Shown here: positions 1 through 64,000 of the stretch, piece by piece
Layout of the letters: the number at the start of each line of letters is the position of its first letter
Position numbering within the stretch: the first letter of the stretch is position 1
NCBI RefSeq assembly: GCF_031157275.1
Contig: NZ_JAVIFW010000001.1
Span: forward strand, 744,001-808,000
DNA: 64,000 nucleotides
Direction: 5' to 3'
DNA from: Streptomyces sp. LHD-70
Lineage (GTDB): Bacteria > Actinomycetota > Actinomycetes > Streptomycetales > Streptomycetaceae
Made by a program: the position numbers and the translations under genes
The notes under the pieces: model-generated
Seen by the model: only the letters and a program-made list of their open reading frames with translations
Database searches by the model: none
What the model was told of the DNA's origin: nothing

Positions 1-877
1 ACGAGGTCTGGGTCGGCTGCGCCGCCCACAGCGGCGGCTCGCCGGACTCGGCCCGCGCCAGCATCGCGTCCAACTGGACGGCGCCGGGCCGCGCCGCCGG
101 GTCCCGTACGAGCAGGGCGGACAGGACCGGCGCCAGCGGGCCCGAGCGGACCGGCGGCGGCACGGGCTCGTCGAGCACCGCGGCCAGGGTGGCGAGCGTG
201 GTGGCCCGGCGCATCGGACTCACGCCCTCCACCGCGACGTACAGGACGAGGCCGAGGGACCAGAGGTCGGAGGCCGGGTCGTCATCGGTGCCGCGGATGC
301 GTTCCGGGGCGATGTACTCGGGGGAGCCGATCAGGTCGCCGGTGGCGGTCAGGGCGGACGTGCCCTGGAGGGCGGCGATGCCGAAGTCGGTGAGGACCGC
401 GCTGCCGTCCGCCCGCAGCATCACGTTGGCGGGCTTCACGTCCCGGTGCTGGATGCCGGCGGCGTGCGCGGCGCGCAGCGCGGACAGCACCTGGCGGCCG
501 AGGCGGGCGGCCTCCCGCGGACCCAACGGGCCCTGGGCGAGCCGGTCCTGGAGGGTGTGGCCGGGCAGCAGCTCCATGACGAGCCACGGGTGACCGTCCG
601 CCGGCGCGTCCACGATGTGGTGGATCGTCACCACGTGCGGATGGCTGAGCCGGGCGAGCGCGCGGGCCTCCCGGAGCACCCGCTCGCGCAGCACCCGGTC
701 CGCGTCCGGGGACAGGGCCGGGTCGGGGGAGCGGACCTCCTTCAGGGCCACCTCGCGGTGCAGCGCCGTGTCGCGCGCCCGCCACACGGTGCCCATGCCT
801 CCGCTGCCGAGCCGCTCGATCAGCTCGAAGCGCCCGTCGACGACTCTGTTGCGGGCCGCGCCCCCGTCCCCGTTCAT
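1..877 (-). CDS. Serine/threonine protein kinase, N-terminal part (continues beyond the window)
   Basis: About 292 residues of a Hanks-type Ser/Thr kinase are visible; the 3' end lies off the left edge. The N-lobe has the glycine loop GSGGMGTVWRA (about residues 24-34) and the ATP-binding Lys in VALKEV (about 46). Further on come the catalytic loop HRDVKPANV, the Mg-binding DFGIA and the APE segment GSPEYIAPER. Any transmembrane or sensor domain would be in the missing part. ATG 877 was chosen because the kinase fold starts within 16 residues of it (DGRFELIERLG), although no good Shine-Dalgarno is visible. It follows phoD on the same strand with a 5-base gap, so the two are probably cotranscribed. 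Family assignment is certain; substrate is unknown. Confidence 0.93.
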   Translation of the reverse strand, partial: MNGDGGAARNRVVDGRFELIERLGSGGMGTVWRARDTALHREVALKEVRSPDPALSPDADRVLRERVLREARALARLSHPHVVTIHHIVDAPADGHPWLVMELLPGHTLQDRLAQGPLGPREAARLGRQVLSALRAAHAAGIQHRDVKPANVMLRADGSAVLTDFGIAALQGTSALTATGDLIGSPEYIAPERIRGTDDDPASDLWSLGLVLYVAVEGVSPMRRATTLATLAAVLDEPVPPPVRSGPLAPVLSALLVRDPAARPGAVQLDAMLARAESGEPPLWAAQPTQTS

Positions 878-882
878 GCGGG

Positions 883-2616
883 TCAGCGTACGGGCTGCTG
901 GGCCCGCTCCACCCGCTGTGTGCCCGAAAGTGTGCGGTATGAGCGGAGCCAGGACGAGGTGGCCCGCGGGTCGGCCTTGTCGGACAGCGCGTAGTAGTCC
1001 ATCTGCGAGCGCTCCGCGGTGACGTCCAGGACGCCGTAGCCGTGCGAGTCCATGTCGAGCCACTTCACGTGCCGGTTGGCGGCCTTGACCGCGCCGGCCG
1101 CGACGAGGGACACGGTCTGCGGGTCGACCTTCAGGATGTCGTCCAGGTTGTCCGAAGTCACCGAGGTGACGACGAACTCGGTGGCGGCGCTCTGCGACAG
1201 CGGGTACGTGGCGGCCTTCACCGGCACGTCGTTCGCCCAGGCCATATGGATGTCACCGGTGAGGAAGACGGTGTCGCGGATGCCCCGGTCCGTGAGGTGG
1301 GCCAGGAGCTCCCTGCGGTCGTCGGTGTAGCCGTCCCACTGGTCGACGTTGATCGCGATCCCCTCCTTCGGCAGCCCGAGCAACTCCGCGAGCGGGCCGA
1401 GGAGATGGGCCGGTACGGAGCCGAAGGCCACCGGCGAGATCATCACCGAGGTGCCGACCAGCTTCCACCGCGCCTGCGAGGCGGCGAGCCCCTGCTTGAG
1501 CCAGTCGAGCTGGGCGCGGCCGGTGAGGGTGCGCTCGGGGTCGTCCACGTCGCCGTTGCCGACCGTCGTCTGCTGGGAGCGGAAGGAGCGCAGGTCGAGC
1601 AGGTGCAGATCGGCCAGCTTGCCGTACCGGACGCGGCGGTAGACGGTGCCCTCGGTGGCGGGGCGGACCGGCATCCACTCGAAGTAGGCCTGCTTGGCGG
1701 CGGCTTGGCGTGCCGACCAGTCGCCCTCGGTGCCCGGCGTGTGGTTCTCGGCGCCGCCCGACCAGGTGTCGTTGGCGATCTCGTGGTCGTCCCAGATCGC
1801 GATGACGGGGTGGCGGGCGTGCAGGGCCTGGAGGTCGGGGTCGGTCTTGTAGTTGCCGTGCCGGGTGCGGTAGTCGGCGAGCGAGAGGATCTCGTGCTTC
1901 GGCTCGTGCTGCCGCAGCACGTCCTCGTCGACGGGGTAGCCGCCGGAGGCGTACTCGTAGAGGTAGTCGCCGAGGTGGAGGACCGCGTCCAGGTCGGGGC
2001 GGTCGGCGAGATGGCGGTACGCGGAGAACCAGCCGGCCTCCCAGTTGGCGCAGGAGACCACGCCGAAGCGGACGTTGGGAGCCGTCGCCTCGTGCGCCGG
2101 GGTGGTGCGGGTGCGGCCGACGGGGGAGACGGCTGGGGAGACGGCGGCGGAGCCGGTGGGGGAGTCGGTGGGGGAGCCCTCGGAGGAGGCCGCGCTGCCC
2201 GCCGTGAAGCGGAAGTAATAGTCGGTCGCAGGGCGCAGGCCCCTTACATCGGCCTTCACCGTGTGGTCGGACGCCGCACGCGCGGTGACGGAACCGCTGG
2301 CCGCGAGCCGGCTGAAGTTCCGGTCCTCGGATATCTCCCAACGCACCGTCGTGTCGGGCCCGTTGCCCGACCCGGGCACGGCCTCGGCGGTCGGCGTCAC
2401 GCGGGTCCAGAGCAGGACCCCGTCGGGCAGCGGATCGCCGGACGCCACGCCGTGCAGGAAGGCCGGGCCGTTCTCGGCGGCGTGGGCGAGCGGGGCGGCC
2501 GCGAGAGGTACGACGACCGCGGTGGCGGCGGCCTTGACGACCGTGCGGCGCTTGGGAGTTGAGGCCGAGGGGCCCGTGATCTGGCTGGCGATCTGGCGGG
2601 GGAGTTTACTGGTCAC
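883..2616 (-). CDS. phoD: Alkaline phosphatase D (PhoD family), Tat-exported
   Basis: Predicted secreted phosphodiesterase/alkaline phosphatase of 577 residues that releases phosphate from organic phosphates outside the cell. The N-terminus carries a twin-arginine signal ([12 protein letters not shown] then a hydrophobic stretch ending near AHA). The PhoD N-terminal domain begins at [15 protein letters not shown]. The metallophosphatase core shows [27 protein letters not shown] and LTGDIHMAW, which carry the metal ligands of the family. GTG 2616 is the only start that keeps the whole Tat signal, but it has no clear Shine-Dalgarno. In S. coelicolor phoD is controlled by PhoP, and imperfect PHO-box-like repeats lie upstream here (separate entry). 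The kinase gene follows 5 bases downstream. Confidence 0.94.
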
Positions 2617-2620
2617 GAAC

Positions 2621-2636
2621 GGTCAGATTACTGACC
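2621..2636. promoter_or_regulatory. Perfect palindrome just upstream of phoD
   Basis: GGTCAG-ATTA-CTGACC: 6-base arms and a 4-base spacer, ending 4 bases before the phoD GTG. It could be an operator or a small hairpin in the translation start region. No known consensus was matched. Confidence 0.4.
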
Positions 2637-2660
2637 GGTATGAACAAAGAGCGGACGAAC
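2635..2660 (-). promoter_or_regulatory. Imperfect PHO-box-like direct repeats upstream of phoD
   Basis: On the minus strand GTTCGTCCGCT (2650-2660) and GTTCATACCGG (2635-2645) each match about 9 of 11 positions of the Streptomyces PHO unit GKTCAYYYRSG. They are spaced 15 rather than 11 bases apart, which weakens the call. PhoP control of phoD is established in S. coelicolor; these being the actual sites is inference. Confidence 0.35.
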
Positions 2661-2682
2661 TCCGAAAGTTCGCCCGCTCTTT
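2646..2682 (-). terminator. Hairpin terminator of the DsbA-like gene
   Basis: Two 16-base arms (2646-2661 and 2667-2682) with a 5-base loop. The single imperfection becomes a G-U pair only in RNA read from the minus strand and an A-C mismatch on the plus strand. This suggests it terminates the minus-strand gene ending at 2749. It is followed on that strand by TTTGTTC. Confidence 0.75.
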
Positions 2683-2693
2683 CCCTGCTCGTT

Positions 2694-2723
2694 CAGACGG
2701 TCCGCAGACAGACGGTCCGCAGA
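2694..2723. repeat. Perfect 15-base tandem duplication
   Basis: The 15 bases 2694-2708 are repeated exactly at 2709-2723, directly before a run of short tcag-containing repeats that ends at the stop of the DsbA-like gene. It is noncoding and looks like replication slippage. Confidence 0.7.
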
Positions 2724-2748
2724 CTCAGCCCCTCAGGCCATCAGGCCC

Positions 2749-3570
2749 TCAGCCCTTCAGCGCCGCGTCGATCGTCTTCGTGAACTGCTCGGCCGTCATC
2801 GGCGTCCCCTTCTGGCCGTCGGGGAACTCGGCCTCCAGCTTCTTGCCGTCCATCTTCAGCGTCGGCGTGCCCTCCACACCGCTCTTCTGGAACACGGCCG
2901 ACATCTCAAGAGCCCACCGGTCGTAGGTGCCGTCCTCGAGGGCCTTCTCGAACTTCGCGTTGCCCTTGAGCTCCGGGACGTCGTTCGCGATCTCGATCAG
3001 TGCGGAGTCGTCCTTGAACTTGTCGTCCGACTCCTCCGGGTGGTGCTCGGCGGAGTAGAGCGCCGACTTGAACTGGAGGAAGGCCTCGGGGCTGACGTTC
3101 AGGGCGGCGCCGAGCGCGCTCAGGGCGTTCTTGGAGCCCTCGCCCTGTGCGGCGTTGTCGATGAACGAGGCGCCGACGAACTTGACCTTGTACTTGCCGT
3201 CCTCGACGTCCTTCTCGATCGTCTTGCCCACGCCCTGCTCGAACGTGGCGCAGATCGGGCAGCGCGGGTCCTCGTACATCTCCAGGGTCTTCTTCGCGCT
3301 GTCCTCGCCGATCACGACCGTGGTGCCGTTCTTGCCCGAGGTGTTGGCGGGCGCGACGACCTTCGCCGTCTCGGCGGCCTCCCACGCGGACGGCTTGCTC
3401 GCCTGCATCACGGCCCAGCCGACGCCGCCGGCCACGGCCAGGACGCCGACGATGCTCACGCCGACGATCACCTGCCGACGGACCTTGTCCTTCTTGGCCT
3501 GCCGCTCCCGCTCGGCCCGCAGCCGCTCGCGGGCCGCCGTCTTCGCCGCCTGGCTGTTGCGCTTGCTCAT
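2749..3570 (-). CDS. Membrane-anchored DsbA-like thioredoxin-fold protein
   Basis: Protein of 273 residues: a highly charged cytoplasmic N-terminus (1-32), one membrane segment (about 34-54), then an extracytoplasmic DsbA/Thioredoxin_4 domain. The active site is CPIC (104-107), and EGTPT supplies the cis-proline loop. It likely acts in disulfide formation or isomerisation of exported proteins. The start ATG 3570 has GGAG 7 bases upstream; the longer reading frame upstream is not needed. A paralogue with the same architecture lies at 34412-35188. The gene sits upstream of phoD but a strong hairpin separates them, so they are probably separate transcripts. Redox partner and substrate are unknown. 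Confidence 0.88.
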   Translation of the reverse strand: MSKRNSQAAKTAARERLRAERERQAKKDKVRRQVIVGVSIVGVLAVAGGVGWAVMQASKPSAWEAAETAKVVAPANTSGKNGTTVVIGEDSAKKTLEMYEDPRCPICATFEQGVGKTIEKDVEDGKYKVKFVGASFIDNAAQGEGSKNALSALGAALNVSPEAFLQFKSALYSAEHHPEESDDKFKDDSALIEIANDVPELKGNAKFEKALEDGTYDRWALEMSAVFQKSGVEGTPTLKMDGKKLEAEFPDGQKGTPMTAEQFTKTIDAALKG

Positions 3571-3647
3571 GATCTGTCTCCGTACGTGACGTGGTGTGGG
3601 GTGGTCCAGCTGGTGTTTGGTGCTGGTGTTGCCGCTGGTGCTCGTGC

Positions 3648-4355
3648 TCAGGCGAAAACAGGGGCCTGGCACGGCGGTCCACGCCGGTTCACGGAGTGCG
3701 CGACGAGCCACGCGCGCGGGATACGGATCTGATGCGCCCACACACGGGCCCGCCGCACCGGTTCGATGCGTACGGCGAAGGAGGCCACCGCGACGAGCAG
3801 CGGCCGGAAGGCGAGCGACGCGGCCGCGCGCAGGAGCTGCGCCAGGGCGCTCTCGCCGCGCCGCAGCCAGGCCGCGGCGACGAGCCCCAGGCCGACGTGC
3901 GCGGCGAGCAGCAGCCAGGCCGCGGCCGGATCAGGGGAGGCGAGCAGTCCGGCGGCCTGGTGCTGTCCGCCGCCAGCGGCCCGCGCCAGGGTGGCGCCCA
4001 CCCCGTCCCCGACACACAGGACGTCGAAACCGAAGGAGCGCAGCGGACCGGCGACCGGGCCGCCCGCCGCGCCGTAACAGACATGCTGGCCGGCCGTGAA
4101 CACCGTGTCCGCGGCCAGCTCCAGGGGCACCAGAAGCGCGGCGATCCGCCAGAAGCCGCGCTCACGACCGGCGAGCAGATAGGCGAGCGCGAAGACGACC
4201 GCGCTCACCCCGGCGACCGTGGTCAGCGGCAGCGGCACCCCGGACAGCAGCACGTGCGAGGCGGCGGACAGCGTCACGACGACCGCCGTGAAGAGCGCTG
4301 CCCGCGCCGCGCGAAGCTGCGACCCGGATATGTCCATGGCGCGAAAGTCTGCCAT
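3648..4355 (-). CDS. Integral membrane protein of unknown function
   Basis: A 235-residue hydrophobic protein with roughly four or five membrane spans and an Arg-rich tail; I do not recognise a family. ATG 4355 has GAGG too close for ideal spacing, and ATG 4337 (MDISGSQ) is an equally plausible start. It ends 77 bases before the DsbA-like gene on the same strand and follows the DUF2252 gene by 50 bases, so it may belong to a loose minus-strand unit. The reading frame continues well upstream over the DUF2252 gene, but that part is an antisense-type shadow. Confidence 0.65.
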   Translation of the reverse strand: MADFRAMDISGSQLRAARAALFTAVVVTLSAASHVLLSGVPLPLTTVAGVSAVVFALAYLLAGRERGFWRIAALLVPLELAADTVFTAGQHVCYGAAGGPVAGPLRSFGFDVLCVGDGVGATLARAAGGGQHQAAGLLASPDPAAAWLLLAAHVGLGLVAAAWLRRGESALAQLLRAAASLAFRPLLVAVASFAVRIEPVRRARVWAHQIRIPRAWLVAHSVNRRGPPCQAPVFA

Positions 4356-4405
4356 GCCTCGGTGTAAGCCCCCCTTCAAGATTTCCTGTGAACGCTCCCT
4401 GAGGT

Positions 4406-5734
4406 TCAGAGCCCCGGGATCCGGCCGTTGCGGAACAGGTCCACGAAGATCTGGTGGTCCCGGCGGGCCCGCGCCCCGTACCCGTGCGCGAACTCCACGA
4501 GGAGGTCGCCGAAGCCGTTCTCGTCGGCCGCGATGGCCGCGTCGATCGCCCGCTCCGTGGAGAACGGCACCAGCTCGGAGTGCCCGCTCTCGTCGTCCGC
4601 GGCCGCGTGCATCGTGGCCGTGGCCCGCCCCAGGTCGGCGATCACGGCGGCGATCTCGTCCGCCTCGTCGATGTCCGACCAGTCCAGGTCCACCGCGTAC
4701 GGCGACACCTCGGCGACCAGCTGGCCCGAGCCGTCCAGCTCCGTCCAGCCCAGCCACGGGTCGGCGTGCGCCTGAAGGGCGCGCTGCGAGATCACCGTGC
4801 GGTGGCCCTCGTGCTGGAAGTACTCACGGACCGCCGGGTCCGTGAGGTGCCGCGAGACCGCCGGGGTCTGCGCCTGCTTGAGATAGATCACGACGTCGTT
4901 CTCCAGGGCGTCGGAATTGCCCTCAAGCAGGATGTTGTACGAGGGCAGCCCCGCCGAGCCGATCCCGATCCCGCGCCGCCCCACCACGTCCTTCACGCGG
5001 TACGAGTCGGGGCGGGACAGGGACGACTCGGGCAGCGTCTCCAGGTACCCGTCGAAGGCGGCCAGGACCTTGTACCGCGTGGCGGCGTCCAGCTCGATCG
5101 CGCCGCCGCCCGCCGAGAACCGGCGCTCGAAGTCCCGGATCTCCGTCATCGACTCGAGCAGTCCGAACCGGGTCAGCGAGCGGGCCGAGCGCAGCGCGCC
5201 GAGCAGCGGCCCCTCGGCCGTGTCCAGGGTGAAGGGCGGCACCTCGTCGTCCTTCGCGCCGGTCGCGAGCGCGTGGATCCGCTCGCGGTAGGCGCTCGCG
5301 TACGTCCGCACCAGGTCGGTGATCTGCTCGTCGGAGAGCGCCTTGGAGTACCCGATCAGCGCGACGGAGGCGGCGAACCGCTTCAGGTCCCAGGTGAAGG
5401 GGCCGACGTACGCCTCGTCGAAGTCGTTGACGTTGAAGATCAGGCGGCCCTGGGAGTCCATGTACGTACCGAAGTTCTCGGCGTGCAGATCGCCGTGGAT
5501 CCACACCTTGCCCGTGCGGTCGTCGAGGTACGGGCCGCCGTGCTGCTCGCGCTCCTGGTCGTGGTAGAAGAGGCACGCCGTGCCGCGGTAGAAGGCGAAG
5601 GCGCTGGAAGCCATCTTGCGGAACTTCACGCGGAAGGCGGCCGGATCGGCGGCGAGGAGCTCGCCGAACGCGGTGTCGAAGACGGCGAGGATCTGCTCGC
5701 CGCGCTGCTCGGCGCTGAGCTCGGGGACCGACAT
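4406..5734 (-). CDS. DUF2252 domain protein
   Basis: A 442-residue protein of the DUF2252 family, whose fold resembles aminoglycoside phosphotransferase-type kinases. Consistent motifs include WIHGDLHAENFGTY (catalytic-loop-like HGDLHxxN) and VNDFDEAY (metal-binding-like D). The family substrate is unknown. ATG 5734 is preceded by AGGAGG at 9 bases, deciding it over an upstream ATG at 5761. It is transcribed divergently from dnaE across a 160-base gap that must hold both promoters. Confidence 0.88.
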   Translation of the reverse strand: MSVPELSAEQRGEQILAVFDTAFGELLAADPAAFRVKFRKMASSAFAFYRGTACLFYHDQEREQHGGPYLDDRTGKVWIHGDLHAENFGTYMDSQGRLIFNVNDFDEAYVGPFTWDLKRFAASVALIGYSKALSDEQITDLVRTYASAYRERIHALATGAKDDEVPPFTLDTAEGPLLGALRSARSLTRFGLLESMTEIRDFERRFSAGGGAIELDAATRYKVLAAFDGYLETLPESSLSRPDSYRVKDVVGRRGIGIGSAGLPSYNILLEGNSDALENDVVIYLKQAQTPAVSRHLTDPAVREYFQHEGHRTVISQRALQAHADPWLGWTELDGSGQLVAEVSPYAVDLDWSDIDEADEIAAVIADLGRATATMHAAADDESGHSELVPFSTERAIDAAIAADENGFGDLLVEFAHGYGARARRDHQIFVDLFRNGRIPGL

Positions 5735-5894
5735 CGCTGGGTGCCTCCTGGTGCATGACATTTGGGACAGGTGTTCCGTCCCTTACAACGCACGAAGCTA
5801 CTCGTGAGTGCCCGCGGGTTGTCAGTCCCCGGACGTAGACTTCAGCGCTGTCCCCCCACTACGTCGCCGTGAGTTCTTCCGGAGGTCTTCCACC

Positions 5895-8800
5895 GTGACC
5901 GCCTCGTCCAGGCCGCCCTTCACGCACCTGCACGTCCACACCCAGTACTCGCTGCTCGACGGCGCGGCGCGGCTGAAGGACATGTTCAACGCCTGCAACG
6001 AGATGGGCATGACCCATGTCGCCATGACGGACCACGGCAACCTCCACGGTGCGTATGACTTCTTCCACTCCGCGAAGAAGGCCGGGGTCACCCCGATCAT
6101 CGGCATCGAGGCGTACGTCGCGCCCCAGTCCCGGCAGTACAAGCGGAAGATCCAGTGGGGCCAGCCGCACCAGAAGCGGGACGACGTCTCGGGTTCGGGT
6201 GGTTACACCCACAAGACGATCTGGGCGGCGAACAGCACGGGCCTGCACAACCTCTTCAAGCTCTCCTCGGACGCGTACGCCGAGGGCTGGCTGCAGAAGT
6301 GGCCCCGCATGGACAAGGAGACCATCGCCCAGTGGTCGGAGGGCCTGATCGCCTCCACCGGCTGCCCCTCCGGCGAGCTCCAGACCCGGCTGCGCCTCGG
6401 CCAGTTCGACGAGGCCCTGAAGGCCGCCTCCGAGTACCAGGACATCTTCGGCAAGGACCGGTATTTCCTGGAGCTGATGGACCACGGCATCGAGATCGAG
6501 CGCCGGGTCCGCGACGGCCTCCTTGAGGTCGGCAAGAAGCTCGGCATCCCGCCCCTGGTGACGAACGACTCGCACTACACCTACGCGCACGAGTCGACGG
6601 CCCACGACGCCCTGCTCTGCATCCAGACCGGCAAGAACCTCTCCGACCCGGACCGCTTCCGCTTCGACGGCACGGGTTACTACCTGAAGACGACCGACGA
6701 GATGTACGCCATCGACTCCTCGGACGCCTGGCAGGAGGGCTGCCGCAACACGCTCCTGGTGGCCGAGCAGATCGACACCACGGGCATGTTCGAGAAGCGC
6801 GACCTCATGCCGAAGTTCGACATCCCGGACGGCTTCACGGAGGTCACCTGGTTCCAGGAGGAGGTCCGGGTCGGCATGAACCGCCGCTACCCGGGCGGCG
6901 TCCCCGAGGACCGCCAGAAGCAGGCCGAGTACGAGATGGACACCATCATCTCGATGGGCTTCCCGGGATACTTCCTGGTCGTCGCCGACTTCATCATGTG
7001 GGCGAAGAACCAGGGCATCGCGGTGGGCCCGGGCCGAGGCTCCGCGGCCGGCTCGATCGTGGCGTACGCGATGGGCATCACCGACCTCGACCCGATCACG
7101 CACGGCCTGATCTTCGAGCGGTTCCTCAACCCCGAGCGCATCTCCATGCCCGATGTCGACATCGACTTCGACGAGCGCAGGCGCGTCGAGGTGATCAGGT
7201 ACGTGACGGAGAAGTACGGCTCCGACAAGGTCGCCATGATCGGCACGTACGGAAAGATCAAGGCGAAGAACGCCATCAAGGACTCCGCGCGCGTGCTCGG
7301 ATATCCGTACGCGATGGGTGACCGCCTCACCAAGGCCATGCCCGCCGACGTCCTCGGCAAGGGCATCGACCTCTCCGGCATCACCGACCCCAAGCACCCG
7401 CGCTACAGCGAGGCGGGCGAGATCCGGGGGATGTACGAGAACGAACCGGACGTCAAGAAGGTCATCGACACCGCGAAGGGTGTGGAGGGCCTGGTCCGGC
7501 AGATGGGTGTGCACGCGGCCGGCGTGATCATGTCCAGCGAGCCGATCGTCGAGCACGCCCCGCTCTGGACGCGGCACACCGACGGCGTGACGATCACGCA
7601 GTGGGACTACCCGCAGTGCGAGTCGCTCGGCCTGCTCAAGATGGACTTCCTGGGCCTGCGCAACCTCACCATCATGGACGACGCCGTCAAGATGGTGCGG
7701 GCCGACAAGGGCATCGACCTGGAGATGCTCAACCTCCCGCTCGACGACCCGAAGACCTTCGAACTCCTCTGCCGCGGTGACACCCTCGGCGTCTTCCAGT
7801 TCGACGGCGGCCCGATGCGTTCGCTGCTCCGCCAGATGCAGCCTGACAACTTCGAGGACATTTCCGCCGTCTCGGCCCTGTACCGGCCGGGCCCGATGGG
7901 CATGAACTCGCATATCAACTACGCGGAGCGGAAGAACGGCCGCCAGGAGATCACCCCGATCCACCCGGAGCTCGAGGAGCCCCTGAAGGAGACCCTGGGT
8001 CTCACCTACGGCCTGATCGTGTACCAGGAGCAGGTGCAGAAGGCCGCCCAGATCATCGCCGGATACTCGCTCGGCGAGGCCGACGTGCTCCGCCGCGTGA
8101 TGGGCAAGAAGAAGCCCGAGGAACTGGAGAAGAACTTCGTCCTCTTCCAGGCCGGTGCCCGCAAGAAGGGCTTCTCCGACGCGGCCATCCAGGCCCTCTG
8201 GGACGTCCTGGTCCCCTTCGCCGGATACGCGTTCAACAAGGCCCACTCCTCCGCGTACGGCCTGGTCACCTACTGGACGGCGTACCTCAAGGCGAACCAC
8301 CCCGCCGAGTACATGGCGGCGCTGCTCACCTCGGTGAAGGACGACAAGGACAAGTCGGCCGTCTATCTCAACGAGTGCCGCCGCATGGGCATCAAGGTGC
8401 TCCCGCCGAACGTCAACGAGTCGGTGCACAACTTCGCGGCCCAGGGGGACGACGTGATCCTCTTCGGCCTGGAGGCGGTCCGCAACGTCGGCACCAACGT
8501 CGTCGAGTCGATCATCCGCTCCCGCAAGGCCAAGGGGAAGTTCAGTTCCTTCCCCGACTACCTCGACAAGGTCGAGGCCACCGCCTGCAACAAGCGCACC
8601 ACCGAATCGCTCATCAAGGCGGGCGCGTTCGACACCATGCACCACACCCGCAAGGGCCTCACCGCGCAGTACGAACCGATGATCGACAACGTCGTCGCGG
8701 TCAAGCGCAAGGAGGCCGAGGGCCAGTTCGACCTCTTCGGCGGGATGGGCGACGAATCGGGCGGTGACGAGCCGGGCTTCGGGCTCGACGTGGAGTTCTC

Positions 8801-9446
8801 CGAGGACGAGTGGGAGAAGACGTATCTCCTCGCGCAGGAACGGGAGATGCTCGGTCTGTATGTCTCGGACCACCCCCTCTTCGGCCTGGAGCATGTGCTC
8901 TCCGACAAGGCGGACGCCGGGATCGGGCAGCTCACCGGCGGTGACTTCTCCGACGGCTCGATCGTCACCATCGGCGGCATCATCTCGGGCCTCCAGCGCA
9001 AGATGACCAAGCAGGGCAACGCCTGGGCGATCGCCACCGTCGAGGACCTCGCGGGCTCCATCGAGTGCATGTTCTTCCCGGCGACGTACCAGCTGGTGTC
9101 GACCCAACTCGTCGAGGACGCCGTGGTGTTCGTCAAGGGCCGGCTCGACAAGCGCGAGGACGTGCCGCGCCTGGTCGCCATGGAGATGCAGGTCCCGGAC
9201 CTGTCGAACGCCGGCACCAACGCCCCCGTCCTCATCACCATCCCGACGGTCAGGGTCACCCCGCCGATGGTCAGCCGCCTCGGCGAGGTGCTCAGCCACC
9301 ACAAGGGCAACTCCGAGGTGCGCATCAAGCTCGTCGGCGCCCGCAAGACCACCGTGCTCCGGCTCGACAAGCACCGCGTGCAGCCCGATCCGGCGCTCTT
9401 CGGCGACCTCAAGGTGCTGCTCGGCCCCCAGTGCCTGGCCGGTTAG
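5895..9446 (+). CDS. dnaE: DNA polymerase III alpha subunit (replicative)
   Basis: Catalytic subunit of the replicative polymerase, 1183 residues, the normal length for DnaE1. The N-terminal PHP domain starts with THLHVHTQYSLLDG (His ligands at about 11, 13 and 15). The polymerase palm has GPGRGSAAGS (about 378) and the acidic triad motif PDVDIDFDERR (about 420), followed by the helix-hairpin-helix and OB-fold regions (IVTIGGIISGLQRKMTKQG). GTG 5895 is chosen because GGAGGT lies 8 bases upstream and the PHP domain begins at once; the in-frame extension to 5808 is not supported. A hairpin terminator follows at 9499-9532. Confidence 0.98.
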   Translation: MTASSRPPFTHLHVHTQYSLLDGAARLKDMFNACNEMGMTHVAMTDHGNLHGAYDFFHSAKKAGVTPIIGIEAYVAPQSRQYKRKIQWGQPHQKRDDVSGSGGYTHKTIWAANSTGLHNLFKLSSDAYAEGWLQKWPRMDKETIAQWSEGLIASTGCPSGELQTRLRLGQFDEALKAASEYQDIFGKDRYFLELMDHGIEIERRVRDGLLEVGKKLGIPPLVTNDSHYTYAHESTAHDALLCIQTGKNLSDPDRFRFDGTGYYLKTTDEMYAIDSSDAWQEGCRNTLLVAEQIDTTGMFEKRDLMPKFDIPDGFTEVTWFQEEVRVGMNRRYPGGVPEDRQKQAEYEMDTIISMGFPGYFLVVADFIMWAKNQGIAVGPGRGSAAGSIVAYAMGITDLDPITHGLIFERFLNPERISMPDVDIDFDERRRVEVIRYVTEKYGSDKVAMIGTYGKIKAKNAIKDSARVLGYPYAMGDRLTKAMPADVLGKGIDLSGITDPKHPRYSEAGEIRGMYENEPDVKKVIDTAKGVEGLVRQMGVHAAGVIMSSEPIVEHAPLWTRHTDGVTITQWDYPQCESLGLLKMDFLGLRNLTIMDDAVKMVRADKGIDLEMLNLPLDDPKTFELLCRGDTLGVFQFDGGPMRSLLRQMQPDNFEDISAVSALYRPGPMGMNSHINYAERKNGRQEITPIHPELEEPLKETLGLTYGLIVYQEQVQKAAQIIAGYSLGEADVLRRVMGKKKPEELEKNFVLFQAGARKKGFSDAAIQALWDVLVPFAGYAFNKAHSSAYGLVTYWTAYLKANHPAEYMAALLTSVKDDKDKSAVYLNECRRMGIKVLPPNVNESVHNFAAQGDDVILFGLEAVRNVGTNVVESIIRSRKAKGKFSSFPDYLDKVEATACNKRTTESLIKAGAFDTMHHTRKGLTAQYEPMIDNVVAVKRKEAEGQFDLFGGMGDESGGDEPGFGLDVEFSEDEWEKTYLLAQEREMLGLYVSDHPLFGLEHVLSDKADAGIGQLTGGDFSDGSIVTIGGIISGLQRKMTKQGNAWAIATVEDLAGSIECMFFPATYQLVSTQLVEDAVVFVKGRLDKREDVPRLVAMEMQVPDLSNAGTNAPVLITIPTVRVTPPMVSRLGEVLSHHKGNSEVRIKLVGARKTTVLRLDKHRVQPDPALFGDLKVLLGPQCLAG

Positions 9447-9498
9447 GCATGCGTGGCAGGCGTAATTCCCTGTCATACGGCTGGAATTGATGCGTACG

Positions 9499-9532
9499 CG
9501 AAGGGCGCGCCCTGAAAAGGACGCGCCCTTCG
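9499..9532. terminator. Bidirectional terminator between dnaE and the small basic protein gene
   Basis: Perfect 11-base arms (9499-9509 and 9522-9532) around a 12-base loop, between two convergent genes. No U-tract, as is usual in Streptomyces. Confidence 0.8.
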
Positions 9533-9562
9533 TCGCCAGTGTCAAGTGGCTTACCGCCCGGG

Positions 9563-9742
9563 TCAGTTGTGGCCGAACTTCTTCTGTCGCTTGCCACGCT
9601 CGGCCAGGTTCGACGGGCTCGGAGCCTCGCTCTGCACGTCTGACTGCACCTGGTGTTCCGCGCCGCGCTCCGAGGGTTGCTGCTGACCGCGGCTCGGCTG
9701 CGTCCGCTGGGCCGCCTGCTGGCGATTCTTGTTCTTGGCCAT
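9563..9742 (-). CDS. Small basic Gln-rich protein, 59 aa
   Basis: A 59-residue ORF starting MAKNKNRQQAAQRTQPSRG and ending GKRQKKFGHN. It is rich in Lys, Arg and Gln with an acidic patch in the middle (residues about 24-41), and probably disordered. ATG 9742 has a consensus AGGAGG 9 bases upstream, which is the main evidence that it is real. It is convergent with dnaE and shares the hairpin terminator at 9499-9532. No function can be given; a nucleic-acid-binding role would be a guess from its charge. Confidence 0.8.
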   Translation of the reverse strand: MAKNKNRQQAAQRTQPSRGQQQPSERGAEHQVQSDVQSEAPSPSNLAERGKRQKKFGHN

Positions 9743-10015
9743 GGTGATCTGCCTCCTGAAGGGGATCTAGGGGCCAGGGCCGGATTCAGATTCACATACG
9801 CCGACATAGCGCGCATGTCAGAGGATTACCGTGCGTAATTGCCGCGCCTCTTAACCGATCCGGAGAAAGCGCGCGCCGAACTTGCGGAAACGCCACGCCG
9901 AAGATCGAGTTCGGGACGTCAACCCCTGTGCGGTCGGGCAGACTCGAAAGACAACCCGAACCGAACCCGCCCCCGATTCCCGCAGTCGGGAGCCTCAGGG
10001 AAAGAGGGTGGAAGC
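9743..10015. promoter_or_regulatory. Divergent intergenic region
   Basis: This 273-base gap lies between the small basic protein gene (minus) and the NYN gene (plus), so it must contain both promoters. It is less GC-rich than its neighbours. I see no clear inverted repeat or other gene in it. Confidence 0.4.
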
Positions 10016-11248
10016 GTGGACCGCTGCGTCGTCCTGGTGGACGCCGGATATCTGCTCGGTGCCGCCGCGAGTCTTCTCGCCAAGGAGCCCTCAAGGTCAC
10101 GGATCACCGTCGACCATCCCGCCCTCATCCAGGCCCTCCGCGAACGTGCCGAGACCGAGACCGAGCGCCCCCTGCTGCGGATCTACTGGTTCGACGGCGC
10201 CCCCGACCGCGTACCGCAGCCCGAGCACCGCAGGCTCCGTGTGATGCCCCGCGTCACCGTCCGGCTCGGCGCCCTGACCCGCAGCGACGGGCGCTGGGCG
10301 CAGAAGGGCGTGGACGCCGCGATGCACGCCGAGCTGACCGAACTCGCCCGCAACCGGGCCTGCTCCGACGTCGTCCTGGTCACCGGTGACGGCGATCTGC
10401 TGCCCGGGCTGATGTCCGCCAAAGAACACGGCGTCGCCGTCCACCTCTGGGCCGTGCAGGCCGCCGACGGGGACTACAACCAGTCCGAGGACCTGGTCGC
10501 CGAGGCCGACGAGCGCCGCGTGCTCGACCGCGCCTGGATCACCCAGGCCGTACGCGCGAAGGAGGTCACCGGGGTCTGCGCGCCGCAGCCCGCGCCCCGC
10601 CCGGAGATCGCCGCGATCCTCTCCGCGCCGCTGCCCGAGTCCGCGCTCGCCGAGCACGCCCCCCAGGAACCCGCCACCCCGCAGAACGGCAGCCACGCCG
10701 GTCCCGCCGCCGCCCGGGCCGCCGAGCACCCCGGGCCCGAGCGCACCCCGGCCAAGCCCGGCGTACCCACCCCCAAGGACCTCGCCGCGCTGCACGGCCC
10801 CGGCGCCCCGGCCGGCAAGGAGCAGCCCAACGCCACCCTGCGCTGGTCCTCCGACAAGGGCTGGATCGACCGGTCCGGCGGCCCCGGCGAGCCCTCCGAC
10901 GTCGCGGCGCTGCCCACGCTCGCTCAGCTCACCACCGCCGAACAGCGCTGGGCGGACCGCGAGGAGGACATCACCACCGTCGGCGGTGACCCCTTCGAGG
11001 TGGGGCAGGTCTTCGCCCGCCGCTGGATGGCCCGGCTGCCCGAGTCCGCCGAGGTGCGGGGGCTCTCCGGCATGTATCCGCGCATCCCGCACCGCATCGA
11101 CGGCGAACTCCTGCGCTACGCCGCCCGGTTCGGCCTCCTCGCGCACAAGGACGACCAGATCGACGAGCACGACCGGTACGCGATTCGGGCCGGGTTCTGG
11201 CGTGAGGTCGACGTGAACGCGGCGGCGCCCGCGCCCACGGCGGAGTAG
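10016..11248 (+). CDS. NYN-domain (PIN-like, DUF88) protein
   Basis: A 410-residue protein whose N-terminal ~180 residues form a NYN domain of the PIN-like nuclease class. VVLVDAGYLL gives the first catalytic Asp, GVDAAMHAEL a second acidic position, and VVLVTGDGDLLP the third site. Such domains bind or cut RNA. A long Pro/Ala-rich linker (about 195-305) is followed by a C-terminal ~90-residue domain (FEVGQVFARRWMARLP to FWREVD) that looks like a winged helix or LOTUS-type RNA-binding fold; this is inference. GTG 10016 is chosen because the domain begins at residue 4 and GAGGG lies upstream. It stands alone on its strand. Confidence 0.85.
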   Translation: MDRCVVLVDAGYLLGAAASLLAKEPSRSRITVDHPALIQALRERAETETERPLLRIYWFDGAPDRVPQPEHRRLRVMPRVTVRLGALTRSDGRWAQKGVDAAMHAELTELARNRACSDVVLVTGDGDLLPGLMSAKEHGVAVHLWAVQAADGDYNQSEDLVAEADERRVLDRAWITQAVRAKEVTGVCAPQPAPRPEIAAILSAPLPESALAEHAPQEPATPQNGSHAGPAAARAAEHPGPERTPAKPGVPTPKDLAALHGPGAPAGKEQPNATLRWSSDKGWIDRSGGPGEPSDVAALPTLAQLTTAEQRWADREEDITTVGGDPFEVGQVFARRWMARLPESAEVRGLSGMYPRIPHRIDGELLRYAARFGLLAHKDDQIDEHDRYAIRAGFWREVDVNAAAPAPTAE

Positions 11249-11359
11249 CCCGGCCGCATCGGTACAGCGGGTCGGCCCTTCGGCGGGAGCGGCCGCCCGG
11301 CGGCGCAGTGGGCGTCCCGGGGCGACCCGTGCAGGGCCGGTCCCGTAGTCTCGTCCCTC

Positions 11360-12378
<1,019 letters not shown>

Positions 12379-12382
<4 letters not shown>

Positions 12383-13203
12383 CGGTGTACGAGACGGAGA
12401 GGGGTACGGGGGCCGGGCGGGCCGTCGACCCGGTGGCCGCCCTGCCCGAGGCCCCGCTCGCCCCGCCCGCGCGCCTGCTGCCCGCGCTGGGCGCTGTCTA
12501 CCGGGCCCAGCTGTCCCGGGCGCGCGTCGCCCGTATCCCGCTGCTCTTCGTCGCGACCTTCCAGTCCGTGGGGATCATGGTCCTGATGCGCGGCGTCGTC
12601 GACGGCGGGCAGGAGGCGCGGGCCGTGGTCGCCGGGTCCGCGGTGCTCGTCGTGGCCTTCGTCGCGCTCAACCTGCTCGCCCAGTACTTCGGCCAGCTGC
12701 GCGCCCAGGGCGGGCTCGACCACTACGCGACGCTGCCCGTGCCGCCCGCCGCCGTCGTCCTCGGCGCGGCCGGTGCGTACGCCTCGTTCACCGTGCCCGG
12801 CACGCTCGTCACGGCCGTCGTGGGGAGTCTCCTCTTCGGGCTTCCGCTCACGCACGTATGGGTGCTCGTGGCGGTCATCCCGCTCGCGGGCGCCGCGCTC
12901 GCCGGGCTCGGCGCGGCCCTCGGCCTGCTCGCGCCGCGGCCCGAACTGGCCACGCTGCTCGGCCAGTTGGGCATGTCGGCGGCGCTGCTCCTGGGCGTGC
13001 TCCCGGCCGAGCGGATGCCGCTCCTGCTGCAGTACGGGCGCGACCTGCTGCCCTCGACGTACGGCGTGGAGGCCTTCGCCCGGACCTTCGACGCGCACCC
13101 CGACTGGACCGCCGTCGGCCTCGACCTCGCGGTGTGCGCGGGCGTCGGTGTGCTCTCGCTCGCGGTCGCGACCTGGGCGTACCGGAAGGCCGCCGTCCGC
13201 TGA
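12379..13203 (+). CDS. ABC-2 type transporter permease
   Basis: Membrane subunit of the exporter, 274 residues with about six hydrophobic spans after a 40-residue cytoplasmic N-terminus; it shows the ABC-2 membrane fold. It overlaps the ATPase gene by 4 bases and is its obvious partner. The conserved Asp-His-Tyr turn between spans 2 and 3 (GGLDHYATLPVP) is typical of the family. Substrate is unknown; daunorubicin-type or lipid export are possibilities. Confidence 0.9.
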
Positions 13204-13261
13204 GGCGGATCATCATCGGCCCGGGGCCGCCGCCACCCGGAGGGCCTGGCACGATGGCAGG

Positions 13262-13951
13262 GTGACCGCACCGCACACACCTCCCCACCAGCCCTCCGCC
13301 CACGACCCCTGGGGCACGCCCCCGTCGCACGACGCCGCACCGCCGGTCCCCGAGGACGACGGGCCCGGACTGCAGCGGGAACTGATCCAGGCGGCGCTCG
13401 TCGCGGTGGTCCTCACGGTCTCCGGTGCGCTGCTCGGCCTGCTGTGGGGGCAGCTCGCGCCGCGGGTGCCGCTGGTCGCCGACGAGAAGGCCGTGTTCCT
13501 CAAGGAGATCGAGGGCGAGCAGGCGATCGGCGCCGACGGCACGTTCATCCTGCTCGCGCTCGGCTTCGGCCTGGTCAGCGGGATCGTGGTGTTCCTGCTT
13601 CGCAGGCGCGGCGGCGTCCCGCTGGTGGTCGGGCTCGCGCTCGGCGGTCTGCTCGCGTCGGTCGTCGCCTGGCGGCTCGGGCTGCTGCTCGGACCCGGCG
13701 ACGACGTGGTGGCCCGCGCCAAGGAGGTCGGCCCCGGTGTCGCCTTCGACGCGCCCCTGGAGCTGAACTCCCTCGGCTCCCTGCTCGCCTGGCCGATCGC
13801 CGCTCTCGCCGTGCACCTCGGCCTCACCGCCCTGTTCGGCCCGCGCGACCCCGAGTTCACCGTCGGCCCGTACCACGGCTGGCCGGCCGAGTCGGGCGAC
13901 GCCCACCGGTACCCGCCGGACCACGGCGCGCAGGGAACGCGTACCGACTGA
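13262..13951 (+). CDS. DUF2567 family membrane protein
   Basis: A 229-residue protein with a Pro/His-rich cytoplasmic N-terminus (about 1-38), four hydrophobic spans (near 40-65, 95-118, 122-146 and 175-195) and a hydrophilic tail. It matches the actinobacterial DUF2567 family as I remember it. GTG 13262 is the only in-frame start close to the first span; the ATG at 13254 runs into a stop after three codons. It lies 58 bases behind the ABC permease on the same strand and could be cotranscribed. Function unknown. Confidence 0.8.
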   Translation: MTAPHTPPHQPSAHDPWGTPPSHDAAPPVPEDDGPGLQRELIQAALVAVVLTVSGALLGLLWGQLAPRVPLVADEKAVFLKEIEGEQAIGADGTFILLALGFGLVSGIVVFLLRRRGGVPLVVGLALGGLLASVVAWRLGLLLGPGDDVVARAKEVGPGVAFDAPLELNSLGSLLAWPIAALAVHLGLTALFGPRDPEFTVGPYHGWPAESGDAHRYPPDHGAQGTRTD

Positions 13952-13960
13952 ACCGGAAGG

Positions 13961-14467
13961 TCAGGCCCGGCCGATCGGGGCCACCACAGCCCCCGTCAGT
14001 TTCGCCAGGTCGTCCGGGGACAGCTCCACCTCCAGGCCGCGGCGGCCCGCCGAGACGCAGATCGTGGCGTGCCCGGAGGCCGAGTCGTCCAGGACCGTGG
14101 GCAGGCGCTTGCGCTGGCCGAGCGGGGAGATGCCGCCGCGGACGTAGCCCGTGGTGCGCTCCGCCGCCGCCGGGTCGGCCATCGCGGCGCGCTTGCCTCC
14201 GACCGCCGCGGCCAGCGCCTTCAGGTCAAGCGAGCCCGCGACCGGGACCACGGCGACGGTCAGCGCGCCGTCCACGTCGGCCACCAGGGTCTTGAAGACG
14301 CGGTCGGGGGAGACGCCCATCGCCTCGGCCGCCTCCGCGCCGTACGACGGGTGGGCCGGGTCGTGCTCGTAGGCGTGCACCGTGAAGGGGACGCCCGCCT
14401 CGGTGAGGGCCACCGTCGCCGGGGTGCCGCCGGACTGCTGCTGCTTGCTCTTGGACTTCTTCGCCAT
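13961..14467 (-). CDS. ybaK: Cys-tRNA(Pro)/Cys-tRNA(Cys) deacylase, YbaK/EbsC family
   Basis: Trans-editing enzyme that removes cysteine mis-loaded on tRNA(Pro). At 168 residues it has normal length plus a Lys-rich N-terminus (MAKKSKSKQQQ). The YbaK core is visible as VFKTLVADVDG, VAVVPVAGSLDLKALA and YVRGGISPLGQRKRLPTVLD, the last being the substrate-binding GxxSPxGxxKxxP segment. ATG 14467 is the natural start. It is convergent with the DUF2567 gene, only 9 bases apart, and lies downstream of the LON-domain gene. Confidence 0.93.
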   Translation of the reverse strand: MAKKSKSKQQQSGGTPATVALTEAGVPFTVHAYEHDPAHPSYGAEAAEAMGVSPDRVFKTLVADVDGALTVAVVPVAGSLDLKALAAAVGGKRAAMADPAAAERTTGYVRGGISPLGQRKRLPTVLDDSASGHATICVSAGRRGLEVELSPDDLAKLTGAVVAPIGRA

Positions 14468-14492
14468 CGGGCCCTCGCCTGCGCGTACGCGG

Positions 14493-15242
14493 TCAGTTCA
14501 TGCTCGTCGGCCCGCGCGTCAGGTCGACGGCGGGCAGCGACGGCAGGTTACGGATCACCGCGGTCTCCGCGCGAAGGAGTTTCAGCTCGTCCCGCAGCCG
14601 GGACGCGGTGTCCGGGGCCTGCAGGAGGCGCTGCTTGGTCGGGGTGTCGAGGACCGCCGCGGCGGCGACCAGGTACGAGACCACCGACGGCTCGTCCGGC
14701 AGCTCCGCGCCCGTGGAGAGGGAGCGCTCGCGGGCGCCCGCGAGCCGCTTCTGGTAGTTCCGGAAGGCGCGGAGCACGCCCTCGGCGAGCGCCCCCGCCT
14801 CCTCGCCCGGATCCTCCTCCAGCTCCTCCAGCTCGGCCGTCAGATACGGGCCCGAGGCGTCCACGGAGTGCAGCCGGACCCGGGTGGTGCCGGTGGCCAG
14901 GACCTCGAAGCTGCCGTCGGCGCGCTCCCGTACGGTCGCGGCGTCCGCGATGCAGCCGATCTTGTGGAACGACTTCAGCGGATCGGGCCCGAAGCCCGCG
15001 GCGGAGCCGCGCTCGGGCACCGCGGTCGCGTCGGGCATGCCCGGCTCGGCCGGCGCCACCTCGTGGCCGTCGCGGATGGCGACGACGACGAACCTGCGCG
15101 GCTCGTCGGAGTCCTCGGGCGAGGCCTTGACGAGATCGCGCATCATCGCGCGGTAGCGCTCCTCGAAGACGTTCAGAGGCAGCACGAGTCCCGGGAACAG
15201 CACGGTGTTCAGCGGAAAGAGCGGAAGCCGGACGGTGGTCAC
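14493..15242 (-). CDS. LON peptidase substrate-binding (LON N-terminal) domain protein
   Basis: A stand-alone Lon N-terminal domain protein of 249 residues with no ATPase or protease part. The domain opens with PLFPLNTVLFPGLVLPLNVFE and includes the conserved GCIADAATVRERADGSFEVLATGTTR region; a helical C-terminal bundle follows (KRLAGARERS to LLRAE). Such proteins are thought to bind misfolded or unfolded substrates. GTG 15242 is preferred; TTG 15251 is possible. It follows the TPR-like gene by 22 bases and precedes ybaK by 25, so the three probably form one minus-strand transcript. Confidence 0.88.
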   Translation of the reverse strand: MTTVRLPLFPLNTVLFPGLVLPLNVFEERYRAMMRDLVKASPEDSDEPRRFVVVAIRDGHEVAPAEPGMPDATAVPERGSAAGFGPDPLKSFHKIGCIADAATVRERADGSFEVLATGTTRVRLHSVDASGPYLTAELEELEEDPGEEAGALAEGVLRAFRNYQKRLAGARERSLSTGAELPDEPSVVSYLVAAAAVLDTPTKQRLLQAPDTASRLRDELKLLRAETAVIRNLPSLPAVDLTRGPTSMN

Positions 15243-15264
15243 GACGGACAAGCCTAATGGCCGC

Positions 15265-16311
15265 TCAAGCTCGCCCGGAGCGGGTCCGCCCAGAGCGGAT
15301 TCCTCCGGACCTGCGCTGCGCGCGCGGGCGGCCTGCGCGCAGCGGGGTCGCGGCGGCCACCTCCAGGCGTACGCCGTCGCGCAGTTCGAGGAACTGGCCG
15401 AGCGGATCCTCGGAGATCCGGTCCCACGGGAACGACGTCGCGTACGGCCCGATGAGCCGCAGCTGCTCCAGGGCATCGCTCCACCGCTCCAGGCGGACCA
15501 GGACGTACGCGAGCAGATTGCGCACCTCCGCCGGGTACGGGTCGCCCGCCTCGTACGCCGCCGACAGCTCGATCGCGCAGTCAGCCGCCGCGTGCAGCCG
15601 GCCCGCGGGCACCGAGGACCGGCCAGGCCCCGACAGATACGCGAACGCGCCCCGCACCGGCAGCGCCCGCACCAGCGAGCCCGGCAGCGCGTCGGCCGCC
15701 GCCCGCTCGGCGAAGTCCAGGCACTCGCGGTGCGAGCCGTACCAGGACGCCGAGAGGTACTGCAGCGCCGCCGCGTGACAGCCGTAGTGGTGCGGCGAGC
15801 GGCGCACCGCCTGGGCCCACAGTGCGTTGAACCCGGTGCGCGACGCCCCGCGGCCGCGCGCGTGGTCGAGGGCGATGCGCCAGGGCACCGGGTCGCGCGG
15901 ATCGGCCTCCGCGGCGGCCGTGATCAGCGGTGCCGCCTCGCGGAGCAGCTCGGCGCGGGCCGGGGACTCCCAGGCGTGCCGGACCGCGAGTTCGGCCTTG
16001 ACGAGGAGGGCGTCCGGGTCGTGCGGCGCGGCGCACTGCCAGGCCTCGAACCAGTCGCCGCGGGCCTGCGCGAACGTGGCGAGCCGGAGCAGATACCGGT
16101 CCCGGTTCTCCCACTCGGCGGCCTCCCGGGTTCCGGCGAGCAGCTTCGCGGCCACGTCGTACTCCCCGTGCCCCGCGGCGAGCAGGGCCGGGGCGAGGCG
16201 GTCGTCGGGCGCGTCGAGGAGCACCGCGTCGTCGGCCGGCAGATCCGCCGCGAGGCGCGGCGCGTGCCGGACCATCCGGGCCGTGCCGATCACGGCACGG
16301 AACAGAGCCAT
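15265..16311 (-). CDS. TPR-like helical-repeat protein of unknown function
   Basis: A 348-residue, largely alpha-helical protein with repeated Ala/Leu/Trp patterns (DWFEAWQCAAPHDPDALL, CHAAALQYLSASWYG, LLAYVLVRLERWSDALEQL) suggesting degenerate tetratricopeptide repeats, with a basic Arg-rich tail. No catalytic motif is seen. ATG 16311 has a GGGAGGG Shine-Dalgarno about 10 bases upstream, whereas the frame runs on without start signals for 900 bases more. It is the first gene of the probable unit with the LON-domain protein and ybaK. Confidence 0.7.
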   Translation of the reverse strand: MALFRAVIGTARMVRHAPRLAADLPADDAVLLDAPDDRLAPALLAAGHGEYDVAAKLLAGTREAAEWENRDRYLLRLATFAQARGDWFEAWQCAAPHDPDALLVKAELAVRHAWESPARAELLREAAPLITAAAEADPRDPVPWRIALDHARGRGASRTGFNALWAQAVRRSPHHYGCHAAALQYLSASWYGSHRECLDFAERAAADALPGSLVRALPVRGAFAYLSGPGRSSVPAGRLHAAADCAIELSAAYEAGDPYPAEVRNLLAYVLVRLERWSDALEQLRLIGPYATSFPWDRISEDPLGQFLELRDGVRLEVAAATPLRAGRPRAQRRSGGIRSGRTRSGRA

Positions 16312-16454
16312 GGCGTGAGGCCCTCCCTTGCACCTGGTGCTTGCGCAGGAGTGGACGGCTCCACGGACCGCGAGGTTGTGCGCGGCCGGGTAACGGTTCG
16401 GCCGCGAAGCCCGTACGGGCGCACGGTCCCGCCGGACAGGCCCCTGGGGAAGCC

Positions 16455-18026
16455 CTAGCCGCGCCGCAGTAGCCGTGACGCACCCGCCGCCACCGTCGTC
16501 GCCAGGATCCAGCCCAGCAGGACGAGCGCCGCCGCCGCCCACTGCCAGTGGTCCTCCACCCGCCAGTAGCCGTCCTGGCCCAGGTTGATCACCGGGACGA
16601 GCAGGTCGAGGGCGTACAGCGAGGGGTTCCACTCCGGGCCCTCGCCGGGCTTCAGGGCGGGCGGCTCGTACTGCTTGAACGCGATCGCGCCCAGCGCCCA
16701 CAGCAGCGCCATCCACACCGCGGCCCGGCCCGGCCGGTAGCCGTACGCCACCGTCCAGTCCTGCGCGTACCCCCACAGCTTGCCCGCGAGCGGCAGGGTC
16801 TCGCGGCGGCGGCGCTGCTTGGCGAGCAGCACCTCGCGGGCGTCGGCGTCCTCGCCGCTGTTGCGCAGCACCGTCGCGAGCTTCTCGTACGGCTCCGGGC
16901 TGTACTCCGGCGTCGCCGAGAGCACCCACTCCAGGCGCCGGGCGAGCGGGAAGCTGCCGCGCGGGACGAGGTTCTCGTACGTGAAACCGCCGACCCTCAG
17001 CTGGCCCGGGCCCGGCCAACTCGTCGACTTGTCGACCAGGTTGACTATCTTCGCGCCGGAGAGGACCACACTGCCCCGCGCCATCTTCTCGCCCAGGAAG
17101 CGCAGCTCGGGTACCTGGATGCGGCGCAGCGACAGCTCCTGCTCGCTCTCCATCTGGAAGCGGGCCTGCTCCAGGTCGAGGGCGTCCCCGAACCGGCCGT
17201 CGTCGAGCCGGATCCCGCCCTGGCACTCGAACTTCTGCACCCGCACCCCGCGCGCCGGGGTCGAACCACCGGTCAGCGGCGGATTGGAGGCCGCGGCGGG
17301 CGTCATGTACAGCGTGCGCTCCACGGTCAGCTGCGGGGCGTTCAGGGCCTTGCTGCCGTACGGGTTGAGCAGCCGGCTGCCGCGCAGGCTCAGGGAGACC
17401 CCGATCTGGGCGCCGCGCAGGCTCATCTCGCCGTGCGAGTCCATCAGTTCGGCCTGGAAGTCCTGGCCGACCGTGAGCCCGTCACCGGTGAGCGTGCGGC
17501 CGCGGCGGTCGCGGTGTACCACGGCCTGGTTCAGGAGCAGGTCCGTACCGATCTGGGCGTCGGTGAGGCGGATGCCGCGGTGCACATGGCAGCGCGGCAG
17601 ATGCAGATCGCCTTCGGTGTGCAGGCGGGCCGCCTCGAACCGCGGGATCGAGCAGTCCACCAGGCGCAGCGTGGAGAAGTGGCTCTCCGGCAGCACGATC
17701 TCCTTCTCGAACCGGCAGGCCTTCATCTCCACATACGGCTCGACCGTGCCGCCCGCGACGTCCAGCGTCCCCGTGATCTGCACGCCGGTCAGCTTGATCG
17801 ACGCGACCCGGCCGGGCAGCGGCGGCGGCCCGTCCAGCATCAGCAGGCAGATCACCCGCGCGCGCACGCTGCGCTCAGGGCCCCAGGGGTGGCCGCCGTG
17901 CGGGTCGTCCACGTCCTGGTCGCCGCTGGACAGGTCGTATCTGCTGCCGTTCTGGAAGGCCTGCCACATGCCGATCTCGGCCGCGGTCAGGCCGTCCGGC
18001 ATGTCCGTGTGCTGCCCGTCGACCAC
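16455..18026 (-). CDS. Membrane-associated protein with repetitive N-terminal domain
   Basis: A 523-residue protein. The first ~400 residues are repetitive, with short beta-strand-like units (VRITGTLDVAGG-type, RFEAARLHTEGDLHLPRC, LSLRGSRLLNPYG) resembling pentapeptide-like beta-helices. Two C-terminal membrane spans follow (AAVWMALLWALGAIAF and AAALVLLGWILATTVAAGA). Homologues in Streptomyces are often labelled membrane-associated oxidoreductase, but I see no nucleotide- or cofactor-binding motif that supports this. GTG 18026 is chosen over ATG 18002 because a strong GGGAGGAA lies 8 bases upstream. It is divergent from hisD. Confidence 0.75.
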   Translation of the reverse strand: MVDGQHTDMPDGLTAAEIGMWQAFQNGSRYDLSSGDQDVDDPHGGHPWGPERSVRARVICLLMLDGPPPLPGRVASIKLTGVQITGTLDVAGGTVEPYVEMKACRFEKEIVLPESHFSTLRLVDCSIPRFEAARLHTEGDLHLPRCHVHRGIRLTDAQIGTDLLLNQAVVHRDRRGRTLTGDGLTVGQDFQAELMDSHGEMSLRGAQIGVSLSLRGSRLLNPYGSKALNAPQLTVERTLYMTPAAASNPPLTGGSTPARGVRVQKFECQGGIRLDDGRFGDALDLEQARFQMESEQELSLRRIQVPELRFLGEKMARGSVVLSGAKIVNLVDKSTSWPGPGQLRVGGFTYENLVPRGSFPLARRLEWVLSATPEYSPEPYEKLATVLRNSGEDADAREVLLAKQRRRRETLPLAGKLWGYAQDWTVAYGYRPGRAAVWMALLWALGAIAFKQYEPPALKPGEGPEWNPSLYALDLLVPVINLGQDGYWRVEDHWQWAAAALVLLGWILATTVAAGASRLLRRG

Positions 18027-18074
18027 TGCTGAACTTCCTCCCCGTGAATGTCCGCCCCCGGCACGTGCCCCCGT

Positions 18075-18115
18075 ACAGCCGTGATGCCCGCTGTGCACAG
18101 CCGTGATGCCCGCTG
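18075..18115. repeat. 19-base direct repeat, 22-base period
   Basis: Positions 18075-18093 and 18097-18115 are identical, separated by three bases, in the divergent region between the membrane-associated protein gene and hisD. Two-turn spacing would suit paired binding of a regulator on one DNA face, but slippage is an alternative. Confidence 0.6.
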
Positions 18116-18192
18116 CGTGACGACCCGAACGCTAGCGGTGAAGCCGATCTTCCGGGGAGCCCTTATGCGCGTCCCATCGCCGACCAGGGGCT

Positions 18193-18209
18193 TGTATCAG
18201 CCATTGATA
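18193..18209. promoter_or_regulatory. Palindrome upstream of hisD (candidate operator)
   Basis: GTATCA-GCCAT-TGATAC: perfect 6-base arms, 41 bases before the hisD GTG, in an unusually AT-rich stretch for this genome. The his operon promoter must lie nearby, so an operator is plausible. No T-box or leader peptide was recognised. Confidence 0.4.
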
Positions 18210-18250
18210 CGGGCGATCGCCCCCTCGGGCCGTCTGCGATAATTGGTTCC

Positions 18251-19600
18251 GTGATCTCCCGAATCGATCTGCGCGGTGACTCCCTCCCCGAGGGTGGCGC
18301 CCTGCGCGACCTGCTGCCCCGTGCCGAGTTCGACGTCGCGGCCGCCCTGGACAAGGTGCGGCCCATCTGCGAGGACGTGCATCATCGTGGCACCGCGGCG
18401 CTGATCGACTACGCGGAGAAGTTCGACGGAGTCAAGCTCGACCGGGTCCGCGTCCCGGCCGAGGCCCTCGCCAAGGCGCTCGCCGAACTCGACCCCGAGG
18501 TGCGCGCCGCCCTCGAGGAGTCCATCAGGCGCGCCCGCATCGTCCACCGCGAGCAGCGCCGCGCCCCGCACACCACGCAGGTCGTGCCCGGCGGCACGGT
18601 CACCGAGAAGTGGGTGCCGGTCGAGCGCGTCGGCCTGTACGCACCGGGCGGCCGCTCCGTCTACCCGTCCTCCGTGATCATGAACGCGGTCCCGGCACAG
18701 GAGGCGGGCGTCGAGTCGATGGCGCTCGCGTCCCCGCCCCAGAAGGAGTTCGACGGACTCCCGCACCCGACGATCCTCGCCGCCTGCGCCCTCCTCGGCA
18801 TCGACGAGGTGTACGCGGTGGGCGGCGCCCAGGCCGTGGCGATGTTCGCGTACGGCACCCCGGGACCCGACGGCTGCGCCCCGGCGAACATGGTGACCGG
18901 CCCCGGCAACATCTGGGTGGCCGCCGCCAAGCGCTACTTCACCGGCCGTATCGGCATCGACGCCGAGGCCGGACCGACCGAGATCGCGATCCTCGCGGAC
19001 GACACCGCCGACCCGGCCCACGTCGCCTCCGACCTGATCAGCCAGGCCGAGCACGACCCGATGGCCGCCGCCGTCCTCGTCACCGACTCGATCGCGCTCG
19101 CCGACGCCGTCGAGAAGGAGCTGGAGCCGCAGGTCGCGGCCACCAAGCACATCGAGGACCGGATCAAGCCCGCCCTGGCCGGCAGGCAGTCCGCGATCGT
19201 CCTGGTCGACGGCCTGGAGGAGGGCCTGCGCGTGGTCGACGCGTACGGCGCCGAGCACCTGGAGATTCAGACCGCCGACGCCACCGCCGTGGCCGGACGC
19301 GTCAAGAACGCCGGCGCGATCTTCATCGGTCCCTGGGCGCCGGTCTCGCTCGGCGACTACTGCGCGGGCTCCAACCACGTGCTCCCGACCGGCGGTTGCG
19401 CCTGCCACTCGTCCGGCCTGTCCGTCCAGTCCTTCCTGCGCGGCATCCACATCGTGGACTACACGCGGGACGCCCTGGCCGACGTCGCCCACCACGTGGT
19501 GACGCTCGCCGAGGCCGAGGACCTGCCGGCGCACGGTGCCGCGATCAAGGCGAGGTTCGAGTGGAAGGTTCCGGGCCAGGAGGTGACGGGGACCAAGTGA
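18251..19600 (+). CDS. hisD: Histidinol dehydrogenase
   Basis: Last enzyme of histidine synthesis: two successive NAD-dependent oxidations of L-histidinol to L-histidine, Zn-dependent. At 449 residues it is close to family length. Recognisable segments are [59 protein letters not shown] and [19 protein letters not shown], with the conserved [17 protein letters not shown] region. GTG 18251 is the start. It opens the his operon; its stop overlaps the hisC start by four bases. Confidence 0.97.
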
Positions 19601-20718
19601 CCAGGATCGACGACCTCCCCATCCGCGAAGAGCTCCGCGGCAAGTCCCCGTACGGCGCTCCCCAGTTGGACGTGCCCGTCCGGCTCAACACCAACGAGAA
19701 CCCGTACCCGCTGCCCGAGCCGCTGGTCGAGCGGATCGCCGAGCGGGTGCGCGAGGCCGCCCGCGAGCTGAACCGCTACCCGGACCGGGACGCGGTCGAG
19801 CTGCGCACCGAACTGGCCCGCTACCTCACCCGCACCGGCGGGTACGAGGTCACGGCCGCGCACGTCTGGGCGGCCAACGGCTCCAACGAAGTGCTCCAGC
19901 AGCTGCTTCAGACCTTCGGCGGACCGGGCCGTACGGCGATCGGCTTCGAGCCCTCGTACTCGATGCACTCGCTGATCTCCCGCGGCACCGGCACCGGCTG
20001 GATCTCCGGGCCGCGCAACGACGACTTCACGATCGACACCGAGCTCGCCGAGAAGGCCATCGCCGAGAACCGGCCCGACGTCGTCTTCATCACCTCGCCC
20101 AACAACCCCACGGGCACCGCCGTCCCGGCCGACACCGTCCTCGCGCTCTACGACGCGGCGCAGGCGGCCAAGCCGTCCCTGGTCGTGGTGGACGAGGCGT
20201 ACGTCGAGTTCAGCCACGGGGCCTCGCTGCTCCCGCTGCTCGAAGGTCGGCCGAATCTCGTCGTCTCCCGCACCATGTCCAAGGCCTTCGGCGCGGCCGG
20301 TCTGCGCCTCGGCTACCTCGCCGCCGACCCGGCGGTGGTGGACGCGGTGCAGCTGGTGCGGCTGCCGTACCACCTCTCCGCCGTCACCCAGGCCACCGCG
20401 CTCGCCGCCCTGGAACACACGGACACGCTCCTCGCGTACGTGGACCAGCTCAAGCAGGAGCGCGACCGCCTCGTCCGTGAACTCTGGTCGATGGGGTACG
20501 AAGTCACCGCGTCCGACGCGAACTTCGTGCAGTTCGGCCGCTTCGACGGCGAGGGCGCCGCCCACGACGTCTGGCAGAAGATCCTCGACCGAGGCGTCCT
20601 GGTGCGGGACAACGGCGTGCCCGGCTGGCTGCGGGTCACCGCCGGTACCCCGGAAGAAAACGACGCGTTCCTCGATGCGGTACGCGAACTCAAGAAGGAG
20701 CAGGAGCAGAGCGCATGA
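19597..20718 (+). CDS. hisC: Histidinol-phosphate aminotransferase
   Basis: PLP enzyme converting imidazole-acetol phosphate and glutamate to histidinol phosphate; 373 residues. Fold-type-I features: [15 protein letters not shown] near the N-terminus, [16 protein letters not shown], and the PLP-Lys motif [17 protein letters not shown]. It overlaps hisD and hisB by four bases at each end (GTGA and ATGA), so it is translationally coupled in the his operon. Confidence 0.97.
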
Positions 20719-21308
20719 GTCGCGTCGGGCGCGTGGAGCGCACCACCAAGGAGACCTCCGTCCTCGTCGAGATCGACCTGGACGGCACCGGAAAGGTCGA
20801 CGTGTCGACCGGGGTCGGCTTCTACGACCACATGCTCGACCAGCTCGGCCGCCACGGCCTCTTCGACCTCACGGTGAAGACCGAGGGCGACCTGCACATC
20901 GACAGCCACCACACCATCGAGGACACCGCGCTCGCCCTGGGCGCCGCCTTCAAGCAGGCCCTCGGCGACAAGGTCGGCATCTACCGCTTCGGCAACTGCA
21001 CGGTCCCGCTCGACGAGTCCCTCGCCCAGGTGACGGTGGACCTGAGCGGCCGCCCGTACCTCGTGCACACCGAGCCCGAGAACATGGCGCCGATGATCGG
21101 CGAGTACGACACGACGATGACCCGGCACATCTTCGAGTCCTTCGTCGCCCAGGCACAGATCGCGATGCACATCCACGTGCCCTACGGCCGCAACGCGCAC
21201 CACATCGTGGAGTGCCAGTTCAAGGCCCTCGCGCGCGCCCTGCGGTACGCCTCCGAGCGTGACCCGCGCGCCGCCGGAATCCTCCCGTCGACGAAGGGCG
21301 CGCTCTAG
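20715..21308 (+). CDS. hisB: Imidazoleglycerol-phosphate dehydratase
   Basis: Mn-dependent dehydration of imidazoleglycerol phosphate to imidazole-acetol phosphate. It is 197 residues, the monofunctional length, without the phosphatase domain found in enteric HisB. The metal-binding motifs are clear: [27 protein letters not shown] and [15 protein letters not shown]. It starts inside the hisC stop codon region and is followed after two bases by a small membrane-protein gene. Confidence 0.97.
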
Positions 21309-21310
21309 CC

Positions 21311-21475
21311 ATGAACGGCCTTTCGACCGTCCTCATCGTCGTCGGCCTCTTCCTGCTCGGCGGCGTCTACTCGTTCGTCAAGCAGGGAATGGGCAAGAGC
21401 CTCGTCACGCTCCTCTCGATCGGCGCCGCCATGTGCCTGGTCGCGGGCGTCCTGCGGCTCGACTACTGGAACTGA
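21311..21475 (+). CDS. 54-aa two-span membrane protein inside the his operon
   Basis: Small ORF between hisB and hisH, with gaps of 2 and 1 bases. It reads [21 protein letters not shown], a polar turn FVKQGMGKS, then a second span [20 protein letters not shown] ending DYWN. Two hydrophobic spans with a short basic loop suggest a small inner-membrane protein. The tight fit between two his genes and the absence of other coding use of these bases support it being real. No function is known to me; it is not a step of histidine synthesis. Confidence 0.8.
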
Positions 21476-21476
21476 C

Positions 21477-22115
21477 ATGACTGAGAAGAAAGTTGTCGTC
21501 TTCGACTACGGCTTCGGCAACGTCCGCTCCGCCGAGCGGGCCCTCGCCCGCGCCGGGGCCGACGTCGAGATCACCCGTGACTTCGACAAGGCCATGAACG
21601 CCGACGGCCTGCTCGTGCCCGGCGTCGGCGCCTTCTCCGCCTGCATGCAGGGCCTCAAGGAGGCGCGCGGCGACTGGATCGTCGACCGGCGCCTGTCCGG
21701 CGGACGTCCCGTGATGGGCATCTGCGTCGGCATGCAGATCCTCTTCGAGCGGGGCATCGAGCACGGCGTCGAGGCCGAGGGCCTGGACGAGTGGCCCGGC
21801 ACGGTCGGCCCCCTCAAAGCGGACGTCGTCCCGCACATGGGCTGGAACACCGTCGAGGCCCCCGAGGGCTCCGAGCTGTTCAACGGCCTCTCGCCGGACG
21901 AGCGTTACTACTTCGTGCACTCGTACGCCGTCCACGACTGGACCCTTGAGACCGCCAACCCGGCGATGCGCTCCCCGCTCGTCACCTGGTCCACGCACGG
22001 CGAGAAGTTCGTGGCGGCCGTCGAGAACGGCGCGCTGTGGGCGACGCAGTTCCACCCCGAGAAGTCCGGCGACGCCGGAGCGCAGCTGCTGAAGAACTGG
22101 ATCTCCGTACTGTGA
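21477..22115 (+). CDS. hisH: Imidazole glycerol phosphate synthase, glutaminase subunit
   Basis: Class-I glutamine amidotransferase that supplies ammonia to HisF; 212 residues. The nucleophile Cys83 lies in [11 protein letters not shown], and the His-Glu pair in QFHPEKSG near residue 194. The oxyanion segment [10 protein letters not shown] is also present. It works as a heterodimer with HisF encoded three genes downstream. Confidence 0.97.
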
Positions 22116-22120
22116 CGACT

Positions 22121-22846
22121 GTGAACAAGCTTGAACTCCTGCCCGCCGTCGACGTCCGCGACGGCCAGGCCGTCCGCCTCGTGCACGGCGAGTCCGGCAC
22201 CGAGACGTCCTACGGCTCCCCGCTGGAGGCGGCCCTCGCCTGGCAGAACTCCGGCGCCGAGTGGCTGCACCTCGTCGACCTGGACGCCGCGTTCGGCACC
22301 GGCGACAACCGCGCCCTGATCTCCGAGGTCGCCGGGGCCATGGACATCAAGGTCGAGCTGTCCGGCGGCATCCGCGACGACGCGTCCCTCGCGGCCGCGC
22401 TCGCCACCGGCTGCACCCGCGTCAACCTCGGCACCGCCGCCCTGGAGACCCCCGAGTGGGTCGCCAAGGTCATCGCCGAGCACGGCGACAAGATCGCGGT
22501 CGGCCTGGACGTGCGCGGCACGACGCTGCGCGGCCGCGGCTGGACCCGTGACGGAGGCGACCTCTACGAGACCCTGGAGCGCCTCAACTCCGAGGGCTGC
22601 GCGCGGTACGTCGTCACCGACATCGCCAAGGACGGCACGCTGCAGGGCCCCAACCTGGAGCTGCTGCGCAATGTCTGCGCCGCGACGGACCGCCCGGTGG
22701 TCGCGTCGGGTGGCGTGTCCTCGCTCGACGACCTGCGTGCCATCGCGGAGCTCGTGCCGCTCGGCGTGGAGGGCTCCATCGTCGGCAAGGCCCTGTACGC
22801 CAAGGCCTTCACCCTGGAAGAGGCCCTGGAGGCCGTGTCCTCATGA
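22121..22846 (+). CDS. priA: PriA: bifunctional HisA/TrpF isomerase
   Basis: A (beta-alpha)8 isomerase, 241 residues, that in Streptomyces and Mycobacterium performs both ProFAR isomerisation (histidine) and phosphoribosylanthranilate isomerisation (tryptophan). N-terminus [20 protein letters not shown] with the first catalytic Asp, [25 protein letters not shown], and [13 protein letters not shown] with the second Asp. The call as PriA rather than HisA rests on close resemblance to known actinobacterial PriA and on the absence of trpF among the trp genes here. GTG 22121 aligns with the known N-terminus; GTG 22112, overlapping hisH, is the alternative. It overlaps ridA by four bases. Confidence 0.94.
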
Positions 22847-23265
22847 GCGACGTACGACGCGTGCAGAGCGGCAGCCCCTGGGAAGAGGCCTTCGGCTTCG
22901 CGCGCGCCGTAGCGGCGGGCGACCGGGTCGTGGTCGGCGGCACCACCTCCTTCAAGGGGATGGTCCTGTACGGCGAGGGCGACCCGTACGAGCAGACGCG
23001 CGTCGCCATCGCCAACGCCCTCGACGCGATCGGGGAGTTCGGCATCGGCGCCGAGTCGGTGGTGCGTACGCGGCTGCTCCTGACCCATGCGCGGGACGTC
23101 GACGAGGCGGGGCGGGCACACCGGGAGGTCTTCGACTCCGTGCGCCCGGTCATGACGATGATGGTCGTCAGCGGCTTCGTCGACCCGCGCATCCTGGTCG
23201 AAGTGGAAATGGAAGCTTTCCTGGGCGGCGCCCGGGACCCGTACGAGGAGCCCGATCAGTCATGA
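22843..23265 (+). CDS. RidA family (YjgF/YER057c/UK114) protein
   Basis: A 140-residue Rid-superfamily protein. RidA proteins hydrolyse reactive enamine/imine intermediates such as 2-aminoacrylate. Visible features are [28 protein letters not shown] and the C-terminal [13 protein letters not shown], where the Arg corresponds to the family's carboxylate-binding Arg. It is wedged between priA and hisF with four-base overlaps on both sides, so it is made together with the HisHF machinery. Whether it protects HisC or another PLP enzyme is inference. Confidence 0.9.
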
Positions 23266-24017
23266 CCCTGGCGGTCCGAGTCATCCCCTGCCTGGACGTG
23301 GACAACGGCCGGGTCGTCAAGGGCGTCAACTTCCAGAACCTGCGCGACGCGGGCGACCCCGTCGAGATGGCCAAGGTGTACGACGCCGAGGGCGCCGACG
23401 AGTTGACGTTCCTGGACATCACCGCGTCCTCCGGCAACCGCGAGACGACGTACGACGTGGTCCGCCGCACCGCCGAGCAGGTCTTCATCCCGCTCACCGT
23501 GGGCGGCGGCGTCCGCACCGCCGAGGACGTCGACAAGCTCCTGCGCGCGGGCGCGGACAAGGTCGGCGTGAACACCGCGGCCATCGCCCGCCCCGACCTC
23601 ATCCGCGAGATCGCCGAGCGCTTCGGCCGCCAGGTGCTCGTCCTGTCGGTCGACGCCCGCCGCACGGAATCGGGTTCCTTCGAGGTGACGACGCACGGCG
23701 GCCGCAAGTCCGCCGGCATCGACGCGATCGAATGGGCCCACCGGGCCGCCGAGTTGGGCGCGGGCGAGATCCTGCTCAACTCCATGGACGCGGACGGCAC
23801 GAAGGACGGCTACGACATCGAGATGATCGAGGCCGTACGCAAGCACGTCACGGTCCCCGTCATCGCCTCCGGCGGCGCGGGCCGCCTCGACCACTTCCCG
23901 CCCGCGGTCGCAGCGGGCGCGGACGCGGTCCTCGCGGCGTCGGTCTTCCACTTCGGGGACCTGCGGATCGGCGAGGTCAAGGAGTCCTTGCGGTCGGCGG
24001 GGCATCCGGTTCGGTAG
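23262..24017 (+). CDS. hisF: Imidazole glycerol phosphate synthase, cyclase subunit
   Basis: (beta-alpha)8 synthase, 251 residues, making imidazoleglycerol phosphate and AICAR from PRFAR and the ammonia from HisH. Catalytic Asp residues lie in [15 protein letters not shown] and [18 protein letters not shown] 23262 overlaps the ridA stop and is the last start of the operon chain. Its 3' end is overlapped for 41 bases by the convergent panE-like frame. Confidence 0.97.
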
Positions 24018-24942
24018 GTCCCCGGCTCCCCGTCCCGGGGCTCTGCCCCGGACCCCGTATCGCGCTGAGGCGCTCGTCCTCAAACGCCGGACGGGCTGAT
24101 GGATAGCCCCTGCGGCGTTTCAGGATCAATTCCAGCCCGTCCGGCGTGTGAGGACGAGCCCGCAGGGCGATGCCGTGCACCACGCGGGGCGCCGGTACGT
24201 CGAGGGGTGCCCCCTGCGCCGCGGCCACCTCGGCGAACTCCCCGATCACGGCCAGCATCCGGTCCCGGTGCACCGTACGCACCTCGCCGACCGGCACCCC
24301 GTACCGCGTCGAGAGCAGCGCCATCGGCAGCAGGAACGACAGCTTGCCCCACAGCATCGCTGTCTCGTCCGCCAACACGTCCACCTGCTGCCCGGCCCCG
24401 CGCAGCACCTCGGCGAACGCCTCCACGCGCGCGTGCGGCGCGGTCGAACTGGCCAGCTCGATCCGGGCGTTGAGCCCGCCGTGCTCGATCACCCCGGGCC
24501 CCACCCGCGTGGACTCGACCCGGATCGTGCCCGGTACGACCTGCTCGGCCGGGTAGCGCCCACGCAACACGTCGACGTGCTCGAAGCCGTTCAGGAGGGG
24601 CACGGCGAGGCCCGCGCCGAGGGCCTCGCGCGGCACCCGCTCCAGCGCCGACCGCAGGCCGGTCTCCTTCGGCGCGACGATCAACGCGTCGACAGGCTCC
24701 CGCAGTTCGGTGTCCGCCTCCACGCGCGCGGTGAAGTCCCCGAACGTGCCGCTGCGCACGGTCACGCCCCGCTCGGCGAGGACGGCGGCGGTCTCCTCGC
24801 GCGCCAGACAGATCACACGGTGCCCGTCCCGGGCGAGCAGCCCGGCGACGAGGCCGCCGACCCCGCCGGGACCGAGCACGGCGATGGTCCAGGGGGTCGA
24901 ATTCGGAGTCGAGGGAGTATGCGAAGCAGGAGTCGTCGTCAT
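23977..24942 (-). CDS. 2-dehydropantoate 2-reductase (PanE/ApbA) family, apparently C-terminally truncated
   Basis: The N-terminal Rossmann domain is intact ([20 protein letters not shown]), and the start of the C-terminal ApbA domain is seen with the catalytic Lys in [15 protein letters not shown]. After about residue 258 the family sequence stops: the expected substrate-binding segment (a Ser/Asp-Lys-Asn type patch about 60 residues from the end) is missing. The frame instead reads through a large intergenic palindrome (24072-24159), a second hairpin, and into the antisense of hisF, giving a Pro/Gly/Arg-rich tail. I infer loss of the 3' part; activity is doubtful. It could also be an intact divergent reductase of an unusual subtype. 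Confidence 0.7.
24072..24159. repeat. Large inverted repeat (27-base arms) at the end of the panE-like gene
   Basis: Arms 24072-24098 and 24133-24159 pair with a single mismatch around a 34-base spacer. The sequence (cgtcctcaa, acgccggacgggctg) belongs to a type of palindrome common between Streptomyces genes; a degenerate relative lies at 32113-32160. It may act as the bidirectional terminator for hisF and the panE-like gene. Confidence 0.75.
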
Positions 24943-25094
24943 GGCCGGCAGCTTGGCATGCCTGGACTCCCCGCCAGAACAAGCCAGTTCGCCCCACCGA
25001 ACAACCTTCGGACCCGGCCGAAAGAGAGCGGCGCGCGGGCCGCCGCGCGGGTAGCGTCCGAGCGAGACGAGCCGTACGTCCCCTGAGGAGCGTC

Positions 25095-26306
25095 ATGTCA
25101 TCGGCCCCCGTACTGGATCTCAAGGAACTCGGCCCCGACTTCGTCCGCGACCCCTACCCCGTGTACGCGGCGCTGCGCGCCGAGGGTCCCGTCCACCACG
25201 TACGGACCCCGGAGGGCGAGGAACTGTGGATCGTGGTCGGGCACGAGGCCTGCCGGGCCGCGCTCGTCGACCCGCGGCTCACCCGCGACCTGCGCAAGGT
25301 CGACCCGGCGCTGCACCCCTTCGGGAAGGACGGCGCCGACAGCCCGGCCCTCACCCACATGCTGCTGCGCGACGCCCCCGACCACACCCGGCTGCGGAAG
25401 CTCGTCGCCCGCGAATTCAGCCCACGCCGGATCGCCGCTCTCGCCCCGCGCGTCCAGCGGATCACCGACGCACTCCTCGACGCGATGCTCGCCGACGGTG
25501 CCCGCGGCGCCGACCTGATCGCCGCCCTCGCCTACCCGCTGCCGATGACCGTCATCTGCGAACTCCTCGGCGTCCCCGAAGCCGACCGGGACGCCTTCCG
25601 CGCCTGGTCCAACGAGATGGTCGCGCCCACCGACCAGGAACTGCTGGGCGCCGCCTACCGCAACGTGGTCGACTACCTGCGCGGACTCACCGCCGCCAAA
25701 CGCGAACATCCCGGTGACGACCTGCTCAGCGCGCTGGCCCACACCGTCGACGAAGGCGGCGACCGGCTCTCCGGCGACGAGCTGATCGGCATGGCCGTGC
25801 TGCTGCTCATCGCCGGCCACGAGACCACCGTCAACCTCATCGGCAACGGAGTGCGCGCCCTCTTCGCCCACCCCGACCAGCTGGAGCTCCTGCGCGCAGA
25901 CCCCGACGGGCTGCTCGACGGCGCTGTCGAGGAGATGCTGCGCTACGACGGTCCCGTCGAGACCGCCCTGCCCCGCTGGACGACCGAGCCCGTGCACATC
26001 GGCGACACCGTCGTCCCGGCCGGCGTCTCCGTCCTCGTCGCCCTCGCCGACGCCGACCGCGACCCGGCGCGCTTCGCCGCACCCGACCGCTTCAACATCC
26101 GCCGGGACGCCCGCGGCCACATCGCCTTCGGCCACGGCCTGCACTACTGCCTCGGCGCCCCGCTCGCCCGCCTCGAAGGCCGCATCGCCGTCGGCGCCCT
26201 CCTGGAGCGCTGCCCCGGCCTCACCCTCGACGCGGACGAGGCCGCACTGCCGTGGGTGCCCGGTCTCCTGATGCGCGGCGTACGGACCCTGCCCGTGCGC
26301 TGGTGA
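25095..26306 (+). CDS. Cytochrome P450 (CYP107-like)
   Basis: Soluble bacterial P450 of 403 residues. I-helix AGHETTVN with the acid-alcohol pair, ExxR in EEMLRYDGPVETALPRW, and the heme-binding FGHGLHYCLGAPLARLE with the Cys ligand near residue 350. ATG 25095 has TGAGGAG 6 bases upstream. No ferredoxin or reductase is adjacent and no biosynthetic cluster surrounds it, so the substrate cannot be inferred. The family name CYP107 is an impression from overall similarity only. Confidence 0.93.
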   Translation: MSSAPVLDLKELGPDFVRDPYPVYAALRAEGPVHHVRTPEGEELWIVVGHEACRAALVDPRLTRDLRKVDPALHPFGKDGADSPALTHMLLRDAPDHTRLRKLVAREFSPRRIAALAPRVQRITDALLDAMLADGARGADLIAALAYPLPMTVICELLGVPEADRDAFRAWSNEMVAPTDQELLGAAYRNVVDYLRGLTAAKREHPGDDLLSALAHTVDEGGDRLSGDELIGMAVLLLIAGHETTVNLIGNGVRALFAHPDQLELLRADPDGLLDGAVEEMLRYDGPVETALPRWTTEPVHIGDTVVPAGVSVLVALADADRDPARFAAPDRFNIRRDARGHIAFGHGLHYCLGAPLARLEGRIAVGALLERCPGLTLDADEAALPWVPGLLMRGVRTLPVRW

Positions 26307-26325
26307 GCAGGGGTCCTGCGAGGCC

Positions 26326-26961
26326 TCAGAGCCCCAACTGCTGGGCGCCGTGCAGGAGTTGGATGGCCTCCTTGTCGCCGTCGAGCTCCACGCGCGCGTG
26401 GTCCTGCCGGCCGAAGAGGAACATCGTCAGCTCACCCGGCTCCCCGGTGACCGTCACCACCGGAGTACCGCGGTGCGCCACCGCCGTACGACCGTCCGGG
26501 CGCCGCAGCACCAGACCCGTCGGCGACTGTCTGCCAAGGACCCGGGCCATCTTCTCGAGGCGCGACCACAGCGCGTCCGCGAACACCGGGTCGAGCTCCC
26601 GCGGACTCCAGTCCTCCTGCGCCCGGCGCACATCCTCGGCGTGCACATAGAACTCCACCGCGTTCGCCGCCTCGTCCAGCTGCTTCAGGGCGTACGGCGA
26701 GAACCGCGGCGGGCCCGTGCGGATCAGCTGGATCAGCTCCTCGTACGGCTTCTCCGTGAACTCCGCCATCACCCGCTCCAGGCGGCCGGCCAGGGCCTTG
26801 ACGAGGAGGCCGCCCGCGGCGTCGGCACGCCGCTCGCGCACCACCACATGGGCCGCCAGGTCCCGGGCGGTCCAGCCCTCGCACAGGGTGGGAGCCTCCG
26901 GGCCCGCCGCCTCCAACAGGTCCGCCAGGAGCAGCCGTTCACGCTTGGCATGGGTCGACAT
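26326..26961 (-). CDS. TIGR03085 family (DinB/maleylpyruvate-isomerase-like) protein
   Basis: A 211-residue protein with the actinobacterial N-terminal fold of mycothiol-dependent isomerase-like metal-binding proteins. The signature LCEGWTARDLAAHVVVRE provides the first His, and FYVHAEDVRRAQ a second His in the right spacing. The family is a likely thiol- or metal-dependent enzyme without known substrate. ATG 26961 is the natural start. It converges on the P450 gene, 19 bases apart, and is divergent from hisI. Confidence 0.85.
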   Translation of the reverse strand: MSTHAKRERLLLADLLEAAGPEAPTLCEGWTARDLAAHVVVRERRADAAGGLLVKALAGRLERVMAEFTEKPYEELIQLIRTGPPRFSPYALKQLDEAANAVEFYVHAEDVRRAQEDWSPRELDPVFADALWSRLEKMARVLGRQSPTGLVLRRPDGRTAVAHRGTPVVTVTGEPGELTMFLFGRQDHARVELDGDKEAIQLLHGAQQLGL

Positions 26962-27092
26962 GCTGCAAGGCTAAGCCCGCGCGCCGGACGGCGCCCCCTC
27001 GTTTCCACAGGGGCCGGGCATTCGTATGACTGCGGGGTTCACCCTGTGGACGACCGCGCCGCCCCCTCCGCGTCACCCGGCACAATGGGCCC

Positions 27093-27473
27093 ATGAGCAG
27101 CAACCTCGACCCCGCCATCGCCGCCCGCCTCAAGCGCAGCGCCGACGGTCTCGTGCCCGCGATCGCCCAGCAGTACGACACCGGCGAAGTGCTGATGCTC
27201 GGTTGGATGGACGACGAGGCGCTGCATCGCACGCTCACCACCGGCCGCTGCACCTACTGGTCCCGCAGCCGCGGGGAGTACTGGGTGAAGGGCGACACCT
27301 CCGGCCACTTCCAGCACGTGAAGTCCGTGGCGCTCGACTGCGACGCCGACACCGTCCTCGTCCAGGTCGACCAGGTCGGCGCCGCCTGCCACACCGGCGC
27401 CCGCACCTGCTTCGACGCCGATGTGCTGCCCGTCAGCACGCCGGTGGAACAGCCCGGCACCGCCGGTCAGTAG
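27093..27473 (+). CDS. hisI: Phosphoribosyl-AMP cyclohydrolase
   Basis: Third step of histidine synthesis, opening the adenine ring of PR-AMP. It is 126 residues and monofunctional, without the HisE pyrophosphohydrolase domain. Mg- and Zn-binding segments are [13 protein letters not shown] and CHTGARTCF. It is separated from the main his operon by 3 kb and ends only 11 bases before trpE, so the two are probably cotranscribed. hisE and hisG are not in the window. Confidence 0.96.
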
Positions 27474-27484
27474 GGTCGGCCGAC

Positions 27485-28999
27485 ATGGATCGCATGGATC
27501 TCGACACCTTCCGCAAGCTCGCCGCCGACCGCCGCGTCATCCCGGTGAGCCGCAAACTCCTGGCCGACGGCGACACCCCGGTCGGCCTGTACCGCAAGCT
27601 CGCCGCCGAGCGCCCCGGCACGTTCCTCCTCGAATCCGCGGAGAACGGCAGATCCTGGTCCCGGTACTCCTTCGTCGGCGTGCGCAGCTCCGCCACCCTC
27701 ACCGAGCGCGACGGCCAGGCGCACTGGCTGGGCGGCGCCCCCGTCGGCGTCCCCACCGAGGGCGACCCGCTGAAGGCCCTGCGCGCCACGGTCGAGGCCC
27801 TGCACACCCCGCGCGACCTGCACGACAACGGCATGCCCCCGTTCACCGGCGGCATGGTCGGCTATCTCGGGTACGACGTCGTGCGCCGCCTGGAGAAGAT
27901 CGGCCCCGGCGAGCGCGACGACCTGAAGCTGCCCGAGCTGACCATGCTCCTCACCAGCGACCTGGCGGTCCTCGACCACTGGGACGGCTCGGTCCTGCTC
28001 ATCGCCAACGCCATCAACCACAACGACCTCGACACCGGCGTCGACGAGGCCTACGCGGACGCGGTCGCCCGCCTCGACGCCATGGAGGCCGACCTCGCCC
28101 GGCCCGTCGCGCAGCACCCCTCCTCGCTGCCGGACGCCGCGCTGCCCGAGTTCACGGCCCTGTGGGGCGGCGTCGAGTACCAGGACGCCGTCGAGGACAT
28201 CAAGGAGCGCATCAGAGCCGGCGAGGCCTTTCAGGTCGTGCCCTCGCAGCGCTTCGAAACCCCTTGTCCGGCAAGCGCGTTGGACGTCTACCGCGTCCTG
28301 CGCGCCACCAACCCCTCGCCGTACATGTACCTCTTCCGGTTCGACGGCTTCGACGTCGTGGGCTCCTCGCCCGAGGCCCTCGTCAAGGTCGAGGACGGCC
28401 GGGCGATGCTGCACCCCATCGCCGGCACCCGGCCGCGCGGCGCCACCCCGCAGCGGGACCAGGCGCTCGCCGAGGAACTCCTCGCCGACCCCAAGGAGCG
28501 CGCCGAGCACCTGATGCTGGTCGACCTGGGGCGCAACGACCTGGGGCGGGTCTGCACCCCCGGCTCCGTCGAGGTCGTCGACTTCATGTCGATCGAGAAG
28601 TACTCACACGTGATGCACATCGTCTCGACGGTCACGGGCCAGGTCGCCGACGGCCACACCGCGTTCGACGTCCTGACGGCCTGCTTCCCCGCGGGCACCC
28701 TCTCCGGCGCCCCCAAGCCCCGCGCGATGCAGATCATCGATGAGCTGGAGCCCTCCCGGCGCGGCCTCTACGGCGGCTGTGTGGGATACCTCGACTTCGC
28801 GGGCGACTCCGACACCGCCATCGCCATCCGTACGGCCCTGCTCCGCGACGGCACGGCGTACGTCCAGGCAGGAGCGGGTGTCGTCGCGGACTCCGACCCG
28901 GTCGCCGAGGACACCGAATGCCGGAACAAGGCGGCGGCGGTGCTGCGCGCGGTGCACAGCGCCAACCGCCTGAGTGATCGCGGAGGCCGTGAGGGATAG
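27485..28999 (+). CDS. trpE: Anthranilate synthase component I
   Basis: Chorismate to anthranilate, using ammonia from a TrpG subunit encoded elsewhere; 504 residues. The Trp-feedback pocket motif LLES is at [19 protein letters not shown]. The catalytic domain shows [32 protein letters not shown] and [14 protein letters not shown] 27485 is taken; ATG 27494 (MDLDTF) is the alternative. No leader peptide or attenuator fits upstream because hisI ends 11 bases away. Its TAG stop overlaps the GTG of the next gene by one base. Confidence 0.97.
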
Positions 29000-29637
29000 T
29001 GGAACGCGTGACTTCCGCAGCCGTACCCCAGCCCCGCGCAGAATCCCGGCGGACCAAGGCGCCCGCCGGGAGGCGCAGCCTCGCCGCGGCCCTGCTGCTC
29101 GGCGCGCTCGGCGCAGCGGTCGCCCTGCTCGCCTCCCGGCAGACCTGGGCCGAGGGTGACGCCGCCACGGCGGGCGGTGCCCTGCACCAGGTCGCCAAGG
29201 GCAGCGATGTGACGGGCGTGCCCGCCGCGCTCGCCATAGTGGGCCTCGCCGCACTCGTCGCCGTCTTCGCGGTCCGCCGCACCGGCCGCGTCCTGGTCTC
29301 GGCCCTGCTCGCCCTCAGCGGCGCGGGCACGATCGCGGCGGCCCTGCTCGGCGCGCAGGACTCCGCCGCCCTGGACGAGAAGGCGGCGACGGCCAGCGGC
29401 CAGGCCGGCGCCGCGATCGACGCCGTCCGCTTCACGCCCTGGCCGTTCGTGGCCGCGGCCGGCGGCCTCCTCCTGCTGCTGGCCGGGGTGCTCGCCCTGC
29501 GCTTCGGCGGGAGCTGGCCCGCGATGTCCGGCAAGTACGAGCGGGGCACGGGCCACGGCAAGCCCAGCAGAACCGACCCGGACCGCCCCGAGGACCTGTG
29601 GAAGGCCCTGGACCGCGGCGAGGACCCCACGAACTAG
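28999..29637 (+). CDS. TIGR02234 family trp-region membrane protein
   Basis: A 212-residue membrane protein with about four spans (near 27-45, 73-92, 98-118 and 148-168) and a charged C-terminal tail (RPEDLWKALDRGEDP). It matches the actinobacterial family known only for sitting beside trp genes (TIGR02234). The first GTG overlaps the trpE stop; a second GTG at 29008 is possible. Role unknown; location suggests a link with tryptophan synthesis or transport. Confidence 0.87.
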   Translation: MERVTSAAVPQPRAESRRTKAPAGRRSLAAALLLGALGAAVALLASRQTWAEGDAATAGGALHQVAKGSDVTGVPAALAIVGLAALVAVFAVRRTGRVLVSALLALSGAGTIAAALLGAQDSAALDEKAATASGQAGAAIDAVRFTPWPFVAAAGGLLLLLAGVLALRFGGSWPAMSGKYERGTGHGKPSRTDPDRPEDLWKALDRGEDPTN

Positions 29638-29779
29638 GGCCCGTCTCCCCGATCTCTGCGGATCAGGCCGCACCGGCCGGGTGAGGTACCCCACGGTTCA
29701 GGGGCTGGACGGGAGTAGTGCCGCGGCGGTCCATACAATGGGTCAGAGCGTTCGACTTTCAGCACACGAGGAGCAACTC

Positions 29780-30007
29780 ATGGCGGGCACGAGCCACGGA
29801 CACACCCCGGCCGCCTGGACCGGCGTCATCATCGCGTTCATCGGCTTCTGCATCTCCGGTGCGTTCATGGTGTTGAACCAGCCGCTGGGCTTCTGGGGCG
29901 GCCTGATCGTCGTCGGCCTGGGCGGTGTGGTCGGCATGGCCATGCGCGCCGCGGGCATGGGCCAGCCGAAGACCGCGCACCACGTGGTCGTCAGCGCCGA
30001 GAGCTGA
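29780..30007 (+). CDS. HGxxPAAW family small membrane protein
   Basis: A 75-residue protein with the hallmark near its N-terminus, HGHTPAAWTGV, followed by two hydrophobic spans (about 13-33 and 38-58) and a short tail. ATG 29780 has GAGGAG at 6 bases. The family is conserved in the trp region of actinobacteria but has no assigned function. A strong hairpin terminator follows at 30035-30075, so the hisI-trpE transcript probably ends here. Confidence 0.85.
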   Translation: MAGTSHGHTPAAWTGVIIAFIGFCISGAFMVLNQPLGFWGGLIVVGLGGVVGMAMRAAGMGQPKTAHHVVVSAES

Positions 30008-30034
30008 GTTCTCCGCACGGCGCGAGACACGTAC

Positions 30035-30075
30035 GAGAAGGGGCGGAACCGGGAGAACCGGTTCCGCCCCTTCTC
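30035..30075. terminator. Strong hairpin terminator after the HGxxPAAW gene
   Basis: Perfect 18-base arms (30035-30052 and 30058-30075) with a 5-base loop. It has no U-tract but is among the most stable hairpins in the window. Confidence 0.85.
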
Positions 30076-30314
30076 GCCTTCCGTCCGCGGACCCGTCCGT
30101 CCACCGACATCCGCTCAGGCGCCCGTACGGACGCACAGCGCGCCGCCGCCCGGAAGACAGGGCCCGCCCCCGGGCGACGGCGACGCACCTCCACGATGCC
30201 CCCGCGGCGCCCGCCCGCGACCGGGCCGAAGGCCCCGAGGCGGCCGGCCACAAGTCCCGTTCCTTACGCGGCCGCCCCCGGGCGCGGGACTCGGCGGCAG
30301 GGCAGAATGCGGGG

Positions 30315-30863
30315 GTGACCGCAGAACACACCGCAGCCCCGCACCCACCGCGGCAGCCGGCCCCGCACCCGCCGCGGCAGTCGGCCCCGCACCCACCGCG
30401 GCAGCCGGCGCCCGGCGGCCCGAACGGCCCGTACGCGATGGCGCCCGCGCCCGACATGCGCCCGCGCGCCGTCGCCAAGCGGCTACTCATGCCCGTCGCC
30501 GTGCTCGGCTCGGTCGCCGCGGCCTTCGCGTACGTCGGCTCGGTCGACCCCAACGAACCCGGTCACTACCCGACCTGCCCGCTGCTCGCGCTCACCGGGA
30601 TCCTCTGCCCCGGCTGCGGCGGCCTGCGCAGCGCGCACGCGTTCATCACCGGCGACTTCCTCACCGCGCTCGGCGCCAACGCGGCGGCCGTGGTGGGCTT
30701 CGTGGTCTTCGCCGTCGGCTGGGTGGCGTGGACCGTCGCGTCGGCCCGCGGGCGCGCCTGGCGGCTGAGTCCGAGCTCCGCGCAGCTGTGGACGATAGGC
30801 GCGGTCCTCGCGGTCTTCAGCGTCGTACGCAACCTGCCCTTCGGCGCCTGGCTGGCGCCGTGA
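30315..30863 (+). CDS. DUF2752 family membrane protein with PHPPRQ repeats
   Basis: A 182-residue protein. The N-terminal ~45 residues are disordered and contain three copies of an eight-residue PHPPRQxA unit encoded by a 24-base tandem repeat. The DUF2752 core follows, with three or four membrane spans and the signature CPLLALTGILCPGCGGLRSAH. GTG 30315 is chosen as the first start past the preceding noncoding stretch; a later start would lose the repeats but not the core. Function unknown; DUF2752 proteins often sit in membrane-protein contexts. Confidence 0.8.
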   Translation: MTAEHTAAPHPPRQPAPHPPRQSAPHPPRQPAPGGPNGPYAMAPAPDMRPRAVAKRLLMPVAVLGSVAAAFAYVGSVDPNEPGHYPTCPLLALTGILCPGCGGLRSAHAFITGDFLTALGANAAAVVGFVVFAVGWVAWTVASARGRAWRLSPSSAQLWTIGAVLAVFSVVRNLPFGAWLAP

Positions 30864-30959
30864 CCGCCGCCCGGAACCGGTCACTCCCCGTGGCGAACGT
30901 CCAGGTAGTGGGACCGCCGTCCACCGGATGCGGATCCTGCGCCGGTGTCCGGATACCAT

Positions 30960-31066
30960 CACAGTGCCTACCGGAATGCGCCCCTGGCGCAAACACTCCG
31001 GTGGGACAGTTCCCCATCGGATCCGCGGGATCCGGTGCAGTCAGCTCGCTTAGCCGTCAGGGAAGG
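30960..31066. promoter_or_regulatory. Structured region upstream of trpC
   Basis: The 214-base gap before trpC contains a nested inverted repeat, ACCGGA-A-TGCGCC-CCT-GGCGCA-AACAC-TCCGGT, and a second repeat CGGATCC-GCG-GGATCCG. No short ORF with a run of Trp codons was seen, so classic attenuation is not evident. It probably carries the trpC-trpM-trpB-trpA promoter. Confidence 0.4.
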
Positions 31067-31077
31067 GGGCCGCTCGC

Positions 31078-31887
31078 GTGAGTGTGCTCGACGAGATCAT
31101 CGAAGGCGTGCGTGAGGACCTCGCCGAACGGCAGGCGCGCGTCAGCCTCGACGAGCTCAAGGAGCGGGCGGCGAAGGCACCCCGGGCCAAGGACGGAGTG
31201 GCCGCCCTGCGCGGCGACGGCGTCAAGGTGATCTGCGAGGTCAAGCGCTCCAGCCCGTCCAAGGGCGCGCTCGCCGCGATCGCCGACCCGGCCGGACTCG
31301 CCGCCGACTACGAGGCGGGCGGCGCCGCCGTCATCTCCGTCCTCACCGAGCAGCGCCGCTTCGGCGGCTCGCTCGCCGACCTGGAGGCCGTCCGCGCCAA
31401 GGTCGACATCCCCATCCTGCGCAAGGACTTCATCGTCACGGCGTACCAGCTGTGGGAGGCCCGGGCGTACGGCGCCGACCTCGTCCTGCTGATCGTCGCC
31501 GCCCTCGACCAGGAGGCCCTCGTCTCCCTCATCGAGCGGGCCGAGTCCATCGGGCTCACGCCGATCGTCGAGGTGCACGACGAGGAGGAGGTCGAGCGGG
31601 CGGTGGACGCGGGCGCGAAGATCATCGGCGTGAACGCGCGCGACCTGAAGACCCTGAAGGTCGACCGCTCGACCTTCACCCGCGTCGCCCCGGAGATCCC
31701 GCCGCACATCGTGCGGATCGCCGAGTCCGGCGTGCGCGGCCCGCACGACCTGATCGCGTACGCCAACGACGGCGCGGACGCGGTCCTCGTGGGCGAGTCG
31801 CTCGTGACGGGCAAGGACCCCAAGGCCGCCGTGGTGGACCTCGTGGCCGCGGGCGCGCACCCCGCGCTGCGGCACGGACGGAGCTGA
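31078..31887 (+). CDS. trpC: Indole-3-glycerol phosphate synthase
   Basis: Converts CdRP to indole-3-glycerol phosphate; 269 residues, monofunctional with no fused TrpF. (beta-alpha)8 motifs include [12 protein letters not shown] (catalytic Lys), [20 protein letters not shown] GVNARDL and [14 protein letters not shown] 31078 is preceded by GGAAGGGGG. It opens the trpC-trpM-trpB-trpA operon. Confidence 0.97.
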
Positions 31888-31897
31888 GCCCCCTCCC

Positions 31898-32074
31898 ATG
31901 CCCATCGCCGCCCGCCTCGCACCCGGTTGCCGCCCCCGCGGCTGCCGGGCGCCCGCGCGGCGGGTGCACGGGCGCCGGGTGCGGTACGTGATCGGCTCCG
32001 AGCCCGGTCAGGTCAACGGGATGCGATGGCGCGGGGCGGCGGTCCTTCTTCCCCAGCCCCGCCCCTTCCCGTAA
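31898..32074 (+). CDS. trpM: TrpM (TrpX) small protein of the trp operon, 58 aa
   Basis: Small ORF between trpC and trpB: MPIAARLAPGCRPRGCRAP, then an Arg-rich stretch and YVIGSEPGQVNGMRW. Position and size match S. coelicolor trpM/trpX (SCO2038), described as modulating tryptophan synthesis and development. The protein is strongly basic with a Cys-x4-Cys (CRPRGC). The Shine-Dalgarno is weak (GGAG, about 14 bases away), so translation may be coupled to trpC. The last ~10 codons run through a GC-rich repeat that can form a hairpin (GGGGCGG 32033-32039 with CCGCCCC 32059-32065), so the native C-terminus is less sure than the N-terminal two-thirds. Confidence 0.8.
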   Translation: MPIAARLAPGCRPRGCRAPARRVHGRRVRYVIGSEPGQVNGMRWRGAAVLLPQPRPFP

Positions 32075-32160
32075 CTGGGGCAAGCCCCCCAGACCCCCTT
32101 GATCGCCTGAACGGCTCGTCCTCAAGTTCCCCCAGCCACCGCTGGGAGGTGCCCCAGGAC
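32075..32160. repeat. Hairpin-rich repeat between trpM and trpB
   Basis: Two successive inverted repeats: CTGGGG (32075-32080) with CCCCAG (32087-32092), and CCCAGC-CACC-GCTGGG (32131-32146). The flanks (ctcgtcctcaa near 32115, aggacgggct near 32157) are a degenerate version of the palindrome at 24072-24159. It lies inside the trp operon and could attenuate or process the transcript. Confidence 0.55.
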
Positions 32161-32197
32161 GGGCTTATCTTGCGTACCCACGAGGAGCATGCCGCAC

Positions 32198-33487
32198 ATG
32201 TCCAGTCAGTTCTTCATTCCCGATCCGGACGGCCAAGTCCCCACGCCGCAGGGCTACTTCGGCGCCTTCGGCGGGAAGTTCATTCCGGAGGCGCTCGTCG
32301 CCGCCGTCGACGAGGTCGCCGTCGAGTACGACAAGGCGAAGCAGGACCCCGAGTTCGCGCGCGAGCTCGACGATCTGCTCGCGCACTACACCGGGCGCCC
32401 CAGCTCGCTCACCGAAGTGCCGCGGTTCGCCGAACACGCCGGTGGCGCACGGGTGTTCCTCAAGCGCGAGGACCTCAACCACACCGGCTCGCACAAGATC
32501 AACAATGTGCTCGGCCAGGCCCTGCTGACCAAGCGGATGGGCAAGACCCGGGTCATCGCCGAGACCGGCGCCGGTCAGCACGGCGTCGCCACGGCCACCG
32601 CCTGCGCCCTCTTCGGCCTCGACTGCACCATCTACATGGGCGAGATCGACACCCAGCGCCAGGCGCTCAACGTCGCCCGGATGCGGATGCTCGGCGCCGA
32701 GGTCGTCGCCGTGAAGTCCGGCAGCCGCACGCTCAAGGACGCCATCAACGAGGCGTTCCGCGACTGGGTCGCCAACGTCGACCGGACGCACTACCTCTTC
32801 GGCACCGTCGCAGGCCCGCACCCCTTCCCGGCGATGGTCCGCGACTTCCACCGCGTCATCGGCGTCGAGGCCCGCCGCCAGATCCTGGAGCAGGCGGGCC
32901 GCCTGCCCGACGCGGCCGTCGCCTGCGTCGGCGGCGGCTCCAACGCCATCGGCCTGTTCCACGCCTTCATCCCCGATTCCGACGTACGCCTGATCGGCTG
33001 CGAGCCCGCCGGGCACGGCGTCGAGACCGGTGAGCACGCGGCCACCCTGACCGCGGGCGAGCCGGGCATCCTGCACGGCTCGCGGTCGTACGTCCTGCAG
33101 GACGAGGAGGGCCAGATCACCGAGCCCTACTCGATCTCCGCCGGGCTCGACTACCCGGGCATCGGCCCGGAGCACGCCTACCTCAAGGACAGCGGCCGCG
33201 GCGAGTACCGGGCCGTGACCGACGACGCCGCGATGCAGGCGCTGCGGTTGCTCTCCCGCACCGAGGGCATCATCCCGGCGATCGAGAGCGCCCACGCCCT
33301 GGCCGGTGCGCTGGAGGTCGGCAAGGAGCTGGGCAAGGACGGCCTGATCGTCGTCAACCTGTCCGGCCGCGGCGACAAGGACATGGACACGGCCGCCCGC
33401 TACTTCGGCCTGTACGACGAGGGCACCGACGCCGAGGTCGCGGCCGACGCCGCCGACACCGCCGAGATCGAGGGGGACGCCAAGTGA
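32198..33487 (+). CDS. trpB: Tryptophan synthase beta subunit
   Basis: PLP enzyme joining indole and serine; 429 residues, within the usual range plus an acidic tail. The PLP Lys is in [10 protein letters not shown] (Lys100); [11 protein letters not shown] binds the phosphate. ATG 32198 has GAGGAG 10 bases upstream, whereas ATG 32189 would sit directly on it. The stop overlaps the trpA GTG by four bases. Confidence 0.97.
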
Positions 33488-34314
33488 GCGGGAACGTAAG
33501 GCTGTTGAGCGAGACCCTCGCCGCCGCCAAGGCGGAGGGCCGGGCCGCGCTCGTCGCCTACCTGCCGGCCGGGTTCCCGACCGTCGAGGGCGGCATCGCG
33601 GCCGCCAAGGCGGTCCTGGAGTCCGGCGCCGACGTCGTGGAGGTCGGCCTTCCGCACAGCGACCCGGTGCTCGACGGCCCGGTCATCCAGACCGCCGACG
33701 ACATCGCCCTGCGCGGCGGCGTCAAGATCAAGGACGTCATCCGCACGGTCCGCGAGGCGCACGCCGCGACCGGCAAGCCGATCCTCGTCATGACGTACTG
33801 GAACCCCATCGACCGCTACGGCGTCGAGCGGTTCACCGCCGAGCTGGCCGAGGCGGGCGGCGCCGGGTGCATCCTGCCCGACCTGCCCGTCGAGGAGTCC
33901 GGACTGTGGCGCGAGCACGCGGACAAGCACGGTCTCGGCACCGTCTTCGTCGTCGCGCCCAGCAGCAAGGACGCCCGCCTGGCCACCATCACCGCGGCCG
34001 GCTCCGGCTTCGTGTACGCGGCCTCGCTCATGGGCGTCACCGGCACCCGTGAGTCCGTCGGCTCACAGGCCGCCGACCTGGTGCGGCGCACCCGCCTGGC
34101 GGCCTCCACGGACCTGCCGGTCTGCGTCGGCCTCGGCGTCTCCAACGCCCGGCAGGCCGCCGAGGTCGCGGGCTTCGCGGACGGCGTGATCGTCGGCTCC
34201 GCCTTCGTGAAGGCCATGCTCGACGCCCCGGACGAGGCCGCCGGCCTCGACGCGGTGCGGGTGCTCGCCGCCGACCTCGCACAAGGCGTGCGCAGCGGGG
34301 TGCGCGAGGCGTAG
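33484..34314 (+). CDS. trpA: Tryptophan synthase alpha subunit
   Basis: Cleaves indole-3-glycerol phosphate to indole, which tunnels to TrpB; 276 residues. Catalytic Glu53 and Asp64 lie in [25 protein letters not shown] and [12 protein letters not shown] are the other active-site loops. The GTG start overlaps trpB. A near-perfect hairpin at 34369-34398 ends the operon. Confidence 0.97.
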
Positions 34315-34368
34315 AGAGCCCGATGGGAACGGCTCGGCGGGCTCATCGCTCGTACGGGTGGACCTGGG

Positions 34369-34398
34369 ACCGGGGAGGCATGCTCATGCCTCCCCGGT
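34369..34398 (+). terminator. Terminator of the trpC-trpM-trpB-trpA operon
   Basis: Perfect 14-base arms (34369-34382 and 34385-34398); the two-base centre means the innermost pairs open. It lies 55 bases after trpA and 13 bases before the next CDS. Confidence 0.75.
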
Positions 34399-34411
34399 TC
34401 GTTTGCGGGGT

Positions 34412-35188
34412 GTGAGCGAGAAGAACCGTGAGGGAAAGCGCACCGCCCGCGAGCGGCTGGCGATCGAGCGCGAGAAGCAGAAGGCGCAGGAGCGGCGCCG
34501 CCGCACACTGATCGTCGCCGCGGCCGTGGTGGGAGTCCTGGGCCTGGCCGCCGTCGTCGGTGTGATCGCCGCCAACGCAGGCAAGGACGAGAAGGAGAGC
34601 GCGGGCCCGGTCGTGGCCCCGAAGGGGGCGATGGGCAAGGACAGCCTGGCCATCCCGGTCGGCCGGGAGAGCGCCAAGTCGACCCTCACGATCTGGGAGG
34701 ACTTCCGCTGCCCGGCGTGCGCCCAGTTCGAAAACATGTACCGCAAGACGATCCACGAGCTGGTCGACAAGGGCCAGCTCAAGGTCGAGTACCACCTTGC
34801 CACGATCATCGACGGAAACATGGGCGGTGAGGGCTCCGTCCGCGCCGCCAACGCCGCGGCCTGCGCCCAGGACTCCGGGAAGTTCACGGCGTACCACGAC
34901 GTGCTGTTCCAGAACCAGCCGCAGGAAACCGACGACGCGTTCGCGAAGAACAGCAAGCTCCTCGAACTCGCCGGGAAGGTCCAGGGCCTGAACACCCCCG
35001 CGTTCGAGAGCTGTGTGAACGACGGCAAGCACGACAGCTGGGTGGCCCGCTCCAACGAGGCCTTCCAGAAGGCCGGCTTCCGGGGCACGCCCACCGTCCA
35101 GCTCGACGGCAAGGACATCTTCGGCGACCAGCAGAACCCGCTGACGCCCGCCAGGCTCAAGCAGTTGGTGGAGGCGGCCAACAAGTAG
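34412..35188 (+). CDS. Membrane-anchored DsbA-like thioredoxin-fold protein (second copy)
   Basis: Protein of 258 residues with the same plan as the one at 2749-3570: a charged N-terminus (1-31), one span (about 33-54) and an exported DsbA domain with CPAC (100-103) and RGTPTVQLDG as cis-Pro loop. GTG 34412 lies just after the trp terminator; a longer frame from 34358 would run through that hairpin and is rejected. It is placed directly upstream of lgt, which may suggest a shared role in envelope protein maturation. The two copies differ in the dipeptide between the cysteines (PA here, PI there), which tunes redox potential in this family. Confidence 0.87.
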   Translation: MSEKNREGKRTARERLAIEREKQKAQERRRRTLIVAAAVVGVLGLAAVVGVIAANAGKDEKESAGPVVAPKGAMGKDSLAIPVGRESAKSTLTIWEDFRCPACAQFENMYRKTIHELVDKGQLKVEYHLATIIDGNMGGEGSVRAANAAACAQDSGKFTAYHDVLFQNQPQETDDAFAKNSKLLELAGKVQGLNTPAFESCVNDGKHDSWVARSNEAFQKAGFRGTPTVQLDGKDIFGDQQNPLTPARLKQLVEAANK

Positions 35189-35277
35189 GGGTCGCGCGCG
35201 GGCCGGGCCCGTTATGGAGCCGTTAGGCCGGGCGGATTGCCGTGCATCCCGCCCGGCACGGTAGCGTCGACCCCGCC

Positions 35278-36231
35278 ATGGAACTCCTTGCCTTCATTCC
35301 CAGCCCGGCCAAGGGTGAGATCGTCCCCTTCGGCATCCCCCTGCGCGGATACGCGTTCTGCATCATCATCGGCGTCTTCGTGGCCGTCTGGCTCGGCGGC
35401 CGCCGGTGGATCGCCCGCGGCGGCCGTGCCGGGACGGTCGCGGACATCGCCGTGTGGGCGGTGCCCTTCGGCCTCGTCGGCGGACGGCTCTACCACGTCA
35501 TCACGGACTACGAGCTGTACTTCAGCGAGGGCCGCAACCCCGTCGACGCCCTCAAGATCTGGGAGGGCGGCCTCGGTATCTGGGGCGCCATCGCGCTCGG
35601 CGCGCTCGGCGCCTGGATCGGCTGCCGCCGCCGCGGCATCCCGCTCCCCGCGTACGCCGACGCCGTCGCCCCCGGCATCGCCTTCGCCCAGGCCATCGGC
35701 CGCTGGGGCAACTGGTTCAACCAGGAGCTGTACGGCCGTGCCACGGACCTGCCGTGGGCCCTGGAGATCACCCGCGCCGACGGCGGCCGGGTGCCGGGCA
35801 CGTACCACCCGACGTTCCTGTACGAGTCGCTGTGGTGCATCGGCGTCGCGGTCCTGGTCATCTGGGCCGACCGCCGCTTCAAGATGGGCCACGGCCGGGC
35901 CTTCGCCCTGTACGTCGCCGCTTACTGCGCGGGCCGCGGCTGGATCGAGTACATGCGCGTGGACGACGTCCAGATGGACGACGTGCTCGGGCTGCGGCTC
36001 AATGTGTGGACGTCGATCCTGGTCTTCCTGCTCGCGGTGATCTACATCGTGGTGTCGGGTCGGCTGCGGCCGGGGCGGGAGGAGGTCGTCGAGCCCGGGG
36101 ATCCCGAGGACGCGCCGTCCTCGGAGGGTTCCGGCACGTCTTCGGACAAGGGCTCTGAGGAGTCCGAGGAGTCCGAGGAGTCCGAGGAGTCCGACGGGGC
36201 CGACGGGCCCAGTACCGCCAAGCGGGTCTGA
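35278..36231 (+). CDS. lgt: Prolipoprotein diacylglyceryl transferase
   Basis: Membrane enzyme that adds diacylglycerol to the lipobox Cys of prelipoproteins; 317 residues with about seven spans. The Lgt signature is GRWGNWFNQELYGRATDLPW, with YHPTFLYESLW and an RxxxEYxR-like GWIEYMR further on. The C-terminal ~50 residues are a hydrophilic acidic tail containing EES repeats encoded by a nine-base tandem repeat (about 36154-36195), expected to vary in length. ATG 35278 places the first span correctly. A perfect hairpin follows at 36326-36376. Confidence 0.96.
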   Translation: MELLAFIPSPAKGEIVPFGIPLRGYAFCIIIGVFVAVWLGGRRWIARGGRAGTVADIAVWAVPFGLVGGRLYHVITDYELYFSEGRNPVDALKIWEGGLGIWGAIALGALGAWIGCRRRGIPLPAYADAVAPGIAFAQAIGRWGNWFNQELYGRATDLPWALEITRADGGRVPGTYHPTFLYESLWCIGVAVLVIWADRRFKMGHGRAFALYVAAYCAGRGWIEYMRVDDVQMDDVLGLRLNVWTSILVFLLAVIYIVVSGRLRPGREEVVEPGDPEDAPSSEGSGTSSDKGSEESEESEESEESDGADGPSTAKRV

Positions 36232-36238
36232 GGGTTTC

Positions 36239-36260
36239 TTTCCCCTCCCCGCCCCTTCCC
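36239..36260. repeat. 22-base pyrimidine repeat, copy 1
   Basis: Identical over 22 bases to 62910-62931, with a related copy ending trpM (32049-32070). Each copy lies at the 3' end of a gene and close to a hairpin. It is an interspersed intergenic repeat of unknown role. Confidence 0.65.
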
Positions 36261-36325
36261 GGCTGTGTCGATATGCGGCTGGCGCCGCGTGGCTGCGGAG
36301 CCTCGGGGCTCCGCCCCGGACCCCG

Positions 36326-36376
36326 CTCCTCAATCGCCGGAGGGGCTGAAACTCAGCCCCTCCGGCGATTGAGGAG
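36326..36376. terminator. Perfect bidirectional terminator between lgt and the CitE-like gene
   Basis: Perfect 24-base arms (36326-36349 and 36353-36376) with a three-base loop between convergent genes. A second hairpin (GCGGAGCC-TCGG-GGCTCCGC) lies just before it. It is the longest perfect hairpin seen in the window. Confidence 0.9.
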
Positions 36377-36383
36377 AGCTTCC

Positions 36384-37247
36384 CTACGTGCGGGTGGCCC
36401 GCTCGCTCAAGGACAAGGTCCGCCGCGCCGCCGCCACCACCGCCGCGTCCACGAAACGGCCGTCGGGGAGGGCCAGTGCGCCACCCCCTTCCGACTCCGC
36501 CGCCTTGACGATCTCCTCCGCCGCCGCGACCTCCGCCGGATCCGGCAGGTAGGCCCGCTCGATCACCGGCAGCTGGCGCGGGTGGATCGCCGCGCGGCCG
36601 AGGAAGCCGAGGGCGCGGCCATGGGCGCAGGACGCGGCGAGGCCGTCCACGTCGCGGATGTCCGGGTAGACGGACTGGGTCGGGGGAGCGAGCCCCGCAG
36701 CGCGGCTCGCGCAGACCACACGGGAGCGGACCCAGTCCAGGCCGGAGTCGCTCGCGCCCAGGTCGGCCCGGAGATCCGCCTCACCCAGGGTGAGGCCGCG
36801 CAGGGCGGGGTGCGCGGTGGCGAGGGTGTACGCGCGCTCGATGGCGAGGGCCGATTCGAGCAGGGCGAACAGCGGCAGGGAGTCCGTGAGTTCGGCGACC
36901 CGGACCACCTGGTGGGGGTCCGTGACCTTCGGCAGCCGCAGGCCCGCGAGGCCCGGCAGTCCGGTGAGGGCGAGCAGATCGGCCCCGGCGTACGGGCCGT
37001 CCAGCGCGTTGACGCGGACGTGCACCGGCACCGGGTGGTGGGCGGTGAGTAGCTCGGCGGTGGCGGAGCGGGCGTACTCCTTGCGCTCGGGGGCGACCGC
37101 GTCCTCGAGGTCGACGACGACGGCGTGCGCGCCGGAGGCGAGCGCCTTGGCGACGGTCGTGGGGCGGTCGCCGGGTGCGTACAGCCAGGTGAGGGCTGGT
37201 GCGGGGGCGGTGTTCAGCGCGTCGGTGTACATCGCGTCGGTGGTCAT
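36384..37247 (-). CDS. HpcH/HpaI aldolase / citrate lyase beta (CitE-like) protein
   Basis: A 287-residue TIM-barrel lyase of the CitE-like class acting on CoA thioesters. WLYAPGDRPTTVAKAL opens the barrel, VVVDLEDAVAPERK carries the family's acidic metal-binding residue, and LFALLESALAIERA the second. HPRQLPVIERAYLP near the end is the conserved CoA-side segment. It overlaps the CoA-transferase stop by four bases (ATGA), so the two are coupled; together they could activate and cleave a dicarboxylic or hydroxy acid. It is the last gene of the six-gene minus-strand unit. Confidence 0.88.
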   Translation of the reverse strand: MTTDAMYTDALNTAPAPALTWLYAPGDRPTTVAKALASGAHAVVVDLEDAVAPERKEYARSATAELLTAHHPVPVHVRVNALDGPYAGADLLALTGLPGLAGLRLPKVTDPHQVVRVAELTDSLPLFALLESALAIERAYTLATAHPALRGLTLGEADLRADLGASDSGLDWVRSRVVCASRAAGLAPPTQSVYPDIRDVDGLAASCAHGRALGFLGRAAIHPRQLPVIERAYLPDPAEVAAAEEIVKAAESEGGGALALPDGRFVDAAVVAAARRTLSLSERATRT

Positions 37248-38440
37248 ACGGCGCCGGTCTTTCGTAGGTCGGTGATCTCCTCGTCGCCGAGGCCGAGTTC
37301 GGCCAGGACGGTGTCGGTGTCCGCGCCGTGCGGGCGGCCCGCCCAGCGGATCGCACCCGGCGTCGAGGAGAGGCGGAAGAGGACGTTCTGCATACGGATC
37401 GCGCCGAGTTCGGGATCGTCGACCGTCGTGACGGAGTCGAGGGCCGCGTACTGCGGATCGGCGAGGACGTCCCGTACGTCGTGGATCGGGGCGATCGCGG
37501 CCTCGGCCTTCTCGAAGGCGGCGATGACCTCGTCGCGGGTGCGCTGGGCGATCCAGTCGCCGACGGCCGCGTCCAGGACGTCGGCGTGCGCGGCGCGGTC
37601 CGTGCCGGTCGCGAACCAGGGCTCGTCGATCAGGTCGGGCCGGCCGACGAGGTGCAGCACGCGCTCCGCGATGGACTGCGCGGAGGTGGAGACGGCCACC
37701 CAGCGGTCGTCGGCGGTGCGGTAGGTGTTGCGGGGCGCGTTGTTGGTGGAGCGGTTGCCGGTGCGCGGCTGGACGAAGCCGAGCTGGTCGTACCAGAGCG
37801 GCTGCGGGCCGAGGACCGTGAGGATCGGCTCGATGATCGCCATGTCGACGACCTGGCCCCGGCCGGTGGCGGTGCGCGCGGCCAGCGCCGTCATGATCGC
37901 GTACGCGGTGGCCAGACCGGCGATGGAGTCGGCGAGGCCGAACGGGGGCAGTGTGGGCGGGCCTTCCGGCTCACCGGTGATCGCCGCGAAGCCGCTCATC
38001 GCCTCGGCGAGGGTGCCGAAGCCGGGGCGGTGCGAGTACGGGCCGAACTGGCCGAACCCGGTGACGCGGGCGAGCACCAACTGCTCGTTGGCGGCGCTGA
38101 GTTCGTCCCAGCCGAGGCCCCAGCGCTCCAGAGTGCCGGGGCGGAAGTTCTCGATCACGACGTCCGCGGTGGCGGCGAGGCGAAGGAGGGTGGCGCGGCC
38201 GCCGTCGGTGGAGAGGTCGAGGGTGACGGTGCGCTTGTTGCGGCCGAGCAGCTTCCACCAGAGGCCGACGCCGTCCTTGGCGGGGCCGTGGCCGCGGGAG
38301 GGGTCGGGGCGGCGGGGGTGCTCCACCTTGATCACTTCGGCGCCGAAGTCGCCGAGCATGGTGGCGGCGAGGGGGCCGGCGAAGAGGGTGGCGAGGTCGA
38401 GGACGCGGAGGGGTTCGAGGGGTGCGGGCTGAGGGTGCAT
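37244..38440 (-). CDS. CaiB/BaiF family (class III) CoA-transferase
   Basis: A 398-residue class III CoA-transferase. Family features: LRVLDLATLFAGPLAATMLGDFGAEVIKVEHP, LGRNKRTVTLDL, VVIENFRPGTLERWGL, and GRGQVVDMAIIEPIL. By eye the catalytic Asp of the family (as in formyl-CoA transferase) aligns with the Glu of AIIEPIL, a conservative but notable change. ATG 38440 has AAGGA upstream; the much longer open frame is a shadow over the next gene. It overlaps the CitE-like gene and follows the ADP-ribosylglycohydrolase array after 41 bases. Confidence 0.9.
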   Translation of the reverse strand: MHPQPAPLEPLRVLDLATLFAGPLAATMLGDFGAEVIKVEHPRRPDPSRGHGPAKDGVGLWWKLLGRNKRTVTLDLSTDGGRATLLRLAATADVVIENFRPGTLERWGLGWDELSAANEQLVLARVTGFGQFGPYSHRPGFGTLAEAMSGFAAITGEPEGPPTLPPFGLADSIAGLATAYAIMTALAARTATGRGQVVDMAIIEPILTVLGPQPLWYDQLGFVQPRTGNRSTNNAPRNTYRTADDRWVAVSTSAQSIAERVLHLVGRPDLIDEPWFATGTDRAAHADVLDAAVGDWIAQRTRDEVIAAFEKAEAAIAPIHDVRDVLADPQYAALDSVTTVDDPELGAIRMQNVLFRLSSTPGAIRWAGRPHGADTDTVLAELGLGDEEITDLRKTGAV

Positions 38441-38481
38441 GCAGGTGGTCCTTGGCGTGTGTGCGGGCCGGGACTTGTCGT

Positions 38482-39969
38482 TCAGCGCACTCGGCGCGGT
38501 GGCGTTGTGCCCACCCGTTCCGCCCTGCGGAACGATTGCCCACAACGGGGGGAGCGGGATGATTGCCCACAACGGGCGTACGTGAGTTGGGCGAGCTCGT
38601 CGAAGCCGATTCCGTCGAAGTCGCCTACGGACGTGGCGAGTTGGTTCTTGAGCGGGGCCGTCCAGCGGGGGTCGATCGCGTCCGGGTGTCCCGCGAGCAG
38701 GCCCGCGACCGAGCCCGCCGTGGCGCCGTTGGAGTCCGTGTCCCAGCCGCCCGACACCGCCCGCGTCACCGAGCCGTCGAAGTCCCCGTCGGCGTGGGTG
38801 AGCGCGGCGGCGAGCAGCGCGGCGTTGGGCACGACGTGCACCCAGTGGTGGGTGCCGTACGCGGCGTGCAGGGTGTCGACGACCGTGTCGAACGCCGTGT
38901 GCGTACGCGCGAGCCGGATGCCGTGCCGCACGGCCCGCGCGAGCCGGGAGCCGGGCGGTACGACGGCGAGCCCGGCGCGCAGCGCGCTGTGCACGTCGGC
39001 GGTCCCGCCCGCGGCCGAGGCGATCGTGGCCGCCGCGAACATCGCGCCGTACACGCCGTTCGCGGTGTGCGTGAGGCACGCGTCCCGGTGGACCTGCTCG
39101 GCGGCGGCGCCGGGGTCGCCTGGGTGGGTCAGGCCGTGCACGTCGGCGCGGATGAGGGCGCCGATCCACTCGCGGAACGGGTTGCGGTGCCGGGCCGTGC
39201 GCGGGGGTTCGACCCCGTCGAGGAGATTGCGGTACGCGACGCGCTCGGCGGTGAACGTACGGCCCGCCGGGAGCTCGTCAAGCCAGAGCGCGGCCACGTC
39301 ACGGGTCGTGAAGCCGGGCCCGTACCGCCGTAGCAACTCCAGGTTCAGCAAGGGGTAGTTGAGGTCGTCGTCCTCCGGCATGCCGTCGATGTTCTCGGCG
39401 AGCGAGGTGGGGGCGCTGCGCCGGTTCCACGGGTAGGCGGCGGCGAGTGCGGGGGACAGGCCGCGGGCTGTGAAGTAGCCGGTGAGGGGCCAGTTGCCGG
39501 TGGCGCGGGCGAGGGCGCGGATGCCGGTGAGGGGCAGTTTCTCGACGGGCTTGCCGAGCAGGCACCCGACGGCGCGGCCCAGCCAGGCGGCGTGCAGCCG
39601 GTCGAGGTCGGCCCCGGCGACGGGGTCGGGGGAGGGCCAGACCGTGCCGCAGAGCGCCCTGATCGCGGGCAGCTCGGTGGGTTCGGCGTACGGGTCCTGG
39701 GGTGTCGACTCGTCCAACTCGTCCAACTCGTCCAACTCGTCCAGCTCGTCGAGGAGTTGGACGGCAAGGCGGCGCAGTTCGGGGGCGGCGGGGGTGGTGG
39801 CGGCGCCCGCGCGGACCGGGGCCGGGGCGCCGCCCGCCGTGCGCCAGCGGTGCTCGATGTCCGCGACCGCCCGTGCGTCCCGGCCGTCCTCGGCGGCCTG
39901 GCGCAGCTCGTGGCCGAGCAGGTCCTCCGGCTGCACCCAGGTCAGCCGCAGCGCGGTGGCCGGGCTCAT
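38482..39969 (-). CDS. ADP-ribosylglycohydrolase family protein (paralogue D, with N-terminal extension)
   Basis: A 495-residue protein. The first ~110 residues are an extension containing four or five LDE repeats encoded by a nine-base tandem repeat (about 39707-39753). The ADP-ribosylglycohydrolase (DraG) fold follows: AWLGRAVGCLLGKPVEKLP, then MPEDDDLNYP in place of the usual TDDT metal motif, and GGWDTDSNGATAGSVAGLLAG near the C-terminus. The metal ligands are thus mostly kept but the first motif is changed. The last ~30 residues (CGQSFRRAERVGTTPP) are encoded by an interspersed repeat, so the original end was probably near LTYAR. ATG 39969 overlaps the stop of paralogue C. Substrate unknown. 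Confidence 0.85.
   Translation of the reverse strand: MSPATALRLTWVQPEDLLGHELRQAAEDGRDARAVADIEHRWRTAGGAPAPVRAGAATTPAAPELRRLAVQLLDELDELDELDELDESTPQDPYAEPTELPAIRALCGTVWPSPDPVAGADLDRLHAAWLGRAVGCLLGKPVEKLPLTGIRALARATGNWPLTGYFTARGLSPALAAAYPWNRRSAPTSLAENIDGMPEDDDLNYPLLNLELLRRYGPGFTTRDVAALWLDELPAGRTFTAERVAYRNLLDGVEPPRTARHRNPFREWIGALIRADVHGLTHPGDPGAAAEQVHRDACLTHTANGVYGAMFAAATIASAAGGTADVHSALRAGLAVVPPGSRLARAVRHGIRLARTHTAFDTVVDTLHAAYGTHHWVHVVPNAALLAAALTHADGDFDGSVTRAVSGGWDTDSNGATAGSVAGLLAGHPDAIDPRWTAPLKNQLATSVGDFDGIGFDELAQLTYARCGQSSRSPRCGQSFRRAERVGTTPPRRVR
38487..38549. repeat. Interspersed repeat, left copy (C-terminus of paralogue D)
   Basis: Shares a 27-base identical core (38507-38533) and similar flanks, about 62 bases in all, with 42329-42390 in the same orientation. 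The core forms a hairpin (GTTCCGC-CCT-GCGGAAC). The trailing segment (attgcccacaacggg) is tandemly duplicated here. This element type is common between Streptomyces genes. Confidence 0.8.
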
Positions 39970-41144
39970 GCCGGGTCGCCCGCGAGCAGCTGGAAGGCGT
40001 CCGCGTGCGCGGCCCTGCGCTCCTGGTCGCGGGCGAACACCTCGCGGGCCACCGCCGCGAGCAGCTCCGCCGGAGCGTGCAGGTCGAGCCGGCTGGCCTC
40101 GGCGACCTGCTTGGCCCAGTCCTGTGGCGGTCCGGAGCCGAGGGCGCCCGCGATCGCGCCGCCCATCGTGGCGATCGAGTCGCAGTCCCGGCCGTAGTTG
40201 ACGGAGCCGAGCACCGTACGGCGGTATTCGCCCGCGCCGACAAGGAGCATGCCCAGGGCGATGGGGAGTTCCTCGATGGCGTGCAGCCGGGAGGGGCGGC
40301 GGGCGCCGAGCGAGGGGGCGCGGTAGTCGGGGCCGACCGTGTCGAAGGGGGCTACGGCCTCGCGCAGCGGGCGAAGCGCGGTCTCGAAGTCCTGGTGGCG
40401 CACGGCGACTTCGCAGACCGCCTCGATCGCGGCGCGCGTGCCGTCCTTGGCGAGGCGGAGGCAGGCGTCCACGACCGAGGCGGGGCTGGCCTCGGGTGCG
40501 CAGGCCGCCGCGACCGCCGCCGCGAACACCCCGGCCGCCTCCCTGCCGTACGAGGACTGGTGGGCGCCCGCGACGTCCAGGGCCTCGGTGTAGGCGGCGC
40601 GCGGGTCGGCCGCGTTGACCAGGCCGACCGGCGCCATGTACATCGCCGCGCCGCAGTTGACGATGTTGCCGGTGCCGGCCTCGCGCGGGTCGACGTGGGC
40701 GTAGTGCAGACGGGCCACGATCCACTTCTCGGCGAGGAAGATCCGCTGCAGCGGCAGCGCCTCGGCCTCGAGTTCGGGGATCCAGCGGGGCGTGCCCATC
40801 AGGTCGGGGACGAGGTGGTCGGCGACCGCGTACGCGTCGAGGTGGTCGCGGACCGTGGCGTAGACGCGGACCAGCGCGTGGGTCATCAAGGTGTCGTCGG
40901 TGATGTGCCCGTCGCCCTTGTGGTACGGGGCGATCGGCCGGGCCGTACGCCAGTCGTCCCCGTGCCAGGGGCCGACGATGCCGTTGACCCGGCCGCCGTG
41001 ACGCTCGCTGATCTGCTCGGGCGTCCAGCCCTCGACGGGCCCGCCGAGCGCGTCGCCGACCGCGGCGCCGACGAGGCTCGCGGTGATGCGTTCGTCGAGC
41101 GTGGGCCTGCGCGCCTGCGGTGTGGTGTCTGTTGTGTCGGTCAT
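39966..41144 (-). CDS. ADP-ribosylglycohydrolase family protein (paralogue C)
   Basis: A 392-residue DraG-type enzyme predicted to remove ADP-ribose from proteins or small molecules. It has the full set of motifs: VGAAVGDALGGPVEGW, GHITDDTLMT (metal-binding TDDT) and NYGRDCDSIATMGGAIAGAL (C-terminal DxD metal site). ATG 41144 is taken, although its Shine-Dalgarno is weak. It is coupled to paralogue D by an ATGA overlap and follows paralogue B by 25 bases. Of the four, this one and A look most clearly active. Confidence 0.9.
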   Translation of the reverse strand: MTDTTDTTPQARRPTLDERITASLVGAAVGDALGGPVEGWTPEQISERHGGRVNGIVGPWHGDDWRTARPIAPYHKGDGHITDDTLMTHALVRVYATVRDHLDAYAVADHLVPDLMGTPRWIPELEAEALPLQRIFLAEKWIVARLHYAHVDPREAGTGNIVNCGAAMYMAPVGLVNAADPRAAYTEALDVAGAHQSSYGREAAGVFAAAVAAACAPEASPASVVDACLRLAKDGTRAAIEAVCEVAVRHQDFETALRPLREAVAPFDTVGPDYRAPSLGARRPSRLHAIEELPIALGMLLVGAGEYRRTVLGSVNYGRDCDSIATMGGAIAGALGSGPPQDWAKQVAEASRLDLHAPAELLAAVAREVFARDQERRAAHADAFQLLAGDPA

Positions 41145-41169
41145 GGGGCGGAGTGTCCACCCGGAGCGG

Positions 41170-42420
41170 TCAGTTGTGGCGGGGGCGCGACAGCACGTCG
41201 GCCAGTTCGGTGCCCAGCTCCACCAGATCGGTCCCCGCGAGCCGGGGCAGCGCACAGCCCGACAGGGTCCGGCAGGCGTCCCGCCAGCTCTTCGGCACAC
41301 CCGCTGCGCCGCCGAGCGCACCGGTCAGGGCGCCCGCGAGCGCCGGCGCCGAGTCCGCGACCCGCGACAGGCAGGCGGCGGCGGGCACGGCCTCGGCGAG
41401 ACTGCCGCGCGCCGCGGTGGCCAGGGCGAGGGCCACGGGCACGGTCTCGGCGGCGGCGATCCCGTAGCTGTAGACGTGGTCCACGATCTGGTGTTCCAGG
41501 AGGGGTACGAGGACGAAGGTGCCGTTCTCGTCGGCGTGCCGGGCGAGGTGTACCGCGAGGCGGGCGTTGCGGCCGATCTCGGTCTCGTGCGGGAGCTGGT
41601 CGAGGGCGGCGTCGACGACCTCGTCCACGTCGGGTCGTCCTTCCGGCTGCGCGAGCGCCACGGCGACGGCGGCGGCGATCGCCCGGGCGCCGTGCACGCC
41701 GTCGCCGTCGTTCGTGTAGCGGGCGTCGAACTCGGCGAGCTCGGCGGCGGCTCGGGGATCGCCGGGGTGTACGGCGGCGAGCACGGCGGCCCGTACGCAG
41801 GCCGCGTCGTCGAAGAAGTGCGGGTTGTCGTGCCCGGTGGCGGGCGGGCGCAGGCCGGTGGCGAGATTGCCGAGCCCGGCGCGTACGGAGATCCGCGCCC
41901 GCAGCGGGATCTGCGCCGACTCGACCTCGGGGGCGCGGTCCGCTGCCGCGGCGATCTGGGCGGCGAGGATCTGCCAGTGGTGGTCGATGGCGGCGCGGAC
42001 GTCTCCCGTTCCCTCAACTTCCGCTGCCAGTACGGCGGTTGCGGTGTACGCGGCCCACTCGGCGTCGTCGGAGGGGCCGAGGCGGAGGGGTTCGGGGGGC
42101 TGGTTGAGGGCGATGGGGACGGGGAGGGTGGTGGTGGCGTTCTGCTCGGCGAAGGTGTCGAGTTCTCGGGTCAGTCTTCTCGTCCACTCCGGCATGCGTG
42201 CCGCTCTGTGTCTGGCCGCGGGCCAGCCCGCTGCGTCGCCTGCGGCGAGGCCCAGTAGTAGGCCCTGTAGTTGGGCGCCCTGGACCGGGGTTGCCCTCGC
42301 TGGTCGTGGGTTGGACCCCTCCTTCAAGGCACTCGGCACCGGGGGCTGTGCCCACCCGTTCCGCCCTGCGGAACATCTGCCCACAGCGGGTACGGAGTCG
42401 CTGCCCGCAGCGCTACTCAT
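41170..42420 (-). CDS. ADP-ribosylglycohydrolase-like protein (paralogue B, divergent active site)
   Basis: A 416-residue member of the same family. LLLGLAAGDAAGWP and LGPSDDAEWAAYTA correspond to the first two motifs. The C-terminal metal motif reads CLSRVADSAPALAGALTGAL, with Val where the first Asp of GRDADT is expected, so catalysis is doubtful. Residues about 10-33 are encoded by the interspersed repeat at 42329-42390, inserted between the start codon and the domain. ATG 42420 overlaps the stop of paralogue A (ATGA). It may be a regulatory or binding pseudoenzyme working with its neighbours; this is inference. Confidence 0.82.
   Translation of the reverse strand: MSSAAGSDSVPAVGRCSAGRNGWAQPPVPSALKEGSNPRPARATPVQGAQLQGLLLGLAAGDAAGWPAARHRAARMPEWTRRLTRELDTFAEQNATTTLPVPIALNQPPEPLRLGPSDDAEWAAYTATAVLAAEVEGTGDVRAAIDHHWQILAAQIAAAADRAPEVESAQIPLRARISVRAGLGNLATGLRPPATGHDNPHFFDDAACVRAAVLAAVHPGDPRAAAELAEFDARYTNDGDGVHGARAIAAAVAVALAQPEGRPDVDEVVDAALDQLPHETEIGRNARLAVHLARHADENGTFVLVPLLEHQIVDHVYSYGIAAAETVPVALALATAARGSLAEAVPAAACLSRVADSAPALAGALTGALGGAAGVPKSWRDACRTLSGCALPRLAGTDLVELGTELADVLSRPRHN
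42329..42390. repeat. Interspersed repeat, right copy (N-terminus of paralogue B)
   Basis: The core 42348-42374 is identical to 38507-38533. The two copies are direct repeats 3.8 kb apart and flank paralogues B (mostly), C and D. It lies in frame inside the N-terminal coding region of paralogue B. Confidence 0.8.
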
Positions 42421-43421
42421 GGCGTCTCCTCCGGCGTCAGCAAGTCCGCGATGTCCAGGACGTGGTAGCCCGCCATCGAGGGGAGGCAGGTGCCGCGGAC
42501 CGGGCCGATGGTGCGGGCCCAGTCCGGGGGGATGGCGGTGATCGTGCGGTGTGCGCCCGCGAGTGCGCCCGCGAGTGCCGCCGTCGTGTCCGCGTCGCGG
42601 CCCATGTTGACCGCGGTCAGGACTGCCTCGCGGAAGTCGCCGCGGGCCGCCGCGAACGCGCCGAAGGCGAGGCCCACCGCCTCCGGGGCGAGGTCCGTCC
42701 ACGGGTAGCCGCCGATCACCACCGCCTTGCGGACCGCGCGGTCGCCGCCCGGTGCCGCCACCACCGCGCGGCGCAGCGAGCGGGACGTCCAGGAGTCCAG
42801 GGGGATCACCGAGAGCGCCGCCCCGATGACGGCCGCCGGGCCCTCGCCCACCATGGCCGCGGCGACGCCCGCCGCGATGGCCTGCGCGCCGTAGATGCCC
42901 TCGCCGTCGTGGCTGACTGTGCCGTCGATGGCGACCAGGCGGGCCGCCTCGGCCGGGTCGCCCGCGGCGAACACGCCGAAGGGGGCCGCGCGCATCGCGA
43001 GCCCGTCGCTCCAGGCGTGCCGGTGCTGTGCGGTGACGGGTGCGGCGAGGCCGCGGCGGAGGTTCTCCAGGGTGCCGCGTTCGCTGAACCCCGCGCCGCG
43101 GAACGGGCCTTCGTCGACGTCCGCGATCCACCGGTGCCAGGCCTTCTCGGCGTGCGCCACGGTCAGGGCCGAGCCGTGCCGGGCGAGCAGCAGGCCCGAG
43201 AAGATCGCGTACTCGGTGTCGTCCGTGCCCGCCGGGTCCTCGGCGACGAAGCCCTCGATGCGGCCCCAACGGCGGCGGATCTCCGAGGGCTTCATGTTCT
43301 CGACGGGGGCACCGAGCGCGTCGCCGACCGCGAGGCCGAGCAGTGCGCCGCGGGCGCGGGGCCGGAGCTCTGCCGCGTCGCCGGGTGCGGGTACCGGGAA
43401 ATCGCATGCAATCGACGCCAT
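42417..43421 (-). CDS. ADP-ribosylglycohydrolase family protein (paralogue A)
   Basis: A 334-residue DraG-type protein, the first gene of the array. Motifs are intact: ALLGLAVGDALGAPVENMKP, GTDDTEYAIFSGLLLA and NMGRDADTTAALAGALAGA. The frame runs further upstream, but ATG 43421 puts the domain about 25 residues from the start as in relatives. The Shine-Dalgarno is weak. It is divergent from the VIT-family gene across 271 bases, which must hold the operon promoter. Confidence 0.9.
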   Translation of the reverse strand: MASIACDFPVPAPGDAAELRPRARGALLGLAVGDALGAPVENMKPSEIRRRWGRIEGFVAEDPAGTDDTEYAIFSGLLLARHGSALTVAHAEKAWHRWIADVDEGPFRGAGFSERGTLENLRRGLAAPVTAQHRHAWSDGLAMRAAPFGVFAAGDPAEAARLVAIDGTVSHDGEGIYGAQAIAAGVAAAMVGEGPAAVIGAALSVIPLDSWTSRSLRRAVVAAPGGDRAVRKAVVIGGYPWTDLAPEAVGLAFGAFAAARGDFREAVLTAVNMGRDADTTAALAGALAGAHRTITAIPPDWARTIGPVRGTCLPSMAGYHVLDIADLLTPEETP

Positions 43422-43692
43422 GGCAGATGCTTCCCACACCGGGCGCTCCACGCCGCGCACGGCCGCCGACGTCACCCCTTCGACACTCCTCCGACGTCGT
43501 ACGAGCCGGCCCGGAAGCCGTGGTGAGCCAGGCCTTCCTGACCTACCGCGAGGGCCGGTAAGTACGGCCTTCCTTGCTGGCGAGGGCGATTTTTCGGGCG
43601 TAATTTCGAGTCCGTGAAGGGGCCCGGGGAGGCCCCGGAGGGGAGTCCGGGCGTACGGAACCGGGCTGACGGGGAAAGGAGCACCACGGGCG

Positions 43693-44424
43693 ATGGCGAT
43701 CATCGACAACGAGGCCACGCTGCACGAGGCCCACCGGGACAACCACACCCACCGTGACGTCAACGGCGGCTGGCTGCGGCCCGCCGTGTTCGGTGCGATG
43801 GACGGGCTCGTGTCCAACCTGGCGTTGATGACGGGCGTCGCGGGCGGTTCCGTGTCGCAGCAGACCCTCGTCATCACGGGGCTCGCCGGCCTCGCCGCGG
43901 GTGCGTTCTCGATGGCCGCCGGTGAGTACACCTCGGTCGCCTCCCAACGCGAGCTGGTCCAGGCCGAGTTGGACGTCGAGCGCCGGGAGCTGCGCAAGCA
44001 TCCGAAGGACGAGGAGAAGGAGCTCGCCGAGCTGTACATGGCGCGTGGTGTCGAGCCCGCGCTCGCGCACGAGGTGGCCCGGCAGCTGTCTCACGATCCG
44101 GAACAGGCCCTGGAGATCCACGCGCGCGAGGAGCTGGGCATCGACCCCGGTGACCTGCCCTCGCCGGTGGTGGCCGCGGCGTCGTCGTTCGGCGCGTTCG
44201 CGCTGGGCGCGCTGCTTCCCGTGCTGCCGTATCTGCTCGGCGCGAGTGTGCTGTGGCCGGCCGTGGTGCTCGCGCTGCTCGGCCTCTTCGCCTGCGGCGC
44301 GGTGGTGGCCCGGGTGACCGCGCGGTCCTGGTGGTTCAGCGGTCTGCGGCAGCTCGCGCTCGGCGGTGCGGCGGCCGGTGTGACGTACGCCCTGGGCACT
44401 CTCTTCGGAACCGCTCTAGGATGA
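43693..44424 (+). CDS. VIT1/CCC1 family transporter
   Basis: A 243-residue member of the vacuolar iron transporter family, which exports Fe2+ or Mn2+. The first span region WLRPAVFGAMDGLVSNLALMTG and the second AAGAFSMAAGEYTSVASQRELVQAE carry the family's hallmark residues. A charged helical metal-binding domain (about 95-150, with EKELAELYMARGVE) separates them from three C-terminal spans. ATG 43693 follows GGAAAGGAGC. It sits alone between the ADP-ribosylglycohydrolase operon and gltB. Confidence 0.92.
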   Translation: MAIIDNEATLHEAHRDNHTHRDVNGGWLRPAVFGAMDGLVSNLALMTGVAGGSVSQQTLVITGLAGLAAGAFSMAAGEYTSVASQRELVQAELDVERRELRKHPKDEEKELAELYMARGVEPALAHEVARQLSHDPEQALEIHAREELGIDPGDLPSPVVAAASSFGAFALGALLPVLPYLLGASVLWPAVVLALLGLFACGAVVARVTARSWWFSGLRQLALGGAAAGVTYALGTLFGTALG

Positions 44425-44462
44425 GCAGACGAAGGTCTATGCAAAGCGCTGCATAACCAATC

Positions 44463-44489
44463 GTTACTCGGCGGTTTCGGTTGCGTGAT
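44463..44489 (-). promoter_or_regulatory. Candidate GlnR box upstream of gltB (distal)
   Basis: On the minus strand the sequence reads ATCAC-n6-GAAAC-n6-GTAAC. The Streptomyces GlnR box is gTnAc-n6-GaAAc repeated, so the three half-sites match 4/5, 5/5 and 5/5 with exact spacing. It lies about 260 bases before gltB. Nitrogen control of GltBD by GlnR is inferred. Confidence 0.5.
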
Positions 44490-44650
44490 CGCCGGGCATG
44501 AGCCGTAAGCGCTGTGGGCAACGAAGCCCCCTCGCATCGGGTCCACGGTCGTTGATCTGTCCGGGTCGACCCTCTTTCACCGCATGAGCCAGCTCGGTGG
44601 TGTCCGCATGGTGGAACGAAGTATCCGGTTTTCGAGAAGGCCGCCATCAT

Positions 44651-44666
44651 GTAATCTGCACGAAAT
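44651..44666 (+). promoter_or_regulatory. Candidate GlnR box upstream of gltB (proximal)
   Basis: GTAAT-n6-GAAAT matches gTnAc-n6-GaAAc at 4/5 in each half, with correct spacing, 80 bases before the gltB start. It is weaker than the distal box but better placed for the promoter. Confidence 0.4.
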
Positions 44667-44746
44667 TTTGCGCACCGCGAGGGCCAACGTCGTCCCTCGG
44701 CACATGCACACACTGCACATTTGCCTCGACGACGACGGGAGTGCCG

Positions 44747-49298
<4,552 letters not shown>

Positions 49299-49306
<8 letters not shown>

Positions 49307-50759
49307 CCCGAAGGGCTTCCTCAACCACGGCCGCGAGGTCGCCGAGACCCGCCCCACCGAAGAGCGGGTCCGCGACTGGAACGAGGTCTACGTTCCCGGC
49401 TCGCTGCTCCCGATCATCTCCAAGCAGGCCTCGCGCTGCATGGACTGCGGCATCCCGTTCTGCCACAACGGCTGCCCGCTCGGGAACCTGATCCCCGAGT
49501 GGAACGACTACGCGTACCGCGAGGACTGGTCGGCGGCGCAGGAGCGGCTGCACGCGACGAACAACTTCCCGGAGTTCACGGGCCGTCTGTGCCCCGCTCC
49601 CTGTGAGTCGGCGTGCGTCCTCGGCATCAACCAGCCGGCCGTGACCATCAAGAACGTCGAGGTCTCGATCATCGACCAGGCGTGGGACCGAGGCGATGTC
49701 GCGCCCCAGGCCCCGGAGCGCCTCTCCGGCAAGACGGTCGCGGTCATCGGCTCGGGCCCGGCGGGTCTGGCCGCCGCCCAGCAGCTCACGCGGGCCGGCC
49801 ACACCGTCGCCGTCTACGAGCGCGCGGACCGTATCGGTGGTCTCCTCCGGTACGGCATCCCCGAGTTCAAGATGGAGAAGCGGCACATCAACCGCCGTAT
49901 CGAGCAGATGCGCGCGGAGGGCACCAAGTTCCGCACCGAGATCGAGATCGGCCGCGACATCGACGCCGCGAAGCTGCGCAAGCGGTACGACGCCGTGGTG
50001 ATCGCCGCGGGCGCGACGGTCTCCCGCGATCTCCCGGTCCCCGGGCGCGAGTTGAACGGCATCCACTTCGCGATGGAGTACCTGCCGCTCGCGAACAAGG
50101 TGCAGGAGGGCGACTACGTGGCGCCCCCCATCACCGCCGAGGGCAAGCACGTCGTCGTGATCGGCGGCGGTGACACCGGCGCGGACTGCGTGGGCACCGC
50201 CCACCGCCAGGGCGCGGCCTCCGTCACGCAGCTGGAGATCATGCCCAAGCCGGGCGAGGACCGGAACCCGGGCCAGCCCTGGCCGACCTTCCCGATGCTC
50301 TACAAGGTCACCTCCGCGCACGAGGAGGGCGGCGAGCGGGTCTACTCCGTCTCCACCACCCACTTCGAGGGCGACGAGGACGGCAACGTCCAGTACCTGC
50401 ACCTCATCGAGGTGGAGTTCAAGGACGGCAAGCTGGAGCAGAAGCCCGGCACCGAGCGGAAGATCCCGGCCCAGCTGGTCACGCTCGCGATGGGCTTCAC
50501 CGGCACCGACCAGGAGAACGGCCTCGTCTCGCAGTTCGGCCTGGAGCTCGACGCCCGCGGCAACGTCGCCCGCGACGCCGACTTCCAGACCAACGTCCCC
50601 GGCGTGTACGTCGCCGGTGACGCGGGCCGCGGCCAGTCCCTCATCGTCTGGGCCATCGCCGAGGGCCGCTCGGCCGCCCACGGCGTGGACCGCTTCCTCA
50701 CCGGGGCGTCGGACCTCCCGGCTCCCATCCGGCCCACGGACCGCGCCCTCACGGTGTAG
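49299..50759 (+). CDS. gltD: Glutamate synthase (NADPH) small subunit
   Basis: Small subunit of GOGAT, 486 residues, passing electrons from NADPH to GltB. N-terminal 4Fe-4S cysteines are in [19 protein letters not shown] and [14 protein letters not shown]. The FAD site is [17 protein letters not shown] and the NADPH site [16 protein letters not shown]. The ATG lies inside the end of gltB. Confidence 0.97.
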
Positions 50760-51100
50760 CCCGTACGGCCCCAACCGACGCTCCGTACAACGGCGTACGG
50801 ACCTGACGCAGCGCCTGCCTGACTGTCCCCGACCGGACGACGAGGTAGGCGCTGCGGCATTTTTTCTTCCCCAAAGATGCGCAGTTCCCCGCGCCCCTTA
50901 AGAGGAAAGGGCGCGCCGCAGGCGACGTTGCGCGCTCCGCAATGCAGGCCGCACATATTGCACCCGTCGCAATGACAGTCACGGTTCGGCCGCGTATCCG
51001 GATGGGTCTAGACCGGCTCGTTCCCGCGTGGTGAGAATCACTCACAGCGGGGGTCGTTCACCGAGATCTCCGTGTGGACCGCCATCCAGGAGGCGCCGGT
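50760..51100 (+). promoter_or_regulatory. Intergenic region between gltD and the sugar ABC operon (341 bases, no gene)
   Basis: It begins with a short inverted repeat (CCGTAC-n6-GTACGG) and a hairpin at 50890-50915 (GCGCCC with GGGCGC) that may end gltBD. The part near 50887-50900 resembles a common Streptomyces intergenic repeat (gcagttccccgcgcccc). The second half holds a candidate operator (50957-50973) and the Shine-Dalgarno AGGAGG at 8 bases before the solute-binding protein start. Confidence 0.5.
50957..50973. promoter_or_regulatory. Palindrome, candidate sugar-operon operator
   Basis: ATTGC-n7-GCAAT, 128 bases before the solute-binding protein gene. Palindromes built on TTGC/GCAA are typical of LacI-family operators of Streptomyces sugar importers. 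No regulator gene is adjacent, so the match is only suggestive. Confidence 0.35.
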
Positions 51101-52396
51101 ATGAAGCGACGTGTCATCGCGGCGGGGATCGCCCTGACGCTCGGCCTGACCGCGACGGCATGCGGCGAGGGGTCGGGCGGGGAGGACTCCGCGACCGACG
51201 GCAAGGGCAAGACCCTCACCGTATGGATCATGGAGGGCACCAACCCGGACGCGCGGCCCTTCTTCAAGGAGGCCGCGGCGGCGTTCAAGAAGAAGACCGG
51301 CGCCGACATCAAGGTCGAGTACCAGCAGTGGGCCACCGGCCAGAAGAAGTTCACGACCGCGATCGAGGGCGGCGCCGACCAGGTCCCGGACGTCGCGGAG
51401 GTCGGCACCACCTGGGTGCCGCAGTTCGCCGAGACCGGCGCGCTCGTCGACGTCACCGGCAAGGTGAAGGAGTCCGGGCTCGGCGACGACCTCGTCGAGG
51501 GCCTCAAGGACGCGGGCACCCTCGACGGCAAGCAGTACGGCATGCCCTGGTACGCGGGCGTGCGCTCGATCGTGTACCGCAAGGACCTGTTCGAGAAGCA
51601 CGACATCAAGCCGCCGACGAACTGGAAGGAACTGACCGCCGCCGCCAGGACGCTGAAGGAGAAGGAGCCCGACAAGGTCGCCTTCCCCGTCGCGGGCGGC
51701 GCCGAGATGTTCGCGACCGCGTTCATCTGGGGCGCGGGCGGCGAGCTCGCCACCGAGAAGGGCGGCAAGTGGAAGTCGGCGATCAACTCGCCGAAGTCCG
51801 TCGAGGGCATCGAGTACTACACCGGCCTCGCCACCAAGGAGAAGGTCTCCCCGGCCAAGGTGAACACCTGGACCGAGAAGGAGGTCGGCGACGCCTGGAA
51901 CAAGGGCCAGATCTCCATGTCCGTCGGCGGCAACTGGACGCCGAAGGCCATCGTCGACGCCAACCCCGACCTCAAGGGCAAGCTCGGCGCCATCCCGATC
52001 CCCGGCAAGGACGGCGGCATGAGCCGCTCCTTCCTCGGCGGCTCGTACCTCTCCACGTTCAACACCGAGAACAAGGATTTGGCCTGGGAGTTCGTGAAGC
52101 TCCTGACCACCGGCGAGTTCGCCGCCAAGTGGGCCGAGCAGACCAACTACTTCCCCGGCCAGAACTCCGAGCTGGAGAAGGTCGCCGCGAAGAAGGACCC
52201 GCTGGTCGAGCCCTTCGCGAAGCAGATGCTGGAGGCCGGCGCCACGGTCCCGAAGACCAAGGCGTACGGCGAGATCCAGGCCTCGCAGGTCGTCACCGGC
52301 ATGGTCCAGTCGATCCTGAGCGGCAAGGCGAGCGTCCAGGAGGCCGCCGACAAGGCCGCCAAGGACATGGACGCGATCTTCGCCAAGGACGAGTGA
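51101..52396 (+). CDS. Extracellular solute-binding lipoprotein of a carbohydrate ABC importer
   Basis: Family 1 solute-binding protein, 431 residues. The signal sequence MKRRVIAAGIALTLGLTATAC ends in a lipobox with the lipidated Cys at about 21, a substrate for the Lgt encoded in this window. The mature domain shows KTLTVWIMEGTN, PDVAEVGTTWVPQFAE and FLGGSYLSTFN, typical of malto- or oligosaccharide binders. The start has AGGAGG at 8 bases. Two permease genes follow at once. The exact sugar cannot be read from the sequence. Confidence 0.92.
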   Translation: MKRRVIAAGIALTLGLTATACGEGSGGEDSATDGKGKTLTVWIMEGTNPDARPFFKEAAAAFKKKTGADIKVEYQQWATGQKKFTTAIEGGADQVPDVAEVGTTWVPQFAETGALVDVTGKVKESGLGDDLVEGLKDAGTLDGKQYGMPWYAGVRSIVYRKDLFEKHDIKPPTNWKELTAAARTLKEKEPDKVAFPVAGGAEMFATAFIWGAGGELATEKGGKWKSAINSPKSVEGIEYYTGLATKEKVSPAKVNTWTEKEVGDAWNKGQISMSVGGNWTPKAIVDANPDLKGKLGAIPIPGKDGGMSRSFLGGSYLSTFNTENKDLAWEFVKLLTTGEFAAKWAEQTNYFPGQNSELEKVAAKKDPLVEPFAKQMLEAGATVPKTKAYGEIQASQVVTGMVQSILSGKASVQEAADKAAKDMDAIFAKDE

Positions 52397-52409
52397 GGAC
52401 GGCGCGCAG

Positions 52410-53423
52410 GTGAAGCCAAGCAAGACGCTCATCGACGGGAGCGGGCCGGACGCCGGGGACACCCTGACGGCCGGCCGCCCCGCCCCCGCGAACCCCCCGA
52501 CCGACAAGGCCGCGCTCCGCCGCCGCAGAAGGGTCGAACTCACCCGCCCCTGGCTCCTGTTGGCGCCCGCCCTGATCGTCCTGGCCGGACTGCTGCTCTG
52601 GCCGCTCATCCAGGTCGGCAAGCTCTCTCTGCAGGACTACGAGGTCAAGTTCGGCGGCGGCGTCGGCACCTTCACCGGCTTCGACCACTACACCGACCTG
52701 CTCACCAGCGGTCTGCTCTGGAAGACCGTCCTGCCCAACACGGTGTTCTTCGCCGTCGCCTGCGTCGGCCTGACCATCGCCCTCGGCACCCTCGTCGCGC
52801 TGCTGCTCAACCGGCTCGGCACCACCTGGCGGCTGATCTGCTCGATCGCGATCCTCGCCGCCTGGGCGATGCCCGCCGTCACCGGCACGTACGTCTGGAT
52901 CTGGCTGTTCCAGCCGCAGGACGGACTGTTCAGCCAGCTCGCGGGCGCCGCCGGCCTGATCGACCCGGCGACCACCAACTGGTTCACCGAGCGGCTGCCG
53001 TTCTACGCCATCGCCACCCTGAACGTGGTCCACCACGGCTTCCCGTTCGTCGCCATCACCGTCCTCGCCGGCCTCCTCACCATCCCCAAGGAGCTGTACG
53101 AGGCGGGCATGCTGGACGGCGCCAACGCCTGGCAGCGGTTCTGGAAGATCACCGTGCCGACGATCAAGCCGGTGTTCCTCGTCGTCACGATCCTGTCGAC
53201 CATCTGGGACTTCAAGGTCTTCACGCAGATCTTCGTGATGCCGGGCGGCAACGGCTCCAACCCGGACGTCTACAACCTCGGCGTCTTCTCGTACATCGAG
53301 GCGTTCGCCAAGAACGACTACGGGGCCGGCTCGGCGGCGGCCGTGCTGCTCACGCTGCTGCTGCTCGCCATCACGATCGTCTACATCCGCACGCTGTTCC
53401 GGCAGGGGGAGGAGGACCTGTGA
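52410..53423 (+). CDS. Carbohydrate ABC transporter permease (MalF-like)
   Basis: A 337-residue inner-membrane subunit with six spans after a ~45-residue basic N-terminus. The EAA loop that contacts the ATPase is visible as EAGMLDGANAWQRFWKITVP. GTG start; it lies 13 bases after the binding protein and overlaps the second permease by four bases. No ATPase gene is present; in Streptomyces such importers share the MsiK ATPase. Confidence 0.92.
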   Translation: MKPSKTLIDGSGPDAGDTLTAGRPAPANPPTDKAALRRRRRVELTRPWLLLAPALIVLAGLLLWPLIQVGKLSLQDYEVKFGGGVGTFTGFDHYTDLLTSGLLWKTVLPNTVFFAVACVGLTIALGTLVALLLNRLGTTWRLICSIAILAAWAMPAVTGTYVWIWLFQPQDGLFSQLAGAAGLIDPATTNWFTERLPFYAIATLNVVHHGFPFVAITVLAGLLTIPKELYEAGMLDGANAWQRFWKITVPTIKPVFLVVTILSTIWDFKVFTQIFVMPGGNGSNPDVYNLGVFSYIEAFAKNDYGAGSAAAVLLTLLLLAITIVYIRTLFRQGEEDL

Positions 53424-54262
53424 GCACCCAGAGCCAGACCAAGGGCTCGGCCGTGCGCCGGCTCGGGCTCGGCGCCGCCGTCGCCGCGCTCCTCGTCTTC
53501 ACGCTCTTCCCCGTCTACTGGATGGTCTCCACCGCGTTCGACCCGAAGGCCCTGACCCGCGGCTCCGGCCTGCTGCCCAGCGGCGTCACGTTCGAGCACT
53601 TCCAACTGGTCTTCGAGCGCGGCAACTTCGGTACGTATCTGCTGAACTCGGCGATCGTCGGCGGTGCGACCATCCTGGCCGCCGCCCTGCTTTCGCTGTT
53701 CGCGGCGATCGCGGTGGCCCGGTTCAGATTCCGCTTCCGCACCTCCGTACTGATCATGATCCTGATCGTGCAGATGGTGCCGTTGGAGGCCCTGGTCATC
53801 CCGCTCTTCATCCAGATGCGGGACTACGAGATGCTCAACTCGCTGCTCGGTCTGAGCGTCGTCTACATCGCGCTCTCGCTGCCGTTCGCGATCTGGACGC
53901 TGCGCGGATTCGTCCAGACCGTGCCGAAGGAGGTCGAGGAGGCCGCGTACATCGACGGGGCGTCCTGGCCGCGGATGTTCTGGTCCGTGCTGCTTCCGCT
54001 GGTCGCGCCCGGCCTCGTCGCCACGTCGATCTTCGCGTTCATCACCGCGTGGAACGAGTTCGTGTTCGCGTACACCTTCATGAAGGGCAGCGACAAGTAC
54101 ACGGCCGCGGTGGGCATCTACCAGTTCTTCGGCGAGAACTCGACGGCCTGGGGCCCGGTGATGGCCAGCTCCACGCTCGTCACCGTGCCCGTGATGATCT
54201 TCTTCGTCGTGGTCCACCGCAAGCTCGGCTCCGGCCTCGCGGCGGGGGCGGTCAAGGGCTGA
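53420..54262 (+). CDS. Carbohydrate ABC transporter permease (MalG-like)
   Basis: A 280-residue partner permease with six spans. The EAA loop is EEAAYIDGASWPRMFWSVLLP, and the protein ends soon after the last span. GTG start overlapping the MalF-like gene. A strong hairpin terminator follows at 54277-54310, closing a three-gene operon. Confidence 0.92.
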   Translation: MSTQSQTKGSAVRRLGLGAAVAALLVFTLFPVYWMVSTAFDPKALTRGSGLLPSGVTFEHFQLVFERGNFGTYLLNSAIVGGATILAAALLSLFAAIAVARFRFRFRTSVLIMILIVQMVPLEALVIPLFIQMRDYEMLNSLLGLSVVYIALSLPFAIWTLRGFVQTVPKEVEEAAYIDGASWPRMFWSVLLPLVAPGLVATSIFAFITAWNEFVFAYTFMKGSDKYTAAVGIYQFFGENSTAWGPVMASSTLVTVPVMIFFVVVHRKLGSGLAAGAVKG

Positions 54263-54276
54263 GCCGCCTGCTGCCG

Positions 54277-54310
54277 TGCGGGCCCCCGTCTTGCTTTAGA
54301 CGGGGGCCCG
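54277..54310. terminator. Terminator of the sugar ABC operon
   Basis: Perfect 14-base arms (54277-54290 and 54297-54310), six-base loop, followed by TTTCGTG. It lies between convergent genes and may serve both. Confidence 0.88.
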
Positions 54311-54322
54311 CTTTCGTGCTCC

Positions 54323-55048
54323 TCAGGCCGTCGTCCCGCCGTCCACCGGGAACTCCGCGCCCGTGATGTACGAGGACGCGTCCGACACCAGGAACCGCAC
54401 CAGCTCCCCGACCTCGTCCGGGCGTCCGGTCCGCCCGAGCGGCACGTGCGACCAGTCCCGGCCCGCCGTCGCCTCCGCGATCATCGGGGTGTCGATCGCG
54501 CCGGGATGCACCGAGTTCACCCGGATCCGGTACGGGGCCAGGTCGAGGGCCGACGAACGCGTCAGGCCGCGCAGCCCGAACTTCGTCGAGCCGTAAGCCG
54601 CGTGCCCCGGAATTCCGGTGAGCCCCGCCTTGGACGAGATGTTCACGATCGACCCGCCGCCCGCCTCGCGCAGCGCCGGCACCACCGCCTGGATCCCCAG
54701 GAACGGGCCGAGCAGATTGACCCTGAGCAGCGCCTCGAAATTCGCGTACGTCTCCTCCTGCACGGACGCCGTACGCCACAGCGCGGCGTTGTTCACCAGT
54801 GCGTCGAGGCGGCCGAAGCGGTCCAGGGCCGCGCGGACGACGGCCGCCCAGCTGTCCGGGTCCGCCACGTCGTGCCGCACGAACAGGCCCTGCCCGCCCA
54901 GGGATGCGGCGACCTCGCGGCCCTCCTCCTCGCGCAGGTCCGTGACCACCACGCGGGCGCCCGCCTCCGCGCACAGCCGGGCCTCCGCGGCGCCCTGGCC
55001 GCGGGCGGCGCCTGTGATCAGGACGGTGCTGCCGTCGAGGGTGTTCAT
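54323..55048 (-). CDS. SDR family oxidoreductase
   Basis: A 241-residue classical short-chain dehydrogenase. NAD(P) site [20 protein letters not shown], catalytic Ser in VNISSKAG and YGSTK motif, C-terminal [12 protein letters not shown]. The TGxxxGxG and DLREEE after beta-2 favour NAD over NADP. ATG 55048 has GGAGG about 7 bases upstream. It resembles 3-hydroxysteroid or 3-oxoacyl reductases; given the nearby KstR2-like block, a steroid or fatty-acid substrate is conceivable. Confidence 0.88.
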
Positions 55049-55160
55049 ACCTCTACCTCCCGGTCGCCGTATATGACTAATAGTCATGTTCGGGGTGGGG
55101 TGCCGTAACCTCAACAGGCAGGAGCCAGGCCGTTCGCGGCCGTTCGTGAGGAGTCGCCGT

Positions 55161-55895
55161 ATGCCGTCCGCCATCTCCCTGCGCAAGGTCGAGGAGACCG
55201 CCCCCGGCCTCGTCGACCTCTACAAGCACGCGGGCGTCAGCCTCACCAAGCACGGCCTGGACTCGGCGCGGGCGGCGGTGTACCTGGTCCTCGACTACTC
55301 CGGTTCGATGCGCCCGTACTACAAGGACGGCACCGTCCAGGCGCTCGCCGAGCGGGTCCTTGGGCTCGCCGCGCACCTGGACGACGACGGGCGGGTGCCG
55401 ACGGTGCTGTTCTCCACCGACATCGACGCCGTCGACTCCGTCGCCCTCGACGACCACCGGGGGAGTGTCGAGCGGATCGTGTCCCGGCTCGGGCACATGG
55501 GGAAGACCAGCTACCACCTGGCGATGGACGCGGTCATCGACCACTACCTCGACAGCGGTGCGAAGGAACCCGCCCTGGTCGTCTTCCAGACCGACGGCGG
55601 CCCCATCAGCCGCCCGGCCGCCGAGCGGTACCTCTGCAAGGCGGCGAGGCTTCCGCTGTTCTGGCAGTTCATCGGCTTCGGCGACCCGGACAGCAAGCAG
55701 TTCGACTTCCTGCGCAAGCTGGACGAGTTGCCTGTGCCGGGGCGGCGGGTGGTGGACAATGCGGGGTTCTTCCATGCGGGGGTGGATCCTCGGGCGGTGC
55801 CGGATGCGGTGCTGTACGACCAGCTGGTCGGGGAGTTCCCGCACTGGCTGCGGGCGGCGCGCGGGTTGGGGATCGTCGGGGCGGGGAGGGGATAA
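55161..55895 (+). CDS. VWA-domain protein (TerF-like)
   Basis: A 244-residue cytoplasmic protein that is nearly all von Willebrand factor A domain. The MIDAS motif is [13 protein letters not shown] (DxSxS), with [10 protein letters not shown] later supplying a further metal-site Asp. [18 protein letters not shown] before the domain is typical of tellurium-resistance-associated VWA proteins. ATG 55161 has GAGGAG at 7 bases. It ends three bases from the convergent acyl-CoA dehydrogenase gene. Partner unknown. Confidence 0.87.
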
Positions 55896-55898
55896 CAC

Positions 55899-56864
55899 CT
55901 AACGCGCGCCCGCCACCACCCGCGCCCGACATTCCGCAGGAGACCCCCAAGCCGTCCGCAGCACCTGCGCCTTCCGGATCCACAACGACAGGTCCAACTC
56001 CTCCGTGTAGCCGATCGCCCCGTGGAGTTGGAGAGCCACCCGGGAAGCGGCGTACGCGGCCTCGGACGCGCTCACCTTCGCCGCGGCGAGGTCGGCGCGG
56101 CTCATCGTGAGGGCCGCGCCGTACAGCAGGGGGGCGGCGAACTCCAACTTCAGCAGCACATCGGCCAGTTGGTGCTTCACCGCCTGGAACGCCCCGATCT
56201 CCGTGCCGAACTGCCTGCGCTGCTTCACATAGGCGACCGTCCGATCGAGCAGCGCCCGGCCCACCCCCAGAGCCTGCGCGGCCGAGGCGAGCGTGCCCCA
56301 GGCGTCGGTGGCCGCGAAGGCCGCACGGTCGGAGGTGAGGAGCTCGGCGGGCGCTCCGGGTTCGGTCAGGCGGCGGGCCGGGTCGGCGGAGCGGTGGGTC
56401 GGGCCATGGCCGGTGCAGGTGTGCAGGGCGCCGTCGGCGAAGGTCACGGTGAGGTCGGCCGCTTCCGCGTCCAGGGCGTACGGGCCGCCCGGCGCCTTGA
56501 CCGTCGCCATCACGGAACCGGCGGCGATGCCCGGTAGCAGCCGCTTGGCGTGCGTCGAGTCCCCGGTCGCGGCGAGGAGCCCGGCCACCGCCGCCGTCTC
56601 GACCACCGGCCCCGGCACCGCATGCCGCCCCAACTCCACGTACGCCACGGCCAGTTCGACCGCCAGCGGCCCCACTCCCTCGTACTCCTCCGGGACCGCG
56701 AGCGCGAACACCCCCGCCTCCGCGAGCCGCGACCACAGCGCGCGGCCGGGGGCGAAGTCGCCGGTGGACCAGGCCCGTACCGCCGACGGGACGTCCGCCG
56801 CCGTCAGCATCGCGTCGAGCGTGCGGGCGAACTCCCGCTGCTCCGCGTCGAGCTGGAACCTCAT
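55899..56864 (-). CDS. Acyl-CoA dehydrogenase, smaller subunit type
   Basis: A 321-residue acyl-CoA dehydrogenase-fold protein, shorter than usual (about 380). RRQFGTEIGAFQAVKHQLADV and LQLHGAIGYTEELDLSLW are typical, but I see no catalytic Glu in the expected place. It overlaps the full-length dehydrogenase by four bases. In mycobacterial steroid degradation such adjacent long/short pairs form alpha2-beta2 dehydrogenases in which only one chain has the base; by analogy this would be the non-catalytic partner. Confidence 0.88.
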   Translation of the reverse strand: MRFQLDAEQREFARTLDAMLTAADVPSAVRAWSTGDFAPGRALWSRLAEAGVFALAVPEEYEGVGPLAVELAVAYVELGRHAVPGPVVETAAVAGLLAATGDSTHAKRLLPGIAAGSVMATVKAPGGPYALDAEAADLTVTFADGALHTCTGHGPTHRSADPARRLTEPGAPAELLTSDRAAFAATDAWGTLASAAQALGVGRALLDRTVAYVKQRRQFGTEIGAFQAVKHQLADVLLKLEFAAPLLYGAALTMSRADLAAAKVSASEAAYAASRVALQLHGAIGYTEELDLSLWIRKAQVLRTAWGSPAECRARVVAGAR

Positions 56865-58009
56865 GCCCGGCGTCCCTTCGGCAGGCCGAGCAGCCGCTCG
56901 GCGATGATGTCGCGCTGGATCTCGTTCGTACCGGCGTAGATCGGCCCCGCGAGCGCGAAGACATAGCCCTCCGCCCAGGCGTTCTCCGCCAACTCGCCCT
57001 CCACGCCCAGGAGGTCCAGGGCGGTCTCGTGCGTCCGGATGTCGTGCTCCGACCAGAACACCTTGTTCAGGCTCGACTCCGCGCCGATCGTCTCCCCGGC
57101 CGCGAAGCGCGTCGCCCCCGCCGCCGTGAACAGCTGGTACGCCCGCGCCCCGATCACCGCGTCCGCCACCCGGTCCCGCAGCGCGGTGTCGGCCGGATCG
57201 CCCCGCTCCCGCCACAGCGCGAGCAGTCGCTGCGCGCCCGCCAGGAAGCGCCCGGGGGAGCGCAGCGTCAGGCCGCGCTCGTTGCCGGTCGTCGACATGG
57301 CGATCCGCCAGCCGCGGCCCACCTCCCCGATGACGTCCTCGTCCGGTACGAAGACCCGGTCGAGGAACAGCTCCGCGAACGCCGGTTTCCCGTCGAGGCG
57401 GCCGATCGGCCGGACCGTCACGCCCGGCGCGCGCAGGTCGAACATCAGATACGTGAGGCCCTGGTGCGGCTTGGCCGCGTCCGGGTCCGTGCGGAAGACG
57501 CCGAACGCCCGGTCCGCGAACGCCGCCCGCGACGACCAGGTCTTCTGCCCGCTCAGCAGCCAGCCCCCCGCGGTGCGTTCGGCGCGCGAGCGCAGCGACG
57601 CCAGGTCCGAGCCCGCCTCCGGCTCCGACCAGGCCTGCGCCCAGATCACCTCGCCGCTCGCCATCGCGGGCAGCACCCGGGCCTTCTGCCCGTCGGTGCC
57701 GTGGTCGAGGAGGGTGGGGGCGAGCAGATTGATGCCGTTCTGCGAGACCCGTCCCGGCGCGCCCGCCGCGTGGTACTCCTCCTCGAAGATCAGCCACTTG
57801 ACGATGTCGACGCCCCGGCCGCCGTACTCCTCGGGCCAGTTGACCACCGACCAGCGGTCCGCGGCCAACCGCGCCTCCCACTGCCGGTGTTGGCCGAAGC
57901 CCTCCTCGGTCTCCAATGAACCGATCGGCTCCGGCGGCACGTTGGCGCGCAGCCAGTCCCGTGCCTCCTGCCGGAACGCCTGCTCCTCGGGTGACTCGTC
58001 CAGGTCCAC
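56861..58009 (-). CDS. Acyl-CoA dehydrogenase, catalytic subunit type
   Basis: A 382-residue FAD-dependent acyl-CoA dehydrogenase. FAD/CoA region AQAWSEPEAGSDLASLRSRA, GQKTWSSRAA, ERG motif in STTGNERGLTL that can supply the catalytic Glu, and IYAGTNEIQRDIIAERLLGLP at the end. GTG 58009 (VDLDESPEEQAF) is preferred over TTG 58021. It is divergent from the IpdF-like SDR across 53 bases that contain a KstR2-like palindrome. It resembles FadE proteins of the mycobacterial KstR2 regulon; the precise orthologue is not decided. Confidence 0.9.
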   Translation of the reverse strand: MDLDESPEEQAFRQEARDWLRANVPPEPIGSLETEEGFGQHRQWEARLAADRWSVVNWPEEYGGRGVDIVKWLIFEEEYHAAGAPGRVSQNGINLLAPTLLDHGTDGQKARVLPAMASGEVIWAQAWSEPEAGSDLASLRSRAERTAGGWLLSGQKTWSSRAAFADRAFGVFRTDPDAAKPHQGLTYLMFDLRAPGVTVRPIGRLDGKPAFAELFLDRVFVPDEDVIGEVGRGWRIAMSTTGNERGLTLRSPGRFLAGAQRLLALWRERGDPADTALRDRVADAVIGARAYQLFTAAGATRFAAGETIGAESSLNKVFWSEHDIRTHETALDLLGVEGELAENAWAEGYVFALAGPIYAGTNEIQRDIIAERLLGLPKGRRA

Positions 58010-58031
58010 GGGCGGCCCCAACTCCCTTCCC

Positions 58032-58047
58032 TAACAAGTGTTTGGTA
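58032..58047. promoter_or_regulatory. KstR2-like operator in the divergent promoter
   Basis: AACAAGTGTTTGGT fits the mycobacterial KstR2 consensus AnCAAGnnCTTGnT at all but one fixed position. It lies between the divergent dehydrogenase and SDR genes, and a KstR2-like regulator is encoded 840 bases away. Control of both directions is inferred. Confidence 0.6.
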
Positions 58048-58062
58048 GGTTAGCCTCCTGCC

Positions 58063-58851
58063 GTGACCGACAACAAGCCGCAGTACGTAAGAGGACACGG
58101 ACTCCTCGACGGGCGCACGGCCGTCATCACCGCGGCCGCCGGAGCGGGCATCGGCGGCGCGACCGCACGCCGCTTCCTCGAAGAGGGCGCGTCCGTCGTC
58201 ATCAGCGACGCCCACGAGCGCCGCCTCGCCGAGTCCGGGGCCGAGCTGGCCAAGGAGTTCGGGCCGGACCGGGTCGCCGCGCTGACGTGCGACGTCACCG
58301 ACGAGGAGCAGGTGCGGGCGCTGTTCTCGTACGCCGCCGAACGCCACGGCGGACTCGACCTCGTCGTCAACAACGCCGGTCTGGGCGGGACTTCGGCCCT
58401 GGTCGACATGAGTGACGACCAGTGGTCACGCGTGCTCGACGTGACCCTCAACGGCACCTTCCGCTGCGTACGGGCCGCGCTCAGGCACTTCAAGGAGGCC
58501 GGCTCCGGCGGCGTGATCGTCAACAACGCCTCCGTCGTCGGCTGGCGCGCCCAGGCCGGGCAGGCGCACTACGCGGCGGCGAAGGCAGGCGTGATGGCCC
58601 TGACCCGCAGCGCCGCGATCGAGGCCGCCGAATACGGGGTGCGGGTCAACGCCGTCTCGCCGAGCCTCGCCATGCACCCGCATCTGGTGAAGGTCACCAC
58701 CCCCGAGCTGCTCGACGAACTGACCCGGCGCGAGGCCTTCGGGCGGTACGCCGAGCCCTGGGAGGTCGCCAACGTGATCGTCTTCCTCGCCGGCCCCTAC
58801 TCCTCGTACATGACCGGCGAGGTCGTCTCCGTCAGCAGCCAGCATGCGTAG
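58063..58851 (+). CDS. SDR family dehydrogenase, IpdF-like
   Basis: A 262-residue short-chain dehydrogenase with TAAAGAGIGGATARRF in the cofactor site, NNAGLGG, catalytic NNASVVGW and YAAAKAG. Its position directly before a KstR2-like regulator and a FadA6-like thiolase matches IpdF (Rv3559c) in Mycobacterium tuberculosis, which oxidises a hydroxyl on the steroid C/D-ring intermediate. GTG 58063 is the start. Role in steroid degradation is inferred from context. Confidence 0.87.
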   Translation: MTDNKPQYVRGHGLLDGRTAVITAAAGAGIGGATARRFLEEGASVVISDAHERRLAESGAELAKEFGPDRVAALTCDVTDEEQVRALFSYAAERHGGLDLVVNNAGLGGTSALVDMSDDQWSRVLDVTLNGTFRCVRAALRHFKEAGSGGVIVNNASVVGWRAQAGQAHYAAAKAGVMALTRSAAIEAAEYGVRVNAVSPSLAMHPHLVKVTTPELLDELTRREAFGRYAEPWEVANVIVFLAGPYSSYMTGEVVSVSSQHA

Positions 58852-58881
58852 GCCCGCGATGGCGGGGCGGACAATGGACGT

Positions 58882-59493
58882 GTGCCGAAGCAGAACGCCA
58901 AGAACGTGACCCCGTCGCCCGCCCGCCGCCGCGAGCTGCTCGCGACCGCCGCCGAGGTCTTCGCCGCGCAGGGCTACAACGCCACCACCGTCCGCAAGAT
59001 CGCCGACGAGGCCGGCATGCTCGCGGGCAGCCTCTACTACCACTTCGACTCCAAGGAGGGGATCCTCGACGAGATCCTCTCCACCTTCCTCGACGAGCTC
59101 TGGGAGGGGTACGACACGGTCCTCGCCGCCGGACTCGGCCCCCGCGAGACCATCGAGGCCCTCGTCACCGAGTCCTTCCGCGAGATAGACCGGCACCGCG
59201 CCGCCGTCGCGATCTACCAGAAGGAGTCCAGGCACCTCGCCCGCCAGCCCCGCTTCGGATACCTCGCCGCGTCCCAGGAGAAGTTCGAGAAGGCCTGGCT
59301 CGGCACCCTCGAACGCGGCGTCGCCGACCAGGTCTTCCGCTCCGATCTGGACATCCGGCTCACCTACCGCTTCGTCCGCGACACCGTCTGGGTCGCCGCC
59401 TCCTGGTACCGGCCCGGCGGACTGCACACCCCGGAGGAGATCGCCCGGCAGTACCTGTCGATGGTCCTGGACGGCATCGCCGTACGCGAATGA
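58882..59493 (+). CDS. TetR family regulator, KstR2-like
   Basis: A 203-residue TetR repressor. The HTH is TTVRKIADEAGMLAGSLYYHF. The ligand domain resembles KstR2 closely as I recall it: YQKESRHLARQPRFGYL, FVRDTVWVAASWYRPGG and QYLSMVLDGI. KstR2 is released by HIP-CoA, a steroid-ring breakdown product. GTG 58882 follows the SDR by 30 bases. It is expected to bind the palindrome at 58032-58047. Confidence 0.88.
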   Translation: MPKQNAKNVTPSPARRRELLATAAEVFAAQGYNATTVRKIADEAGMLAGSLYYHFDSKEGILDEILSTFLDELWEGYDTVLAAGLGPRETIEALVTESFREIDRHRAAVAIYQKESRHLARQPRFGYLAASQEKFEKAWLGTLERGVADQVFRSDLDIRLTYRFVRDTVWVAASWYRPGGLHTPEEIARQYLSMVLDGIAVRE

Positions 59494-59527
59494 ACCACCC
59501 CTGCTGACATACCCGTTGGGAGCAGTC

Positions 59528-60685
59528 ATGGCCGAGGCCTACCTCGTCGAAGCGGTCCGCACCCCCGTGGGGCGCCGCAAGGGCGCACTCGCCGGGGAAC
59601 ACCCCGCCGACCTCGGGGCGCACGTCCTGAAGGCGCTCGTCGAACGGTCCGGGATCGACCCCGCCGCCGTCGAGGACGTCGTCCTCGGCTGCCTCGACAC
59701 CATCGGCCCGCAGGCCGGTGACATCGCCCGCACCGCCTGGCTCGCCGCCGGACTGCCCGAGGAGGTGCCCGGCACCACCGTCGACCGGCAGTGCGGCTCG
59801 TCCCAGCAGGCCCTGCACTTCGCCGCCCAGGGCGTGCTCTCGGGCACCCAGGACCTGGTCGTCGCGGGCGGCGTGCAGAACATGTCGATGGTCCCCATCG
59901 CGTACGCGTCCCGGCAGGCCGGAGAGCCCCTCGGCCTCACGGACGGCCCCTTCCACGGCTCCCGCGGCTGGCGCGCGCGGTACGGGGACCAGCCCGTCAA
60001 CCAGTTCCACGGCGCGCAGCTGATCGCCGAGAAGTGGGGGATCTCCCGGCGCGACATGGAGGAGTTCGCCCTCCGCTCCCACCAGCGCGCGATCCGCGCC
60101 GCCGACGAGGGCCGCTTCGACCGCGAGATCGTCGCGTACGGCGAGATGGCCGCCGACGAGGGCCCGCGCCGCGACACCACCCTGGACAAGATGGCCGCAC
60201 TCGCCCCGGTCGTCGAGGGCGGCACCATCACCGCCGCCTGCTCCTCGCAGGTCTCCGACGGCGCCGCCGCCCTCCTCGTCGCCTCCGAACGGGCCGTACG
60301 GGAGCACGGGCTGACGCCGCGCGCCCGCGTGCACCACCTGTCCGTGCGCGGCGAGGACCCCATCCGGATGCTGTCCGCGCCGATCCCGGCGACCGCGTAC
60401 GCCCTGAAGAAGGCCGGCATGTCGCTCGACGAGATCGACCTTGTCGAGATCAACGAGGCCTTCGCGCCCGTGGTGCTCGCCTGGCTGAAGGAGACCGGCG
60501 CCGACCCGGAGCGGGTCAACGTCAACGGCGGCGCCATCGCCCTCGGCCACCCGCTCGGCGCGACCGGCGCCCGGCTCATGACGACGCTGCTCGGCGAACT
60601 GGAACGCACCGGCGGCCGCTACGGGCTGCAGACCATGTGCGAGGGCGGGGGCCAGGCCAACGTGACGATCGTCGAACGGCTCTGA
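59528..60685 (+). CDS. Acetyl-CoA acetyltransferase, FadA6-like thiolase
   Basis: A 385-residue thiolase. Nucleophile Cys89 in VDRQCGSSQQAL, the His in GGAIALGHPLGATGARL and the second Cys in MCEGGGQANVTI. Similarity to mycobacterial FadA6 is strong by eye (for example YGLQTMCEGGG and EINEAFAPVV contexts) and it is in the same gene order behind KstR2. ATG 59528 has GGGAG at 6 bases; a TTG at 59516 is less likely. A long hairpin ends the operon at 60738-60771. Confidence 0.93.
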   Translation: MAEAYLVEAVRTPVGRRKGALAGEHPADLGAHVLKALVERSGIDPAAVEDVVLGCLDTIGPQAGDIARTAWLAAGLPEEVPGTTVDRQCGSSQQALHFAAQGVLSGTQDLVVAGGVQNMSMVPIAYASRQAGEPLGLTDGPFHGSRGWRARYGDQPVNQFHGAQLIAEKWGISRRDMEEFALRSHQRAIRAADEGRFDREIVAYGEMAADEGPRRDTTLDKMAALAPVVEGGTITAACSSQVSDGAAALLVASERAVREHGLTPRARVHHLSVRGEDPIRMLSAPIPATAYALKKAGMSLDEIDLVEINEAFAPVVLAWLKETGADPERVNVNGGAIALGHPLGATGARLMTTLLGELERTGGRYGLQTMCEGGGQANVTIVERL

Positions 60686-60737
60686 CCGGAGTCACGGCCG
60701 TCGGTACACCGCACGTATGCCCAGGTCAGAGGCCTCG

Positions 60738-60771
60738 TACCGCCCACGTGGCAGGCGTCACGTGGGCGGTA
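60738..60771 (+). terminator. Terminator of the SDR-regulator-thiolase operon
   Basis: Perfect 13-base arms (60738-60750 and 60759-60771) with an eight-base loop, 52 bases after the thiolase stop. It separates the operon from the cold-shock leader. Confidence 0.82.
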
Positions 60772-60783
60772 GCCCGAATCGTG

Positions 60784-60797
60784 CTAGGGTGACCTAG
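60784..60797 (+). promoter_or_regulatory. Palindrome / possible -10 region of the cold-shock gene
   Basis: CTAGG-GTGA-CCTAG, which includes TAGGGT, a plausible Streptomyces -10 hexamer. A matching -35 is not clear. If this is the promoter, the leader before the cold-shock ATG is about 180 bases. Confidence 0.35.
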
Positions 60798-60826
60798 TTG
60801 CAGTTTTGGTACCCATGAACTTTATG

Positions 60827-60866
60827 TGCGCCTGACGGGAATGATCCTCAGGCGCATTTTTGTTTT
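60827..60866 (+). terminator. U-tract hairpin in the cold-shock gene leader (possible attenuator)
   Basis: Arms TGCGCCTGA (60827-60835) and TCAGGCGCA (60848-60856), then TTTTTGTTTT. A canonical factor-independent terminator with a U-tract is unusual in Streptomyces. It lies after the thiolase terminator and before the cold-shock start, so it is probably within the leader. Confidence 0.7.
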
Positions 60867-60972
60867 CCGGCCGTTCCGGTTCTATTCCGGCCGCTCCGGA
60901 CGGGGCTCAAGCGCGACAAGGGGAGCCACGAGGTGTGACTCCCTGGATCTGCCCCAACAGAAGGAGAAAAAC

Positions 60973-61176
60973 ATGGCCACCGGAACCGTGAAGTGGTTCA
61001 ACTCGGAAAAGGGCTTCGGCTTCATCGAGCAGGACGGCGGCGGCGCCGACGTCTTCGCCCACTACTCCAACATCGCGACCCAGGGCTTCCGTGAGCTCCA
61101 GGAGGGCCAGAAGGTCACCTTCGACGTCACGCAGGGCCAGAAGGGCCCGCAGGCGGAGAACATCCTCCCGGCCTGA
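60973..61176 (+). CDS. Cold-shock protein (CspA family)
   Basis: Single OB-fold nucleic-acid chaperone of 67 residues. RNP1 KGFGFI and RNP2 VFAHYS are intact, and the start [14 protein letters not shown] is typical. ATG 60973 has AAGGAG at 7 bases. It has its own leader with a U-tract hairpin and its own terminator at 61203-61234. A DEAD-box helicase gene follows, a common functional pairing in RNA remodelling. Confidence 0.96.
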
Positions 61177-61202
61177 CGTCCGGGGGATCGCGCATCCCAC
61201 AG

Positions 61203-61234
61203 CCGGGGCCCGCACCAGCCGGTGCGGGCCCCGG
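61203..61234 (+). terminator. Terminator after the cold-shock gene
   Basis: Perfect 14-base arms (61203-61216 and 61221-61234), four-base loop, then TTTCTG. It overlaps the formal upstream end of the helicase reading frame. Confidence 0.88.
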
Positions 61235-62883
61235 TTTCTGCCGTCGGTCTCCGGACCGGGGGCTCGACGCTCCAGGAGGGCATCATCGGCACGACCAGCT
61301 CCGCACGTCCCGCCCGCGGCACCAGGAACGGCGGCAACACCAACCGGCGCAAGGCCACGCCCCGCCGCGCCGTGCCTTCGCAGGGCGAGTTCGCCGTACC
61401 GGAGTCCGTCACGCCAGCGCTGCCCGCCGTGACGTCGTTCGCGGAGCTCGACCTGCCCGAGGCCCTGCTCGGCACCCTCGCCGCCCAGGGCGTCACCGAG
61501 CCCTTCCCGATCCAGGGCGCGACGCTGCCCAACTCGCTCGCGGGGCGCGATCTGCTCGGCCGCGGCCGCACCGGCTCCGGCAAGACCCTCGCCTTCGGCC
61601 TCGCCCTGCTCGCCCGCACCGCGGGCCGCCGCGCCGAGCCCAAGGCGCCGCTCGCCCTGGTCCTGGTGCCCACACGCGAGCTCGCCCAGCAGGTCACCGA
61701 CGCCCTCACCCCGTACGCCGACGCCCTGCGGATACGCCTCACGACCGTCGTCGGCGGGCTCTCCATCGGACGGCAGGCGGGTGCGCTGCGGCGCGGCGCC
61801 GAAGTCGTCGTGGCCACGCCCGGACGCCTCAAGGACCTCATCGACCGCGGCGACTGCACGCTCGGCGACGTCGCCATCACCGTCCTCGACGAGGCCGACC
61901 AGATGGCCGACATGGGCTTCATGCCGCAGGTCACGGCCCTCCTGAAGCAGGTCGAGCCGGACGGGCAGCGGCTGCTGTTCTCCGCGACGCTCGACCGGAA
62001 CATCGACAAGCTCGTCCGGATGTTCCTCAGCGACCCCGTGGTGCACTCCGTCGACCCGTCCGCGGGCGCGGTCGTCACCATGGACCACCACGTGCTGCAC
62101 GTCGCCGACGAGACCGACAAGAAGGCCGTCGCCGTGCGGATCGCCGCCCGCGACGGACGCGTCATCCTCTTCGTCGACACCAAGCGCGCCGCCGACCGCT
62201 TCGCGAAGCGGCTGCTCGGCCAGGGCGTGCCCGCGGCCGCGCTGCACGGCGGGCGCTCGCAGTCGCAGCGCAACCGCACGCTCGAGCAGTTCAAGACCGG
62301 CGTCGTCACCGCGCTCGTCGCCACCAACGTCGCCGCGCGCGGCATCCACGTCGACGACCTCGACCTGGTCGTGAACGTGGACCCGCCGACCGACCACAAG
62401 GACTATCTGCACCGCGGCGGCCGCACGGCCCGCGCGGGCGCCTCCGGCAGCGTCGTCACGCTCGTCCTGCCCGAGGAGAAGCGCGAGATGAGCCGCCTGA
62501 TGTCGGTCGCCGGCATCAACGCGACCACCACCCGCATCCGCTCGACGGACGAGCAGCTCGCCGGCATCACGGGCGCGCGCGAGCCGTCCGGCGTACCGGT
62601 GACGCTTCCGGCGCCGGCGCCGCAGCAGCCTGCCCGGTCGTCGTCCGGCGGCCCGTCGCGTTCGTCCCGGTCGTCCGGTTCGTCGCGGTCACGTTCGCGG
62701 TCGGGCTCCGGGTCCGGTCGCGGGGCTCGTACGGGTAACGGCTCGGCGGCCACTGCCGGCTCGGGTACCCGTGGTGCCGGTGCGGGTAGCGCCGCGGGCG
62801 CCAAGTCCGGTGCTGGGCAGCGCAGTTCGGGCGGTTCGAGGCGGCGGTCGCAGGGCGGCGGGGGGCGGCGCGCGGCGGCTTAG
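61222..62883 (+). CDS. DEAD-box RNA helicase (start uncertain)
   Basis: ATP-dependent RNA helicase of up to 553 residues. Q-motif FPIQGATLPNSLAG, Walker A GRTGSGKT, PTRELAQQ, VLDEADQMADMGF, LFSATLDRN and HRGGRTARAG are all present; the C-terminal ~110 residues are a Ser/Gly/Arg-rich tail likely to bind RNA. The start is a puzzle: GTG 61222 lies inside the cold-shock terminator and has no Shine-Dalgarno. A strong AGGAGGG at 61274-61280 is followed only by in-frame ATC codons (61282, 61285), and the family N-terminus would begin about there. I give the longest frame; the true start is probably 61282-61291 with a rare start codon. Confidence 0.88.
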   Translation: MRAPVSAVGLRTGGSTLQEGIIGTTSSARPARGTRNGGNTNRRKATPRRAVPSQGEFAVPESVTPALPAVTSFAELDLPEALLGTLAAQGVTEPFPIQGATLPNSLAGRDLLGRGRTGSGKTLAFGLALLARTAGRRAEPKAPLALVLVPTRELAQQVTDALTPYADALRIRLTTVVGGLSIGRQAGALRRGAEVVVATPGRLKDLIDRGDCTLGDVAITVLDEADQMADMGFMPQVTALLKQVEPDGQRLLFSATLDRNIDKLVRMFLSDPVVHSVDPSAGAVVTMDHHVLHVADETDKKAVAVRIAARDGRVILFVDTKRAADRFAKRLLGQGVPAAALHGGRSQSQRNRTLEQFKTGVVTALVATNVAARGIHVDDLDLVVNVDPPTDHKDYLHRGGRTARAGASGSVVTLVLPEEKREMSRLMSVAGINATTTRIRSTDEQLAGITGAREPSGVPVTLPAPAPQQPARSSSGGPSRSSRSSGSSRSRSRSGSGSGRGARTGNGSAATAGSGTRGAGAGSAAGAKSGAGQRSSGGSRRRSQGGGGRRAAA

Positions 62884-62895
62884 GGTCGCGCCTGC

Positions 62896-62926
62896 GGGGC
62901 GGGGCTGAGTTTCCCCTCCCCGCCCC
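62896..62926 (+). terminator. Hairpin after the DEAD-box helicase gene
   Basis: Perfect 9-base arms GGGGCGGGG (62896-62904) and CCCCGCCCC (62918-62926), the second being part of the interspersed pyrimidine repeat. It is followed by ttccctaaa. Confidence 0.65.
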
Positions 62927-62931
62927 TTCCC
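62910..62931. repeat. 22-base pyrimidine repeat, copy 2
   Basis: Identical to 36239-36260. Here it provides one arm of the helicase terminator, which suggests these repeats act as mobile or conserved terminator halves. Confidence 0.65.
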
Positions 62932-63025
62932 TAAAGACTGCCGTCGGCTTCGTTGTTCGGCTGCCGCGCCGTCGTGGTTGATCGCGCCCCGCGGCGGAGC
63001 CGCTGATGTCACAGCCCCGCGCCCC

Positions 63026-63919
63026 TCAGGGCGCTACCAGTTGCCGTCGGAGACGTGCGAGCGTGCGCAGGTCCAGGCCGAGGCCCCGGACCAGGTAGCC
63101 GGCCAGGCTGCCGTACCGCCGTTCCACCTCGTCCCGCGCCGCGCGGAGGTAGTCGCGGCGGACCTCCTGGACCGGGATCAGCAGGTCCGGGTTCTGCATC
63201 AGGCCCGCCGCCTTCAGGGCCTCGCGGGTGCGGAGGTCGGCCTCCGCGCGGTACGTGTTGGAGAGCAGGAAGTCCCGCTCGGCCGTCGCGCCCGGCACCC
63301 CGATCGCGCGCAGGAGCAGCCAACTCACCCAGCCCGTACGGTCCTTGCCGGACGTGCAGTGGTAGAGGAGAGGGCCCGTGTCCGCGGCGGCGATGTCACG
63401 CAGTGTCAGCGCGAACTGTTCACGGCCCGCCGCGTCCGTGACGAACGCGCGGTAGATGCCCCGCATCTGCTCCTCCGCCCGGCCGCCGCCCAGCCACTTC
63501 TCCTGCTCCACCGGATCCTTCGTACCGATGACCTGCAGCAGCCGCGCGTACAGGCCCAGGTCGCTCACCGGCCTCGCGAGCGCCCGGACCCCCGCGGGCA
63601 GCCGGTCCTGGCCGTTGTGCTCGACCTCGAACGGCACCCGGAAGTCGACCACGCGGCCGAGGTCGAGCCCGCCGAGCGTTCTCACGTCGGCGTCGGTGAG
63701 CTTGCCGAGTTCATCGGCGCGGTACGCGAGGCCGTACCGGACGGCGGCGCCGTCGTAGGTGCGGTACCCGCCCAAGTCGCGGACGTTGACCGCGCCCTCC
63801 AGCCGGATGTGCCGCACGCCCGTGCGGAGCCCGCCCGCGAAGGCCGGCGGGGCCGTGAGTGCGGCGGCGGACAGGGACAGGGCGGCGGTGCTCAGCAGTG
63901 CGCGTCGGGACAGAGCCAT
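63026..63919 (-). CDS. Exported tyrosine-phosphatase-like protein
   Basis: A 297-residue protein of the Tyr/Ser protein phosphatase (Y_phosphatase3) family. The active-site loop is YHCTSGKDRTGW (HCxxGKDRTG), and NVRDLGGYRT near the N-terminus is the second family signature. It starts with a Tat-like signal (SRRALLSTAALSLSAAALTA, cleavage near AFA), so it acts outside the membrane. ATG 63919 is the start. It converges on the DEAD-box helicase gene. Substrate may be phosphoinositide or phosphotyrosine; not determined. Confidence 0.92.
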   Translation of the reverse strand: MALSRRALLSTAALSLSAAALTAPPAFAGGLRTGVRHIRLEGAVNVRDLGGYRTYDGAAVRYGLAYRADELGKLTDADVRTLGGLDLGRVVDFRVPFEVEHNGQDRLPAGVRALARPVSDLGLYARLLQVIGTKDPVEQEKWLGGGRAEEQMRGIYRAFVTDAAGREQFALTLRDIAAADTGPLLYHCTSGKDRTGWVSWLLLRAIGVPGATAERDFLLSNTYRAEADLRTREALKAAGLMQNPDLLIPVQEVRRDYLRAARDEVERRYGSLAGYLVRGLGLDLRTLARLRRQLVAP

Positions 63920-64000
63920 GGCTGAACTCCCGTACGGGGAAAGGGAATCACTGGAATCACCCTGGTGTCGGCAGGGCGCCTGACGTGTGCGGACGGTGCA

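What the first reader, a model, noticed from the sequence alone, without database searches (positions are those of the whole stretch)
36384..43421. Six-gene operon with four consecutive ADP-ribosylglycohydrolase paralogues plus CoA-transferase and CitE-like lyase
Four DraG-type genes lie head to tail on one strand, coupled by ATGA overlaps (A/B and C/D) and short gaps, and run on into a class III CoA-transferase and a CitE-like protein that also overlap. The paralogues have diverged in length and active site, which suggests division of labour rather than simple copies. I know of no described pathway combining several de-ADP-ribosylating enzymes with CoA-ester chemistry; an ADP-ribose-linked metabolite or conjugate turnover system is one possibility.
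Basis: partly seen in the sequence, partly recalled or inferred. Interest (0 to 1): 0.7.

Follow-up and report, generated by a model that had tools for sequence, protein, structure and literature searches.

The report
Ribose-compound digestion operon with ADP-ribose hydrolases
Four enzymes of a family best known for removing ADP-ribose marks from proteins sit, with two CoA-handling enzymes, in a gene block that in many related bacteria also carries a sugar-type importer, a sugar-type repressor and usually a ribose kinase, so they likely digest an imported ribose-containing compound instead of unmarking proteins.

Summary
In detail: four ADP_ribosyl_GH (PF03747) genes, a family III CoA-transferase and a CitE-like lyase lie head to tail at 36384-43421 (-); the other five ARH genes of this genome lie on other contigs. 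A-D are four old orthologous groups, and the measured genes are under purifying selection. All six genes recur together in 58 of 81 well-flanked distinct loci. In the 54 loci outside the Streptomyces trp/gltB site the block comes with a LacI-type regulator and an ABC sugar-type importer (54/54), mostly a ribokinase (47/54) and sometimes an amylase-fold/FGE protein (25/54). One Streptomyces keeps the whole operon at exactly the window's site. In this genome the importer lies on another contig; regulator and kinase orthologues were not found. My reading: uptake and breakdown of a small ribosyl compound, ARH-fold hydrolases freeing ribose, E and F consuming an acid moiety as a CoA ester. Substrate unknown, no step assayed; published recombinant SCO2028 and SCO2030 (by gene counting A and C) showed no activity on uracil-ADP-ribose. 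My literature searches found no description of this operon.

The parts
42417..43421 (-). Gene A: ARH-fold protein, 334 aa, complete metal motifs (TDDTEY; GRDADT)
   Evidence: PF03747 203.9 bits; motif counts; always with B in the loci
41170..42420 (-). Gene B: ARH-fold protein, up to 416 aa, first Asp of second metal motif missing (SRVADS), conserved as such; true start uncertain
   Evidence: PF03747 117.5 bits; dN/dS 0.18-0.21 in three comparisons
39966..41144 (-). Gene C: ARH-fold protein, 392 aa, complete metal motifs; the ARH found in every locus by selection
   Evidence: PF03747 162.2 bits; model pLDDT 83.5 with ARH fold
38482..39969 (-). Gene D: ARH-fold protein, 495 aa, N-terminal extension of about 120 aa, altered first motif (EDDDLN), second motif GGWDTDS
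   Evidence: PF03747 167.7 bits over residues 127-428; tail partly coded by repeat element
37244..38440 (-). Gene E: family III CoA-transferase, 398 aa
   Evidence: PF02515 407 bits; best NCBIfam NF052585 238.2 bits, cut-off 750
36384..37247 (-). Gene F: CitE-like C-C lyase, 287 aa
   Evidence: PF03328 107.2 bits; best NCBIfam RipC 149.8 bits, cut-off 375
42347..42385 (-). Copy of a recurring palindromic element inside the annotated 5' end of B
   Evidence: close variants found at three exact-pattern places in the genome
38506..38544 (-). Second copy of the element, 3' end of D, where 15 of 27 trp-site relatives have a PfkB kinase gene between D and E

Best explanation
The six genes are the enzyme core of a larger actinobacterial operon (LacI-type regulator, two ABC permeases, sugar-type solute-binding protein, ARH-fold proteins A-D, ribokinase, CoA-transferase E, CitE-like lyase F) that likely imports and digests a small ribose-containing compound, with the ARH-fold proteins predicted to cut its ribosyl bond. 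Shown here: gene content and order, their conservation, ARH fold of C (model) and metal motifs, ribokinase match of the kinase in relatives, and an importer homologue on another contig of this genome. Inferred: (1) the importer takes up an alpha-riboside-like conjugate; (2) C, helped by A with its metal-deficient partner B and by D, hydrolyses ribosyl linkages with a binuclear metal centre that holds the cis 2,3-diol of the ribose; (3) ribose becomes ribose 5-phosphate through the operon ribokinase, in this strain perhaps through the ribokinase-like gene at C6:207868; (4) a released carboxylic acid is turned into a CoA thioester by E and split by F, giving for example acetyl-CoA and an oxoacid. 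The Streptomyces version at the trp/gltB site would be a reduced form that lost its local regulator and importer and, in this strain, its kinase.
For: Operon content: at 54 distinct well-flanked loci outside the trp/gltB site LacI, permease and solute-binding protein are present in 54/54, PfkB in 47, E and F in 48; domains by Pfam in L069, L071 and L073. Streptomyces sp. HNM0575 (L193) holds the whole operon between VIT/gltB and lgt/trp, the window's own site. Kinase: TIGR02152 ribokinase 312.4 bits vs cut-off 299.65 in L132, 295.7 in L073; residues aligned to N14, D16, G42, K43, N46, E143, D255 of ribokinase 1gqt are identical (ribose-contact roles recalled). Importer in this genome: permease 70% and SBP 62% identical at C6:343694-346748. 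The unlinked SBP occurs in 14 of 21 Streptomyces with the array and 0 of 6 without (Fisher p 0.006). ARH chemistry needs both metals and the cis 2'',3'' hydroxyls of the distal ribose while adenosine contacts differ between classes (PMC7050489, passages). Purifying selection: dN/dS 0.17-0.39 in 15 of 18 comparisons, the other 3 failed on a stop codon. Distant D-like genes also lie by ABC sugar-type genes (L074) or a PfkB gene (L076).
Against: No substrate is known and nothing was assayed. 7 of 21 array-bearing Streptomyces lack the unlinked importer, and kinship is not corrected for. The kinase is missing in 12 of 27 trp-site and 7 of 54 other loci, E and F in 6 of 54. No LacI or operon-kinase orthologue was found in this genome (best 35% and 47%), and no shared operator of array and importer was seen. 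A paralogue of D sits by NUDIX and SIR2 genes, which suggests an NAD-related role there. The SBP matches sugar-binding proteins only weakly, and the amylase-fold protein of other operons would suit a hexoside as well.
Confidence: 0.5

Rival explanations
1. De-ADP-ribosylation module: A-D remove ADP-ribose from proteins, nucleic acids or small molecules with different linkages, and E and F handle a linked acyl conjugate.
For: PF03747 membership, complete metal motifs in A and C, C's model close to ARH3 and DraG structures; S. coelicolor's ARH genes are listed as candidate erasers (PMC9411070, PMC5087735, passages).
Against: Operon context of importer, sugar-type repressor and ribokinase; SCO2028 and SCO2030 inactive on U-alpha-ADPr; A and C far below the DraG and Tri1 equivalog cut-offs.
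Confidence: 0.15
2. Same catabolic plan, but the sugar is not ribose: the ARH-fold proteins cut another cis-diol furanoside (apiose-like) or an N-glycoside, and the kinase is a relaxed PfkB.
For: CUT1-type importer parts and an amylase-fold protein in 25 of 54 loci; the kinase of L073 is just under the ribokinase cut-off; some operons, e.g. L144, have no kinase.
Against: L132's kinase passes the ribokinase cut-off and keeps the ribose-site residues.
Confidence: 0.2
3. E and F are a separate module that merely travels with the ribosyl-hydrolase operon.
For: E and F are missing together from 6 of 54 non-trp loci; in L143 they lie before LacI.
Against: They are in 48 of 54 non-trp and 27 of 27 trp-site loci, also in reduced operons such as L144 and L150.
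Confidence: 0.1
4. In this strain the six genes are a decaying remnant without function.
For: Local regulator, importer and kinase absent, repeat elements at two gene ends.
Against: No internal stops; dN/dS below 0.4 in all 15 usable comparisons; all six kept in 27 of 27 trp-site loci; importer homologue present elsewhere.
Confidence: 0.05

Closest known systems
Ribose or nucleoside utilisation operons (LacI-type RbsR/CytR regulator, ABC importer, nucleoside hydrolase, RbsK ribokinase); recalled
   Same: Regulator type, importer, a glycosidic hydrolase and a ribokinase in one block
   Different: The hydrolases are ARH-fold, there are up to four of them, and a CoA-transferase and CitE-like lyase follow; regulator scores are below every equivalog cut-off
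ARH family erasers: DraG, ARH1, ARH3, Tri1
   Different: Far below the DraG and Tri1 equivalog cut-offs; operon context; B degenerate; SCO2028 and SCO2030 inactive on U-ADPr
Itaconate/citramalate or dicarboxylate breakdown by CoA-transferase plus RipC/CitE-like lyase
   Same: Same two enzyme classes side by side; RipC and dicarboxylate CoA-transferases are the best named matches
   Different: Scores 149.8 vs 375 and 238.2 vs 750, no hydratase in the block, and ARH neighbours
ARH-fold subunits of non-ADP-ribose machines (chloroplast Ycf2/Orf2971-FtsHi motor)
   Different: A and C keep the metal motifs, so they look catalytic

Membership tests
ADP-ribosylglycohydrolase family (PF03747) | Domain match above curated cut-off | tested here: met
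   A, B, C, D: 203.9, 117.5, 162.2, 167.7 bits vs 26.2
ADP-ribosylglycohydrolase family (PF03747) | Both metal motifs (T/S-D-D ... D-x-D-T/S; residue roles partly from PMC7050489, partly recalled) | tested here: inconclusive
   A and C complete, D has E in place of T in the first motif, B lacks the first Asp of the second
ADP-ribosylglycohydrolase family (PF03747) | Hydrolysis of an ADP-ribosyl bond | not testable with these tools
   Published: SCO2028 and SCO2030 inactive on U-alpha-ADPr (PMC13036486, passages); mapping to A and C by gene counting
DraG equivalog (TIGR02662) | Score above 337.05 bits | tested here: not met
   A 83.7, C 39.2, B and D no listed match
Tri1 ADP-ribosylarginine hydrolase (NF041672) | Score above 490 bits | tested here: not met
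   A 51.0, C 33.4, B 20.3
Family III CoA-transferase (PF02515) | Domain match above cut-off | tested here: met
   E 407 bits vs 23.3; no substrate-specific NCBIfam equivalog reached, best 238.2 vs 750
RipC citramalyl-CoA lyase (NF038242) | Score above 375 bits | tested here: not met
   F 149.8 bits; PF03328 met at 107.2
Bacterial D-ribokinase (TIGR02152) | Score above 299.65 bits (kinase of relatives; absent from the window) | tested here: met
   L132 312.4, L073 295.7 just under; only these two of the relatives' kinases were scored
LacI-controlled ABC sugar operon | LacI-type regulator, permease and SBP_bac_1 protein next to catabolic enzymes | tested here: met
   54 of 54 non-trp-site loci; at the trp/gltB site only 2 of 27 have LacI and 1 of 27 the importer; in this genome the importer is unlinked

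The most novel reading that the evidence does not exclude
ARH-fold enzymes have been recruited as a dedicated set of metabolic ribosidases: an actinobacterial operon scavenges ribosyl conjugates from the environment, with C as the universal alpha-ribosidase, A plus a metal-deficient partner B and the long-form D as alternative specificity modules, and a CoA-transferase/lyase pair burning the acid aglycone. A whole nutrient pathway would rest on a fold known mainly for removing ADP-ribose.
Probability: 0.35. Interest if true: 0.8.

Novelty: new variant of a known kind. Interest (0 to 1): 0.62.

Why it matters
Bacterial ARH-family genes are commonly read as ADP-ribosylation erasers, and those of S. 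coelicolor are counted that way (PMC9411070 and PMC5087735, passages). If four of them belong to a pathway that eats a ribosyl conjugate, the ADP-ribosylation capacity of Streptomyces is over-counted and an unknown ribosyl nutrient awaits identification. The operon makes this directly testable, because its solute-binding protein, LacI-type regulator and kinase each offer a cheap handle on the substrate. The conserved metal-deficient partner B is also a clean case for asking what a degenerate ARH does.

Tried and rejected
Literature: searches combining ARH with CoA-transferase, ribokinase, LacI, riboside, ABC transporter or sugar-regulon terms, CitE-like lyase terms, and SCO2028-SCO2031 gave no description of this operon; only open-licence PMC papers are searched, and most hits were seen as listings only.

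Recent tandem duplication rejected: A, B, C and D each form one group across families. In the first tree two other ARHs of this genome came out on very long branches and one translation held stops; I dropped all the other-genome-ARH rows and rebuilt. Warnings about long branches remain, so I draw no conclusion on how the four groups relate to each other.

Decay rejected for this window: no internal stops, dN/dS 0.17-0.39 in 15 of 18 comparisons; the 3 others (C and D against L061, D against L064) failed on a stop codon in the aligned span, so D rests on one comparison.

A hidden gene in the A-B gap: 17 of 88 arrays have gaps over 400 bases; these are 72-84% GC and the tblastx rows that I saw (the first 29, all one pair) were scattered and at most 55% identical. 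I read them as low-complexity extensions, not proven.

A shared operator of array (33 upstream sequences) and importer (15) was looked for by eye and not seen. The sigma-70 scan found no promoter-like site, and four terminator-like sites where shuffles give 1.2.

The search of D over 296 phylum genomes gave array-type matches only in the same genus; D-like relatives at 31-43% identity elsewhere lie outside such arrays where I looked (L074-L076).

The amylase-fold/FGE protein was modelled to guess the substrate; it names an amylase-like barrel and an FGE-like domain, no substrate. The VIA and Foldseek lists exclude no family that is not listed.

Full report
What is in the window. Six minus-strand genes lie head to tail at 36384-43421: A (334 aa), B (416), C (392), D (495), E (398), F (287). 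A-D are ADP_ribosyl_GH proteins, E a family III CoA-transferase, F an HpcH/HpaI (CitE-like) lyase. Spacings are -3, +26, -3, +42 and -3 bases. The genome has nine ARH genes: these four and five on five other contigs. The flanks read as trpB, trpA, a dsbA-like gene and lgt on one side (named by eye) and VIT1 and a gltB-like gene on the other. Counting genes from SCO2038 (trpX; PMC5036795, abstract in the listing) to the ARH homologues SCO2028-SCO2031 (PMC9411070, passage), A-D should be SCO2028-2031, E SCO2032 and F SCO2033. This mapping is inference.

A recurring palindromic element lies in the 5' end of annotated B and another copy in the 3' end of D (42347-42385, 38506-38544). The A/B overlap is therefore unsafe; in 13 relatives the match to B starts anywhere from residue 7 to 66. 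The C/D overlap is supported, since D's match starts within the first ten residues in all 13, counting the N-terminal pieces where D is split. The copy in D lies where many relatives have an extra gene.

Conservation. D was searched in 61 family genomes: nine of ten same-genus genomes (own included) and five of 51 others carry its orthologue, three of these five in two pieces. The 13 arrays fetched, from three genera, all hold A-B-C-D-E-F in order on one strand; nine of 13 have a PfkB gene between D and E, which the window lacks. In 296 phylum genomes D gave array-type matches only in the same genus. C was searched in 296 class genomes: by my count of the rows 48 have a strong match (E below 1e-75), 22 of 28 in the same genus and 26 in other genera; I fetched 20 of those 26.

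The full operon. The 113 loci reduce to 107 distinct ones, 81 of them with enough flank on both sides. At 27 the block is at the trp/gltB site: A-F 27/27, PfkB 15, LacI 2, importer 1. At the other 54: LacI, permease and solute-binding protein 54 each, C 54, D 53, E and F 48, PfkB 47, A and B 38, the amylase-fold/FGE protein 25. All six A-F are in 58 of 81. The loci were chosen by holding C and by similarity and are not independent. In the 84 flanked loci before removal of duplicates A never occurs without B, nor E without F. Streptomyces sp. HNM0575 (L193) has LacI, permeases, SBP, A, B, C, D, PfkB, E, F between VIT/gltB and lgt/trp, the window's own site, and L211 keeps only LacI there. So the window's six genes look like the reduced core of a complete operon. 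Other operons are smaller in other ways: L144 has C, D, E, F but no A, B or kinase; L150 has C, A, B, E, F but no D.

Where the rest went in this genome. Importer orthologues (permease 70%, SBP 62%) are on contig C6 at 343694-346748. No LacI orthologue (best 35%) or operon-kinase orthologue (best 47%) was found; both best hits are neighbours on C6 near 207000. The unlinked SBP occurs in 14 of 21 Streptomyces with the array and in 0 of 6 without it (groups; Fisher p 0.006). Seven of 21 array genomes lack it, and kinship is not corrected for.

The acid branch. E is closest to a succinate-glutarate CoA-transferase model and F to the itaconate-pathway lyase RipC, both well below cut-off. A hydroxy- or dicarboxylic moiety ending as acetyl-CoA plus an oxoacid is my guess; six of 54 operons do without E and F.

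What is known. S. coelicolor's ARH genes are listed as uncharacterised (PMC9411070, passage), and recombinant SCO2028 and SCO2030 showed no detectable activity on U-alpha-ADPr (PMC13036486, passages). My searches found no report of the operon.

Verdict. The feature is real and widely conserved. The likeliest role is catabolism of an imported ribosyl compound (0.5); a catabolic operon for another glycoside (0.2) and de-ADP-ribosylation (0.15) come next.

Noticed in passing
G000:C12:194550-195704 (L094:8548-9630); L087:7647-8720, L088:7444-8529, L089:7912-9045: A paralogue of D (about 47% identical) lies near NUDIX, SIR2 and Ada/AlkA genes in several Streptomyces; a candidate for a genuine NAD or O-acetyl-ADP-ribose role.
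   Followed up: partly
L132:13030-15033 and 24 further non-trp-site operons: A 620-750 aa protein with an amylase-like barrel (no Pfam match for it) fused to an FGE/EgtB/SenA-like domain sits in the operon.
   Followed up: partly
window 42347-42385 and 38506-38544: A palindromic element (TGTGGGCA..TTCCGC..GCGGAAC..TGGGCACA type) recurs in this genome (three exact-pattern places) and has become coding sequence at two gene ends here.
   Followed up: partly
L146: A MAG labelled Bifidobacterium breve carries a C gene 89% identical to that of an uncultured freshwater actinobacterium, probably a mislabelled or mixed bin.
   Followed up: no
L187, L188, L196, L198, L212, L213: Six complete-looking operons (four Nonomuraea, Marinitenerispora, one Streptomyces) lack E and F altogether.
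   Followed up: partly
window about 51290-54160: Weak matches to the sugar ABC permease and solute-binding protein (G000:C1:795290-798160) show a second sugar-type importer within the window, not related to this block as far as seen.
   Followed up: no
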